DNA from: Paracamarosporium sp. OC-R06-R3 | Lineage: Eukaryota > Ascomycota > Dothideomycetes > Pleosporales > Didymosphaeriaceae | NCBI GenBank assembly: GCA_019828545.1 | Contig: JACVRA010000404.1 | Location: 1-61,593, forward strand | Length of the DNA: 61,593 bases | Reading direction: 5' to 3' | In this document: positions 1-61,593 of the stretch, piece by piece | Position numbering within the stretch: the stretch's first letter is position 1 | Layout of the letters: each line of letters begins with the position of its first letter | Translations under genes and position numbers: made by a program | Notes under the pieces: generated by a model | Databases searched by the model: none | The model's input: the letters and a program-made list of their open reading frames with translations, nothing else | Told to the model about the DNA's origin: nothing

Positions 1-1212
1 TCGGTGCTGAGGTGTCGCGCGTTCTGGTGGGGTGGCCAGCTGACTGGTGTGGCCAGCTGACTGGTGGAACACGTTACTGCAACGGCGGCTCTACAGGCAT
101 TTGATCGCCGCGGAGGACGTATGCCGACCTGCAAAGACCTTTACGGCACCTAGTAGATGCGATTTGATGTTTATGTACTAGGATTTCCTAGAATTAACAT
201 CTCCCTGTTTGTCGTGATTTTGGGGTCTTAGTATCGTCAATGTACCAGTTCTCTTCCCCAGATGGCACATTGAACTTCTCGTCCATGCCCTTGAAGGGCG
301 GCAATTTGATATTCAATACCGCTATGCTCTCGACAGCGCGCTCTTGAGCCACGAGCCATAATGTTGTCGCACTATCTACTTAAGACCAGTCTTACGATGT
401 ACCTTGGTAAAATGTCATAAGAAGGTTGCCTTGGACCCTGCAAGGTTTCAAGCTCGGCGCCACCAGCTTGATGCACGGTCCTAGGGTCGGATTCAAGCTG
501 AAATCAGGCCTACGACACTAGACTGCAGTAGGTATAAGGGCGATGTCAAGTCGTTTTGGGTTTCTCTCGAAGGCGATTCTCGCAGAGATTCGACATGCCA
601 CGAGCTTCGTCTCCACAATTGGAGTCCCGCTAGGAGTAAAAACAGAGGAAACACCACAGTTCCACGGTCCCGCTGTCTCGCGCGCCGACGTGGGTGATGG
701 AGGAATGGAGGAATAATGTCGCGGTCCCGCGCACTCGAACTATATAAGACGTTCAAAAAAAGAAGAGAAATCAACATGTGGTACGGAGGGTCAACTAATG
801 TAGGATTTTCCTTGGAAGGCATTGGCCGTAACAAGCAGTCGCCTAACTTAGAGTGGTGCGATCACTTTTCAAGACGAGTGTTCACCGGCATCCACTTGAC
901 TAACAGCGTACCTGCAGGAGCGGAAGATTTTGCGTTTATTGAATGAGTGGAGACTGTGGGCTGCACAACCCAGCTTCGGCTATTTTTTTTTTTTGGAAAC
1001 AATAAGTTATGTTTGATTCTTACTACAATCAAGCTAACCCGAGGTCCAACGTTTTCGTTTTCCCATCTTCCGATGCCGTTGCTTCATTGCTACAATCCCT
1101 ATATTTACTTTCATATTATAATCACTCCGTTCAAGATGTTGGAATAAGTAGCTTCATTATATCTTTATGTCTGTGTTTACGTCTAAATGTACTATGTAGT
1201 AAGAAATTGCAT
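1..1212. other. no gene recognised
   Basis: I see no convincing coding sequence here. Short open frames on both strands (for example around 500-1270) lack recognisable domains and splice context. A run of T near 985-995 and a weak TATA-like string near 740 are the only visible motifs. The right edge is the 3' flank of the cofilin gene on the minus strand. Confidence 0.5.
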
Positions 1213-1914
1213 TCAGACCCTTCCACCGCTAGCTTTCTTCAGGATATCTTGCCACTCAATTTCGTCTAGACTGTCGGCGTGTATGAAGATCCCGACGTCA
1301 AGAGCTCGCCGCAACTGCTCCTTGCAACTAGCATACACCATGCATAGCTGCATGTGTGATTAGTTTGGACCGTAGTGTCAAAAAAAACCGTACCTTGAGT
1401 GGAGTGTTTATTGGTATCCAGGAGATAAAAACCGGTTTTGTTCTAACAGTGATCTCTTAGTACAAAAAGGGTTTTTCCAAGATCATGAGTGCAGAATTGG
1501 TTTTTACTTGCCTTTTCCCATCCTGCCCAAGATCATATTCCACGTCATAAACAGCAAACCGCGGCGGCGCTAGCGACTCATTCGAATTGTTGCCCATTGA
1601 GCACAATTTCTGCTTGAAGACTTGGTAGTCTGGCTCAGACGATATCGCTTCTACAACCACGCTTTGCTGGTCGTCGGAAACCTTGTAGATTACGAATCGT
1701 ACTTTTTGAGAAGCTCGTTTCCTAGCGCGGAGAGCGTGGATTGCATCGATACATTCATCTGCAATTCGAATACTGGCGAGACCAAGGAACCCGTAAGTAA
1801 GGATATAGTAGATTGATAGCAGAAGATGATGGAGAATATACCCGGAGGGGACCTGTAATATCAATTTATGATTACCAATGCAAATTTAAAGAACAGTTTA
1901 CAACATACCGACAT
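1213..1914 (-). CDS. COF1: cofilin / ADF-family actin-depolymerising protein
   Basis: Small cytoplasmic protein that binds actin and severs or depolymerises filaments. My model has five exons on the minus strand: 1914-1909, 1852-1842, 1772-1512, 1442-1394 and 1347-1213, giving 153 residues, the normal length for fungal cofilin. It begins MSVPSGI, as in family members that start with a short Ser-rich N-terminus before an acidic ADEC segment. The core RFVIYKVSDD, the PRFAVYDVEYDL strand, the GKR turn, the VFISW strand and the MVYASCKEQLRRAL actin-binding helix all appear in the expected order. The tiny first two exons match the intron-rich 5' end usual for this gene. The third intron must use a GC donor (GCAAGT at 1511) to keep frame; read without it the protein stops after a non-homologous tail. 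N-terminal Ser2 is the usual phospho-site in animals. Identification is strong; the GC-AG intron is inferred from frame and family alignment. Confidence 0.9.
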
Positions 1915-2552
1915 ACTTCAGTCTGCATCCGGAATAAGCGGACCAAGATGAGATTGCCTTCTTCCGTCTAGCTTAACAGTTGACAGTCTTTGGATCACTC
2001 TGAATGCCACTATCAGGAATTTTCGATAAGACCCTTACAAATTGACATAATGAAGGTTTTCTTTCTTCATTAAGAGCATCACTCCTAGCTCTGTAAGCTA
2101 GGGTCGCTCGGGTCCGCGGCACCGGTGATCCGAGAAGAGCTCCACAAACCAGCTACAGACGAAGCGAGACCCTTCCTACTATTCGCATCTTAGGTCCGTT
2201 ATGGCCTCGATTATGGCGACAAAACTGCTCCAGAATTGTTATTTTAAAGATACATCGACGTGAATTACACCAAGCTGGCTACTTTTCTTTCGGAACAACC
2301 AAATCCTCACAACGCCCTGACAGCGCATATGCAATAACATACTATAGGAAAGGCAGAATTATCCTTGCCTTATTGGACACCCTTCTCCTTGCATGATTAG
2401 GTTAGGTGATGCCTGCATCTCGCATGACATAATCATGACATAAGCATATCACTTGCAGTCGGCCACTCGGGTCGCCGGAACAAAGGGTCCGCTGCGTCCG
2501 CGGGCCCGTTTCCGTTTTGCTCCTCACTTTCCTTATGCCACCCTCCAGAAAC

Positions 2553-4888
2553 ATGTCGGACATTGATGGCAGTGAAACGATCCAAGCCAGGCGACAGCGT
2601 ATTTCGGGTATACCTCGGGCAGTATGTCCACACTTCCCATGGCCCCTTCACGTCACTGATCATCTTGTAGTGTAAAGCCTGTAGTGTACGCAAGGTGCGA
2701 ACGCTGAAAACCAATCAAATGAGAAATAATAATTCCCTAGCATAGATTCGATGTGATCGTTCTATGCCGTGTTCCAATTGCGTAGCATATAACGTTGTCT
2801 GTCAAGGTCCAAGTCCGTTGTTGAACAAGAGCTCCAAACCCGATAAGGTCTTAGTGTTGTAAGTGTCTAGGAATTACCTATATAAAATGAGTTCTTACAG
2901 CTGAGCTATAAGGGAAGAGCGGATCGCGGCTTTCGAAAGCCGTCTTCGCACGATTGAAAACAAGCTCACTCAACAAAACAGCCCAGCTGAACCGATCGCT
3001 GTTGAGCATAGGCACACAACATCTCTCCCAAATGACTCTGTTGACTTGTATGAGGGTGAATCTTCATTCTCTAACCAATTGCTCGTGGCGAGCCACATTG
3101 CCCAGGAAGCTTCGGCTGGAGCAGCTGAGTTCGACACATCGTTTATTGAGCTGCATAGTCTGGCTGAGACATCAACCATATCTGAAGACCACCGATTCTC
3201 TCGTAGCCACGCCGTGCAGACTGCTACATCTTACAAGATGCCTCTGCCCTTTGTGTTGGTGACTGCGATTCTGCATCGGATCAAGGGTATATATGCGCTA
3301 CTCGTGTCTACCAAGCTAACATATGTAGAACGCACCCCGATATTCTGCTATGGCTACTTCCTAACAGACGTATCTACAGTAGAAAGTCTCTGCCATAAGG
3401 CGTACAAAAGCACCTCACTCACGCTTGGTCACGTGGCGAGCGTGCACGGGATTCTTTACTTCATATTGAAAGAATTTATCGCCACTTCGGATCCACTGTG
3501 CCATAAATATGACCTCAAGATGCATTTGACGAATTGTGAGGAAGGACTCAAGGCTGGCATCGAGTCTTATGAAGTCTTGGCTGTGCCTAGCTTCGAGAAT
3601 GTTCTTGCCCTAGCTTTTGGAGTGAGTAAGATTCCTTTCCAGCCCAAGCAAAGGCCGTCAGACTGACCAATAACTTTCTTCACACAATCAGGCTCTTAAA
3701 GCACAGGAAGATGCAAAGCCCTTTCTGTTTTGTGCTTTAATCTCTGCCGCTGTGAACTCTTGTCGTACGTTAGGGTACCATCGCCAGAAGACATACGAAA
3801 ATGCGAGCGATGGCAATGTCAGGAATAGGAACCGGCTTTTCTGGTCAATATATGTATCCGACAAAATGCTGTCGTTGCTATTAGGACGAGCGTCCCTCTT
3901 ACAGGAATTCGACGTCGATACACAATATCCCGTGGTTTCTACAGACCCACGTCGTAGAGCCTGGGACGAAAATTTTATAATGGCAATCCGGATGGCCCAG
4001 CTTCAGGGCCAAATCTTCGACAAGCTATATTCCCCGGTGGCGCTGAAAGCACCATCAGAGCAGCGAGCACGAATCATCATGGAGCTGACAAGCAATATGA
4101 ATCATTGGCGTGACCAATTCGTACAGGTATCTTGAACAGCATCGTTTTCTTAAAACTGTTTGCAAATGGAGTGACATTTTCTAGATTGACGCAAACGAGG
4201 TGGCATACTTGGAGATATGGAAGATCTCGAGACATCACTGGGATGTAGTCTACTACTCAACCTTGACATCTCTTCTTCGGGCTCCCACAACTTCTGGAAT
4301 TGGATTAGAAATATCGTCGCAATGCTTTTCCACTGCGCGCCTAGGCCTACAAAGCCACATGTCTTGTTTTTCTGTGTGGGAGAAGTCGGGCGCCTTGTCG
4401 GGCAAAGATTATGCAGACTGGTCAGTATCATCTGTAATTACTTATCGGAAATATGGCAACTAATACATCCGTCTAGGGTCCTGAATTACTCATCTTTCAC
4501 ACCATTTCTTGTAGTTTTCCTTCGCGCTATCTCATCAACTGATAGCGAAGACCTAAGGCTTCTTGATGATGTAGTCAGGACCCTTGGTAGTGTTCGAGAG
4601 TCATCGAAGTATTCAAATAAGCTTCACAAAATTTGTTCCATCCTTGCCGGACTCGCCAAGCAGCTAGCAGGTACAAGAAATAGGATTGCTGGGGCGTACC
4701 ATCTGCAAGAAGATATGCTCCAATTCGGGGAACATGAAAGCCTGCCATCCTTACTTGAACCACAAGCCCTCCAGGACTCGTTCGGAATAGATACGGCCGA
4801 TTATTCGCACGACTGGGAGACTCACGATATGGAATATGTTCTGGGATCTTGGGCAAATGGACAATCGACAACCCTGGATATGTACTAA
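2553..4888 (+). CDS. Zn2Cys6 transcription factor with fungal-specific TF domain
   Basis: Nuclear DNA-binding regulator. Eight exons rebuild one frame: 2553-2621, 2671-2694, 2746-2858, 2913-3286, 3329-3621, 3692-4126, 4185-4420 and 4477-4888, giving 651 residues. The zinc cluster has cysteines at about residues 24, 27, 34, 40, 43 and 50 (spacing 2-6-5-2-6) with the basic SVRKIR loop between; it is spread over three small exons, so single-frame ORFs miss it. A leucine-rich linker follows (residues about 60-85, EERIAAFESRLRTIENKL), then the middle homology region with the NRLFWSIYVSDKMLSLLLGR motif typical of PF04082. The start ATG at 2553 is the first in frame with the cluster. The 42-bp intron at 3287-3328 is in frame and could be retained. 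No adjacent pathway gene is obvious, so its target is unknown. Confidence 0.85.
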
Positions 4889-5764
4889 TATAGCTACATA
4901 ATGAAATGATTCCATCTGCATCTGCAAGCTCACTACACAAGACATAGCTATCACAAACGGTACCGTAAAGGCTTACATTGTAACAAAGCTGCTTACAAGT
5001 ATTTGACGAGTGAAATTGTTTTCCAACACCAGTGCAAGTAACGTTACCTAGGGACGCAGTCCTGTCAGGCGCCGTACACAATAAACGATTGCAGCTATAC
5101 TAAACAATTTAACAGCTACATGCATTCAGGTTGTGAGGGGCAACTGGATTAGGCCTTCCTTGTCGCACTTTTCTAAAGCTCTAATCTCCAAGCCTCAAAC
5201 AATCGTAGAATCAACACGGAAGCATTATTACCACCTGATTGCATATACTGTGCAGCCTATTAACATACGTTAGCCGGGCGACCCATATCAGCGTATATCC
5301 GTATGTGTCTCCACGTTTATTCGCAGATAATCTGATGTTGCTGGAGATATTGTTTTACCGTATAAGAGCCCCTTTAACTCACTTTGTTTAGCCTTTTGCT
5401 TGCAGTCTGATGTATTCACAACCGAAGCCAGTCACTGTTAGCCGCTCCGTCTTGAGCTCGATACCAGACAATACATGTTGATTAATATCTTAATCTTTCT
5501 TAATAATTTACTTAATATAATTAATCAAGGGGAGCCTAGCTGTAAGAACCTTCCAAGGAATATTGTATAAGCTTGAGTGACTAAGCCGTTTGAAAGAGGT
5601 GAAAAGTCTGTATAAGTATAAGAAATGGTCAATAAACTAGCCTGTTAGGGTTTCTTCATATTGTAATAAGCATAGTTTTAAAGACAGATAAGATTTTATC
5701 TATAGCTTTAAGCTATATGTACTGGTAGATTGTATAGATACATCTGCACTTGAAACGATGGCCA
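4889..5764. other. intergenic, no gene recognised
   Basis: About 0.9 kb between the convergent 3' ends of the Zn2Cys6 gene and the DUF3176 gene. It becomes AT-rich between 5470 and 5720, with no open frame of note. It probably holds both 3' untranslated regions; I see no repeat or RNA gene. Confidence 0.5.
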
Positions 5765-7708
5765 TCACCGTATTACCGTACTAGGATATGCCACGTTGAT
5801 GTCTACTGACGACAATGTTTTGGCCGAGGAGGGAACTGGCTCATGGACACGCTCCGATAATGCCACGCCATCTTCTTCATCGTTTATGCTCTTGGCAGAC
5901 GTGCCTTGAACCAGCAGCCAGCCCTCGCCTTCCCGTACGAGGCGCACGCTCTGCTTGTTGGAAGCGCCACTCTGGCATATTTCACCAGGGGGACCGCCTA
6001 GCTCCCGGTGTAGATGCGGGTCGAGGCAGCGCAGGGTAGCGACGGCGCTAGACTTCCACAAAGGCGGTTTGGCAGTACGGTGGATGCTGCAGAGTACAAC
6101 AACGACGATAAAAAAGAGCAGACTGGCAGCAGAGAATACAATAGGCGCGGCGATCCACGACCAACTAACTTGCACTACGGACCCTTGGATAAAGGCGGTC
6201 CCGTTGACACGTGCTAGGCTTTCCTCTGAGCGTATGTAGTTCGTCATACTAGTGGCCGTGTTTGTCAGCCCGGCGTCTAAGGCAGCTAAGCCGTTCGCGC
6301 GCGTCGTATGGAAATCCGCTCCTTGGCCGCCGATGCCGAAAAAGGATGCCAGCTTCTGGACTTGATCAGAGTCGGCATAATTGTCACCGCCGATCTCATA
6401 GGCGCGACCGGACAGCGTGAGGTTCAGATAGCGCTGTAACGAGTAGTGCGCCTTCGGGTCAATGGTGATTTGCTCGTCGCCCACATGCCCAGTGATTACA
6501 TAGGAAGGTTCGGCGTCGAAGTCCATGAAGGGATCCGGTCTGCGCGAGGTAACGGCTGTGCCGTTAGTGACCTGCGTGGAGAAAGTGGGCACGCACCAGT
6601 CAAGCGCGAACTCCATTGCCGCATAGGGAATCTCTGCGCTGGGACCGGACTTAGACACGTCCCAGTATATGATGTAGAAGTCGCCCAGAGGAGTGACATG
6701 ATCGGCGAAAGCAATCGATGTATAGTTGTACGACAACTGTGTTGAGCCCTCGGCAGCTTCCTTGTTTGCCTGGGTCACGGCTGAGGTGACATTGGCCCTC
6801 ATGAAGGCCATTCTAGTGCGATTCTGGGCTATACAAAATTCGCCAGGAAGACACCATTTGAACTCCTCTTCCGTTGTTAAGTTTCGGAGATACGCACTCA
6901 CATCGGCAGTCCATGCGCAGAGGGCCAAGGATCGATATTCTGGGAAAGTGCAATTGCCAGTCGTGCAAGTTGGGATAGTGTCGTTGATTGTAACGTTGTC
7001 GCTTGCAAAAAGGCCGCTGAATATAGCACCTTTCATTCCTGGAGAGATCGAAGCATAGTCAGCGGGCATTCCCCGAATCTGTGTCTGCTGGAGGGCTTCA
7101 GTCCAATCCTTCGATGCAGGAATGGTGGCCGTCCCGTGGAGATCGACGATGGGAACCGACGCGGATAGTAGTGATTGTTGCGCGAGCGGTGCGATCGCCA
7201 GATGGACGACCATGAGTAGCGCACCAAAGGAGGCGGTGGGCGTCAAACGGAGCTTCCACAGCAGCTGCACGCTGCCCACGAGCCCACGACTGGCGCTGTC
7301 GTATGTGTCGACATCACCCAGTGGCCGGCTTGCGCCCGAATACCAGATCCACTTGAGCTGGCTGAGGCACGCTTGCACCGTTGATAGCGCAGTAGCGACG
7401 GCTAAAGTGGTAAGCAGCGACACCAGCGTGCCTAGTGTAATACCCGAGTTGAACCAGGTTCCGAACGATGGCACCTGCTGTCCATCGTACTTTTTGAGAA
7501 TGATGCAAAGGGCGATAACAAGGGCGCAGCTTGAGAGCACACCAACAAGTTCGCCAAGCCACCAGCTTTCGAGCCATCGCGTCCAGAAGGATGGCCGTGG
7601 CGGATGATGAGGATCGCGTCGAAGCTTTTCCGGGCCGTTTGGAGACGTTCTGTCGTGATTAGGGCGTTGCCGGAGCGGCTCATCATTGAGCAACGGCGAG
7701 TCTGCCAT
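5765..7708 (-). CDS. DUF3176 family multi-pass membrane protein
   Basis: Function unknown; the family is large in filamentous ascomycetes and predicted at a membrane. The single-exon frame extends to 7780, but the ATG at 7708 (MADSPLLNDEPL) is preferred because a TATA box on the minus strand lies only about 25 bp upstream of 7780, which would put transcription start near or beyond the first ATG. From 7708 the protein is 647 residues. A WTRWLESWWLGELVG entry is followed by two hydrophobic helices (roughly residues 45-65 and 80-105) and a third around 160-180. A long extracellular or lumenal portion with several N-x-S/T sites and paired cysteines (TCTTGNCTFP) comes next, then a C-terminal helix (SWIAAPIVFSAASLLFFIVV) and a cytosolic tail. 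This matches the usual DUF3176 architecture and length. No frameshift is seen. Confidence 0.85.
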   Translation of the reverse strand: MADSPLLNDEPLRQRPNHDRTSPNGPEKLRRDPHHPPRPSFWTRWLESWWLGELVGVLSSCALVIALCIILKKYDGQQVPSFGTWFNSGITLGTLVSLLTTLAVATALSTVQACLSQLKWIWYSGASRPLGDVDTYDSASRGLVGSVQLLWKLRLTPTASFGALLMVVHLAIAPLAQQSLLSASVPIVDLHGTATIPASKDWTEALQQTQIRGMPADYASISPGMKGAIFSGLFASDNVTINDTIPTCTTGNCTFPEYRSLALCAWTADVSAYLRNLTTEEEFKWCLPGEFCIAQNRTRMAFMRANVTSAVTQANKEAAEGSTQLSYNYTSIAFADHVTPLGDFYIIYWDVSKSGPSAEIPYAAMEFALDWCVPTFSTQVTNGTAVTSRRPDPFMDFDAEPSYVITGHVGDEQITIDPKAHYSLQRYLNLTLSGRAYEIGGDNYADSDQVQKLASFFGIGGQGADFHTTRANGLAALDAGLTNTATSMTNYIRSEESLARVNGTAFIQGSVVQVSWSWIAAPIVFSAASLLFFIVVVVLCSIHRTAKPPLWKSSAVATLRCLDPHLHRELGGPPGEICQSGASNKQSVRLVREGEGWLLVQGTSAKSINDEEDGVALSERVHEPVPSSAKTLSSVDINVAYPSTVIR

Positions 7709-7802
7709 GGCTGCGTCAGCTCGAGGCAACAACTCGCGCAACGGCGGAAAGCAATGCGAAATCGAAATTCTCGTTGACAACCAGACTAGTCCGGCGAGGC
7801 GG

Positions 7803-7810
7803 CATATATA
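7803..7810 (-). promoter_or_regulatory. TATA box of the DUF3176 gene
   Basis: Reading the minus strand, TATATATG sits about 95 bp upstream of the ATG at 7708 and only about 25 bp from an alternative ATG at 7780. This spacing supports the downstream start. Confidence 0.45.
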
Positions 7811-9027
7811 CCGGCCGGCTGGCCATCTAGCTAGGGGCAGTCGAGGCCCCCCGACACCAACTAAGCGCCACCGAAGCTAAAATAAAGAATGGCCCCCACC
7901 ATCCTCATCAACAACCATGGCTCTAAGATGTATTTGAAATATTGATGACCTAGGTGCAGGTGGGTGTTTAGAGCATCACTTCCCATGTGGCTGCTCGTTC
8001 GCCTTACCGTCGAGGGTGTCTCGGCACCTAGGTGCCACAACCAGATCCGTGGCGGGTCGCTTATCGAGTCCGACATGGGTCCATCGTTTAAGCTGACAGC
8101 TATTCGGACTCCACTCTTACTAGGGTAGGCAGCATTGTATGCCTAAAGAAATGTTCCAGAATAGTCTTGTATCACTTGCGCATATTTCGCGTCGGCGCGC
8201 ATATACGTTCCTCTGTCTCCCCTGTATGGGGATAGTGGCGATTCGAAAGTACGGTAGTTGCCGATATAGTGTTGATGGCTCCGCATAGCAACCCATACCA
8301 GGCTTGTCAGCTTCTAGCCATCGATGCCATAATCATTTTTTCTTCGAGGTTACATAAGCTGGGCGATCACCGAACTCATCAGTGCAGGGAGAAGCTTACA
8401 TAATCCACACAACCGCTGTGCGGATACCAACTGTCAGCAAGTACCTGTATTGCATGGTTATGGAATCTTGGCGTCCTGCTGGGGGTCGTAACCATAAACT
8501 CAATGGCTTTAGTAGCTGCTATGCATGTAATGAGACAAGCGACACCATAATGCAGAGTGACTATAGGAATAGAGCGAAAGAAACGACGCGCAAATAGTCT
8601 CACGCGTCTGCAACATTGACAACTATCTTGCAGAAATATGAAGGCTGAGCACTAGGTCACTTAAAATTCATGACTCCATGTGTCTAATACTTCTCCTTGA
8701 GGCTGCCGCCTATGGCGATGTCATTGCTCGTGTAACGCCCAGTCGTCTATCCAATCAATAGAAATCCTACGGTCGACACCTAAGTTACCACTCGAAGCGG
8801 GAGCTTGGCCGAACACTATGAGCGACACAAGATTAGTAGTCCATTTAGTCGTGTCGCCCGGAAACATGAAAATATTGTTCCGATCAAGATGTTCGTTTTT
8901 CAAGGACCGCCCTAAACGAACGCTTTTGTTGTCTTGGCTGTACTCAGGCGCAAAGCGCAAATATTTGGCTTTAGAAACACACAATCGATGTAAGATTTGT
9001 CCATACCATTGTCAATTCCCGGTCAAC
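7811..9027. other. intergenic, no gene recognised
   Basis: Contains short open frames without recognisable domains (for example 8382-8600 and 8818-9020). The right end is the 5' flank of a dehydrogenase pseudogene that begins at 9028. Confidence 0.4.
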
Positions 9028-9821
9028 ATGCTCAAATCACGCATTGGCTTCCTTGCACTCGGCACAATGGGCATGCCCATGGTTCTCTGCTTCTCTCGTC
9101 ACTTTCCTCTCGCAGTCTAGAATCAATTAGCCTCTAAGTATCCTCTCCTCTCCGATGCTGGCGTCTGGATAGCCAAAACGCCCGTGTCAGTAGTCGATCA
9201 ATCAGACGTGATATCTACAATACTATTCAACAAAGCCGCCATTCAAGCTATCATTGACGACGACTTTAAACGCGCCATTCGCGGCAGGACGCTCATTGAT
9301 ATAAGCTCTGTAGAAGCCGACTTCAGCAAGGAGCCAGACGAGCAGATTTGCAATACGGGAGGTACTTTTATTAAACTGCCCGTTAGTGGGAGTAAAGTCA
9401 CCGTTGAACAGGGCCAACTGGTTGGCATGATTGCTGGAGACCCCGATGTTGCCGAACGCAGAAATCCTATCATGAAGCCCATCACTAGCGCTGGAATTTA
9501 TTGTGGTCCTATTGGTTCGGGCTAAAGATGATGTACACTATGAAATTGTACCTGGTCACCATGACGATACGGTTGGCCGAGCCAATGGCACTGCCAAAGG
9601 CGCACGGACTCAATATTGAGGCTTTGGGGAAAGTGCTGGATTCTGTGCCCATGACAAGTGCCTATTCCAGGATCAAGATTGTAAGGTTGTTGCCCGGAAA
9701 TTGGGCGGCGTAAGCTTCTATTGAAGACTGCTATAATAGCACAGAGCACATCATCAATGTTTCAAGAGCGGCGGACACGCAGTTGCCGCTGATTGAGCTA
9801 TGCAATAAGCTGTGCAGATAA
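9028..9821 (+). pseudogene. 3-hydroxyisobutyrate dehydrogenase-like (6PGDH superfamily) pseudogene
   Basis: The translation starts with a Rossmann N-terminus (SRIGFLALGTMGMPM, a slightly degenerate GxGxxG) and continues with family segments: LPVSGSKV substrate-binding motif, GQLVGMIAGDPD, ITSAGIYCGPIGSG, and the GLKMMYTMKLYL helix that normally carries the catalytic lysine. The frame is broken at least three times. A TAG at 9118-9120 stands where family members usually have Trp. A one-base deletion near 9520 shifts frame between GPIGSG and LKMM. A TAA near 9714 stands where Gln is expected. The C-terminal quarter fades after 9821. Two of the three lesions are single C-to-T or G-to-A changes. 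This is a dead gene of an NADP-linked oxidoreductase; the original substrate cannot be told. Confidence 0.8.
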
Positions 9822-10998
9822 GCGAACGCATCAAGAATTAGCGGAGAGGACATGATTGCTATCTGGAAAATCTACACTAGAAGCGCTTCAAAACCATCTA
9901 TATGATCATGCAAAGGTCGTGTGTATGGTGCTTAGATACCTTTTGCTAGAAAAATAAAAAATAGACAAGATGGCACTGCACGCTACAATTCATCTAATTT
10001 CCATGCGTAACGCAAGATCGGGATCTAATAGTCTCTTGTACACAAGAGGTTGGCTGAATGGCTTAGTGGTTGAAGAGGCATAACTATATCATACTGTAAC
10101 ACAACAAGAAGAGCACGACACGCCATGTTTTATTTACCGGTCAATACGTGACATGTCGCATCCTCACAGCACTTTTTGCTAGATTATCGAGCGCCGGATA
10201 GAAGGCTTTTCCTATGACTTGACAAAACAAAATAGTTCTAGAGAATTCCATCTTCTAGGAGAAAGTCATGGAGTTTATCCACGTCAAATGTATTTCATTT
10301 GCAACCAGCTTCGACAAGCAGCATCCAAGAGTTGTACGTGAATCACATTGGTTGAGTACATTGAAACACGGATTTATGCTTTTAGAATGGCATACTTTTA
10401 CCATTGACTTCTCTATATATTTTAGTTTGCAAATAAAATTCTATCTCATCTTAAGCATCAGCTTCGCTACGCTTTTTTATCTTCGTCCAAAACTGGAGAG
10501 ATAGGCACACAGCCGTCAATCTCTTTGGAATTAATGTCAGCAAGTAGCAATTTGACTACTTCGTCGTTCTCTTCCACTCTCTTAACAATCTAATATTGAT
10601 GCTGTCGATCTATCACGACATTATAGTTATCCTAGTCAGCAGAAAGGTTGAGTCAGTTTTAACGAACGCTGATCGATCTAATTAGGTAAAGCTGATTCCG
10701 TGGTTCGTTGTTTTTCCCCAGCCTGTCCAACTAATCCACCATTTAGATTTTACACTAGCATTCCTTTTTGATAATAACTTCGATACTAGGACGGTCGCAC
10801 GTGATGCTGATTTTTGTAGTCGCGACCGAACAGTTAGTATTTGACAATCCATTTTGGTTTTAAGGATGCTTAGCCAATGATACCTTCAGAATCATGATCC
10901 TGATGTATAGTGAAGAAATTTCAGAGGCAGTATGTTATCAAACCGAATTATGAAGTTGCTTCTCGTCGCCTTAACAGCGGAGTATCTCAACCATGTAA
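9822..10998. other. intergenic, no gene recognised
   Basis: AT-leaning sequence with no domain-bearing frame. A 78-codon open frame at 10268-10504 has no recognisable features. The right end is the 3' flank of the PRISE reductase. Confidence 0.4.
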
Positions 10999-12302
10999 CT
11001 AATCTTTCCTTGGCGGTAAGAGGTTCTCTTTCTCCATCTCATGAAAAACATCTTTGAAGTTCTCCCAAGTATCTTGATATCCTTTCCACCCCAATGCCCT
11101 AGCCTTATTCATATTTGCAACTAGATCGTAGTCCCGACCAAGGACAAAAGCAGCAAAGTCCCAAGTAGCTTTCGTGATAGCGTCATCATCTAGTCCATGA
11201 CGGTCACATAATCTCTTCCAAGCATCTTGTACCTCACGCTTTTCACTCCAGCGTCGAAGGTCTTGTCGTTGTTGTAGTCTGTTAGGTTTTACCCGACCCT
11301 GCAATCCAATATCCTTGGCAAAGTAGTCAAGTGGAGCACGATCTCCCATTGGGTAATCAGACGGATCAGGAGCAGGACGTGAAAACTGATCACCGGGTAC
11401 ATGTAATCCGAAGTACCCAGCAAATTTTGGCCAGAGATTTTGCCAGGACTCGATGTCACCGTTCACGGTGTTGAAGGCTTGATTCGCAGCACGTGGCTCA
11501 AATGCCGCCCAATTGCAGAACTCTGCGTGCAGCTTCGAAGAGGTAAAACAATCGAATCGTGTGTATACAGTTTCTGGACCAGGGAACGGGAGTTCCTCGC
11601 CAAGTTCTGCATGAGTCGCGGCATAAAGCGCGATGGTAGACGCAAGGTTCATAAAATTGCCTTTCGCGTATCCAAGAACTTCGTTGGAATAGGTGACAAC
11701 CCACTCGACATTGTTCCTAGCGCAGAACTCATGTAGCGAGCGCTGTTGACGATAATAGAAGTTATTCGGAGGCTCAGGCAGCCAGGGGTCAGTCTCTTCC
11801 ATCGGTTGTTTGGGAACTCCAAGGTGAACACCATATTGCTTAAGGCCGCAAACAAGAATGATGCGTTTCAGATTTCCCACTGTTCCGTTAGTCTCGAAGG
11901 CTTTGAGGAAATTGTCAAGCATGTCCCCTACAGATAGGTCAGTGACAATCCTGCATAAAGCTCGGTGTAATCCCTACCGTTGATTTCAGAAGCCTTATCA
12001 GGATCCTTATCTGCAAGGTAGGCGGCAAAAAACACGTATTGGGGCTTGATATGAGCAAGCTCCTTCGCCATATGCTCCGCCGAAGCGGTCAGGTCGAGAT
12101 GAGCATGCTCAACATGTCCTGGATACTCGTCGGCTTTGGATCTGGACAAAGCGTATATCTTCTCCCAGCGACTAGAATCACTACTGAGTTCCTTGACGAT
12201 CTCCTTTCCTAAAATTCCTTTGCATGCATAATCAGCATGAAATTCTTCCTAGGATGCCATTTCACTTTTACCTGTTGCACCGGTAACCACTGCTGTAGCC
12301 AT
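10999..12302 (-). CDS. PRISE-type SDR (progesterone 5-beta-reductase / iridoid synthase-like enone reductase)
   Basis: NAD(P)H-dependent short-chain reductase of the PRISE family, which reduces activated C=C bonds of enones. Three exons (12302-12272, 12217-11978, 11927-10999) give 399 residues, the usual size. The Rossmann motif TGATGILG is split by intron 1 (residues 7-14), and an acidic/Arg cofactor segment (ALSRSKADEYPGHV) follows. A conserved Lys in VCGLKQYG (about residue 120) and the NFYYRQQ motif (Tyr about 148-149) match the family's catalytic Lys/Tyr pair. Next come the SNEVLGYAKGNFMN motif and a C-terminal region rich in Trp. Both introns have GT-AG ends and the joined frame is continuous. 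The acceptor of intron 1 was chosen at 12218 because it restores the GILG motif; the next AG would delete it. The fungal substrate is unknown; it could tailor a secondary metabolite. Confidence 0.85.
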
Positions 12303-13307
12303 TGTGTGACTTTCCTACAAGGTTCCAAGATAGAGATTGCGTGTGTTGAGCAGATATCAAAACCGAGGTAAACCTCTTACGGTTCATATAATGAAAGCAT
12401 ATTCATCTCGGCCCGTATTGGCTTTTCGTCATAGGGCGTGCTTACGGTAGGATACCTGCATTACTCATCCTGACACTTTCACCACAGACGTATATGCCGG
12501 TTGCGGCATTTACGGCACTTTACACGCTAATAATCTGCGGGTCCTTCACCCTACCTGGTCATGCCATGTCAAAGTCACAAAACAAAATTTTGGCAGGACA
12601 ATTCAAGAGATGGCGCGTGCAATTCCGTCGAGTCGTTCTATATGGTGCTAGGCTATGCTGAAACAGACCACGTGAATCATAGTGTAGTCAATCAAAGGAT
12701 GCCAAACGCGAATAAATAACAGAGGACTGCATTCCTCACTCCCTGTTCCTCTCAAAGCTAATCTACTACATCACTGGCAGAACGATGACATTGAACCCAT
12801 ACAAGCCCAAGGAGGGGTAAATTACCCAAATCAATTATAGCCAATGCAGCTGTGTCATCACGCTAAATCTTTACTGGCATCCCACTCCTGACATGCTAAC
12901 ATCCTAGTGGCTCGGAGTCAAATCCGGAACCCTAAGAAGTTTGCCCCGCTCGGTCGGTCGCACCCCGCTGCAAGCATCCCATCGGAATCACCCGGTATTT
13001 CTATACTATCTGCAATAATAATCGTCGTACATGATGTCGGCATATTGATCATCGGCATAGCGATCGCCATCAACCTATCGGCATCCCGATCCTAGCAATC
13101 TAGAAGTTATTCTAATGATGAGTGAATCGTGTCATAAGCTTAGAAGTTACATGGGGCCCTAAAGAACACTCTCCCGCTCGCTTGTCTTGCTTATATCTTT
13201 TTGCACATCTGCATCGTTCAGAACCGTACATAGACATACATACATGCTATCATTGCTTTGAATCAACCATACTATCAATCTGCTTATTAAGGCACACCCA
13301 GAAGAAA
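12303..13307. other. intergenic between divergent PRISE and SDR genes
   Basis: About 1 kb separating two divergently transcribed reductases, so it should hold both promoters. No clear TATA box or repeat stands out; ACTATC-like and CT-rich strings near 13260 precede the SDR start. Confidence 0.4.
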
Positions 13308-14556
13308 ATGTCATCTGAAGCTGGAAGAGTCTTATTGACAGGCGCCAATGGCTTCGTAGCCTCCCATATCCTTTTTGGACTGGTGGAACGCAATTACCAT
13401 ATTATTGCTACCGTACGATCCGAACAGAAGGCGAGAGAGATCATAAGATTACACCCGACATGGGAACCAAACATTACATTTGTCTACATCCCAGATATGA
13501 CTGCTGAGGGTGCCTACGACGAGGTCTTCCAGAACAGCAATTTTGACTACATTATCCATAATGCCAGTCCCCTAAACTTCAGCGCAACTGAAATATACGA
13601 AGAGATCATTAGACCTGCGATCGAAGGGTAGCGTACTCAATGAACAATTTGTGCTGGCTTGCGGTTCATACTAATGGCTATCCAGGACGGTTGGCCTCCT
13701 TAAATGTGCCAAGAAGTCTGGCGGACCATCGCTGAAGCGGTTTGTTCTTCTGGGCAGTGCAGTTGCAGTTTTGAATTCGTTCGACGACATCAGCAAGCCT
13801 GGAAAGCCATACACTGAAGAGGATTGGAATCCTGTGAGTGATCATTTTCGAGTAATAATGGGTTATGTGTTGCTAACACTTTGTAGGTCACCGCTGATTA
13901 CGCTGTTGAACACAACGACATTGTCGCAGGATACAATGCTTCGAAGAAAATGGCCGAACAAGCAGCCTGGAAGTACATGGCTGACAGCAAGCCGAGATTC
14001 GATTTGACGGTTATCAATCCAGACATCATCATCGGACCCATGCTACAATATGCTCCTGGGCCAAAATCTGTTAACGAGACGAACATGTTTGCCGTATATA
14101 ATTTCATGAACGGAGCCCACAAATCGCTGGATGCTGTCACTTTCCCGTTCTATCACTTCGTAAGTGAGCCCTAGCTTTGGTGTAATAGGAATCTGTGAGA
14201 GGTCATACGATTGATTGAAGTGCCAGGTTGATGTTCGAGATGTTGCTCAAGCGCATATCCTTGCACTCACCCAACCTCTCGCCTCTAACAAACGAATTCT
14301 ACTCGTTGGCGGCCTCATCTCCCCACAACTAGTGGCCAATGCCATTCGCAAAAACTTTCCGACATTGAAAAATCGAGTGCCTGAGGGTAATCCTGAGCAA
14401 CTTCTGCCGTCGAATGTTGATCCAACAGGATGGGATACAAGCAGGAGTTCGGAAGTGTTTGGACCAGGATGGGAGTATATTGGTTTGGAAAGAAGCATTG
14501 TAGACACCGTCGAAAGTTTGCTGGAACACGAGAAAATGTGGGCCCAGGACCAATAG
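13308..14556 (+). CDS. NADPH-dependent extended SDR (dihydroflavonol/cinnamoyl-CoA/methylglyoxal reductase-like)
   Basis: Ketone or aldehyde reductase of the extended SDR class. Four exons (13308-13627, 13686-13833, 13887-14159, 14227-14556) give 356 residues with GT-AG introns of 53-67 bp. The N-terminal LLTGANGFVASH glycine motif binds the dinucleotide, and the TVRSEQKAREI Arg suggests NADPH preference. The HNASPLNF strand and the GYNASKKMAEQ segment carry the YxxxK catalytic Tyr/Lys. The VINPDIIIGPM and VDVRDVAQAHILAL motifs are typical of the family (Gre2 and DFR relatives). The ATG at 13308 has a purine-rich context (GAAGAAA). The gene is intact. It lies next to a decayed amidase and opposite the PRISE reductase; a shared pathway is possible but not shown. 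Confidence 0.88.
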
Positions 14557-14637
14557 GTCATCGTCGAATTGATAGATTCACCCATCTAGTGACTATCACT
14601 TTCCAACTACTAGTTACTATATTTTAATCTCTTCAAA

Positions 14638-16751
14638 ATGCTGCATCTTCTGATAAGGCTGGGTCTTTTGATGTTCCCTTTTGTGGCTATTGCTCATCCC
14701 TTTCCAGGAATCCTACGCACGATCGAGTCGGCAGCTTCAATGCACAGCATCGAGAATACAACGGTCTACTCGTCTACAACAGTACTCGCGGAAGCTCATA
14801 CGTCGAATTTCCAACTCCACTAATAATCAGCCTAGGATTCTAGCAGTAACTATTATCACACATGATAGTGGCAACATCGCTTGTGACGTACTCTCGGCGC
14901 CCAAGGAAACGTCCGAACAAATTGATGACGTATGGTCCTCAGCATTTCTTGACACGGTCATTATAATCGCTCCAGCTGGAACTGTGTTAACAACTATCGG
15001 GTTATCCTGGCTTTTCAACTGGGGAACGAAATATCTGATGCCCTCAATTGGTACTGAAATCGAGGTTCCGTCTCACCCCGACCCTACCATTTGGCCAGCT
15101 TGTAGTCTCAGTCTTCCTACGGGACCTTACATACTCAAATACTCAAGCTCTTCGATCGCGCTTCACGGTGCATATCGCTTGTACCGCGATAACTTCATGG
15201 CGTTCACGCAAGGTATTTTACCTAACGTGGATGCTAACAGTTTTGAAGGGAACAATATCTATAGCCCAAAATCTAACGACATCATGATACCTGTACCCTC
15301 CCGTCTACAAAACCTGTATGACACTCGACCGTTGTCAGGTCTACGATTTGGGAGTCAAGGACCTTTATGATATTGAAGGTGCACAGACGACAGGTGGATC
15401 GCAAATGTACATAGAGTTAGTTTCAGAGGCCAATTCTACCGCATTTTCCGTTCAGAAGCTACTCGATATGGGTGTTGTTGCAGTAGTAAGTCCATATATA
15501 TCAACCAAATAGCTGATGCATGACCTAGCTTAGCATATAGGGAAAGACTAAGACAAGTCAACTCACTTTCGGTATTGAGCCGTGGTTATGGCAAGATGCT
15601 AAATATCCCTGGAATCCGCGCGGAGACGGTTATTTGCAAATAGCATACTCTTCTTTTGGTAGCGGCTCGGCTATTGTTGGTTACGATTGGCTCGACTTTA
15701 CCCTAGGCAGTGATACTGGTGGTAGTGTTCGGATGCCTGCAGCTCTGGGCGGCAGCTACGGTGTCCGTCCGACAGGGAGTAGCATGAAACTAACTGGTGT
15801 TCTTCCGTTATCGCATCCTTTCGACTCCGCAGGCTTCTTTTTTCGTGATCCAAAGCTTCTTTCGAAAATTGGAAAGCACTGGTTAGTTACATCACACCCT
15901 ACCTATAACATCGCTAATATATCAGCTACACAGGTACTTGGGCTCGGAGATAGTCAAAAAAAGCTTCAGCTCTTTCCCAATGAAGTTGATTTATCCCAGA
16001 GATTATTTTCCTCTGGCTGCTGACGGGGTCAACAAGTTCTTGCAGAATTTCTGGTAGGACTTAAGAAGGAGATGAAGATGACCTTAGAAGAGAGGAACTT
16101 GACATAAATCTTGTCTTGGTCTAATAACCCGGTAATACATGATAAAATGAAAACATCCGGGCTCTTCGATCCTACATTCGCTCATAACTCATGGCGTGGT
16201 ATCGGCGAGAACCTGGTTACGCTTTAGAACGAAGCTTTTCCGACCTCCGGATCTCCCCGTTTGACAACAACACTCGAGCGAGCTACATGTCTTCCACAGG
16301 CGTTACGGACACCATGTATGAGAGTCTGGTCGTAGATAAATTGGCCTTCAAGTAGTTTGCTAAAGAGTATATCCTCAGACCATCCGACAAAACATGCTCT
16401 AATGGCATTATGCTTATGCACTCAGGCACAGGCAGTCTCCCGTGCTACCGCGAGAAATGCCTTAATGAGCGACCAGAGACTGCAATGCTTTTTCCGGTAG
16501 AACCACCCGTTCTCGGTCCGCGGCAATGGTCACCCCTGATCGGAGCGCCTCAAATGAGCATTTCTATTAGACAAACAGGTTACAAGAGTGTTATCAGTCT
16601 ACCAACTGAGCGATTACCTATTGTTATTGATATGATGGCATTCCCTGGATGCGATTACCTCCTTTATGAGTTTGTGGCTAAGCTGCAAGAAGTGGGATTG
16701 CTGCGTACCGTCAAGACTAGACAGTTCGCATTTCGAAGGACAAGTGGGTAG
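14638..16751 (+). pseudogene. secreted amidase-signature protein pseudogene
   Basis: Begins with a good signal peptide (MLHLLIRLGLLMFPFVAIAHPFPG). Homologous segments of a fungal amidase-signature protein then appear in different frames: MIPVPSRL and LGVKDLYDIEG (the catalytic-lysine motif), then LDFTLGSDTGGSVRMPAALGG (the serine nucleophile region), then a C-terminal GCDYLLYEFVAKLQ segment near 16650. Frames shift at least before 15318, where an extra base near 15353 separates the RPLSGLRF and VKDLYDI frames. Several stops lie between 16020 and 16400. A likely intron (15487-15540) still has GTAAG and TAG ends and joins VVAV to GKTKTSQL. The gene is dead by multiple lesions. Amidases of this type hydrolyse amides; the substrate is unknown. 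Confidence 0.75.
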
Positions 16752-17497
16752 TTTTGGTGATTGGTGTGACAAGACTTGTTCCGTGCTAACTAGCCGGGCT
16801 TGATGCCCTCGAACCTATAATTAGATATGCTTAGGTCAGTTCATTCGAGGAACTAAATCTATTAATGATACCGTATCGTGTAGCAGACTTCCGTGCACAC
16901 AATGAGCGCGTGTAGATGGGTTATGCAGCGATATTTCTCGATTTCCTAGAAGGAAAACAATGATAGATATTAACAAGCCTTTGCAGATTGGAACATTTAT
17001 CATTCCATACACGTTGTAAACTGTATTGAATCCATCAGCGGTTAAGGCGATGTACTCGGGTTTATAGGTATCGCCTACTTTAATGTAACCTACATCTAGC
17101 TCATCCCTGCTACTAGCAATAGAGATGGGTGAATGTGGAGAATATGACGATACCAACATACACGCACAATGTTCTTGCATCTTGTCTTTGAACAATGCAG
17201 CTTCACAACAATTCCCTCGAAATCAGGCATAAACAATTGATAAATAGTTCAATTCCTCGTCTTACAGCCACGCATCTCTCATTCACCAGATCCAGAAACA
17301 ACCTATTGCCTTCGGATGTCTGGAGCTTGACTTCCAGCGGATATCTCAATCAAATCACACAACCAGTTACTCTAGCTTCTACGGATATCACCATCGATTT
17401 AGAGAGACGCGTTGGTAAAGAATTTTCTTAAACCAAGCCTCAAACGGGAACCAAAGAGCAAAGCAACAGCCATATAATCAAACCACTGGTAGACAAT
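16752..17497. other. intergenic, no gene recognised
   Basis: Contains only short frames without domains. The last 60 bp are A-rich and precede the ATG at 17498, consistent with a 5' leader. Confidence 0.35.
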
Positions 17498-18358
17498 ATG
17501 AATACGGAGAAGGAGAAATATGGTGTTTCCAGTGCTGCAGAAGAAACAGAAAAGGTCTTAGGAGGAGAAATGGCGGCGAAGAACGGACCAGCTAAGGGGC
17601 ATCTTCCTAGGGAAGAAACACCTTCGGTACGAAATAATTATAATAAACCAGCCGTCAATGAAACGAAGCCATTGGGCATCGATAAAGGCGAGAAGGTCGC
17701 CTTGAACGAAGTCCAAAAACACATGGATACTGTAGCACGAAATCTTCTTATCCCTGATGATGCCCTATGGTTTCTGTACAGCGGAACCTATCCCTACGAC
17801 GCTGTCAAGGAGATCCGGCCACTCTGCTACATGAGAATCTTCGAGCCTGACTCAGAGCTGAAGACGCCGACGTCGAAGCAGAGAGAGATGGCCAAGCTTT
17901 GGTTGCCCGCGATGAATGACATTCGTCCCAAACCTGGGTGCGGACCAATTCCTGATAAGGCTGAATTTCGGGACACGCCCTACTATTGGGCTGTTGTTTC
18001 TAAGGCTTACGCCGGATGGGTTGAAGGTGCAGTCATAATTGTCATTCCAAAGGGAAGGGAATTCAATCGGGCGACTACGGGAGATCGAGGTTCTTATTTG
18101 TGGACGTGGGAGGCCGCCGAACTCACGCGTAGTGGCAAGGTAACCGAGATTCAAGTCATTACTATTGACTTCGACATTCCTGATATTGAGCCGGGAGTAC
18201 CTAGTCTGGAGGCTATTGGACAGCCGTTCACGATATGGCAGAATGGAGACCCGCCACTTAGTTACCCGGCTGGCCTCGATCATGATATGGCCCGTCCTAA
18301 TGAAGGATTGACAACTGAAGGAATCATTGAAGGTAACGACGCAAGCTTTGCATCATGA
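17498..18358 (+). CDS. hypothetical protein, unrecognised
   Basis: A single uninterrupted 286-residue frame, clean in a neighbourhood of broken genes. I do not recognise the family. The first 75 residues are charged, Lys/Glu-rich and low complexity, so probably disordered. A folded part follows (about residues 80-270) with aromatic-rich strands such as ALWFLYSGTYPYDAV, TPYYWAVVSKAYAGWVEGA and GSYLWTWEAAELTRSG, then an acidic DFDIPDIEPGVPS segment. There is no signal peptide and no hydrophobic helix long enough to span a membrane, so cytosolic or nuclear. The frame stays open for another 30 codons past the TGA at 18356 (to 18451) with a Gly-rich extension. No neighbour suggests a role. Confidence 0.6.
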   Translation: MNTEKEKYGVSSAAEETEKVLGGEMAAKNGPAKGHLPREETPSVRNNYNKPAVNETKPLGIDKGEKVALNEVQKHMDTVARNLLIPDDALWFLYSGTYPYDAVKEIRPLCYMRIFEPDSELKTPTSKQREMAKLWLPAMNDIRPKPGCGPIPDKAEFRDTPYYWAVVSKAYAGWVEGAVIIVIPKGREFNRATTGDRGSYLWTWEAAELTRSGKVTEIQVITIDFDIPDIEPGVPSLEAIGQPFTIWQNGDPPLSYPAGLDHDMARPNEGLTTEGIIEGNDASFAS

Positions 18359-18451
18359 TACGGGGTTGGTGACCTGTTCAGAGTGGGTGTTGGACCTGGT
18401 GTTAGACCCGACGGGTCAGCGTCAGGCTTCAGAGTTGGACCTACGCACTGA

Positions 18452-19780
18452 ATGCCGTACTATTACTGATCTATAAGTTTATATAGCTCTGCTTGTTGAT
18501 AGTGTTCTTTAGAGTTGTTGCAAATGTATGGTTCAGGGAGGGTAGCAAGGAGTCCTGTCACGGAGAAGTCGAATATTTCACTGTAGAGGCCTGTTTAGAA
18601 GTGCAGCCTCATGACAGACGGAGCAGTGCATTGTTCTCTCATTTTTTTAGTTTACTTCATCAAAGCTTATGCGATAACAGGCATTCTTTGGTGACTTTAG
18701 ATATATGCTTATCTATCAGTCGCATCCGTAGAGGTAGGATATAAGATCCATTTAGAAGAAAAGAAAGTTTGATTACAAGCGCAAATGCTCCTATTAGGAT
18801 CAGGAATTGCTATACAGTACGCACTAAATGCACGTCAACGTAATTTCCTAGGTGCGCCGTTGGTTATAACGAAAGTGAGGTATCGTTAAAACAAGCTTCT
18901 AGAATAATGTGCGCCGGGTATGCGACTAGACACACATATCACTGTTGCATAAACTCGACCTAACTTCGAGTCCGAAGTACTTTTTGAAGTGTTTCCTCTC
19001 CAACAGAATGAGTTTCAACGTTGTTCCAGGCGGTCCAACGCGAAATTACGTAACCTCTTGCATCCTCAAGTAAGTGGCAGATATGCACGGCCCATCATGC
19101 CAAGAATCTTGAAAACACTAATGAAGTGTCAAAGGCAGCGTTAAGGGTAAGATTGATTTACAAAGACTATGTATAACCTTCAGTCGACTAGTGTAGAGCC
19201 AAAGATCAGAAATCACATCTACGAATATAGTCTCTATTATACCTTACGTGGTAAAGGATTCGTCATCGTGTATTTAGCTTATTTGCCATTATCTTGAGGG
19301 CACCGAAGCCAATCTATCAAACAAGGGTTCTTCCGTATTGGTGGTGGTATCTTTATCAATGGCAGCCGTCGATGCTATGTCAGACGGCATTGCATAGATC
19401 GAGTTGGTTTTGGCCCAGCGTGGGACCCTACCGGTAATGAGTCGGTACCACAGCAGAGCTGCGCGCTGAATGCCGGTGCCGCATGGAGACCGCTCAGATC
19501 ATGTCTTATTCGAGCGACTTAAGAAACAAGCCACATATCCTATCGTCCACCATTAATCTGCAATGCCCTTACATAATATTATCGTGAACCATTGCCACTT
19601 ACCTAAAAGCGGCCAGTAATAGCATTAAAATATTTCTTTCGATTGTTGGGAGCTTTGTCATGTGTCCCCAACGTCCCTTCTCTACATAGAGTATCTGTAC
19701 GGCTTCCTGAGTCCGCACCCCCATCAATCTCTTTCTCGGCCCATTTCAATACCAACAACGTTCAGTATCTCTCGGACACC
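18452..19780. other. intergenic, no gene recognised
   Basis: About 1.3 kb without a supported gene. Open frames such as 18493-18744 carry no recognisable motif. The right end is the promoter side of the F-box/ankyrin gene, with a CT-rich leader near 19720-19775. Confidence 0.4.
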
Positions 19781-21506
19781 ATGCAACTTCTTGAGCTCCC
19801 GGTAGAACTATTCGAGCTTATCTTACGTGATACGATCATCGCGAGAGGTTTGAAGCGTGCCCTGCGCTTGAGACTAGTGAACAGTATTTCTCTGTTTCTC
19901 TTAGTCGTCATCGTACTAACTCTACCAAGGCCTCTTTTCGAAGGCTGTCCTAGACGCCTTATATACTTTCAAACTCCTTGAGCAACTTATTGAGCGTGGC
20001 TATACACGGAAACCGAGATATTTACACTATGATGTGCTCATCGAATGCGAAAAACCATGGGACCCGAAAGAAGTACCGCCATCAGTGCTTGGGCCATATC
20101 TCACCTATCGGGTGATTCGCGAGCCGCTAGATGGCAATCCAATTCTCGTTTGTATCAGGCAGGTGGCTGTCGATATACACGCATCGCATGATCCTGGTGC
20201 GATTAGGTTGCCTACCGTTGATGAATACGTCAAGCTGTTATGCTCATCCATGTATTTGGGTTATTGTGCGACATTGCTCGCGCGGGTGCATGGATCTAGT
20301 AGGGAGAGCGAACTATCTCTCACCGCACGTATTGAAATGATTTTTCAGCGAGAAGACATTGATAAAGTAACCGCTACGGAATACGAAAGCTATCTCTACG
20401 CTGCAGCGATACGTACAAATAACCTTACCATCATCCAAGGTTGTATCGACAGAGACCCTCAATTGTTGGAAACCACAGTCAAATTTCCTCGGGAGGCCAA
20501 CCTGATACTAGGCGAATATTCAATGATAGCAGCAAATTATGCTAATATAGCAGTGTTAGAATACTTCTTGTCAGCTGGCACAGATACCCTCAACGAACAG
20601 TTTCGGGAAGAGGCCTTAAGGGACGCGGCACAAGCAGGCAGAGCGGACATCGCCTCATTCCTTTATCACTATAAGTTAGAGGAGGTCTCATGGCAATTCA
20701 ACGATGCATTAGATCATCATAAATTCGCTATCATGTGGGTCCAGTTCACGTCAGATCTCGACGTAATCAAGTTCGCTGAGACATTGTCTCCTAAACCTCA
20801 TCCAAGATTAAACAGCTATTCTCTCGCATACGCGCTGCAAACAGCAGCAGCGGCTGGACGTCTAGATACGGTCACTTACTTAGTCCAAAATGGTATTCCT
20901 GCGGCCGGACTCAATGTACACCCCCAAAAAAATCGGTTCAGCTGGATCATCTTTGAGCGGAAGTGGAAATCCGAGGAGCCTCCGCGAAACGATCCGGTTC
21001 GTATCGCTGCGGAGGAGGGACAATTCGCCATAGTCGATTTTCTCCTTCAACATGGTGCGTCAGCTTCAGTAGCCATGTCGGCTGCCGCAAAATGCGGTCA
21101 TGCTGTTCTTGTCCAAACTCTTTTGAAAACCTATCCTGGATGCGACGATGCCCTTTTAAGGTCATCTATAGGAGGTTACACAACCATAGCTCAGATGTTA
21201 CTCGACAAGGGCGTAGATGCAAATGCGGGTCTCGAAAGAAGAGTCGCATTACAAAGAGACTCAATTGTCAAGGCAAAATGTCGGTCTGAGTACCTGATTG
21301 TGAAGGCAAATACGAGGACAAAAAGTCCGCTTGTATACGCGATTGAGAGGGAAAATACAACACTATTCAATCTTTTGATCGAACGAGGAGCTAGCCTAAG
21401 TCTATTAGGTACGGCAGAAGAATGCGTCAAGCAGGCAAAGGACAATGGGCTGGATTCTATGCTACTCTTACTGCAAGAGCATGGCGTTGATATTGATGAT
21501 AAGTAA
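19781..21506 (+). CDS. F-box and ankyrin-repeat protein
   Basis: Two exons (19781-19883, 19930-21506) give 559 residues. The N-terminus MQLLELPVELFELILRDTI plus the RLRLVNSLFSKAVLDALYTF helix form an F-box-like module of about 45 residues, which would dock to Skp1 in an SCF ubiquitin ligase. From about residue 150 degenerate ankyrin repeats follow, recognisable as EANLILGEYSMIAANYANIA, LQTAAAAGRLDTVTYLVQNG, IAAEEGQFAIVDFLLQHGAS, SSIGGYTTIAQMLLDKGV and SPLVYAIERENTTLFNLLIE. These normally select the substrate. The intron (46 bp, branch ACTAAC) splits the F-box helix; without it the frame closes at 19981. Such genes are strongly expanded in filamentous ascomycetes. The gene is intact; its target is unknown. 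Confidence 0.85.
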
Positions 21507-22229
21507 TGGTTCTTCTTTCTCGCTCAATGACTTGCACACGAAAACAGAAGAAACTATAATATAGAATTATAATTGTGGCGTCTTTTGGATTGTAGTTTAA
21601 CTATCTATATTTCACTTCATAGAAAATAGTTGATATCTTTCTGGAATCTTATGCATGGACTATAAAATCGAAAAAGATAGTAGCTCCTGTGTGAACCTCA
21701 CAGCCTTTTGCGAGAAAGTTTCAAAGTTGTCTATGGATGAGCTAAGGTGTTGAATTAGTGGGTACGTCGTTATTGTGATTGCTAGAATTGCGTATACGCA
21801 TATATGCTGATGGATTATAGTTTCAAGTTTAGCGGCAGAGAGCGGGGAAATGTTTAGTCAAAGACCGGGAATAAGGCTGTATCAAATCAGTTATCGATCT
21901 TTGAGAGCTATTAGTCTAATGCTGGTAGGTGGAATAATCCTTTCATCACGTTCAAAGAGCGAGTGGCGTCCGACTACGTTAGTCGTCTTTGTATTTCCAA
22001 GCGATGGAGTTCCTATAATTTTAGGGTTGTAATCGCGTCGGAGCTAGGTAGATAAGATTATCTGAAAGAGTTTTCGATCTCAACATTACGTACTCGATAG
22101 CTTTGTCTAGTGAAGCTCATGATTTCATTGGAAAGCGTGCTTCCCTTCTTCAAGCCACAATCCTATCTCCCCATCACGATACACAGCCATGGTCTGAAGG
22201 ACTCACAGGCTGGGTTCATCTGATCAATT
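21507..22229. other. intergenic, no gene recognised
   Basis: Low-complexity AT-leaning flank downstream of the F-box/ankyrin gene. A 60-codon frame at 21850-22032 has no recognisable feature. Confidence 0.35.
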
Positions 22230-22580
22230 TCAAATCTTCAAAGTCGCTATCCTAGACTTCGGGCGCTCACTGTCCCACTTCACCATCATCATTTTCGCAT
22301 GCTCGTATCGTCTCAGCATAGGAACGGCTGGTTCGGCGAAGATTTTGTTTTTGCATTCCTCTTTATTTAAGAACTCATTGTAGCTCTCCATGATCCTGTG
22401 GAAGACGGTACCTAGGAAGGTTATATATTAAGCCTGCATGACATGGCTAAAAGGGTCCTAATTCTCCGCCCAGACGATTCCGCGCTCTAGCAGGGCTTGG
22501 AGATGATAACCTATAGCTTTGAGGATCTCAAGGGCCTCCCCTCACACGGGAGCGTACGGATCCGTGTTTGGGGGGATGGG
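22230..22580 (-). pseudogene. gene remnant, possibly hotdog-fold thioesterase-like
   Basis: One minus-strand frame reads continuously through EALEILKAIGYHLQALLERG, DPFSHVMQA, YITFLGTVFHRIMESYNEFL and a C-terminal VKWDSERPKSRIATLKI. It is interrupted by three stops (TGA near 22541, TAG near 22467, TAA near 22434) with no frameshift. The DPFSHVM element and the tyrosine-rich segment after it recall the Asp/His region of acyl-CoA thioesterase hotdog folds, but the match is from memory and weak. The DNA transposon begins about 220 bp upstream of the remnant's 5' end, so the rest of the gene may have been lost or separated. Each stop is compatible with a single C-to-T change from Gln or Arg. Confidence 0.35.
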
Positions 22581-22800
22581 GCGTCTGCCCGGGCACAAGG
22601 CAAGTTGAAGGCCAAACCCCGATGGGCGCGACAGGCGGCGCTTTAAGCTATTATCTCCCATATCGAGATCCTTGGATTGAGCGGTGCTGCGCAGGTTTCC
22701 AAGATTCGAATTTGAAGTGCTACGTGCCATGCTGTAGATTAGTAAACGTGCGCGATAGGGCGAGCGGGCTAGGTGCACAGGCCTTGGGTGGGAGCTAGTA

Positions 22801-22842
22801 CCGAATCTTGGCAGCTCGTGCACGCCGTCAGCTTATGCACGC
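22801..22842 (+). repeat. left terminal inverted repeat of the transposon
   Basis: Forty-two bases starting CCGAATCTTGGCAGC, the reverse complement of 24881-24922 with one C/T mismatch. A TA dinucleotide lies immediately outside. Confidence 0.9.
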
Positions 22843-24880
22843 TCGGCCCATGTAACACCAAACTTTCAAACCCTTACATCCCTACTAATATGGATCTAAT
22901 TAAAGCTATACTTATAGCAATTAAATTGCGTAATCCAAGAGAACAACTTATCTATTAGAAATATATAGATATCTATAGTATTAATTGATCTACGTTATCC
23001 TAGAGGCAGCAAGGCATTACGCGCTTACGTAGAGATAGATACAAAAAACAATACGCCCTTAGCAATTAAGATAAGATAGAGCTTCTATAGTATATTAAAA
23101 TACTTACTAAGCATGGCCTACTACCTATACGCTAGATACTACAAAGCTTTACCTCTACAATAGCTTATAAGGAGGTCTTTATAAGCTAGGTTAATTAATT
23201 CACTGCTAAGAATTAAGAATCCTTAATCCCTTAATAGACGACTAGCATTAATTATAATTGCTATACAGCTAATTTCTATTATAAATATAACCTCTATTTT
23301 AGCCTCTTACGTAATAAAATTAATTAGTATGGGATAGAAGCTTGGCATATATACAATATAAATAAAAAAGGCTTCCTAATTAGTATCCTATCTAGGATAA
23401 AGAGGATATTTACTCGTCCTCTATAGGGTGCCTATACGGTACGACAGGCTATATAGGATAGATCCCAGGATTGGGTATCCCTAATTGTATGTATCTATAC
23501 TAATGGGAGCTGTATTAATTTAGCCCTAATCTATCTATTATCTACCAAGAATATATTAGATACCTAGGTTAAGGATATAGGTCCTAATAACTATATCTTT
23601 CTTGGCTTATCTAAATCTAGATAGAGCAATAATTATATAGGGCTAGTATAGTTAAAATAGGTATTTAATTACCTTACTAAGGAGAAAGCTTAACAATTCT
23701 ATTAATTACTAATAGTTAATAGCTATAGATCCTACCTTACTCTAGATTTTATTAACTACTATAATTGTAATAGGATCCTCTTAGCAATCTATCTTCCTTA
23801 TATAACCTATACACTACAACCTCTTAATATCTCTATGTTTAAGCCTCTATTAATAGCATATAGCAACGAGCTAGCCTCATTTATGTAGGGCAGCTAGGGC
23901 CTATTATCTATTACTATAAGGGACTTTTATTAGATCTTCTAAAGAGCTTAGAGTAATACTATAAGGTCTTAGTTAATCCTAAGTATATTTAAATCTACTA
24001 ATATCTCCCTACTAAATCTATAGAGGATCCTAGATAGATTTAATAGATTAATACTACCTAATTAATTAATACCTAATAGTAATAGCTTAAGACTTAGTAT
24101 ATTAAATTAGTATAAAATTAATTACTAGCTAAAGTCTCTAAAGGATTAATTTAATACTACTATAGTTTAGTAATAAAGTTATACTATCTATAGCATTTCT
24201 ATCTAAAAATAGCTCTTAGAGGAGGAGGTTAAGGGCTTAAGAGAAGCTTTAGCTATTAAAAAGCGCTGTTCTAAGAGAGGTAGACCTCTACTACTTACTT
24301 AAGGTAATAGTAATTATAGTAGAGTAGCTTTTTAATTACTTAATAAAGTATAAAGAGTATATAATCTTTAATACTAATAAGATTAAGATAAGGAGTAGAA
24401 AAAGTATTAAAAAGCTAATAATTAAGTAGCTCGTTAGGCTAGTTAACTACTTAAGGCTTAATTAGTAGAGGAGAACTAGATTAAATGTATAGCTACTTAA
24501 GAAGTACATAGACGCTAAAAGGCTAATATAGCTAAATAGAGACGCCTTAATTAATAGGCCTATAGGGCACAAAAACAACACCAACAATTAATTAAGGTAG
24601 CTTAATTAGCTCCTAAGATGCCCTCTATACCTTATAAATAGATTATTAGGCGTATAAAGGCACCTAGTAGAGCTGTAAAAGTAGTAGAGCCTACATCGCC
24701 AGCATCAACGCTATTAACCCACAAAGGCCGCTAGATTAGAACACCAAGTAGATATAGATAATCTATGTAGATGTATATCATCTACAGCCCTTAGGGACCT
24801 TATCTTTTAAAAATCTTACAATAGTTAACTTTATAGGCGTTGCTACAGCCTTATTTTATTAAGGCCTGACTTTGGTGTTC

Positions 24881-24922
24881 GCGTGCATGAGCTGACGGCG
24901 TGCACGAGCTGCCAAGATTCGG
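24881..24922 (-). repeat. right terminal inverted repeat of the transposon
   Basis: Mirror copy of the left repeat, ending GCCAAGATTCGG, followed by the TA target duplicate at 24923-24924. Confidence 0.9.
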
Positions 24923-24924
24923 TA

Positions 24925-25545
24925 GTTCTTGGTTCTTGGGAGCAACATCAAACCTATAGACTCGAATGGCGCCATAGCCATTGACCTCGTCTATGTTCAC
25001 AGTAAAAACCTAATGCAGGATGTACATATTATCTCTCATCGCTCGCTTACTATACTTTGTTACGTGTTGTCGGCCTTGCCTACGCCTTAGCAATCTAGGC
25101 TGCGCCCTTCACCCCCGCATCATTCCTACTAAATCCGTCGCCTTGTGCAGAAGTATCTGGAAGCTAGGTCTATCCATTTAATCCAGACAGATTCCTAAGA
25201 GAGAAAGGGTCATAGATTCTGTAAACTCTCAGACTCTTCAGTGAAGGAAGTAGTGATTGTCCTGGAGAGGTACTCCTGGAGAGGTACTAGCAAGCATCAA
25301 GTTCACGATTTTCTCGGAAAATGACGTCGCGTATATAACATCGAGGTCCAAGGCGGGAGGAAGGCGCTGAGAATAAATGAGACAATGCCGACGTAAGAAA
25401 GCTTAAAGTTTAGCGTAAATGATGATGTGTCCGTAAATAGCTCCTACCTAGAGTAAGCTTTAATTTTCTCCGTTCCCCCTACATCTTAATGCTGTCAATA
25501 CCAATAACATATTGATATATATTGTCTCAAATGCTTTGTTATCCG
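24925..25545. other. intergenic between transposon and tyrosinase
   Basis: No supported gene. A short direct duplication CCTGGAGAGGTACT occurs twice in tandem near 25260-25290. The right end is the 3' flank of the tyrosinase. Confidence 0.35.
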
Positions 25546-26841
25546 CTAGGTATTGATATACTCAGAGCAGACCACATCTCCATGTAGGTCCATGACATCT
25601 CCAATTGTGACATTGGGAGAGAGCTCCGCCATGTACAGCCTGTGATTCAACGTAGTCACATTACCGTTATCGCCGAAGTATTTCGTAAACTCAGGACCCG
25701 TGCCACCAAGTGTAGAACCTGCATATCAATTTTCAGCTACTGCACCATCGTTACTAAATTGGCATTAGATAGCGTTGCTTACCTCCTACGGGTACGTTTG
25801 GGCCTCCAATGTCGGTATAGCGGGCTGGTAGGTCTCTTTTCTGCCACTCCCAGAAGAGCTTATCGAGCCAGGCGTGGTGTAGATAAAAGACCGGGTCTCC
25901 TGGCGATAGAGTAGCATCGCCCATCTACAAAACAGACAAGTCAGCATCGAGATATCTACACTATTTAACAATTGGGAAGGATGCGAAAGTGATATCTTAC
26001 AGCACCCCCGACGGCAGCATGACCGGCAGCATGGGGTCCGGAACTACCGCTCGGCACGCCGAACCAACAAACCCATGCGTCAGTGTAATTCTCGATCGCG
26101 TTGCATTTGTCAATGTTTTTCTGATTCGTCATTTGTAGATCGGCCGTACTAAACTGGCGGGTCAAGCAGTGGCTCTCGACGTTACCATCGCGGGTCCAAC
26201 GAAGTGTCAAGTTCCGGAAGGGGCCGGTCTCGACACATCCGCCCGGACCTGTCCCATCACCCCCAAAATACTCGTCTTTCCACAGTTCAGAAGCCGTCAT
26301 GTCCGCGATGTCGTGGAGCTCGTCCCAGTAGCTGATAGCCATGTTAGATGTAAAGTTAAGCTTTGAATATGGAACGCATACGGCATCCGGCCAGTGTATC
26401 CGCACTCATCCCTGATCAGTCGCTCGTGGGCAGTCAAGTAATATCGGTGAAATGGTAAGAATGCGCCCTGGGACTCTCTATCAGAAAAGCAACGGTCATT
26501 ACAGGAACAAAGTTCGCCTTACGACGCCGTGCACGGTCGCAGATTGTATTACGTGCGGCCATTGCAGGTCGTCCCATCGGGTGACAGCACGAGGATTCCC
26601 AGACTTAGCCGGCGAGTTCATCAGACAGAGGTCGGCCTTGATATAAGAATTTTTCTCGCGGCGCGTTAGGTTATACCTAGAATCAATCCATCAATCAACC
26701 GACACTATGGTCATCAATGATATGTGATTCTGACCATGGCACCCGCTGTCGAACCTCGCTGCAAAGAGATGCGTCCGCAACGCCAGAACTTGTAAAGATA
26801 GTCAAACCTACAGCAAGGATAAACAAGGCTTGCGATATCAT
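25546..26841 (-). CDS. secreted tyrosinase (type-3 copper oxidase)
   Basis: Oxidises phenols or catechols with a dinuclear copper centre. Six exons (26841-26735, 26676-26523, 26467-26382, 26331-26001, 25924-25783, 25718-25546) give 330 residues ending ...VCSEYINT, with no stop or frameshift. A signal peptide (MISQALFILAVGLTIFTSSGVADA) sends it out of the cell. Copper-A histidines fit WPH, TVHG and FLPFHRYYL; the last motif has Phe where tyrosinases usually have Trp (PWHR). Copper-B histidines fit GPHAAGHAAVGG and the SPGDPVFYLHHAWLDKLFWEWQ helix. The ECGYTGRMPYWDEL and EYFGGDGTGPGGCVETGPF motifs are typical of short fungal secreted tyrosinases, which lack the C-terminal lid domain, as here. 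Introns are 54-76 bp with CTAAC/CTGAC branch sites. It may act on a polyketide or aromatic product of the locus, but this is inference. Confidence 0.88.
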
Positions 26842-29800
26842 GTTGAATATGCTATATGCTTATTGCGTAGTACAATGGCAACAGTAAAAACAAATTCTGG
26901 CAGTGTAACTCTTTAGACAACACACCATTTTCAACTTAAATATGAAGACCACGTTGATGGGGCATGGTGAAATAGAAGGACAAGCCCCACTCTCTAGAGT
27001 GTTCCTTTCTTCATTAATTCCGCACCTGCGATTACGGCTGCTAATCGGGGTGATAGGACCTAACCAATTTGAAACCAAACTCAATCGATAAGACATAGAT
27101 GAATTTGGACAGAAAAGGCACCTGCGTACGCATAACGAGCGCTGACTGGGTCGCGTAGGAGGTGCGCTAAAGTGGCATGGGCTAGCTAATGTGATACGCG
27201 GAAAATACAGGAAAAGGATCGGTGCCATCCATATAGATTGCAATCCCTGTAACTTTGAAGATCACTATGTTAACCCGACCTTCCAGGAAAACGGAATTTT
27301 TCCGTCGGTGCTCTGCAATCCGGACATGCTAGATTGTAGCGATACTAACTCATTCGCGTTCGTGAGATTAGGGTAACGTCGCAACGATAGGGGTGATAGG
27401 GGTGATTAGAAGATCCCAACGCGGCCATCCACTTAACCACGGTCTGCTATACATTCCTTGCAGGGTGACCTTTATCCCTAGTACCTCTGTTGTCTTTACG
27501 CTGCAGGTGCCCTCTAAAGCTAGAACAGCTTCCACGAAAGCGGACCTGGTATACGCAAATTAAACTTTGAATTGCTTCGTTTAAGAAACGCTGAAGAGGC
27601 TGGTATATTGCCACCCAGGTCTCTCAAGCAGCTGTAGAACGGTCATGAGGTAGGGCTGGTTCCCGTTCACTTAGGCACTATGTACTGACTGCATTGGAAT
27701 CGCCGGGCCTGCTCGCTGACGGAAGCTCTCTCCCCTCTCACCCCTTATAGCTGCAACATCATCGACAACGTTTTGTGCGACGTGTTTGACGTGTTTGAGT
27801 CAGGGTACAATTGGCGCGTCATAGTAGCTGAGCTTCGCTAGATATCTCCAATAATGGTTCCTATACTACATGTCCTACAGCGAATCAAGAGTTTCTGTAA
27901 GTCTCCTATTGCCAATTTAAAAATCCTTATCCATACCTGTGATATCGTTATGCACAATACAAGCTAACTGAAGTCTTAGAAAACTCACCAGGATCTCTAG
28001 TATTCAACTCTTTGCTTTTACTAAAAGTCCCGCCTTCTACTTTGACATCAACAAGCGGATTGATAACATCGTTGGCCTTCACATGTATTGAACTTCGCTC
28101 AAAGCACTTGATTGTCCTAAATATTGCACACTTACTCGTCGATTAATTGGACCGCCTCATTTGCTACTAAGAGTCCCACGTTGCTTCCTCCACTTTGAGC
28201 TCGAGTGTCGAAACGTCGTCCGCGACATGACGACTTAGCTTTCTGTATGGGTTGCCGCCTATCATATGAAACGGAACTATGGAGAATAGCCCCCTCGATT
28301 TCTAGTGACTGCCATTGATATTATTGATGATGACTGGATGCCGCATATCGGCGCTCAACGTAGCGCGCTAGCGCCGTACTCGAGTTCCCGAGAAGTAGCG
28401 AAGAGAAAATATTGATCAAAATAGAAGAGAAACCTACGTCTTCCCTTAAATATCAATACAAGATCTGTTTTTCTGGACTGCGAAGACCAGGCACGAGCAT
28501 GATCCTTGAAGGAGAAGAAAGTTTCACCTTCCCTTTACATGATCGTGTTCAGGCAATAGGCAACGCAGATGCAACACACGAGGCGAGCACCTACTTGAAG
28601 CCTAAAAGGCTACACTATTATTAGGATCGTTATAGGGGCTTGCCAGCCTGTCAAAATACTTGTCAAGAAGCGCAGGACAATTCTCCGCGAACAACAGGTC
28701 TTCATTGGCAGGATAAAATGGGGCAGAATGGATCAATAATGATCCAAGACGTGTCGATTGTTCGCCATGGAATTACTTTCGGAAAAACAGCCAGGAGCGC
28801 TAATTAGCTTCGCGCATTATGGCGTTATCTTAGGAAGGGGCTAGCATTATTGGTTTTTAGAAGGAATTGATAAGTTGATCTTCGCTATTGCAGACGCATT
28901 TGTTCCGACGGGATGGAAGAATTGGCTCGATAGGCCGAAAGAGTAGATATGTGCATGTCGAACACCAAATTTTTAGTCTACATCTGCCAGCAATCACATG
29001 GCCAGAAAATCCTGGGATAACGAAGGATGTTACGATCAGTACATATTATGAAGGACTGTCCATAGGTTCCTTGTCTTTACAATTAACATTCATCGAACCC
29101 CATCGCTAAGGAATGTCGAAAGCTAAGTCTGTTGTTCACCATCGTTAGAGATCCAGGCATAAGTATAAACTCGGCAGATGGAACCGTTGTCATAAGAGAT
29201 CTGTCGCTATCTGATATACTTAGTATTCATGCCACAGTGTTGCCAGGTGGCAACATTCCTGGCAATACTAAAGAGCAGATACGCGTGACCATCACAATTA
29301 AATGCAGTCAAATCCTACGTTAACGCGCCTCATTCTACAAGTGCAAATACCTGTCACAATTGTTTTTATTTATGGAATTCCAACTTTGCGGACTACAGAA
29401 ACATAGATGTCAGGATCACGATCGAAGAAGTCTGAGTGTGGGTGCTAGGGCGAAAGCGGAACCTTGAGGTGCTAGATCTCTACAATGTGCTGCCACCTGG
29501 ATCGTTATTGGCACTGGCGCTGACATCACTCAACACAACCTCCTTTCAGTGACCTTCCTATCTCACCAACGGTGACTGCTTCGTTCGTAACTTGTAGCTA
29601 AGTACAACTTTAGTCATAACGTGCACCACATTTGCCAACACCAACCGTGATAGTATGTTCTTATGAGGCAGATATACAACGCCCAAATCAACACGATGGC
29701 TGACCTTCGTCTGCGCCCATTTCTCCCCTCAGTATTTCATTGAAACAATCAAGCAGAAAATAACCTCACGTGTCCATTGAACTTGTGAAAAATGTACTGA

Positions 29801-30711
29801 CTTGATGTCGCGTGATACGGAATGTGAACCTGGCAGAGAGGAAATTCCATATAAGCACTACGAGGCGGTCATAAACTGCAGGTTCTTAGTCAAAATTTGG
29901 CAAAATATCTTCAGCCATGGTCAGATGTTGAACGGGCCCATTTGCCTTTTTCACTTGACGTTCCTCACACCTCCACCCACAAGGCCTTAAGGGGGTGGAG
30001 ACACCTTCTTTCAAGAGACTATAGCTACCTATCAACATCATCCGCCGAATTGACTTCGCTCTCGGTAGAGGTAAGAGATTCCCATCCAAGATAATACGAT
30101 TAGAACAGTCATTCACCATTAAAACCCTATCGAGACCCACAAGGTTCATGTCGAGCCTCCACCATTACATGAACTATTAATTCAAGACCTACGGTAGGTA
30201 AAATTCAAACGTGAAGCCTTAATGAGCTAGCGCAAGGGTTCTGGTTGTTACTAGGAGGAACGAATCCTTAGTTCGAGACCAATCCATGACACGCAAACAC
30301 TTGTTCGTGTTCTTATCTCCCGACTACTAATCAATCTTAGTAGCGATCGAAACAGTACTGTACCTTCTTAGGGTCGCGTAAATCATCACGTTTTCAACCT
30401 TGTGAATACAGCTGCTCCAATGGAATAGCGATTGCAAGACAAAATGAAGAATTTGACGTGCATATATATACATGATTGAAACCACTATAAGCCAGCATTC
30501 CGTCGGTACACTGACATCGCACGACACCATAAAATTCACCTTAATGCTCCCAGACGAACAGACCACTTATCGCTCCACCATGCGAAGCTGACTTTCCCCT
30601 CGCCACAATCCCGTTACTGCGGTCTGCGCGTTGCTATGAAACTCTCAGAACCCATAGATATCATTTTCACACTACCGATCCTTTGGCAGCGTTTCAGCAT
30701 CTAATGGACAA
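26842..30711. other. 3.9-kb gene-poor, probably decayed region
   Basis: I find no gene I can defend. Coding-like scraps are present: on the minus strand near 27980-28250 (for example NPLVDVKVEGGTFSKSKEL and GNPYRKLSRHVADDVSTLEL), and on the plus strand near 28890-29320 (ITKDVTISTYYEGLSIGSL, and TVVIRDLSLSDILSIHATVL). They are broken by stops and do not join by simple splicing. They look like remnants of one or more unidentified genes. Confidence 0.4.
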
Positions 30712-31613
30712 TTAAAGCAACTCTTCTCCGTCATGTGTCTCTTCCGCCCCTTTTCGGCTTGGTATACATTCGGATGGATGATGATAAATCAGGAAAGCCA
30801 ATACACCCAACATGAGCGTCGAGTCGCAGATACAAAGAAATGCCTCGCTTTTCTGCATTGTCGAATCGTGATCGCCTACGAACTCGAAGAATCGGAAGAT
30901 CAATCTGACGGAAATTATCGCACTGGAAACATAGATGGCGAGCATCACCGCCCTCCAACCTCTCTTTCCACGGCGTGCATCGAGGTGTAAGGACTGTTCG
31001 GTGGGGTTCATCAATAGTCTTCGATGAAAGACCCTCGCTATCGCGACAAAAATCGCAAAGAAAATCAGCTAAGCGGTCAGACCAACAAGGATGATTATCT
31101 TGCGACGGGTGAAATTGCTGTTGAGCATGCCAGAGCCCATGATCTGAACGAGGAATGTAACGATGTCTCCTCCCACGAACACCATAGTGACCCTTGACGG
31201 CTTCATGGGCGAGTACGCTTCGCCGTGCACGAGTAGTATAATGCGTCTAAGTACCATGTAAATGAATGGGGTGATCAGAGCAGGTGCGACGAGGATGCAG
31301 AGTGTTTGAACGATAAAGAACGCAAAGTTGTTCGTGTCTTTCGCGGCGAGGAAGCGGGTGGCGTATCCAACGATTTCAACTACCGAAAACTATGATAAGT
31401 TGTTGTTCAACGAGTGTATTAGATGCGAACTGTGGAAAAGTAACTGTAAAACGTATGTGCTCCGCCTATTACAAGGACGATGAAGTAGAAAACCCGTCGG
31501 CGGAAGATTATGAGAACGTTCCACAGTGTAGCAATGACGAAAAGAACTAGAAACAATACAGCAGCAACAGAGCTGGGCTTGTAGACCCTTGGACTGCCGT
31601 GAGTGCCCGCCAT
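30712..31613 (-). pseudogene. RTA1-like multi-pass membrane protein with in-frame stop
   Basis: RTA1-like proteins are seven-helix fungal membrane proteins linked to lipid translocation and drug or sterol stress. The start at 31613 (MAGTHGSPRVYKPSSVAAVLF) opens the first helix. An intron follows near 31380-31460, whose donor is unclear. The rest is one frame containing VEIVGYATRFLAAKD, PALITPFIYMVLRRI, the signature PSRVTMVFVGGDIVTFLVQ followed by MGSGML, then LIFFAIFVAI, RLIFRFFEFVGDHD and YHHPSECIP. A TAG at 31071-31069 interrupts the frame between ILVGLTA and LIFFAIF, where relatives usually have Gln. The frame is otherwise open to 30712, so a single CAG-to-TAG change explains the break. 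Either a recent pseudogene or, less likely, a truncated allele. Confidence 0.75.
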
Positions 31614-33064
31614 GGTCGCGAAAGAACGGCTTGAGATATGATAGGAGCGGCGTGTGTATTGACTTTGATAGTGGGGGAACAACGAGTCTTTAGATGTGTG
31701 AAAATCATACTAGCCGTGCAGCGGCTCTTTAAAAGCTTTTAGCGAAAGGTCGTGCTCCTATTCTCTGCGAGAGACTGTGCAAGGGTCGGTGTAATGCTAT
31801 CGTCGTATCGTCGTACCGTTGTATCAGGGCCCCAACCGTATACACTTATCATACTACCTAGCCGAACGTCATGTACTATGATTATTTAGGACTGTTTGAG
31901 AGTTCCGTTATGACTGTCCCGCCCTGAAGAATACTGTGTCTATATACGTGTAAACTTCAAATGATCAATTTAGCCTCCCTGTCCGGCATTCAAATCTGAC
32001 TGTCGCGTGAACCACTTTTTTAATTATGTTTCCGCTGATCAATGGGCGCGTTAAGGCTGGACCTGTTCGAGTTCGCATGTGAAGATCTCCTACCGAGCAT
32101 TTATGATATCGCTATCCTATGCTTAATCATATCACCACGGAGGTACGCGTACCTTCCGCTTTGGAATAGGGAATGGCGCGTGTCTTCTTTACCTTCATCA
32201 AAGTCCTACTAGTCGCCGCTATATGTTATGAATTCATCGAAATAGCTCAGGGTTTGGAGTCGCCTGTCTGAAGTTGAGCTAGTGTCTGTGCGTTTTTTTT
32301 TTCAGTCAGGATGTCTTAGAGCAGCCTCACATGCGCAAGGTAGACTAACCACGTCTAGCACTTTTTATGGTTTTATGTGCTTCGTTTTAAAATACCGTCT
32401 GGACGAGGACGGATTTCTAATTCTAACGTTGAGAAATGGGCAATTTTAACATCCGACAGAGCTACAATCGAGCGTTGAATAGACGCAGTAGACTTATTTT
32501 ATTGGCTGTTTCTGTCTCTCCATCTTGTCACGCAGTTTGGCCTGAACGACAAGAGTGCAGCGCGGTAGATTGCATTCTTAGGTGACATTGCCGGAGGATG
32601 TGTACCACTTATGCTCGCCCACTTTTCTGTATCCAATGAACTCAATACTTGAGTACTCCATGCTCATGGTACACTTAATGTCCCATCAACACGCGTCTTT
32701 GAACTTGCATTCAATTGAGAGAATAATCTAATACCTTCTATGGAAGAATCCATTCCAACCAAGTCAGCAGACCCTAATACGGCACCCGATCTTGCGTCAA
32801 CTGCGGCAATTGGGACAAACGTTCCGCCGAGGGCTTTTTCACTTTCACTGTCATCAATAGGGTCACAAGGCTCGGATACTGGTGTCGTGGACTTTCCTTG
32901 CCCATTTGCAATCACTTTATATACAGGAACAGAAGCAAAGGTATACAATTATAGTAATAAACGTGTGCTCAGATAATGGAGCGTTCGTCCACGCAACTAT
33001 CAGATTGCTAGGTGACATACGCCGTGCGCAATGATTTACACACTGGTTCATCCTCGAGACATGA
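31614..33064. other. intergenic, no gene recognised
   Basis: No supported gene. A 94-codon minus-strand frame (32948-32664) with an acidic PCDPIDDSESEKALGG stretch has no recognisable fold. Confidence 0.35.
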
Positions 33065-34021
33065 TTATGGCGATAGATGCTTGGCAAATATTGGTGCGAA
33101 AAGTTCAGGTCGATTGTAGTGTCCTGCCAGATCATGTGTGTATTTGCCCAGAATCGCGTCCCGTACTTCTACAGTCGCATACAATATCTCTTCTTCAGGT
33201 GATAACGGCCCTGCGATGATATTTCCATTTGGCCCAAGGATGGTCGCACGTGGTTTCTTTTGTTCTTGTCGCAGAAACTCCTTGGTACTGTCATCGTCGC
33301 CGTAGGCGGCTATAGCATCATCGCCAACCAGGCCAACACTGTTGATTAAGAAGCACTTGAGCGCATAGGCTAGCCCTCGTGTTGCATTGAGGATGCAATC
33401 GTGCATATCAGCTCCTGGAGTGAAATGTGGGGGCCACGACGCAACATGCACCAAAGGGTAGGACATGCCTAGTGCATACGTAGCAAGGTGGTTCACATTC
33501 TCGCCACAGATTAAGCCGCTGAGCGTGCCAAGATCTTCGGTTTTAGTATAAGCTATGGCACCCGTTGTGCCAGGGCCGTGAATGAGGCGTTCTGCTAGGG
33601 TGGGTACGTATTTCTGATGTTTGCATAACAGCGTTCCGTCACGGCCAAATATTAGCTGCGTATTATAAGTGGTTCCGGTTGTTCCTGACCGTCGCTCGTT
33701 GATTCCGACAATAGCGTATATTCCCGCGTTGCGACATGCGTTTCCAATGGCTTGAGTTTCCGGTCCTGGAACCTCGACCGAATTGTCCCAAAGTTGTAAG
33801 TACAACGAATGTGCTCTGCTGAGATCCACGGGCAAAAGTTCGATCCAGCCCGGGTAGCCGGGTATGATGCATTCTGGGAAGCCAATAATATCGGCGCCGG
33901 ACTCTCCAGCTTCGCGGATCAGGCGACATACTTTCTCGCTTGTGGCTTGTTTGTCCAGAAAGACCGGTGCCATCTGAACAGCTGCCAGCTTCAGATGCTG
34001 TGCTGATGCTGGCGTCATCAT
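33065..34021 (-). CDS. nitrilase (carbon-nitrogen hydrolase)
   Basis: Hydrolyses organic nitriles to acids and ammonia, or to amides in some members. Single exon, 318 residues, close to the family norm of 310-350. The Glu-Lys-Cys triad is visible: Glu50 in GFPECIIPGYPGW, Lys137 in KHQKYVPTLAERL, and Cys171 in SGLICGENVNHLA, followed by the usual HVASWPPHF and LGPNGNIIAGPL motifs. Residues after about 295 (GHYNRPELFAP) match the conserved C-terminal exit helix. There is no signal peptide, so cytosolic. It is divergently transcribed from an MFS carrier across a 328-bp intergenic gap, so they may share control. The gene is intact. In this context it may detoxify or process a nitrile or amide metabolite. 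Confidence 0.92.
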   Translation of the reverse strand: MMTPASAQHLKLAAVQMAPVFLDKQATSEKVCRLIREAGESGADIIGFPECIIPGYPGWIELLPVDLSRAHSLYLQLWDNSVEVPGPETQAIGNACRNAGIYAIVGINERRSGTTGTTYNTQLIFGRDGTLLCKHQKYVPTLAERLIHGPGTTGAIAYTKTEDLGTLSGLICGENVNHLATYALGMSYPLVHVASWPPHFTPGADMHDCILNATRGLAYALKCFLINSVGLVGDDAIAAYGDDDSTKEFLRQEQKKPRATILGPNGNIIAGPLSPEEEILYATVEVRDAILGKYTHDLAGHYNRPELFAPIFAKHLSP

Positions 34022-34349
34022 TGTTGTATTCGAAGAGATTCTTGGGAATCAATGCACTCTATGAAGAGCAAGCTTTGTGGTTGCAACGTAGTAGTGCAAT
34101 TCAAGTGACGCTCGTTACCTATTATCGGGTGAAACGCCAAGCCGACCAATCCATTTCAGCCGCAAATCTCGCCCGTGTCTCGGCCGTCTTACTAAATATT
34201 CATATTGGATAGACATCATTTACGTAACCCGGCACTTCAACCTTGCGCAAAACAAAATCATCATTAAAGACTCAATCATGAAAAGATTTTCCTCACATCT
34301 TAAGATCATTTTCTGCCATACCAATCCCTGACTTTCATCGCTTTCATAT
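34022..34349. promoter_or_regulatory. shared divergent promoter region (nitrilase / MFS)
   Basis: A 328-bp gap between two divergent ATGs must contain both promoters. No consensus operator can be named; a CCG-containing CCGACCAATCC string lies near 34143 and a CGG-less flank follows. Co-regulation is inferred from geometry only. Confidence 0.4.
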
Positions 34350-35795
34350 ATGGATATGACCTCAGCTCCATCGATGGACGCCACAACGGAGAACCAGACA
34401 CAGGACCTTCAAAGCAAGCCTGACGGCGGCTACGGTTGGGTGTGTGTTTTGAGTGTTTTCTTGATAAACGCGCACACTTGGGGTCTTAATGCTGTAAGTC
34501 GAGAACTTCCGACTGCCTCCTACGAGACTAGATTGATCAACTCTGCAAATAGGCTTACGCTGTTTTTCTTGAATTCTATTTACATTCAGGTGCTCTTCCT
34601 GATGCAACACCTGTGCAATTCGCCTACATTGGTGGTCTCAGTATCTCTGTAGCCTTTCTTGTTAGCCCGATTGTGTCCAAGCTTTCAAGTGCCTACAGCA
34701 CCCGGTTGATACTTGGTGTCGGCGTCGTGATCGAGGCTATGTCGTTCATTGCAGCGTCTTTTGCAACGCGCACGTGGCACCTCTTTCTCACTCAAGGCCT
34801 TTGTTTCGGATTAGGAATGGGCTTCCTCTACGTAGGAACGGTTGGAATATTGCCGTCATGGTTCGACAGACGCAGTGGCCTAGCGAACGCCTTAGCCTCA
34901 GGAGGCTCTGGAATTGGAGGATTGTCCTACTCACTGGCAGCTAACCAGCTCATCAGGCAGCTCGGCTCTCCTATGACACTGCGAATCCTGGGGATAATTG
35001 CGGCTATCGTGAACGGTCTGTCGGTCCTCTTGCTAAAGGACAAGCGACTCAAAACATCCCTCGCTGTTGGCTCTGGACAGGCTTCTGAGCTCATGCTGGT
35101 ACTACGACAACCATCTATGTTGTTCTTCATTACATATACTGTGTGCAGCATCCTCGGATATGTGGTACTACTCTTTTCGCTTCCCAGCTTTGCTAGTAGC
35201 ATTGGATTGTCTTCCGCACAAGGATCAACGGCGGGGGCACTATTGAGTTTGGGACAGTTGGTTGGTCGTCCTACGATTGGATATCTGTGCGATAGATTCG
35301 ACAGGCTACTCGTCACTAGCACCTCATCAATTGTCGCTAGTGTGTTATGTCTGCTTATGTGGACGCTTACCAATTCTTTTGGTGTTCTTATCACGTTCAG
35401 CATTCTTGTTGGTCTTGTTGCGTAAGTTATTACGTGTTTCCTCGCGTAGCCAGGTTCACTCGTAGATTGGAATGTAAATTCGGCTAATACCAAGGGCAAA
35501 GTGGCACTCTCTTTGCCGTTGTGGCTCCGATCTTGGTGGACATCGTCGGGTTGGAACAGCTATCTTCGGCTTTGAACTTGACCTGGTTGATACTTGTGAT
35601 ACCCGCCACATGTAAGTCCGATGCTTGCCAACTACCAACTGAAGCTATCTGACATCTCTAGTTTCAGAAGCGATTGCCCTCTATATTACGAACATTAATG
35701 GGGGAAGTTTCTTCGGAGCGAAGATGTTCGCAGGTTTTGCATATCTCATTGCTGCTGTAGCTATCATGTGCATCTATATTACAGTAAACCGATAG
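34350..35795 (+). CDS. MFS monocarboxylate transporter-like protein
   Basis: Twelve-helix plasma-membrane carrier of the monocarboxylate porter type. Four exons (34350-34493, 34553-35421, 35502-35611, 35662-35795) give 418 residues. The N-terminal PDGGYGWVCVLSVFLINAHTWG signature of the family is intact. Exon 2 begins AYAVFLEFYL and continues PVQFAYIGGLSISVAFLVSP, the LGMGFLYVGTVGILPSWF motif, and GQLVGRPTIGYLCDRFDR between helices 8 and 9. Exons 3 and 4 supply the last two helices and end in ITVNR. All introns have GT-AG ends. It is paired head-to-head with the nitrilase and has a paralogue at 38526-40128 with the same intron positions. The substrate is probably a carboxylate or pathway product; not established. 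Confidence 0.9.
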
Positions 35796-36102
35796 ATTTG
35801 AGCGTCTGGGTGGAAAAGAGATATCGCGTTTATTCGACTAGTGGATTCTTTTAAGAGTTGTCATTGTCTGGTGGGCTCCGGCCTGGTATGGGTGAATTGG
35901 ATAGTATAGATCAATGTGATTGTCTACTCTGCGGCTAGTAGACTTATAGTGTACATTTGTCAAGGTAGCCGCGTGTCCATTGTAATAGACTTGGCACCGC
36001 CAATGTGTCGACGTAGTGATTATAAGTTGCAGCTAGGCTTGGGAAAGAGGTGAATTTAGAGTGACTCTGAGTAAACCGCGTCTCGTAAAATGCTTCGAAC
36101 CT

Positions 36103-37979
36103 TCAGTCCATAGTAAAGTCTTCGTGAGGGAATGTAAGATGACTTTTAGTACCACACAATCCCCGCAACACTTTCGCAGCGTAGCGAGCGTATACACTCC
36201 GTTTACCCAATGTTTCGAAATGCAATATACATCGCATCACTACTGTTTCGTGGTCCTTCTCGCACTGGTGATTGGTAGAAGAGTCGAGAAGAGTCGCACT
36301 CGCTGAATAGAGTGGTAGTAAAATAGACCTTGTTCGATTAGTATAACATCATCCGGAAGTTTCAGTCTCTCACCATAGGAAGTGTCTCGAAGTCTCTTTA
36401 TCAGCGTCGATCAAGAGCGCAACGATGCCATGTGCGGCATCAATGCATATAGCTCTGGCGCCAGCACTGGTAAGTGAATTTATTGAGGTGCTCCTGGATA
36501 GGGGTCGATTGATAACCATGCGGTAATATAGCAAGATGACTCTGATACTCAATTGTTGCCATTCGAGGTGTTCGGTAAGGGTCGTCTGTATATGGGAACT
36601 GTCGGGTGAATGGAAAATTTCAGGGAGCTCTGAAATGATGTTTGCCAGGTCATTATCCGCATTTTGGATCACTGTAGCGAGGCTATCAATGTCGCCACCC
36701 AGAAAAGCCGATGTACATTTAAAATTGTACAACACAGCGCATATCCTAGCGAACACAATGTGGTACTGCAAATTACTGATTGCTGATGACACCTCAGCCA
36801 TGTTGGAGTCGGGTATCGATGCACAAAGGTGGCTTTGGGAATTTGAAGGAGGGGCCATCGAAACGGACGATCCGCTGATAATGGTTCGCCTGATCTGGAA
36901 AGTGAGCCAGTCGCTCGCCACAAAAGTCCAATAGAGGCAGCGCATCTGCTCTCTTTCTCGCAAGGACTTGATCTTCTCCAGACCAATATCTGAGTCTAGT
37001 TCTAGTTGTTGAATAAGGCGAATGCCGCATGCCCAAAGACTGCAGTATAGGTTAAATTCGCCAAGTTGAGCGCACGATATGCCCAGCACTGCAATCGTGC
37101 GCACGTTGGTCACATCAGGAGTACGAAGGAAATCGGCGGCATGCAGGTAGTATACAGCAGCATCGAACCAATTCTCTAAGACTTCAGCCACGTCGTCTGT
37201 AATTGAAGTCAGGTTTCATCCAGTCTATTAACTCATGTGTCAGTCTCTCACCGCACGGCAAATCAGCAACCGAGGCCTCTTTGTCGGTCGAGAACCAAAG
37301 CGCAGCCTGTTTGAAAAATTCAGTAAGGTGTGAATAACAGGACTAGTAAGGCTGGGATACCGTGAGATAAGAGAAGTAGAGCGCTAACCACTGCGCATTT
37401 ACTGATAGGCTAGAGCCCTGAAGCTGTCGTTTGCTAAGGTACTGCTCATGTTGCTGAGCAAATTCAACCTCATTTACAGCAAAATGGTGCCAAGATGCCC
37501 ATACACGGCCATGAGCGCATAGAATACGACTACAGGCAGGGGTAGGATGTAGCACATCCGCAGGGCTGTGTACAGTCGATGGCCTTTGGTGAGCGCGTAG
37601 CTGCTCGTACAAGAGATTTTCATGATAATCGTTCGCGAGAAAGCGGACGTTATCAGTGGGCTTAACGTTGGTCACATTTTCGAGTAGAGCTGCGCGCAGC
37701 CGTCGATTCTCGACAAGAAGGTCCGTGTAGCTTGGCTGTGGAGGGTCAACAGCTCTGGGGAAGGGCATGTCAGCGTGAGATTGCAAATATTTGGACTCAT
37801 CACGTCACCCACGCTATAAGTCTTCCCCTCACCTGTACCTGCTCCGCGTGGCACTCTTCAGCTATGCCTCGCGACCGACATGTAGCACAGGGTAGTTTCT
37901 TGTCGCACTTGATTTTCCGTTTTTGACAAAAGGTGCACGAGCGCGGTGCTCTCTGCGTAGTTCGTAGGTTTGAAGGCAT
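36103..37979 (-). CDS. Zn2Cys6 transcription factor
   Basis: Nuclear regulator lying between two transporter genes, a usual place for a pathway-specific activator. Five exons (37979-37804, 37754-37361, 37306-37252, 37196-36374, 36328-36103) give 557 residues. The zinc cluster has Cys15, 18, 25, 31, 34 and 43 (CTFCQKRKIKC then CATC), with a basic KRKIK loop. A short leucine-rich segment follows (LLVENRRLRAALLE), then the middle homology region (ALYFSYLT, CAQLGEFNLYCSLWACGIRL and EQMRCLYWTFVASDWLTF). The last exon (SILLPLYSASATLLDSSTNH) is supported by a TACTAAT branch and closes the fold; without it the frame stops at 36370. An in-frame upstream ATG at 37991 is an alternative start. The first intron donor is the least certain call. 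Confidence 0.82.
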
Positions 37980-37991
37980 TGTATCGGACAT

Positions 37992-38525
37992 TACTCTAGA
38001 TTGACAGACAGAGCTCGATGGTTGGGCAGAGTCTGGCTTGGCGCTCTTGGCAGTGCACGTGATTGTCGCTCTTCCCAAGGCAGTTGCTTAATTGAATCAC
38101 GTGACTTGAACTTGACACCAAACCGAGGCATCGCATAGCCTATCTGCCGAGTCTGCTAATTACGGACAGCTACGATGAGGATTATGCCAGAATAAATATC
38201 TCGATGAAGACATCCGCAAACAATCGCAATTCCAAACGTAGTGTAGAGCTTCAGAACAAAACAAAGAGTCGCATTCAAAATGCGCAACATGTACGCCATA
38301 CCTAGGAAACCCACTCTAGCGCTCTTCTCCAAATCAAATTGTCTTCTTCCATATGCGGGGACTATGAATCACTAAAACGGTGCGCCGCATCCACTTTCAA
38401 TCCTAACAAATATAAGTAGATGCGTCGAAACTAGAACTTAAGAAATATCGATTCTAGGAAAAAGACATGGTAAAGCTGTTGTTCGAGTCGGCCACGCTTC
38501 TACGCCGTAGTTATGTACCCTTATA
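37992..38525. other. intergenic
   Basis: Gap between the start of the Zn2Cys6 gene and the 3' end of the second transporter. It likely holds the regulator's promoter. No repeat or conserved site could be named. Confidence 0.35.
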
Positions 38526-40128
38526 TTATGCTCTGCACCAACGCAATAACCCCTTGAAGACATTGCGAGTCCAAGGTCCCTCAATGGTACCAGGTATGTG
38601 TTCTGGCGACAAATCTTGTCCCTCTACTGGCGCGGTCACGGATACTTTCCAAGCTCGCAGAACCCAACAAGCAGCGGCAGAGGCGAAAAATGCAAATCCA
38701 GCGAACAACTGCGCGTCTAGATACTGATTACCATGCACCAGCTCGCGCGCAATAACTGGTGAAACTAGGTTTTATCAAGATCAGGCAAAGGTCCATAAAA
38801 GGGCAGTCGATCTTCTACTTACATGTGGTGGGCGGTACCAATATGATAAAAATCATTGCTAAACCATCAGGGAGTAGCTTTAAGCCGAGAACCTCGACCG
38901 AGACAGGGCCGATAACCGACCAGAACGATCCACTCGGAATATAGTTATCTTTTTGTATAACGAACGTGTGAGTAGCGTGTAGATAGACTTACGCGAAGGC
39001 TCCAATGAAGATAGCGTAGATAATCAATTGTCCGTACGACGTTGCGGTAGTCCAAATGATTAAGGTGACAAGACCTGCGCAGAACGTAGCTCCCGTAGCA
39101 ACATTGAGTCGACCACAATAGTCGCTAAGACATCCGATAACTGTGCGTCCAATGATCTGACCCAAAGCAACCATGGAACCTATGACTGAGGCTTCAAGGA
39201 GTGTGAGTCCAAGAACAGACGAACCGTAGGCAGGAATCTGTGTCAGGATGATTATCTCGCCCAACATGTTGAAGAACGAGAAAGCTACGAGGACAAGAAA
39301 ACTTGGCTTGATGAGCAAACCAGCGTTGAAGTAACTGAACGTTGGTTTGATCGTAGCATTGCGATCACGAATGAGAATCGCAGCAACGAAATTGACTGCG
39401 CCTGCCGTTAGAGCCAGGGTACGGATGGACCACTGAATCCCAATGTTATCCAGCATTTGACCGGATGCGATGGAGTAGCAAAGCCCGCCAAGCCCGGTGC
39501 CTGAAGCGGCAAGACCGGTGGCAAGACTTCGCCGACGTTCAAACCACTGAGGAATGGTGTTCATAGTGCCAACGAACAAGAAACCTATCCCCCAGCTGAA
39601 ACCCACTGCCTGGCCTAGATATAGGTGCCAAATGTTGGTTGCGAAAGACGCACCGAGGAGCGATACAGTCTGAAACACAACGCCAATGAGTAGACAGGCA
39701 CGCATGCCCCAGATTCCAATAACCCGGGTGGCTACAGGAGTAATCACGAAGGGCATTGAGAAATTTAGGCCGCCGATGAAGACATAGTGCAGTTGGGATG
39801 CTCCTTCAAGGGTACCATGATCGAGATAATAGGAGAGGAAGGTAGAGTAAGACTTACGATGTATTAGCGAATATATTTTCGATAGGTTCACTCTTTCACA
39901 ACGTACTGTTTGGATTCCCCAAGTGTGTGCATTGATGAGCAGTACGGCGACCACGCAGATCCAGCCATAGGCTTCTTCCTGCACCGCCTCAGTCATAGTG
40001 CCGACGCTGCCAGAAAGTCGACTGGATGATTGGATCGAGCGGCTGGTAAATGCACCGCCAGCAGAACTCTGCTTCTCGTCCAGATGCATGCTGTAAATTG
40101 GTCCAATTGGAAGATCGCATTCGGGCAT
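38526..40128 (-). CDS. MFS monocarboxylate transporter-like protein, second copy
   Basis: Twelve-helix carrier, four exons (40128-39907, 39852-38993, 38932-38823, 38755-38526) giving 473 residues; an in-frame ATG at 40173 would add 15. The amino end is longer than in the first copy, and the family signature reads AYGWICVVAVLLINAHTWG. Other motifs are YVFIGGLNFSMPFVITP, WGIGFLFVGTMNTIPQWF and GQIIGRTVIGCLSDYCGR. The C-terminal tail after the last helix is hydrophilic. All three introns fall at the same codon positions and phases as in the 34350 copy, so they are paralogues. The gene lies close upstream of no partner and is separated from the Zn2Cys6 gene by about 550 bp. Confidence 0.88.
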
Positions 40129-40648
40129 AGTCGTATTGCGGTGCACTTCTTGATCTTGCCATAGCAACTGCACGGTATAGTCGCTATTTGTATGTAGAAA
40201 TGTAAACGCAATGTTGCTGGTTCAAAGGAACAAGTAACGTCTACACGGCCGAGTTTCGGGCGTGACTTACACTAGCTTATCGTCGTTATCGTCGTTATCA
40301 GTGTAATGTAGTATCGTGTTAGCCTAGTATCTAACTTGTATAATAGGACGAAGAATGGTTAGTAGTAGGAATAGCCATCCGATATTAGAAAAAGCTTTTT
40401 CACCTAAGTTATACAGATATAGTAACCTGACCTAAGTCTCGGCTTCGCACGTGATCCCTGTAGCGATACCCTCTAGCTGTGCCGCTGGTCGAAGTAAGAT
40501 CTTCTGACACAAAACAAGTTTGGCGTTCAGATCTGCGCCTCATTGGGCCAATGCTCAGCGAGGCGCCCATCAACGTCAGTGTTGTGCTGTGCCGCATTTC
40601 AATGTCAGCTTATGAAAAACAGCAGAACCTGCCAGGCACCCACAAGGA
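40129..40648. other. intergenic, divergent promoters
   Basis: Between the second transporter (minus) and the DUF7730 gene (plus). It contains a direct repeat CGTCGTTAT twice in tandem near 40276-40297. No gene seen. Confidence 0.35.
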
Positions 40649-41909
40649 TTGTTAAGCTTTAAATTCAACACTTGTTCTTTCCATCGATCGAGCAAAGTTT
40701 GCAGAAGGCATTCCTTAGTCGCAAGAATGCAAATACAGCTCCCGTACGACGCTGCATATATTCGAAAAAACCGTCGAGCACACCGACGACTCGCAAAATC
40801 CAGTCTCAAAGTACTCCGCTGTGTATGGGATACTTTTGGGCGATTATACCATCGCGCGAGGTATCCCCCATACAAACCGCTGAAGTTGCGCAGTCGCAGA
40901 CGATGTTCCCAATCACAAAGCAGACTACTAATGTTACCTCCTGAGATCCGGTTCATCATTTGGGACTATGTAATGGCTAGTGGTCCCATTGCATTATATC
41001 GAGCGCGAGACAGGATCACATATGACTTAATGCCAGAAGACAGCCCACAGAGCGTATTAAATATCACGCCACAGACGGTTCGAGAGGCGGTCGAGGGCAG
41101 GACTAGTTTCAAAGTCAGTACGATGCATAAACCATCTTTTCTGTCTGTACTTCAGACATGCCAGATGATGTAAGTCGACTCGATGAAGTCGCTTGACGAT
41201 GCACGCTTACTGACCATCGCCATGTAGATATTTAGAGACTTTACAATCATTGTATCAGGCAAATACTTTCGTTTCCCTGCACAACACAATACCTATCGAC
41301 TTTTACAATTCCGCTCTTCCTGCACACCTATCGCTCATAAATTCTCTGCATATCCACTTCCAATTCTGCGAACTGTTCTACGATGGGATTTCTCTCATGT
41401 TACGGGGGGATCCAGACCCATATAACGTAGCAACATTTTCTCTAGTATGCAGACACGTCAGCCAATCCATGCCTAACTTGCGAACACTCTCCATTTTCCT
41501 GCAAGGACCATTAGTGCAACCTGAAACATACGAGCAAATCTCGGAGTGTTTGAAACGCATGCGGGGTGAGCTCAAAGACTTGAATTTGATGGCTGTTAGA
41601 TTTCCACATCTTACCCTGGACTCTTGGCTTGCGGCTCTGCCGGCCCGAACGCGCGAATACCATCGATTCGTAACAGAGGAAAAGCTAGTCTCCATGCGAG
41701 ATCATTTTAATGTCTTGCAACCACCTTTTGGAAATGGTCATCAACAATGGGAGGTGGCAGATTTAGATACCAGGAATGAGGATGGTTGGAGGTTGGGGAC
41801 TATGTATCAGATTGGTAATCTCGGATCGGACACCCTGAAAATAAGAAACTATACCATTTTCACGGAAGCGGAAGATGTCGGTGGCGATATAGAGCGACGT
41901 GAGCCATAG
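40649..41909 (+). CDS. DUF7730 / F-box-like domain protein
   Basis: Two exons (40649-41169, 41228-41909) give 400 residues; an alternative start at 40727 (MQIQLP) would remove a basic tail. The core LLMLPPEIRFIIWDYVMASG is the helical module that opens DUF7730 proteins, followed by ARDRITY and SVLQTCQMIYLETLQSLYQANTF, a motif joined exactly by splicing the 58-bp intron. The C-terminal half holds LINSLHIHFQFCELFYDG and a Leu-rich MPNLRTLSIFL strand, a fold often annotated as F-box/LRR-like. The first 90 residues are Arg-rich and probably disordered. The gene is intact; the function of this expanded fungal family is unknown. Confidence 0.75.
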
Positions 41910-42143
41910 ACGGTTTACGTATTCGATTTGACTTGGTACTGAAACGTAACAATAACATAGTGCAGTGAGCGTGCATCCTCCCGCTGTTGACATACCGAAA
42001 ATCCCGTCATGCCACTGTGGCCTTGTTGATGGATTATTGTATTTCTAAAACTAAACTTCGTCATACAAGGATTTCGGGCGGGGTCAAGTTTTAACCACCA
42101 ACAGGGTGTTCGCTCTTGAGCATAATCAGTCTTGAGACAGCAG

Positions 42144-42242
42144 ACTTCATGCCACGGTGGAACACCTCCGTGCGTTAGGGCAGCCCGTGACCGATCTACG
42201 CGCACGGAGGAGGCACGGACGTGTTCCACCGTGGCGTGAAGT
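42144..42242. repeat. compound inverted repeat (22-bp outer arms, 9-bp inner arms)
   Basis: Outer arms 42144-42165 and 42221-42242 are reverse complements at 21 of 22 positions (mismatch C/T). Inner arms CTCCGTGCG (42166-42174) and CGCACGGAG (42201-42209) pair exactly. The transcript or single strand could form a nested hairpin of about 99 bases. Confidence 0.85.
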
Positions 42243-42491
42243 ATGCTATACGGGCCTCTAGCGCTCCTTCGTGTAGGGGGTTTGACCTATCAATTAATAG
42301 AGACGTATCTTTAAACCCTCCGTACGTGGCCTCAATCGAACTATCTTGTAGATCTCCGATTGGTAAAAGGTCGGAAAGAGTACCCAAAAGGTCCGTGAAG
42401 GGTGATGTAGCTTCTAAAAGCTGAAGAAAAGACACTAGAGAACCATACTGGGGAGAGTACTGTATAAGGGAAGATAGTCCTGTGGCTTGAA

Positions 42492-42566
42492 GTGATTGTT
42501 TCGACCTCACGGCGAAGTGATGGTCTCAACTTTACGGCGAAGTGATGATTTCGACTTCACGGCGAA
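42492..42566. repeat. 3 x 25-bp tandem repeat
   Basis: Three adjacent 25-bp units, each starting GTGAT and ending ACGGCGAA, with about 80-90 percent identity. Most differences are transitions. Confidence 0.85.
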
Positions 42567-43256
42567 GCAATCTAACTGCGGCGTTGGCCACTAACTCTGA
42601 AGCTCATTTGCCAGCGATACATTGCAACGAAGAGTTTCCAAACCCACCCATGTCGATATTGCGTATATCCGAGTATTGAGAGTACTAATCATGACGCCTG
42701 GTAGACGCACTGATGTCCCATGTCTGCCTTATTATATTCGTGGCTCTTCCATGCTTGTGTTGAGAGAGGACCCCCCAGCCGTGAGACGTATATTTAAAAG
42801 CCTTGTCTCTGTGATATATCTAAATCCCTTTTCAAAATTGCTCCAAACTGTTCAACATATCTATCTGGAACACCAATCATCACCTAAGGTTTCATAATTT
42901 TGTTTATTGCTGCTATGGTGGCCTACTCTATATACTTCTTTCTCGTCTATCTCTCTTTCCTACGTTGCTTTGCTTACGGAAATGGATGGTACCTAGATGA
43001 ATCCTGTGATTGTATGTCAATTTTGTATCTTTAGGAGCAACCTTACACTGATCAATAAATCCGAAGAGACTTGTTCAAAATAGGCATAGAGCAAGCATTT
43101 CTAATGGCTGAGTCGGCTGTAGAGGCAATAGGTACCCCATAAGATCAGCCGGGGAGAGCCGTTAAATGGGTGTTCCCGGAAGAAGAAACAAGAGATATGG
43201 CTGCTTATATTTTTAGAACTGCGTTTGAAGTAATGATCTTAATAAGCTTTTACCTA

Positions 43257-43287
<31 letters not shown>

Positions 43288-43288
43288 A
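43257..43288. repeat. (TAAA)8 microsatellite
   Basis: Eight perfect TAAA copies directly adjoining the telomere-like motif. Confidence 0.9.
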
Positions 43289-43305
43289 CCTAACCCTAAC
43301 CCTAG
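43289..43305. repeat. interstitial telomeric repeat
   Basis: CCTAACCCTAACCCTAG is nearly three copies of CCCTAA, the complement of the TTAGGG telomere unit of filamentous ascomycetes, lying far from either window end. Confidence 0.8.
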
Positions 43306-43496
43306 TCTATTATTATTAATTAAGCGATACCTAGGCAGCCTCGTAATATCATGTGCCAGATGTCTAACATAACACTTAAAATTGAAATCTATTGCAGTCA
43401 AAATACCCCTATATAAGCCCTTCTATCCACTAGGCTAGAAGTGTTCACTTTTGCCGAATTTTTCTACTCCAACAAAATCTTAGTCGTTAAAGAACA

Positions 43497-45083
43497 TCAA
43501 GCTTTCCTATCCTGTTCGTTTTCGGTGCTTCTGATAGCGACCTCAAGCTCTCCTATGAACTGCCAAACATCCTCGAATGTGTTGTACAATGGCGCTGGTG
43601 TTACGCGCATTATATCAGGTCTGCGCGCATCCAAGATGACACCGCGATCTCGGAGGTGCTTTAGAACAAGCTCCATTATTTCCGGGCTGCGCCATCTGAG
43701 ACTCAACATGGCGCCTCGCTGCGTCGAATCCTGTGGCGTAATCATTGTCCATAGGCTCCTTTTTGCGTCTGTGTACGACTTTTTGGCCAAGTTGTCGAGG
43801 AGGGACTCAAGATAGGTGGTTAGACTGCGGGACTTCTCTATTACCTTGGCAATCCCGACTTCTTTGAATACTCGCAGAGACTCAGTTACCGCCGTGATGT
43901 CAAGGATCGAGGGGCTCGACGTTTTGAATCCAGCAGCGCCGGCTTCGGGCGTGAAACCTATCAATCCGACGTATCAGCGTGCCCTGCTCTGCTAATTGAT
44001 CATCAGAGGGGAGACTTACATTTTTCCATCTCAAATCGCCTCGACGCTGGGACGCCCCACCACCCTGCAAGACGTCGTCGATGTCCATCCCTACCATGAC
44101 GTTCATGGACGAAAATCCCCGCCGTAGCACCTGGCCCCCCGTTGAGATATTTGTACGAGCACCATACCGCGAAGTCGACATCCCATTCGTGTAGTTTCAT
44201 CTCAACATTGCCAACTGCGTGGGCAAGATCCCATCCCACAATGACTCCCCACTTGTGCGCAAACGCTGTTATCGTCGCTATGTCTAGGAGCTGGCCAGTA
44301 TGGAACTGTACTCCCGACAGTATCACCACTCCAATGTCGCTCGCGAACGATTCGATTGTGCTGCAGATAGTGGTAGTCGAGAGCAGACCATCTTTGTCTA
44401 CTGGGATGGATATCAGCTCCACATCGGGGTCGAGGCCATGCGACTCTATGTGGGACCGAATTGCATACTGCGATTTTGTAATTAGCAGTGTGGAGATCTG
44501 TAGCAGCACATTAGTCGCTGACATGATCGGTTGCAAAAGCATCTTCCTCGAGCAGTATTCGCGTTCCTCGCTTGGCTGTTTTATCGGGCTGATAAAAGCT
44601 TGCCAAAATCAGGTGGAGATTGGTCGTCAAGCAATTCATCAACGTGACCTCGTTTTCCAAGGCGCCTACGATTGGCGCTAGTAGGCTGGCCGCTATCTGT
44701 TCAGCTTCCAGCCACGAGGGGGATTCTCCGGGTCCGGACTTGTACCCAGATATGAGCGCTCGCTTGGCCCACTGGTTAAGAAACGCAGTGGTTCGTGTCG
44801 CTGTTGCAGTGGGTTGCAGGCCGATTGAAGAGCCGGCTAAGTATACGACTGGCTCGTGATCCCCTTCGCCAGCACATGTCACTATTATTCCGGCTGGACT
44901 CTGGTGGGTGTGGATCTCACCTGAGGCTATGTATATGTCTGATTTCCGGGGAATCCAGAATTCGCTTCGCAGCCTCCGAAGCGGATCTATGCGATCCATG
45001 TGCAGAGCGTAATCTTTACACGTCACGGGAATACTCGAAGCATCGACGTCGTTAGACGCTACAGAAGTAATAACAGATTCCAT
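43497..45083 (-). CDS. kynureninase (PLP-dependent L-kynurenine hydrolase)
   Basis: Cleaves L-kynurenine to anthranilate, or 3-hydroxykynurenine to 3-hydroxyanthranilate, plus alanine. Three exons (45083-44523, 44467-44020, 43957-43497) give 489 residues. Landmarks in order: LHMDRIDPLRRLRSEFWIP, YLAGSSIGLQP, LMNCLTTNLHLILASFY, EEDAFATDHYAI across intron 1, ILSGVQFHTGQLLDI, GWDLAHAVGNVEMKLHEWDVD, and SYKYLNGGPG holding the PLP lysine (about residue 293). GAAGFKTSSPSIL comes next, then a C-terminal RGVILDARRPDIMRVTPAPLYN. All family motifs are present and there is no stop. Compared with family members it carries an extra segment near residues 50-70 (SGEIHTHQSPAG and following). The start ATG is 15 bp from the PKS stop and in its frame. 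The gene may feed anthranilate-type units into the PKS pathway, or be a relocated primary-metabolism copy. Confidence 0.92.
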
Positions 45084-45098
45084 GTTTACAATGCCGCA

Positions 45099-48000
45099 CT
45101 ACGTACTCAGATACCGGCGAAGTGCCTCTGCAACATTCGTGACCTACACGTCCTGTTAGCGCCCGAGTTTTGATTATTCAGCAGATAACACTTACGGACG
45201 TTCCGTCATCAGGGAGAAATGGTTCCCATCCACGGACACTACGCTGATTGCTTCTTTCGAAACCAACCTGTCCCATCCAAAGAAGTCCGGCCCGACCTCA
45301 ACACGATCATCAAGCACCCAATCCAGGACTTTTTTCTCCTGTGCGCTCATAGTCGGCCGCGTAACCGTCTAATGGCGGTCCACCCCGTGTCTTGCTGCTA
45401 TAAGTAAGACCTTCAGTGCGCAGCCATCTGGTATCGGTAAATGGACATAGCCATGCAATGCCTCCAGCGTCGCGATCACATGCGGGTCTCGCATTTTCTT
45501 GGTAGAATTTGCCGATTGCCCGTTTGATGTCGCGTCTGAACTGCCGGTCCCTTTGAAGCGATCGATGTTGTCGAAAAAGTCTAGCAGGGAGAACGGGAAT
45601 GGGGGGAAGAGTGCTGGGCAGGCCGAGTCTAGGAGTATCAGCGAGCGAACATGTTCGCCGCGCGCGATCAGTTGGCGTGCAGCTTCGTAAGCCATCACGC
45701 CCCCTACCGAGTACCCCATAAGAGTATAGGGGCCATGGGGTTGTTGGCGTTGTATCTCGGAAACGTATTAGGCAACAAGATCAGACAGAGATACGTCGAA
45801 TGCTAATGGCGTCTTCAGAAACGGACTGTTCAGGCCAAATATAAGTATGGAGGGGCTTAAGGTCGGCAGAGGTGTGTATGTGGACGCTGTGCCAAAGCCA
45901 CCGGGGAACGCAAAACAAGTCGTTGTTGCGGTCTCTGGGCTCCCCTGAAGAACCACGGAAGATGCTCGGAATTCAGGGGTCGTGCAGCGGGTTGCGGCAT
46001 GGGTAGCACACAGAACGCGAATATCGCTGGATTCATCCGAGGCGCCAGACGACCAGCCTACAGAGTTAAATCCCGCCGCCTGAAGCTTCCGGTCCCACTC
46101 CCGCTCGCCTATCAAGGCATGGGTGCGCCCGTCTGTGAATGCCCACCAGCCTTCAAGGAGCCCGAATACAAGGTCGTACCATCCCATGCGGCGGGTTAAC
46201 TCAATGAGCCCTAAGAAGCCACCCGTTCTTAAGAGCGATCGGATGTTCCTGCAGGACTCTACTACATCGCGAGTTGCATGTATGCAATTTGCAGATATGA
46301 CTGTGTGAAATTTCGCTTGCAGCTCTCTCGGCGTCGCCTGCTCGATATCCAAAACTTGAAACTGCATTCCCTGGATGTCTTTGAACTTCCGCTTGGCCTT
46401 GTTAACGAGCGAGGGCGATACATCCGTAAAGGTATATGTGAAGCTGATCTTTGCCCGCGCCAGCTTCTGCACGAGATGTCGTGTAGTTCCGCCGGTTCCC
46501 GCGCCTACCTTGAGAATGTGCAGCGTTTTACCAGGATACGCCGCGACGAAGATACGGATGATAACGTCGGCGAGGAGATCCGTCGCCGTCTTGAATATAG
46601 GTACGTTGCTGTACACATCCTCGAGGAGATCCCGGTTCGTTTTTGTGCCGAAGAGGATATCCACCGCGTTAACTTCTTCACGGAGACAGCCTGCTAGCTG
46701 GCTTCCAACAGCTTTTAGGAGCATAAGCTCTCGGGCGAAACTCGGGAATTGGGTTGTGATGGACTTGTGGAGTGCAGCGGCGGAGTCTGCCTCTACCGGT
46801 TTCTCCGTTCGGAAGTAGTCCTTGCCTTCTTTTTTATAAGCATAGCCAAGCTCTTCGAGAACTTCGAGAATACGTTCGACTAAGCGGTCATGTCACGGGT
46901 GGTGGGCAGGTACGGGTATTTGTGTAGCAGGCGGGAGCGCAGATAAAGAACAGCCCAGCGTTGCGAATGCCTCCAGGATATATGCCGCAATGAGTCGACT
47001 ATGCCACGGGAATACCTCGTTCTAGAACCCATTATATCCACTCCGCTCGCTATAGATGTCGAACTGCTGAGCTGTGCTGTCGAACATGGCCAGAAAATTA
47101 ACGTTTGAAGGTGTATTGTTTGTTGCGATTTTGATCACGGATGAATGCGGAATCAGTTGAGAGATAGAGCTTGCAGAGGAACTAAGGGGTTGCGATGAGC
47201 CTGATCCGTTACTCTCCGACTGTGGGGGCCCAAAAAGACGTGTGGACAAAGCGTGGATACTCGAAAAGATTTGCAGCTCAGCCGTTGATATTGTGAAGTC
47301 AAAACATTCTTGAATAGTGTTCGCTAGTTCGGTGATCATCAGTGAATCAATTCCGAGATCTTCAAATGAAGTGTCGGCGTGCAACTCCTCTGTAGGAACA
47401 CCCAACAGGTCGCTGAACATTTCGATCAACATACTGACGTCTCGGGAACGTTTGTCTGTGTAAGCATTACCGGCGTCCAGATCCTCTAAAGCCACTGTCG
47501 AAAGATTCCCATCCGGCGATTTCCGTGTTGCTGGTATGTCGAAACTTTGCTGAATCTCCGGCATTACCTCTGTTTCCGGTTGTTCGGCTGCTTTACCCTT
47601 TTCTCGAGTAAGCGAACCAGTAAGAGATTTGATGGGAACTCGTGAGAATGAAACGCCCAACAGTGCCATGATCAAGACATTTGTGTTCGAATCGAGAACA
47701 AAGATGTCCCTTATAACGTGCGTTTTGTTAACTGTAAAGGACTTGGTATACACCACCCATGTTGCTTTTGTGGAGCTCTGCTCGGCCACGACGGCAAAAC
47801 GCTCTATCTGGTTGGCAATGAATATTTCGTCCCGCAGTGGTTCTTGCAGATAGTTGACATGGAGCCCAGCGACTTGGAGAAAATTGTCAATGACTATCGG
47901 CCCGAGACGACCGTGATCGTAATCAAGGAGGTCGAGAGACGGCAATTCTATGCAGGCGACAGCTTCGCGGCCCAATGACGCGATTCTCTTAACGCCACGA

Positions 48001-50856
48001 TACAATGGCCCATAAGTAACTGCTCGCTAGAAAAGCGTGTAGACGACAGATCCAGCTAGTGAGTGTGCGTTCGGATCTGCTAACAGTTTCTTGCAAACTC
48101 TGAGGTCGAGTAGCCGGTCGAAACAAGCAGCTAAGCCCCTAAGATGCACTTTGTCTCTGGTCAAGAGAAGTACCCGGCCTCTCGCATGTTGAATGGTGGG
48201 TTCTCTCTCTTCACTGCTGGATACATCAAACGCCCATGCGGTCATTTCTGATTCACGTGTAAGTTGTAATTGTATCTTCCGTGATGGTCTGTTGCTAATG
48301 GGCGCAATCATCTCAAGATGCTGTACTTCTACGTTCATCTCAGGGACCATTGACATAGTGTCTTCGGAGGCAAGGTAAAGAGCTCCCTGGGTTGCAATAT
48401 CGATATATACTGAAGCTGGGCATAAGGGGATCCCAATCACAGCGTGACCCTGTAGCAGAGTGCGAAAAGAAGATGCGGAAGTGTCGATTGCGAGGGTGGC
48501 TTTCCCCAAAGCTGAATCGTCTGAGCATACAAAGGAGCAGTACCGCCATTGCTTGGGTACGTCCCCAACTGGTGATTTCGCGTCGGTCCTTCCGCTGTAA
48601 TCCAGCCAGTGAGAGTGCGCTTCAAAAGCATATGAGGGGAGGCTGAGGCTTTCGTACTCGTTACGCTGGATGTGGTGGAAGCTCCAGAAACAGTGTTTGT
48701 GGCCCCATCTCCAGAGAGAAGCTGTCGCAGTTGCCAAGTTTCCATGGTCGCTAGCCTTTCCCTCGAGATTGATTGGTTGGAAAGTATCCCCTGTAACATT
48801 TAACTCTTTGAGTACGCGACGCACCATGCTAATAATTGGCGTCCCTGTACCTGCCTCTAGCCAAGTACATGGTCCGAATCGGCCGGCAATTTGCTGAATG
48901 GCATGCGCAAAGTATACTGACGATCGGGTACGCTCAATCGTAGTACTAGTGCTTTCTTTGCAGTCAACAGTATTGTCCTTAGTACACCTAATTATCGGGA
49001 TTTTCGGCTCGAAATAAGCAACTTCGCCCAAAAGTGCCTCATAGGCCGTCAGTATCGGTTCTGCAAGGCGGGAGTGAAATGCATAAGGGATATCCAACCT
49101 GCTACATCGCACTCTGTGTTCAAGCGGTTGAGTGAGCACGATCTCGTCCAGAGCTTGCGTAGAGGCATTGGTTCCAGCGAGAACATAGTTACAAGAGCTG
49201 TTGTAGCAAGCTACATCGACAGTTTCGTTCGGTAGTTGTCGGTTCAACTGTGTGATGATGCAGGACAGCGTCTCGGGTTGTGATTCAAGAGCAACCATCG
49301 CTCCCTTTTCAATGCCCCAATGTGACTCAATTAGTGCTGCTCTTCCTGCTACCACTTTGATAGCATCTTCCAAAGAAATAGCTCCAGCGATGCAAAGCGC
49401 GGTGAAGTGCCCGAAACTGTGACCGAGTACTGCATCTATGCTCACGCCACAGTCTATCCAGCTCTTAGCGGTTGCATATTGGAAAGCAAAGAGAATGCTA
49501 TGCGATTCGATGATGTCCTGGTGGTTTGGAGAATGAATAGCTGGGAACAAACTTTCATATCCTAGACTCTTTAACGCATCATCACAATCGACTAGATGAC
49601 TACGGAATAGTTGATTAGAGTTGACGAATTTCTGTGAAAGCATGGTAGTGCTTCTGCCCTGCCCCCCAAAGACCAACACTAATGGACGAGGTTTTGACGC
49701 GGAGGTTGGCTGAACCGTTGGTGAGCTTGTAACAAGTGAGCCGAGTTTCTGTCGCAGTTCGTCAAGGCTCTTTACATGACACGACAGGACGGATTTCAAG
49801 TCAGGGTTCTGCTTCTTGAAAAGATTGAAAGCCAAGGAAGCAAGTAGTCGAGTATGATCATGCAATGAAGAATGTGTATCGATCCATCCTAAAAGCTCCC
49901 TGCAGTAAGCTGTTAGGCTAGCATACGTGTTTGCGCAGATCAAGACTGGATACCGCTCAAGCTTGCTATGTGTCTCTCGGGGTAAGTCAGGAGGCTGGCA
50001 TATGATGAGCGCACCGTTACAGCCCCCAGCACCATAGTTGTTCACACAAGCGATTTTGGACTATGCCGTCCAATCTTGTGGTTTCTTCGTAAAACTTATG
50101 CGGGACTTGGACAAAGGGGTAATCTTCGGGTTCAGAGAGCTAAATCCAGCTTGGGGCGGGATGGTAGAGTGTCGCATCATCAATAAAACCTTGATGAGCG
50201 AGGCGACGCCAGTAGCACCTTCCGTATGGCCAATGTTATCCTTGAGTGACCCCAGATACAAAAGCTCCTCATGGGCGTGCCTGCTAAACACCTCGCAAAT
50301 GCTTTCCGCCTCGATACAATCCCCTACCTGGGTGCCGGTGCCGTGAGCTTCCACGTACGTTATCGCATTCGCACAGAAATCTGCGCGTTGTAAAACTTTG
50401 TTGAAGAGCTTGACTTGCGAAACTTTACTTGGTATGTTGATGGAAGCCCCTGCTCCATTATAATTCTGGTTGATTGATGTTGCGTCGATCACGCCGTGGA
50501 TGACATCACCGTGAGCCAGAGCGTCTTGCAGGCGCTTGAGCACAACAACACCGGCACCCTCGCCTCTCCAATATCCAGAAGCATCTTTGTTAAACGCCCT
50601 GGAAGCACCATCCTTTTTGAGAAATCCTGCAGCATCGAGGTTCTGGAATTGTACAGGGCTGGTAAGGATATTAACTCCACCTGCAATTACGGCTCTGCAT
50701 TCCTCTCCTGCTAATGCGGAACAGGCTGCATGAATAGCTGCCATTAAAGAAGCACATGCGGTGTTATAAGTAATAGAAGGTGCCTCCCAGCCAAAATGAT
50801 GACTAATACGTCCACTTAGCAGTCCACGCAGAGCATTAAGAATAGAGAACGCCTTA
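45099..50856 (-). pseudogene. non-reducing polyketide synthase (KS-MAT-PT-ACP-CMeT-TE), 5'-truncated, with six in-frame stops
   Basis: Iterative aromatic PKS. Domains in order on the minus strand: partial KS (50856 to about 49990) with TACAS cysteine, VEAHGTGTQVGD histidine and NIGHTEGATG; MAT (about 49690-48760) with GQGRSTT, GHSFGHF serine and YAFHSRL; product template (about 48560-47640) with the GHAVIG histidine and VIDNFLQ aspartate; ACP (about 47470-47230) with GIDSLMI; C-methyltransferase (about 46720-46000) with VGAGTGGTTRHL; thioesterase (about 45950-45100) with GYSVGG and GNHFSLM. Catalytic residues all persist. One frame runs from 50744 to 45369 with stops at 50063-50061 (TAG), 48029-48027 (TAG), 47024-47022 (TAG), 46895-46893 (TGA), 45770-45768 (TAA) and 45371-45369 (TAG), and no frameshift. 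Homology continues across each stop without missing residues, so they are not intronic. The SAT domain and KS start are absent beyond 50856. A small intron likely precedes the last exon (VTNVAEALRRYLST). The order fits CMeT-TE clade PKSs that make methylated orsellinic-type acids; the product is not known. Confidence 0.92.
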
Positions 50857-51860
50857 TGTTTATAAAGTTAGAATATATAAGTAAGGTTAGGAAATTTCTA
50901 GGTATAAAATTTTAGTTTTAATGTGCTAAAATATAGAGTAGAAGTATATAAGTTAAATATACTCTTTTAATTTTTAATTAAAGTTGTAGTTATAAAATTA
51001 TTTACGTTAAAAGTAGTAAAGTACTAAAGTAAAGTCTAAATTAAGTAAAGTGTATAAAATATAAACACTGTATCGGCGCAGGCAGTCAAAGCTCCGGATT
51101 CGGTGTGACTCGGTGCAGAGGCATATGGGAGTGCGTGTAGAGAAATAACCTTGGATGAATTGAATACCTATAGGCCTGGTACGAAAGGATACCGAAAAGC
51201 TACNNNNNNNNNNNNGACGATCATAGCCCCACTGAGCCACTGAGGCCTGATATGATTAGTGAGTCCCAAGCCTTATTACAAACACTAGACTAAAAAAAGT
51301 TATTTTTTAAATTTCTAGCTTATAAATTATTTATATTAGTAATATAAGCTATATAGCTTATAATATACTAAAAAAAAAGCTAAAAAAGTACTTTATAGTT
51401 AAAACTAAAACTAAAGTAAAGTAAAAATATAACTATAAAAAATATTTATATAAAAAAGACTATTTTTTTAATATAAAATATAGTTTAAATTTATTTACTA
51501 TAAGCCTAACTTAACGCAGTAATTAAAATTAAAGCTAAGTTTTTTTTTAAGTAAAATTTATTAAAAATTAAATATTTATACTAGCCTAATTTTTATATAT
51601 ATTTTTTATTATATAGGCTTACTTTAATAAATAGTTATTTATTAGTTTAATTAGATTTTTAGACGCTAATTAATACTAAATTTAAATATTAAATTTAAGA
51701 TAATAAGCTATATATTTTAGCTAATTTATAACTTTAAAAACTATATAGTTATAATTATTAAAGTTAAAAGTTAAAGTTAAAGTAAGCTTAATAAAGTAGT
51801 CAGTTAAATTTCTCCAGCACTTTCTTTCCTCCTATAGCTAGTAACCAGCGCTGCTTTATT
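50857..51860. other. AT-rich block (RIP-like) with an assembly gap
   Basis: About 1 kb of TA-rich sequence without coding capacity that abruptly replaces the 5' part of the PKS. A GC-normal island (about 51060-51260) of unknown origin lies inside and contains the gap 51204-51215. It may be the relic of a transposon that split or deleted the PKS 5' end. Confidence 0.7.
51204..51215. other. 12-base run of N
   Basis: An assembly gap of unknown true size inside the AT-rich block, so the junction between the PKS and the DUF3435 gene may not be complete. Confidence 0.98.
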
Positions 51861-51896
51861 AAGGTGCTAATCACCCCCAGCTCACCCGCCCCTCAC

Positions 51897-51983
51897 TTAC
51901 CCACCCCTCAGGCTACTTACCCACCCCTTAGCCTGCTCACCCACCCCTTAGCCTGCTCACCCACCCCTCAGGCTGCTCACCCC
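51897..51983. repeat. 20-bp tandem repeat, about 4.3 copies
   Basis: Units of the form TYACCCACCCCTYAGSCTRC at 51897, 51917, 51937 and 51957 plus a partial copy. The C-rich strand contrasts with the AT-rich DNA to its left and lies about 350 bp upstream of the DUF3435-like gene start. Confidence 0.85.
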
Positions 51984-52224
51984 CTACTTATCCACGTTGC
52001 CCTGAGCTCTCGTTTACAGCCAATCATCCTCATTTATAAGTGGGACATACCCTCACGATTTGTCAAGTCCAGACGAGGAGGCTAGTTTTTGGCTCCAGGG
52101 CATTTATCGAAAGAGGGGCCATTCACCTAAGAGCTAGGGACAAAACAGGCCCCCTCCATGCTCTCGCACCGTCCTACGACGCAGTGCTATCTCTTGGCAA
52201 GGTGGCTTGTGCTATGCCTTGCAC

Positions 52225-52230
52225 TATAAA
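52225..52230 (+). promoter_or_regulatory. TATA box of the DUF3435-like gene
   Basis: TATAAA, about 111 bp upstream of the ATG at 52341, with a pyrimidine-rich leader following. It is consistent with a once-functional promoter. Confidence 0.45.
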
Positions 52231-52340
52231 GGCACGGTCATACGCCAGGTAACCTCCAGCTATTGTAGCAACACAATCGAGCATCACCGACCTCGTGCTA
52301 CTTATTCTATTTTCTTATTACAGCTTTGTATAGCGCTAAA

Positions 52341-55300
52341 ATGCCGCAGAAGATCTCGCCAGAGGATTTCTTTGCGCGTGCTAGAAATAATCCAGCCATA
52401 GGAAAGAAAGACAACGTTGTCAATAGAAAACCAGCTCTAAGGAAGCTTCAAAGAAGCACCGAGAAGCGCTACATGCACGCGTTGGACCTATGGGATCAGT
52501 GAGTCTTCGATAGTATCCACGAGCCCAGCACACTTCACTGATATGAATTTTCATCAGATATCAGAAGTTGAATCCAGGGGCGACTCCGAACGATATTAAG
52601 ACGTCCAAAGACTACGTCATGACTATTGCGCTTGGAATTGTAGGTGGATATGGAGATGAAAAGCCAGGTTTAGGGACCGTAATCCAGAACTACAAAGACT
52701 TCACTGCTGGCTGGAGGCGAGCTAGAATGGAAGAGACACGAGCAAATGAGGAGGAAAATAAAAATAGGGAGGAAATAAGCAAAGACGTGACGCTGTCTAC
52801 CTCAAATGTGAGTCTAATACCGCCAGCCCAGGAGTTTTAGGGCATTAGTGCTAACATAGGACAGTTTATCAAGTACGAGTTGTATACTCTCCTTGAACTG
52901 CCCTACAGAAAGAGGTTGCGGCGATACGGCTCACAAGTTCACTTCTTGCACTTAGGAACACAGTGGTGGGGGCCTGATTGGTTTGTGCTTCCAAAGCCAA
53001 GGCGTAGAATCACAATATGGGCACTTGTTGGTGCCATTATTTTCAGCAATTCCAGAATTGGCGAATTCATAGAGTCCACAGGCCGCCTTGGGTCTGGTAG
53101 GGGCTTACGTTTTAAGGTAATTCTATCTTAAGGTAGCCTATATAAACTGATAGTGGCGGGTTAGGAAACTATTTTTACTGTCTTCCGTAATGAGTACGGC
53201 AAAGCAGAATTTGCTGTATAACTAGAGCGAGATGCAAAGGGCATAACGTTTACTCCAAATAAAAGGTAAGCTTAATCCTTATTACACATACACCTGCACT
53301 GATTACAAAATAGACCAGAGCATGCGTTGCATAAAGGGAAAGAAATTCGCCCTCTTTTTTGTAACCTAATGCTTGTTATAGTCGCTATGTGTATTGCAAG
53401 AAATGCATTTAGAGATTACAAGTCAATCAACGAAGTTCTGGGGCTAGAACCTCCAGAAGACGAAGGAATAATCCAACTCCACTAGAACCCAAGCATCCAG
53501 GACCTCCCATTCTTTGAGGGAAGTGATAGGAAGATGGAAACCGCAAGCATATTCAGCTAATATCTTCAAGAATGGAGCTTCCGCACTGGCTACAATAACC
53601 CTCCAACGGTGCATGACTTTAGAGTAGAGGGTTTAATCCTTACTAATACGTATGCCGTTCTATGTCCCGTATACTTAACTTATGTTATGTGCAGACAGAA
53701 ATTATTCGCAGGATACAAGAATAAAATAGGCTAGACACGGTAGCTCAAATGTGTATTAAGAGTATTACACCGCCAATAATGCTAGAGTAGATGGCCAGGC
53801 AACCTTCTTTTATAATAAACACTATTATACGGATATTGTGGACCTTTTCCGTTCCTTATCTATTACTTAAAACCCTGAGCTGTGGCAGTTGCTGCCAGCA
53901 GAGAAGCGACACGAGCTTAAACAGAGCGCCGAGTTCAAGGATATTAAAGCAAAACTTAAGGATATCCTTTTGTTAAACGACGCACTATCAAAGGTTCAAC
54001 GCAAGGAGTTACAGGCCCAGAAACGGAAATTGATTTCGGAAGCGCTTCGTAAGTGTCGGGAAGAACAGCCTAATTAACCTAAAAGGAAATATAAATGCAC
54101 TGGCCATCACAGAACCATATTCCAACGAGTGCGTAAACTTATGCCGGAGCGCAAACGTCTGGTATCCGGTATATTTATTAAGGCTACTATACGTAGCAAT
54201 ATAGGTAAGGCCGTCCTCAAAGATCTAATTAAGCTCTATTTGTAAGAAGAGGAGGTAGCAATCCGACTGGGTCTTGAGCTGGAGAAATGCCACTGTCCGA
54301 AAACAGCGTTGGTGCAAAAAATTAACAGGTATAGAACCCTATATGTATTTTATTAGCAGTATCTAATGAAATTTTATAATAGTCAACCGGCTGCCGTATA
54401 GTAGAAACATATACATAGTTGCCATTAGAAGTGGCTAAAAAAGAGTCACGAGTCTGTAGTGTTTTGCTTCCTTTGCAGTGAATGGTTCGTTGATTAGGTG
54501 GAATGGAACGCTCATTGCAAAGCCCACTTAGACAAGCCTAAAACAATCCCCACGCAATGCAACCCACTGATCTACGGAGGAACACTTGCTGCGCCGGAGT
54601 TCTATCCCTATTGTTTGGGCGACAAGTCCCTGCGCCCTGAACTGCGAACGCGGCAGTTCCTCAAGACGGCTAAATGGAAAGACTATATCCACAATCAGCA
54701 TTACAGAGATTCCAAGTTGACGGTATGTTCTTTAGGTAATCTCCATTGTGGAGAGTCATATACGTCGTTGCAAGAACTCCAGTTTCATCTCAAAGACGTC
54801 CACTGTGTCGATTTTAAAAGTACTCTCAAAAGGTCCAGGTCACCGGGCGAGGTGGAATCTAGACCAACCAAGCGGGCATGCGTTAGCAGGAAACGGTCGT
54901 CGAGACAAAAGACAGGGAATCTAAATTATAAATTTGTCAACGAAAGTAACACGATTTGGAACCAAGGAAAGAGGTCAACATCCTTACTTAAAGGACCAGC
55001 TTCTGCCAGCTCAAGCTCCTCGCCAATCCCAGAAACCGGGTCAGATCAAAACGGAAGCGATGACGATACGTCACTGTCCTCGTGGTGTAGCGTATCAGAG
55101 AATGGTCTCGAATATACTCTTGGTGAGGGAACCGATGATGAGGAGTGGGGGCACATTGGTAAGATTAACTACCTTTAGAGCGAACAACCACAAATTCTAA
55201 CGGATAAACAGACGACATAAAAGAGCCAAGTGATAATCTCCAAAGCACCCGCGACGAGTCGCCACCGCTTAGAATTCAACATGAGTGCGTTCTAGCGGCG

Positions 55301-55612
55301 CGCTCCCAGTCCGACATAGCTCTTCCCACCCAAGGGGATGAAGATGACGAATATGAGGTTGAGGAAGTTCTGGAAGCCCGTATCTTCAGGGGAAACCTCA
55401 AATACCGAGTGAAATGGCTCGGCTACAACGATGATCCGACGTGGTATAACGCAGCCAACTTTAAGAATAGCCCACACAAGCTCCACGCCTTCCATAAAGC
55501 TGATCCAACCCAACCCGGACCTCCACGAAGGCTGGATCATTGGATGCGGTGCTGGGAAGAGGATACGGACGCTGACGACCATCCAGAGGACAACAAGCCG
55601 ATGAATGGTTAG
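52341..55612 (+). pseudogene. DUF3435/FluG-type (tyrosine-recombinase-like) gene with C-terminal chromodomain, degraded
   Basis: The ATG at 52341 opens MPQKISPEDFFARARNNPAI, and a spliceable intron (52499-52559) leads into YQKLNPGATPNDI and VIQNYKDFTAGWRRAR, the N-terminal helices. Later pieces are ITIWALVGAIIFSNSRIGEF (the helix that begins the catalytic core), ETIFTVFRNEYGK, the CNLMLVIVAMCIARNAF helix, VHDFRVEGL where the Arg of the core is expected, VDGQATFFYNKHYYTDIVDL and ELWQLLPAEKRHELKQ. A long C-terminal zinc-finger-like part follows: LIYGGTLAAPEFYPYCLGDK, LQELQFHLKDVHC. Stops or shifts occur near 52838, 53220, 53485, 53560, 53735, 54080 and 55178. The last 280 bp encode a chromodomain (EYEVEEVLEARIFRG, YRVKWLGYNDDPTWYNAANF). 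DUF3435 proteins include captains of Starship elements; assigning this copy to that role is inference. Dead gene. Confidence 0.75.
55349..55612 (+). other. chromodomain segment
   Basis: An intact open stretch giving a chromodomain: the first strand EYEVEEVLEARIF, the aromatic YRVKWLGY core, DPTWYNAANF and a C-terminal helix. Chromodomains read methylated histone H3 tails. It follows the DUF3435 frame after one stop (55176-55178) and one shift near 55205, so it was probably fused to it. Confidence 0.8.
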
Positions 55613-56459
55613 TTGGACGGCATGGGAAAGTCTCGCTAAGGGGATGCCGGGTGTTGGTGGAATATTCTACTTGGACTGGGAAAATAAGGCAGGCGTATGC
55701 AAAAAGTGTTGCAGATACGAATAGAGTCGGCGTACGGTTAATGTCTGTGGAGGTACTTAGACCGGTGCTGAATAAAAGCATGAGATGATTGGATTTGCGT
55801 TGTCCAAAAAAACATCATCCTCTACAGGTCTGGGTTAAATATATGTCGCTGTGATTTGTTCGAGGCTATAGGTCTATATTGTCCTTCCATTACATGGAAC
55901 GCTGGTCTATATTCGTAGGACGGAACGATTGACGGCGCTTGGCTTCAGGTCGGGAAAGGTAAGTTAGTGGGTTTGTAGGGCGGGGCGAGACGAGTGGGCC
56001 GACGAGCCATTCGTGGAAGACTGCATAAACGTTAGGGTGCTTCCAAAGTCGTAATTAGCAAGAATCCAGAATACTGTGTCTGAAGATGCCTACAGACGGA
56101 TCCAGCCGGCGCCAAGGTACTTAAGTAGCCTACCTGTTATGAGCACGAACGGGTACGGGGATAGTGTGCCGTTACTGTATGTATTTCTATCAAGAAACTA
56201 ACGTTACCTAACTTAAAGCACACGAGAAATACAAACTAATACTAACGTAGACAGGAGTTAGGCCAATTGATTTTGTCGAAGAAAAACTTCCTCAGCTTGG
56301 GACCCCGTCCCAGTGCGTTCAGTGAGACGCCGAGTCTTAATAGTCATGAGCTCCTTTTTGCGAGTCTTGACCAACCGCAATCAGGAAGAGATCCAAAAAG
56401 AAGAGAGAAACAGAAATATCCTAGATTTATTCGTTCCCTACGAGACTTGAGAGGCATTA
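55613..56459. other. intergenic, no gene recognised
   Basis: No supported gene. A coding-like frame (56267-56482, LSKKNFLSLGPRPSAFSET) is basic and without domains, and may be the N-terminal half of the next entry in another frame. Confidence 0.35.
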
Positions 56460-57248
56460 TTGCAAAACCTTTCGGCATATGATGTTGCGAAGCTTGACGT
56501 AGCGTTTTATCGGATTCTGAGTGATACTGAAAAAATGAAATATCTAAATCCAATCAGAGACTTACTGTGGAATATCGCGGAAACAGAGGCCCTATTACAG
56601 GAGGGAATGAAGCTTCTACTTCTTGGGAAAGACAGACTGGCTCTGAAAGGTAGACTGTTTGATACGGAGGGCTATCTGAAGTCGTACGGTCATCGAAAGC
56701 TCAAGGTGTATCTTTTAGGGAGTTTCCCGTTGCAGCACAAAACCAATACATCTCTTAACAGAATGATTAGATTCAGCATTACTGGAGAAGCCAGTCAGAG
56801 CCGAATCCTCCAGGACGAAATCGATCTACGGAGAATAGAAGCGAGACTATCTATATACGGCTGGTCCTTACAGAGAACCTTCCTAATGGCATTTGGGGCG
56901 CCTAATAATCTATCTACAGGCGGTTTTAAAGGATTCTGGTATAAGGTACCTGATATACCTGATCGGACTGTAGAACTAAGGGTGTATGTTCCCAGCTTCT
57001 ATGATAGAATAGTGGAAAGGGTTAGATTGCCTGTATCTGAAATACCCCGACTAAGTGGTTGCGACTCTTCTTTAGCCTATATACCACACATGGTTGTAAA
57101 GCTGCACAAAGCCGGCCGAGGGAAGTGCGACTTAGGTGATGTGGAATATTTAACAACATCAGGGTTTCAAGTGGTCGGACCCATCGCCCAGGAGTCACTA
57201 GTGGTCCGATTCAGTCCTGCATTTGCCTTGTTTAGGATCATGTATTAA
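56460..57248 (+). pseudogene. F-box-like lineage-specific protein, 5' end broken
   Basis: The frame is open from just after a TGA at 56448 and reads NLSAYDVAKLDVAFYRILSD then LNPIRDLLWNIAETEALLQE, a helical N-terminal module reminiscent of a degenerate F-box. Residues 60-240 are mixed helix and strand (GMKLLLLGKDRLALKGRLF, KVYLLGSFPLQ, YVPSFYDRIVERVRLP) and the last part reads FSPAFALFRIMY. The codon immediately upstream of the stop continues the same homology (LFVPYET), so the TGA is probably a nonsense mutation; the nearest Met is at 56535. I do not recognise the family by name. Confidence 0.5.
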
Positions 57249-57639
57249 TTAGATTGAGGAGCAATCAAAAAAATGTTAACTTATAAGATGTAGAATGCCG
57301 CATTCTTCCGGCTGCATGCATGCTTCCCTCGCTCAGTGCTTAAGAGGGGTCTCAAGCCTGCTACTGGGACACGGCGCGAATCACATCTACAGGAATTTCC
57401 ATGTCCTATCAATGTTATGGCTCCAATACGCGTAAGCAATCTAGAACGACGACAGTGGAGGACGAAGTGCCGTGAGGAACTTTCAAGACATATACGTAAT
57501 AAAAATCAGCATCTGTCTTGAGAGAAGCTAATAAGTCCTAGAAAATAGACTTGGTATCGTCGTAGAGCCGTCTCAGGTTCGTCTCCTTCCTAGCTCAGAT
57601 AATCCGTACGCTTGGAGATTTCTCCCTGAGAAAAAACAC

Positions 57640-58095
57640 TTGTTCTTGAAAAACATAAGCGACCATTCTATCAGTGCGTATAAGGAGCTATGTCATGGCC
57701 TCAGAAAGTCTTTTGAGGCTGTTCCTACAAGACAAGGAAATCTTGCCAACCACTTAGGTATGTTGGACGGCGCTGTAGCGTTGACTATCGGCGAACCGGA
57801 GATCAGTTTTAGTGCTCTGATCGATAGTTTACAAGAAGACAATACCCTATTAAGTCACGCAATGGAGGAATTAAGAACACAGGTGTCGACCGAGTTAGAA
57901 CGCCGACAGCACGCAGAAAGTGAATTAGAGCGCCTAAGAGAAGTAAACCAGAGACTTAAAGAGGAATCAGAACAGAACTTATCTGTTGCTATACGTTTGA
58001 ACGGGGTCTTTGACGCTCACTCCCAAGGATTAAAATCTGCTGTACATGAGCTGCAAGCGCTCCAGGAGGGCCTCTTAATGGGACTTAGCATATAA
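57640..58095 (+). CDS. hypothetical coiled-coil protein
   Basis: A 151-residue open frame whose residues about 70-125 form a strong heptad coiled coil (SLQEDNTLLSHAMEELRTQV, ERRQHAESELERLREVNQRL). It starts with NISDHSISAYKELCHGLRKS and ends EGLLMGLSI. I see no known domain. An upstream portion (57330-57640) with Arg-rich frames might belong to it. It could be a fragment; short fungal coiled-coil proteins of this kind are common near decayed repeats. Confidence 0.45.
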   Translation: MFLKNISDHSISAYKELCHGLRKSFEAVPTRQGNLANHLGMLDGAVALTIGEPEISFSALIDSLQEDNTLLSHAMEELRTQVSTELERRQHAESELERLREVNQRLKEESEQNLSVAIRLNGVFDAHSQGLKSAVHELQALQEGLLMGLSI

Positions 58096-59077
58096 CTTAA
58101 ATTAGAATAATTTCTTCGCTTTAACACCGTGACGTGGTAATCCGTTACTTTGCACCAGCAAATGCAAGTGGTCACTATCAGGTTTTTAGCCCAATTAAGC
58201 CGAACGACGTGATCTGGCGTTTCGCTGTGCCTTTTCGTGGTTCATCACTTGGCGGTTAACCTCAACCCACACCACACCAATGCCACCATTCTCACGAACT
58301 TGGGTAGTGACTCGAATTGCTGATTAACTGAGACGACATTCTCGCACTAAATAATTGGTCGAATAAATTCGCCTACCAAAACGCGATTGCACTCTGCTTG
58401 CTTTTAATTGCACATCCAGCTAGGGAACAGAAAAGCTGACAGATTATTAGAAACACTGGAACACGAACCTGTTACATACGCGTCAATACCTAGTTCACTT
58501 GGCCTTGCCGGAGCAATTCATTTAATACATGCTCATTCGTGGTTCCATTATTCCTCGGATTGGTACATGATGCTGGGCATCCCTGTTTTCGACAGTCCAC
58601 TATGGCCACGTTCACAGTTCTCCTGATTTGATTGTTGATCACAGTAGTAACATGTAAGATACTGCGATGGCACCTAATCATTATTAGCTCCTGGCAAGCC
58701 CAAACGGAGTAGCTCACATTGTGATGATTAATTGTGGTTTGAGTCACTGTAATTCAAGATCCAGCCTCGAATAGACTCTAAACTTTCTGCAGAAGTAAAG
58801 ATTTATCGGGGCTACATTCACGCATCTGTCCCCGAATGCCGCCCATCCAGCCAGGCCCGGGCTTATACGGACTACCCCCGCCTTTAGGAATTGACGATAT
58901 CCACATCGGCTATCATTTCCTAAAGCTCAACAAGTGCCTAACCAACAGAGGCTAAAGTTGCACTCTAAAAAACGAGAATTCTATTTATCAATTAAGTCTT
59001 TCTCTGAAGAAGCAGGAAGTACAATAAGTTAGGGGTAAGCCTTAATTCTGAACCCAGGGCTAACACAACAAGAAAAC
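58096..59077. other. intergenic, no gene recognised
   Basis: No supported gene. A candidate donor (GGGTAAGCC at 59033) and branch site (GCTAACA) just upstream of the PAQR frame suggest a 5' exon in this interval. Confidence 0.35.
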
Positions 59078-59833
59078 ATGTTTAACATTAATCGAAGACG
59101 TACCGATACAAGCACTGTTATTCAGTGTGTCAAATCTGTCGCATACTGCCATACCGAAACGATTAACATCTGGTCACACTTGCTTAGCACAATCTGGTTC
59201 TTCCACAGTGCACTTCGATTCCTCAGCGGCCAACCACTAACAGCATCCAACGCAATAATACTCCTCTACCTTGTGGGCACTGCTGTTTGCTTTGGGTGTT
59301 CGACTGTTTATCACGTGCTCGCAGATTGGCCCAAGGCCACCCAATGGCAATATCTTGATCATATTGGAATTATAATTCTTATATGGTCCTCCGCTGTGCC
59401 ATTCGTATTCTTTTCCTTTGAGAAACACGGAGAACTGAAAAAAAGATATATGCTCCTAATTCACTTTGCTGCTATCGTTTCTCTACTCCTCCTTACATGG
59501 ATTCAACTATACCATCGCAACCCGCGTTGGGCTCGTATCATTGTGCATACCAGTCTCGGAGGGTTGGCCACGATTCCAGCTTTTCACTGTTGGTGTCAGT
59601 CACGAATCACCAACCAACAAGCAACACTACTACGACCTTTCTGGATTTTAATGGCTACTAATAGTGTGGGAGGTAGTATCTATGCAATAGGACTCTTTGA
59701 TCAGACCATTGGGATCCCGCTGGGTATACCCCAGCTCAGTCACAATTTAATGCATATTCTTGTGGCTGTTGGAGCTTGTAGTTATGAGCAAAGCTTGCTT
59801 TGGGGTTCTTTCTCTTGTTTAGCAGCTTGTTGA
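59078..59833 (+). CDS. PAQR-family (adiponectin receptor / haemolysin-III) membrane protein
   Basis: Seven-helix membrane protein of the progestin/adiponectin receptor family; fungal members (Izh proteins) affect zinc and sterol or lipid homeostasis. Family motifs: HTETINIWSHLL at the start of the first helix, CSTVYHVLADWPKA (Ser-x3-His), LDHIGIIILIWSSAVPF (Asp), and SHNLMHILVAVGACS with the two histidines of the metal site. The frame is intact for 251 residues and lacks the usual N-terminal cytosolic stretch and GYR motif, so the true start is probably in an upstream exon; the visible ATG is 24 bp before an AAG acceptor that would join it. Confidence 0.8.
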   Translation: MFNINRRRTDTSTVIQCVKSVAYCHTETINIWSHLLSTIWFFHSALRFLSGQPLTASNAIILLYLVGTAVCFGCSTVYHVLADWPKATQWQYLDHIGIIILIWSSAVPFVFFSFEKHGELKKRYMLLIHFAAIVSLLLLTWIQLYHRNPRWARIIVHTSLGGLATIPAFHCWCQSRITNQQATLLRPFWILMATNSVGGSIYAIGLFDQTIGIPLGIPQLSHNLMHILVAVGACSYEQSLLWGSFSCLAAC

Positions 59834-60429
59834 TAAGCTTGCTCTTCGTGTAAATTGACTTATTCAGCGCACTAGTTGTAAAAATCGCAAAGGAGGAGGA
59901 ACCAAGCACCGTGTTCGAATTACTAACATTTATGTGCAGACTAAGTCTCTTTGGCATCTCAGCTTAAATTACATAGTCTCTATGAACGAGGCGTAGATCC
60001 TAATCGAATAATAACAAATTGTATCCCTTCTCTAGTCTTACAACTGAGCCATCGCCATATAGAGCAAGCCCGTTCTCTGCACTTCTCAAATGTATGCTTA
60101 ACGTTATTATCTTGTCTAAAGGCTCGTTCTGCAGTAACTCTATGCTCTTGTTGGGAGGGAGCTACAGCGCTGTGCTTTGCATAGTAGGCCAACTTGTTGG
60201 CAGAGCGTTTATTGGAGCTTTTTTTCGTATCTCTACCCATGGTCTTGGAGCTGAAGTTGTTTGAAGAGGAGCGATGTATGATCGGAGGAATCTGGCTTTA
60301 TTTAAATGTGGTTTACTACCTCACTTTTTTCAGTCTATCGTACAAATGTCTGTTCTAAAGGCGCGAGCGGATCTTATAGAGCTTACTCTCGGCATTAATC
60401 TTCACATTAAGCCACTATATGAATCGGTG
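59834..60429. other. intergenic, no gene recognised
   Basis: Overlapping frames on both strands (59951-60264) are low complexity or basic and carry no domain. I leave them unassigned. Confidence 0.35.
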
Positions 60430-61593
60430 CTTTGCATATCTTAAATATTTTATAATTATTAAAGTGCTTAATACTAAATAAGCCTATTAGTTAAAGCTAT
60501 TAGCTTTACTTAACTTTTAAATTTAATATACTTTAAATAAGAGTAATGCTTAAGTAAATATCTTAAGCTAATAAAAGTAAAACTTAATAAACTTTAAAGT
60601 AACTTAAAATAATATTTAATTTTATATTTTTTTTAGCCTATATAAATTAGATAGCTAAATTAATTTTAATTTAGCTATAAAATATATAGCTTAGTTAATA
60701 GCTTAAGTTAAAATACTTATATTATTAACTAATAATAATACTATAAGTTTAAATTCTCTAAAGCTAATTAAAGCTTTACTATAAAAAAATTAATTTAGCT
60801 TTTAAAAAGTTTAAAATAGTCTACTATAACAAGGTGCACGGAATATTTAAGCTATATAAATTTTAAATATATTAGAGATAAGGGCTATAAAAAGTACTAT
60901 ACTAACTCTAATCTAAATTAGACTCTTATTAAAAGGATTAAAATATAATACTATTATACCTTTAATATTAATTAGGTTAAAATCTTATAGTACTAAGATT
61001 CTAGCTAGATTAAAATTAAATAATCTTTAATAGGGTTAACTAATTAATCCTTTTTATAATCCCTTAAGGCTACTTTAATAATAACGGCTAATAGGTAGAG
61101 AGTATATATAAAATAGAGGACTCTTAGTAAATTTAATAACTTTTTAGTATCCTTTTATACTAGGCCTATAAATACTTAATTAATTCTTAGTTTACCTCTT
61201 ATTACGTACTCTTATATGCCTCTATTTAGAGTATACCTAGTATAGACCTTTTAAGTAACCTATATTAATATATTATACTAAAAAGCTTACTACTATTAGT
61301 AATGGCTATATAACAATATTACTATAAGACTAAGATAAGCCTACTAGTAGTATACTTATAAATACTTTATAAATAGGATATTAAAAACCTCCTATTAATT
61401 AAAACCTTTAGGTTTAGAATTACTAATTATTGTAACAAGACTGGGGACTAACTAATTATATTAAGCCTTAAGGGCTTAGTTGGGCTATAATTGTTAAGAG
61501 CTTAAACGAGTAGAATCTTGGCAACGTAGATTAAGTCTACCTATATAGCCAGCTCCTAGCTGTAGATAGCTTAGTAGCTTTTCTATATCCTTT
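60430..61593. other. AT-rich RIP-like block
   Basis: TAA/TTA-rich sequence continuing to the window end, no open frame. A GC-richer string (AACAAGGTGCACGGAATA near 60829) may mark the end of a degraded transposon whose other end lies beyond the window. Confidence 0.7.

Follow-up and report, generated by a model that had tools for sequence, protein, structure and literature searches.

In the reaction of kynureninase (EC 3.7.1.3) a PLP-bound alanine equivalent is formed and an aroyl group is released, and an aldol-type use of this PLP-bound intermediate is known in principle. In bacterial clusters of the antimycin and actinomycin type, NRPS or hybrid enzymes obtain anthranilate-type units through a kynureninase. 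Reports on the antimycin and actinomycin clusters suggest that a kynureninase lies within them (PMC5883857, PMC6521150). His-102 and Asn-333 are specificity determinants of kynureninase, and Tyr-226 is an active-site residue, as a further report states (PMC11967295). On the polyketide side, non-reducing PKSs with a C-methyltransferase and a terminal thioesterase or Claisen cyclase, such as Nppks7/MPAS of usnic acid, are arranged as KS-AT-PT-ACP-CMeT followed by the releasing domain (PMC6051580). Among the titles and abstract beginnings covered by our literature search, none names a fungal PKS together with a kynureninase.

The locus described here lies on contig JACVRA010000404.1 of Paracamarosporium sp. 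OC-R06-R3, and the whole stretch analysed, 61,593 nucleotides, is called the window. Its kynureninase-like protein resembles the fungal and human enzymes (EC 3.7.1.3) in its KYNU_C and Aminotran_5 domains, its PLP lysine and its carboxylate-binding arginine, but belongs to a clade with a long stem in which the positions of His102, Tyr226 and Asn333 are replaced. The locus departs from the bacterial clusters in its changed specificity residues and in pairing the kynureninase with an iterative fungal PKS. That PKS is likened to the group of Nppks7/MPAS (PMC6051580) by domain order, but the window copy is broken, lacks a SAT domain and has a kynureninase as its partner. We consider it likely that the locus consists of a decayed non-reducing PKS and a separate gene on the same strand for a diverged kynureninase, an enzyme that would act on another substrate, one from the PKS pathway, the system having decayed in this genome. 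The features are:

51204-51215, no strand: gap of 12 N inside the AT-rich stretch
50853-51860, no strand: AT-rich repeat stretch in place of the PKS 5′ part (GC 0.232, RIP composite index 1.16)
45099-50852, minus strand: relic of a non-reducing PKS with KS (second half), AT, PT, ACP, CMeT and TE (Pfam on separate pieces)
50142-50852, minus strand: KS remnant with TACAS, VEAHGTGT and NIGHTEG motifs (Pfam and motifs)
48855-49676, minus strand: AT domain (PF00698, E 5.4e-23)
47238-47429, minus strand: ACP (PF00550, E 7.9e-16)
46212-46514, minus strand: C-methyltransferase core (PF08242, E 1.7e-16)
45102-45767, minus strand: thioesterase remnant (PF00975, E 3.2e-16 on the first 51 residues; the rest by alignment with P0124)
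45144-45195, minus strand: last PKS intron, 52 bp (GT-AG consensus pair), the final exon being left out of frame
45099-45101, minus strand: TAG, probable natural end of the PKS (sequence and C-termini of relatives)
45084-45098, minus strand: spacer of 15 bp (sequence reading)
44523-45083, minus strand: kynureninase-like exon 1 (sequence reading)
44468-44522, minus strand: intron 1, GT-AG, position shared to the codon with the exon-frame break in the ordinary kynureninase on C213
44020-44467, minus strand: kynureninase-like exon 2 (sequence reading)
43958-44019, minus strand: intron 2, GT-AG (sequence reading)
43497-43957, minus strand: kynureninase-like exon 3, including the TGA stop (489 aa over the three exons)

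On the minus strand the PKS relic ends in EALRRYLST, followed by TAG at 45101-45099, 15 bp and an ATG at 45083-45081, all in one frame and just where the first-pass annotation had placed them. The gene downstream of the gap, which that annotation had called a kynureninase, indeed matches KYNU_C (E 2.8e-21), Aminotran_5 (E 3.6e-15) and human kynureninase (3e9k, E 1.6e-91), and its frame is open over all three exons, 489 aa without a stop. What had been taken for a PKS 3′ end does belong to a non-reducing PKS frame with the thioesterase last, but it is the end of a relic with six further in-frame stops. The shared frame is a one-in-three event and means little alone. The start of the kynureninase is not certain, since a second in-frame ATG at 44999-44997 offers an alternative; the gap would thus be 15 or 99 bp depending on the choice of ATG. 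By sequence context the upstream ATG is the better candidate, with A at -3 (G stands at +4 in both), and the N-terminus of the Dendryphion nanum kynureninase falls between the positions of the two. A promoter of its own would have little space here, which bears out the earlier remark on the lack of promoter space.

The tight in-frame arrangement had been read as a fused or bicistronic PKS-kynureninase. An ancestral gene of this kind, its joint cut by the TAG at 45101, would account for the common frame and a gap of only 15 bp, and one more stop in a PKS with other acquired stops would be unsurprising; yet we regard it as very improbable. Past the thioesterase His motif NHFS, 25 residues follow in the Ophiobolus disseminans PKS, 20 in that of Xylogone and 20 in the window (LMTERP followed by VTNVAEALRRYLST), whereas P0126, a gene call of uncertain splicing, has 39. 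The O. disseminans (2,420 aa) and Xylogone (2,435 aa) PKSs both end near the equivalent place, so that the TAG at 45101-45099 is probably the natural end of the PKS, and its reading as a recent lesion inside a fusion is rejected on the same C-termini; the partial record of the D. nanum PKS contains neither the TE nor the C-terminal part. In D. nanum (460 aa) and O. disseminans (465 aa) the kynureninase is a separate protein. The first-pass annotation had asked for a search for fused NR-PKS and kynureninase, and none of 1,131 candidates sharing words with kynureninase exon 1 scored as a fused protein, the search covering long proteins of about 1,351-4,298 aa (a range set by the 2,456-residue query) and exon 1 only. 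On these grounds the fusion was dropped, the frame also being interrupted by the TAG. Because the PKS frame is broken, a bicistron making a working PKS in this genome is excluded as well. An upstream relic can thus give a narrow in-frame gap the look of a fusion.

The PKS relic is a single frame from 50852 to 45099 that is interrupted by six stops, at 50063-50061, 48029-48027, 47024-47022, 46895-46893, 45770-45768 and 45371-45369, all of them upstream of the TAG. The last intron (45195-45144) is supported by the unspliced gene calls of the relatives P0122, P0125 and P0127, which run out at the same point. The domain set KS-AT-PT-ACP-CMeT-TE is present as pieces (Pfam), but there is no complete KS, no SAT and no open frame, whereas the intact O. 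disseminans relative P0124 has an open frame with SAT, complete KS, AT, PT, ACP, CMeT and TE. Missing from the KS is its first half, and with it the SAT domain; homology to P0123 (D. nanum) and P0124 starts at 50852. The missing 5′ part is absent from the rest of the assembly at high identity, and a move elsewhere in the genome was rejected, the best matches (of more than 60 residues) being other PKSs with at most 48% identity. Of 28 other PKS places matched in the genome, 27 have no internal stop, so that the stops in the window are unlikely to be sequencing errors. The window PKS is a dead gene: its 5′ part is gone at the border with a repeat, six stops interrupt it, and its last intron does not preserve the frame. 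The active-site motifs of KS, AT, ACP and TE are still present, and the decay is therefore probably recent. Among columns invariant in six relatives, the window PKS is changed in 39 of 382, compared with 19 of 438 in each of D. nanum and O. disseminans, 29 of 448 in P0122, 4 of 423 in P0125 and 9 of 428 in P0127, while the more distant P0126 (54 of 473) and P0128 (121 of 540) have higher counts.

The junction between repeat and KS lies in continuous sequence, clear of the 12-N gap. Pieces of 50700-51203 (504 bp searched) recur at no fewer than 41 other sites of the genome, and at least eight of these match the part ending at 50859, which adjoins the KS; the sequence ending there is part of a dispersed repeat. 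This stretch upstream of the KS is RIP-like but the PKS body is not, and heavy RIP of the body was rejected as a source of the stops, its composite index (-0.48) being like that of the neighbouring genes measured. A second AT-rich, RIP-like stretch occurs at 60000-60999 (GC 0.280, composite index 0.70), and tandem repeats are found at 42489-42567 (25 bp, 3.2 copies) and 51899-51982 (20 bp, 4.2 copies).

The three best of 7,975 kynureninase matches come from D. nanum (63% identity), O. disseminans (52%) and Periconia digitata (54%); beyond them, within the best 120, the score drops from 493 to 438 bits and identities are at most 47%. In a tree of 31 rows, 25 of which were chosen from the other 117 of these 120 proteins, the window protein and these three form one clade with a support of 100/100 and a stem of 1.57. 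The two further kynureninases of the genome (C3 and C213) fall outside this clade, beside rows named Dothideomycetes or their genera, with weak support and, for C3, on a long branch. C213 also carries a decayed kynureninase fragment with several stops (about 505733-506351), which scores best against the D. nanum clade protein; no PKS match was found in the 30 kb read around it.

Three active-site or specificity positions are changed in this clade. Of the other 117 proteins among the best 120 matches, all 117 keep the equivalent of human His102, 116 keep that of Tyr226 and again all 117 that of Asn333. In the window, D. nanum, O. disseminans and Periconia, in this order, the His102 position is occupied by G, G, G and A, the Tyr226 position by H, H, H and D, and the Asn333 position by S in all four; in D. 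nanum a His stands one position further on, so that the residue may not be functionally lost there. Tyr226, Phe314 and Asn333 were placed by pairwise alignment with human kynureninase and His102 by its GH motif, the human protein not being among the rows of the multiple alignment. By contrast, all four members retain the equivalents of Asp250, His253, Tyr275, Lys276, Trp305, Phe314 and Arg434. Hence the window protein retains its domains and the PLP-binding residues (Asp250, His253, Tyr275, Lys276 and Arg434), but not the substrate-reading His102 and Asn333 or the active-site Tyr226, which are G, S and H.

Both proteins recur on contigs of matching size in two relatives. D. nanum kynureninase P0001 and PKS P0123 both come from contigs sized 1,450,986 bp, and O. 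disseminans kynureninase P0002 and PKS P0124 from contigs sized 1,728,151 bp, equal size being taken as linkage on the same contig, not as adjacency. Read in this way, the association probably exists beyond this genome, and the pairing looks real and old. For the PKS, the best named relatives, D. nanum (56%) and O. disseminans (46%), rank behind the metagenome protein P0122 (51%). Periconia digitata has the kynureninase but no PKS from a contig of the same size among the 120 PKS matches listed, and Xylogone has the PKS but no kynureninase from such a contig among the 120 kynureninase matches listed. A secondary kynureninase that merely happens to lie beside a PKS, with coincidentally matching contigs in the relatives, would suit the Periconia result and the fact that linkage is read from equal contig size alone. 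We nevertheless think mere chance improbable, since two independent same-contig matches would arise by coincidence with a probability of about 4% each and about 0.2% together (genomes of about 40 Mb assumed), and since the same two species are the best named relatives for both proteins among the matches listed.

Slightly less improbable, but still unlikely, is the recruitment of an ordinary kynureninase for the supply of anthranilate or 3-hydroxyanthranilate to an aromatic pathway, as the first-pass annotation had proposed. The kynureninase fold and PLP residues are kept, and kynureninases in bacterial clusters do have this role. However, none of the four clade members keeps the residues at the His102, Tyr226 and Asn333 positions, two ordinary kynureninases are encoded elsewhere in the genome, and neither a CoA ligase nor an adenylation gene could be recognised among the scanned frames; the first two of these points in particular make such a supply unlikely. 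From the original interpretation there remain the scant promoter room and an association that probably extends to two other genera, while the fusion and the anthranilate supply lack support.

We therefore return to a decayed PKS beside a separate, diverged kynureninase gene. Since the residues reading the aminophenyl ring are lost while the PLP- and carboxylate-binding residues are kept, the enzyme may accept another aroyl group, plausibly the product of the partner PKS. In intact clusters, kynureninase-type PLP chemistry would then be applied to a compound of the PKS pathway and not to kynurenine or 3-hydroxykynurenine, the reaction, at the beta carbon of an aroyl-alanine-like substrate, being either a cleavage or a joining of the aldol type. 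The pathway would have been lost in this genome. More tentatively, and with rather more doubt than conviction, we suggest a fungal biosynthetic pair, present in three or more genera, in which a kynureninase was recruited and reshaped at the positions of His102, Tyr226 and Asn333 to form or cleave a C-C bond on an amino-acid-like intermediate of an aromatic polyketide. No paper covered by our search of titles and abstract beginnings seems to describe such a PLP step for non-reducing PKS pathways. Should the pairing hold in intact relatives, it would point to fungal aromatic compounds of an as yet untested class, along with an enzyme descended from kynureninase that has taken on a new substrate.

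The kynureninase was also compared with the PKS for signs of constraint. Six stops in about 1,830 PKS codons predict about 1.6 stops in the 489 kynureninase codons, and none would be expected about one time in five at this rate. Changes unique to the window, compared with those unique to D. nanum, amount to 19 of 190 versus 8 of 179 in the kynureninase and to 100 of 650 versus 51 of 601 in the PKS; with O. disseminans as outgroup, the window and D. nanum have 39 versus 30 changes in the kynureninase and 158 versus 116 in the PKS. Changes in the window are thus raised about equally in both, and extra constraint on the kynureninase relative to the PKS is not shown by these counts. Of the 119 columns in which 97% or more of the 117 other proteins agree, 23 are changed in the window, 27 in D. 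nanum and 24 in O. disseminans; Periconia is changed at 24 of 114, and one such column is altered in the window alone. Either the kynureninase has outlived the pathway in this genome, or it too is being lost.

A Pfam scan of the window's remaining stop-to-stop frames of at least 110 aa, 36 in all, and of three shorter ones recognised no cytochrome P450, no ligase and no other gene typical of tailoring. The scanned frames include two MFS frames (34553-35422 and 38992-40221), near both of which lies a carbon-nitrogen hydrolase of the nitrilase family (33068-34048, minus strand, E 6.6e-32), as well as a fragment of a fungal transcription factor. A tyrosinase-like fragment is located at 25968-26405 (minus strand, PF00264, E 1.5e-07). 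At the DNA level the genome has no second copy of the locus, the four matches outside the window, 64-76 bp long, being to a short dispersed repeat behind the kynureninase. This repeat (43389-43475, 64-86 bp, four other genomic copies) starts about 22 bp behind the kynureninase stop and holds what we take to be a tRNA-like box A, so that it may be a short retroelement. Also behind the kynureninase, at 43256-43305, a short TTAGGG-type, telomere-like run stands beside a 33-bp run of TTTA units.
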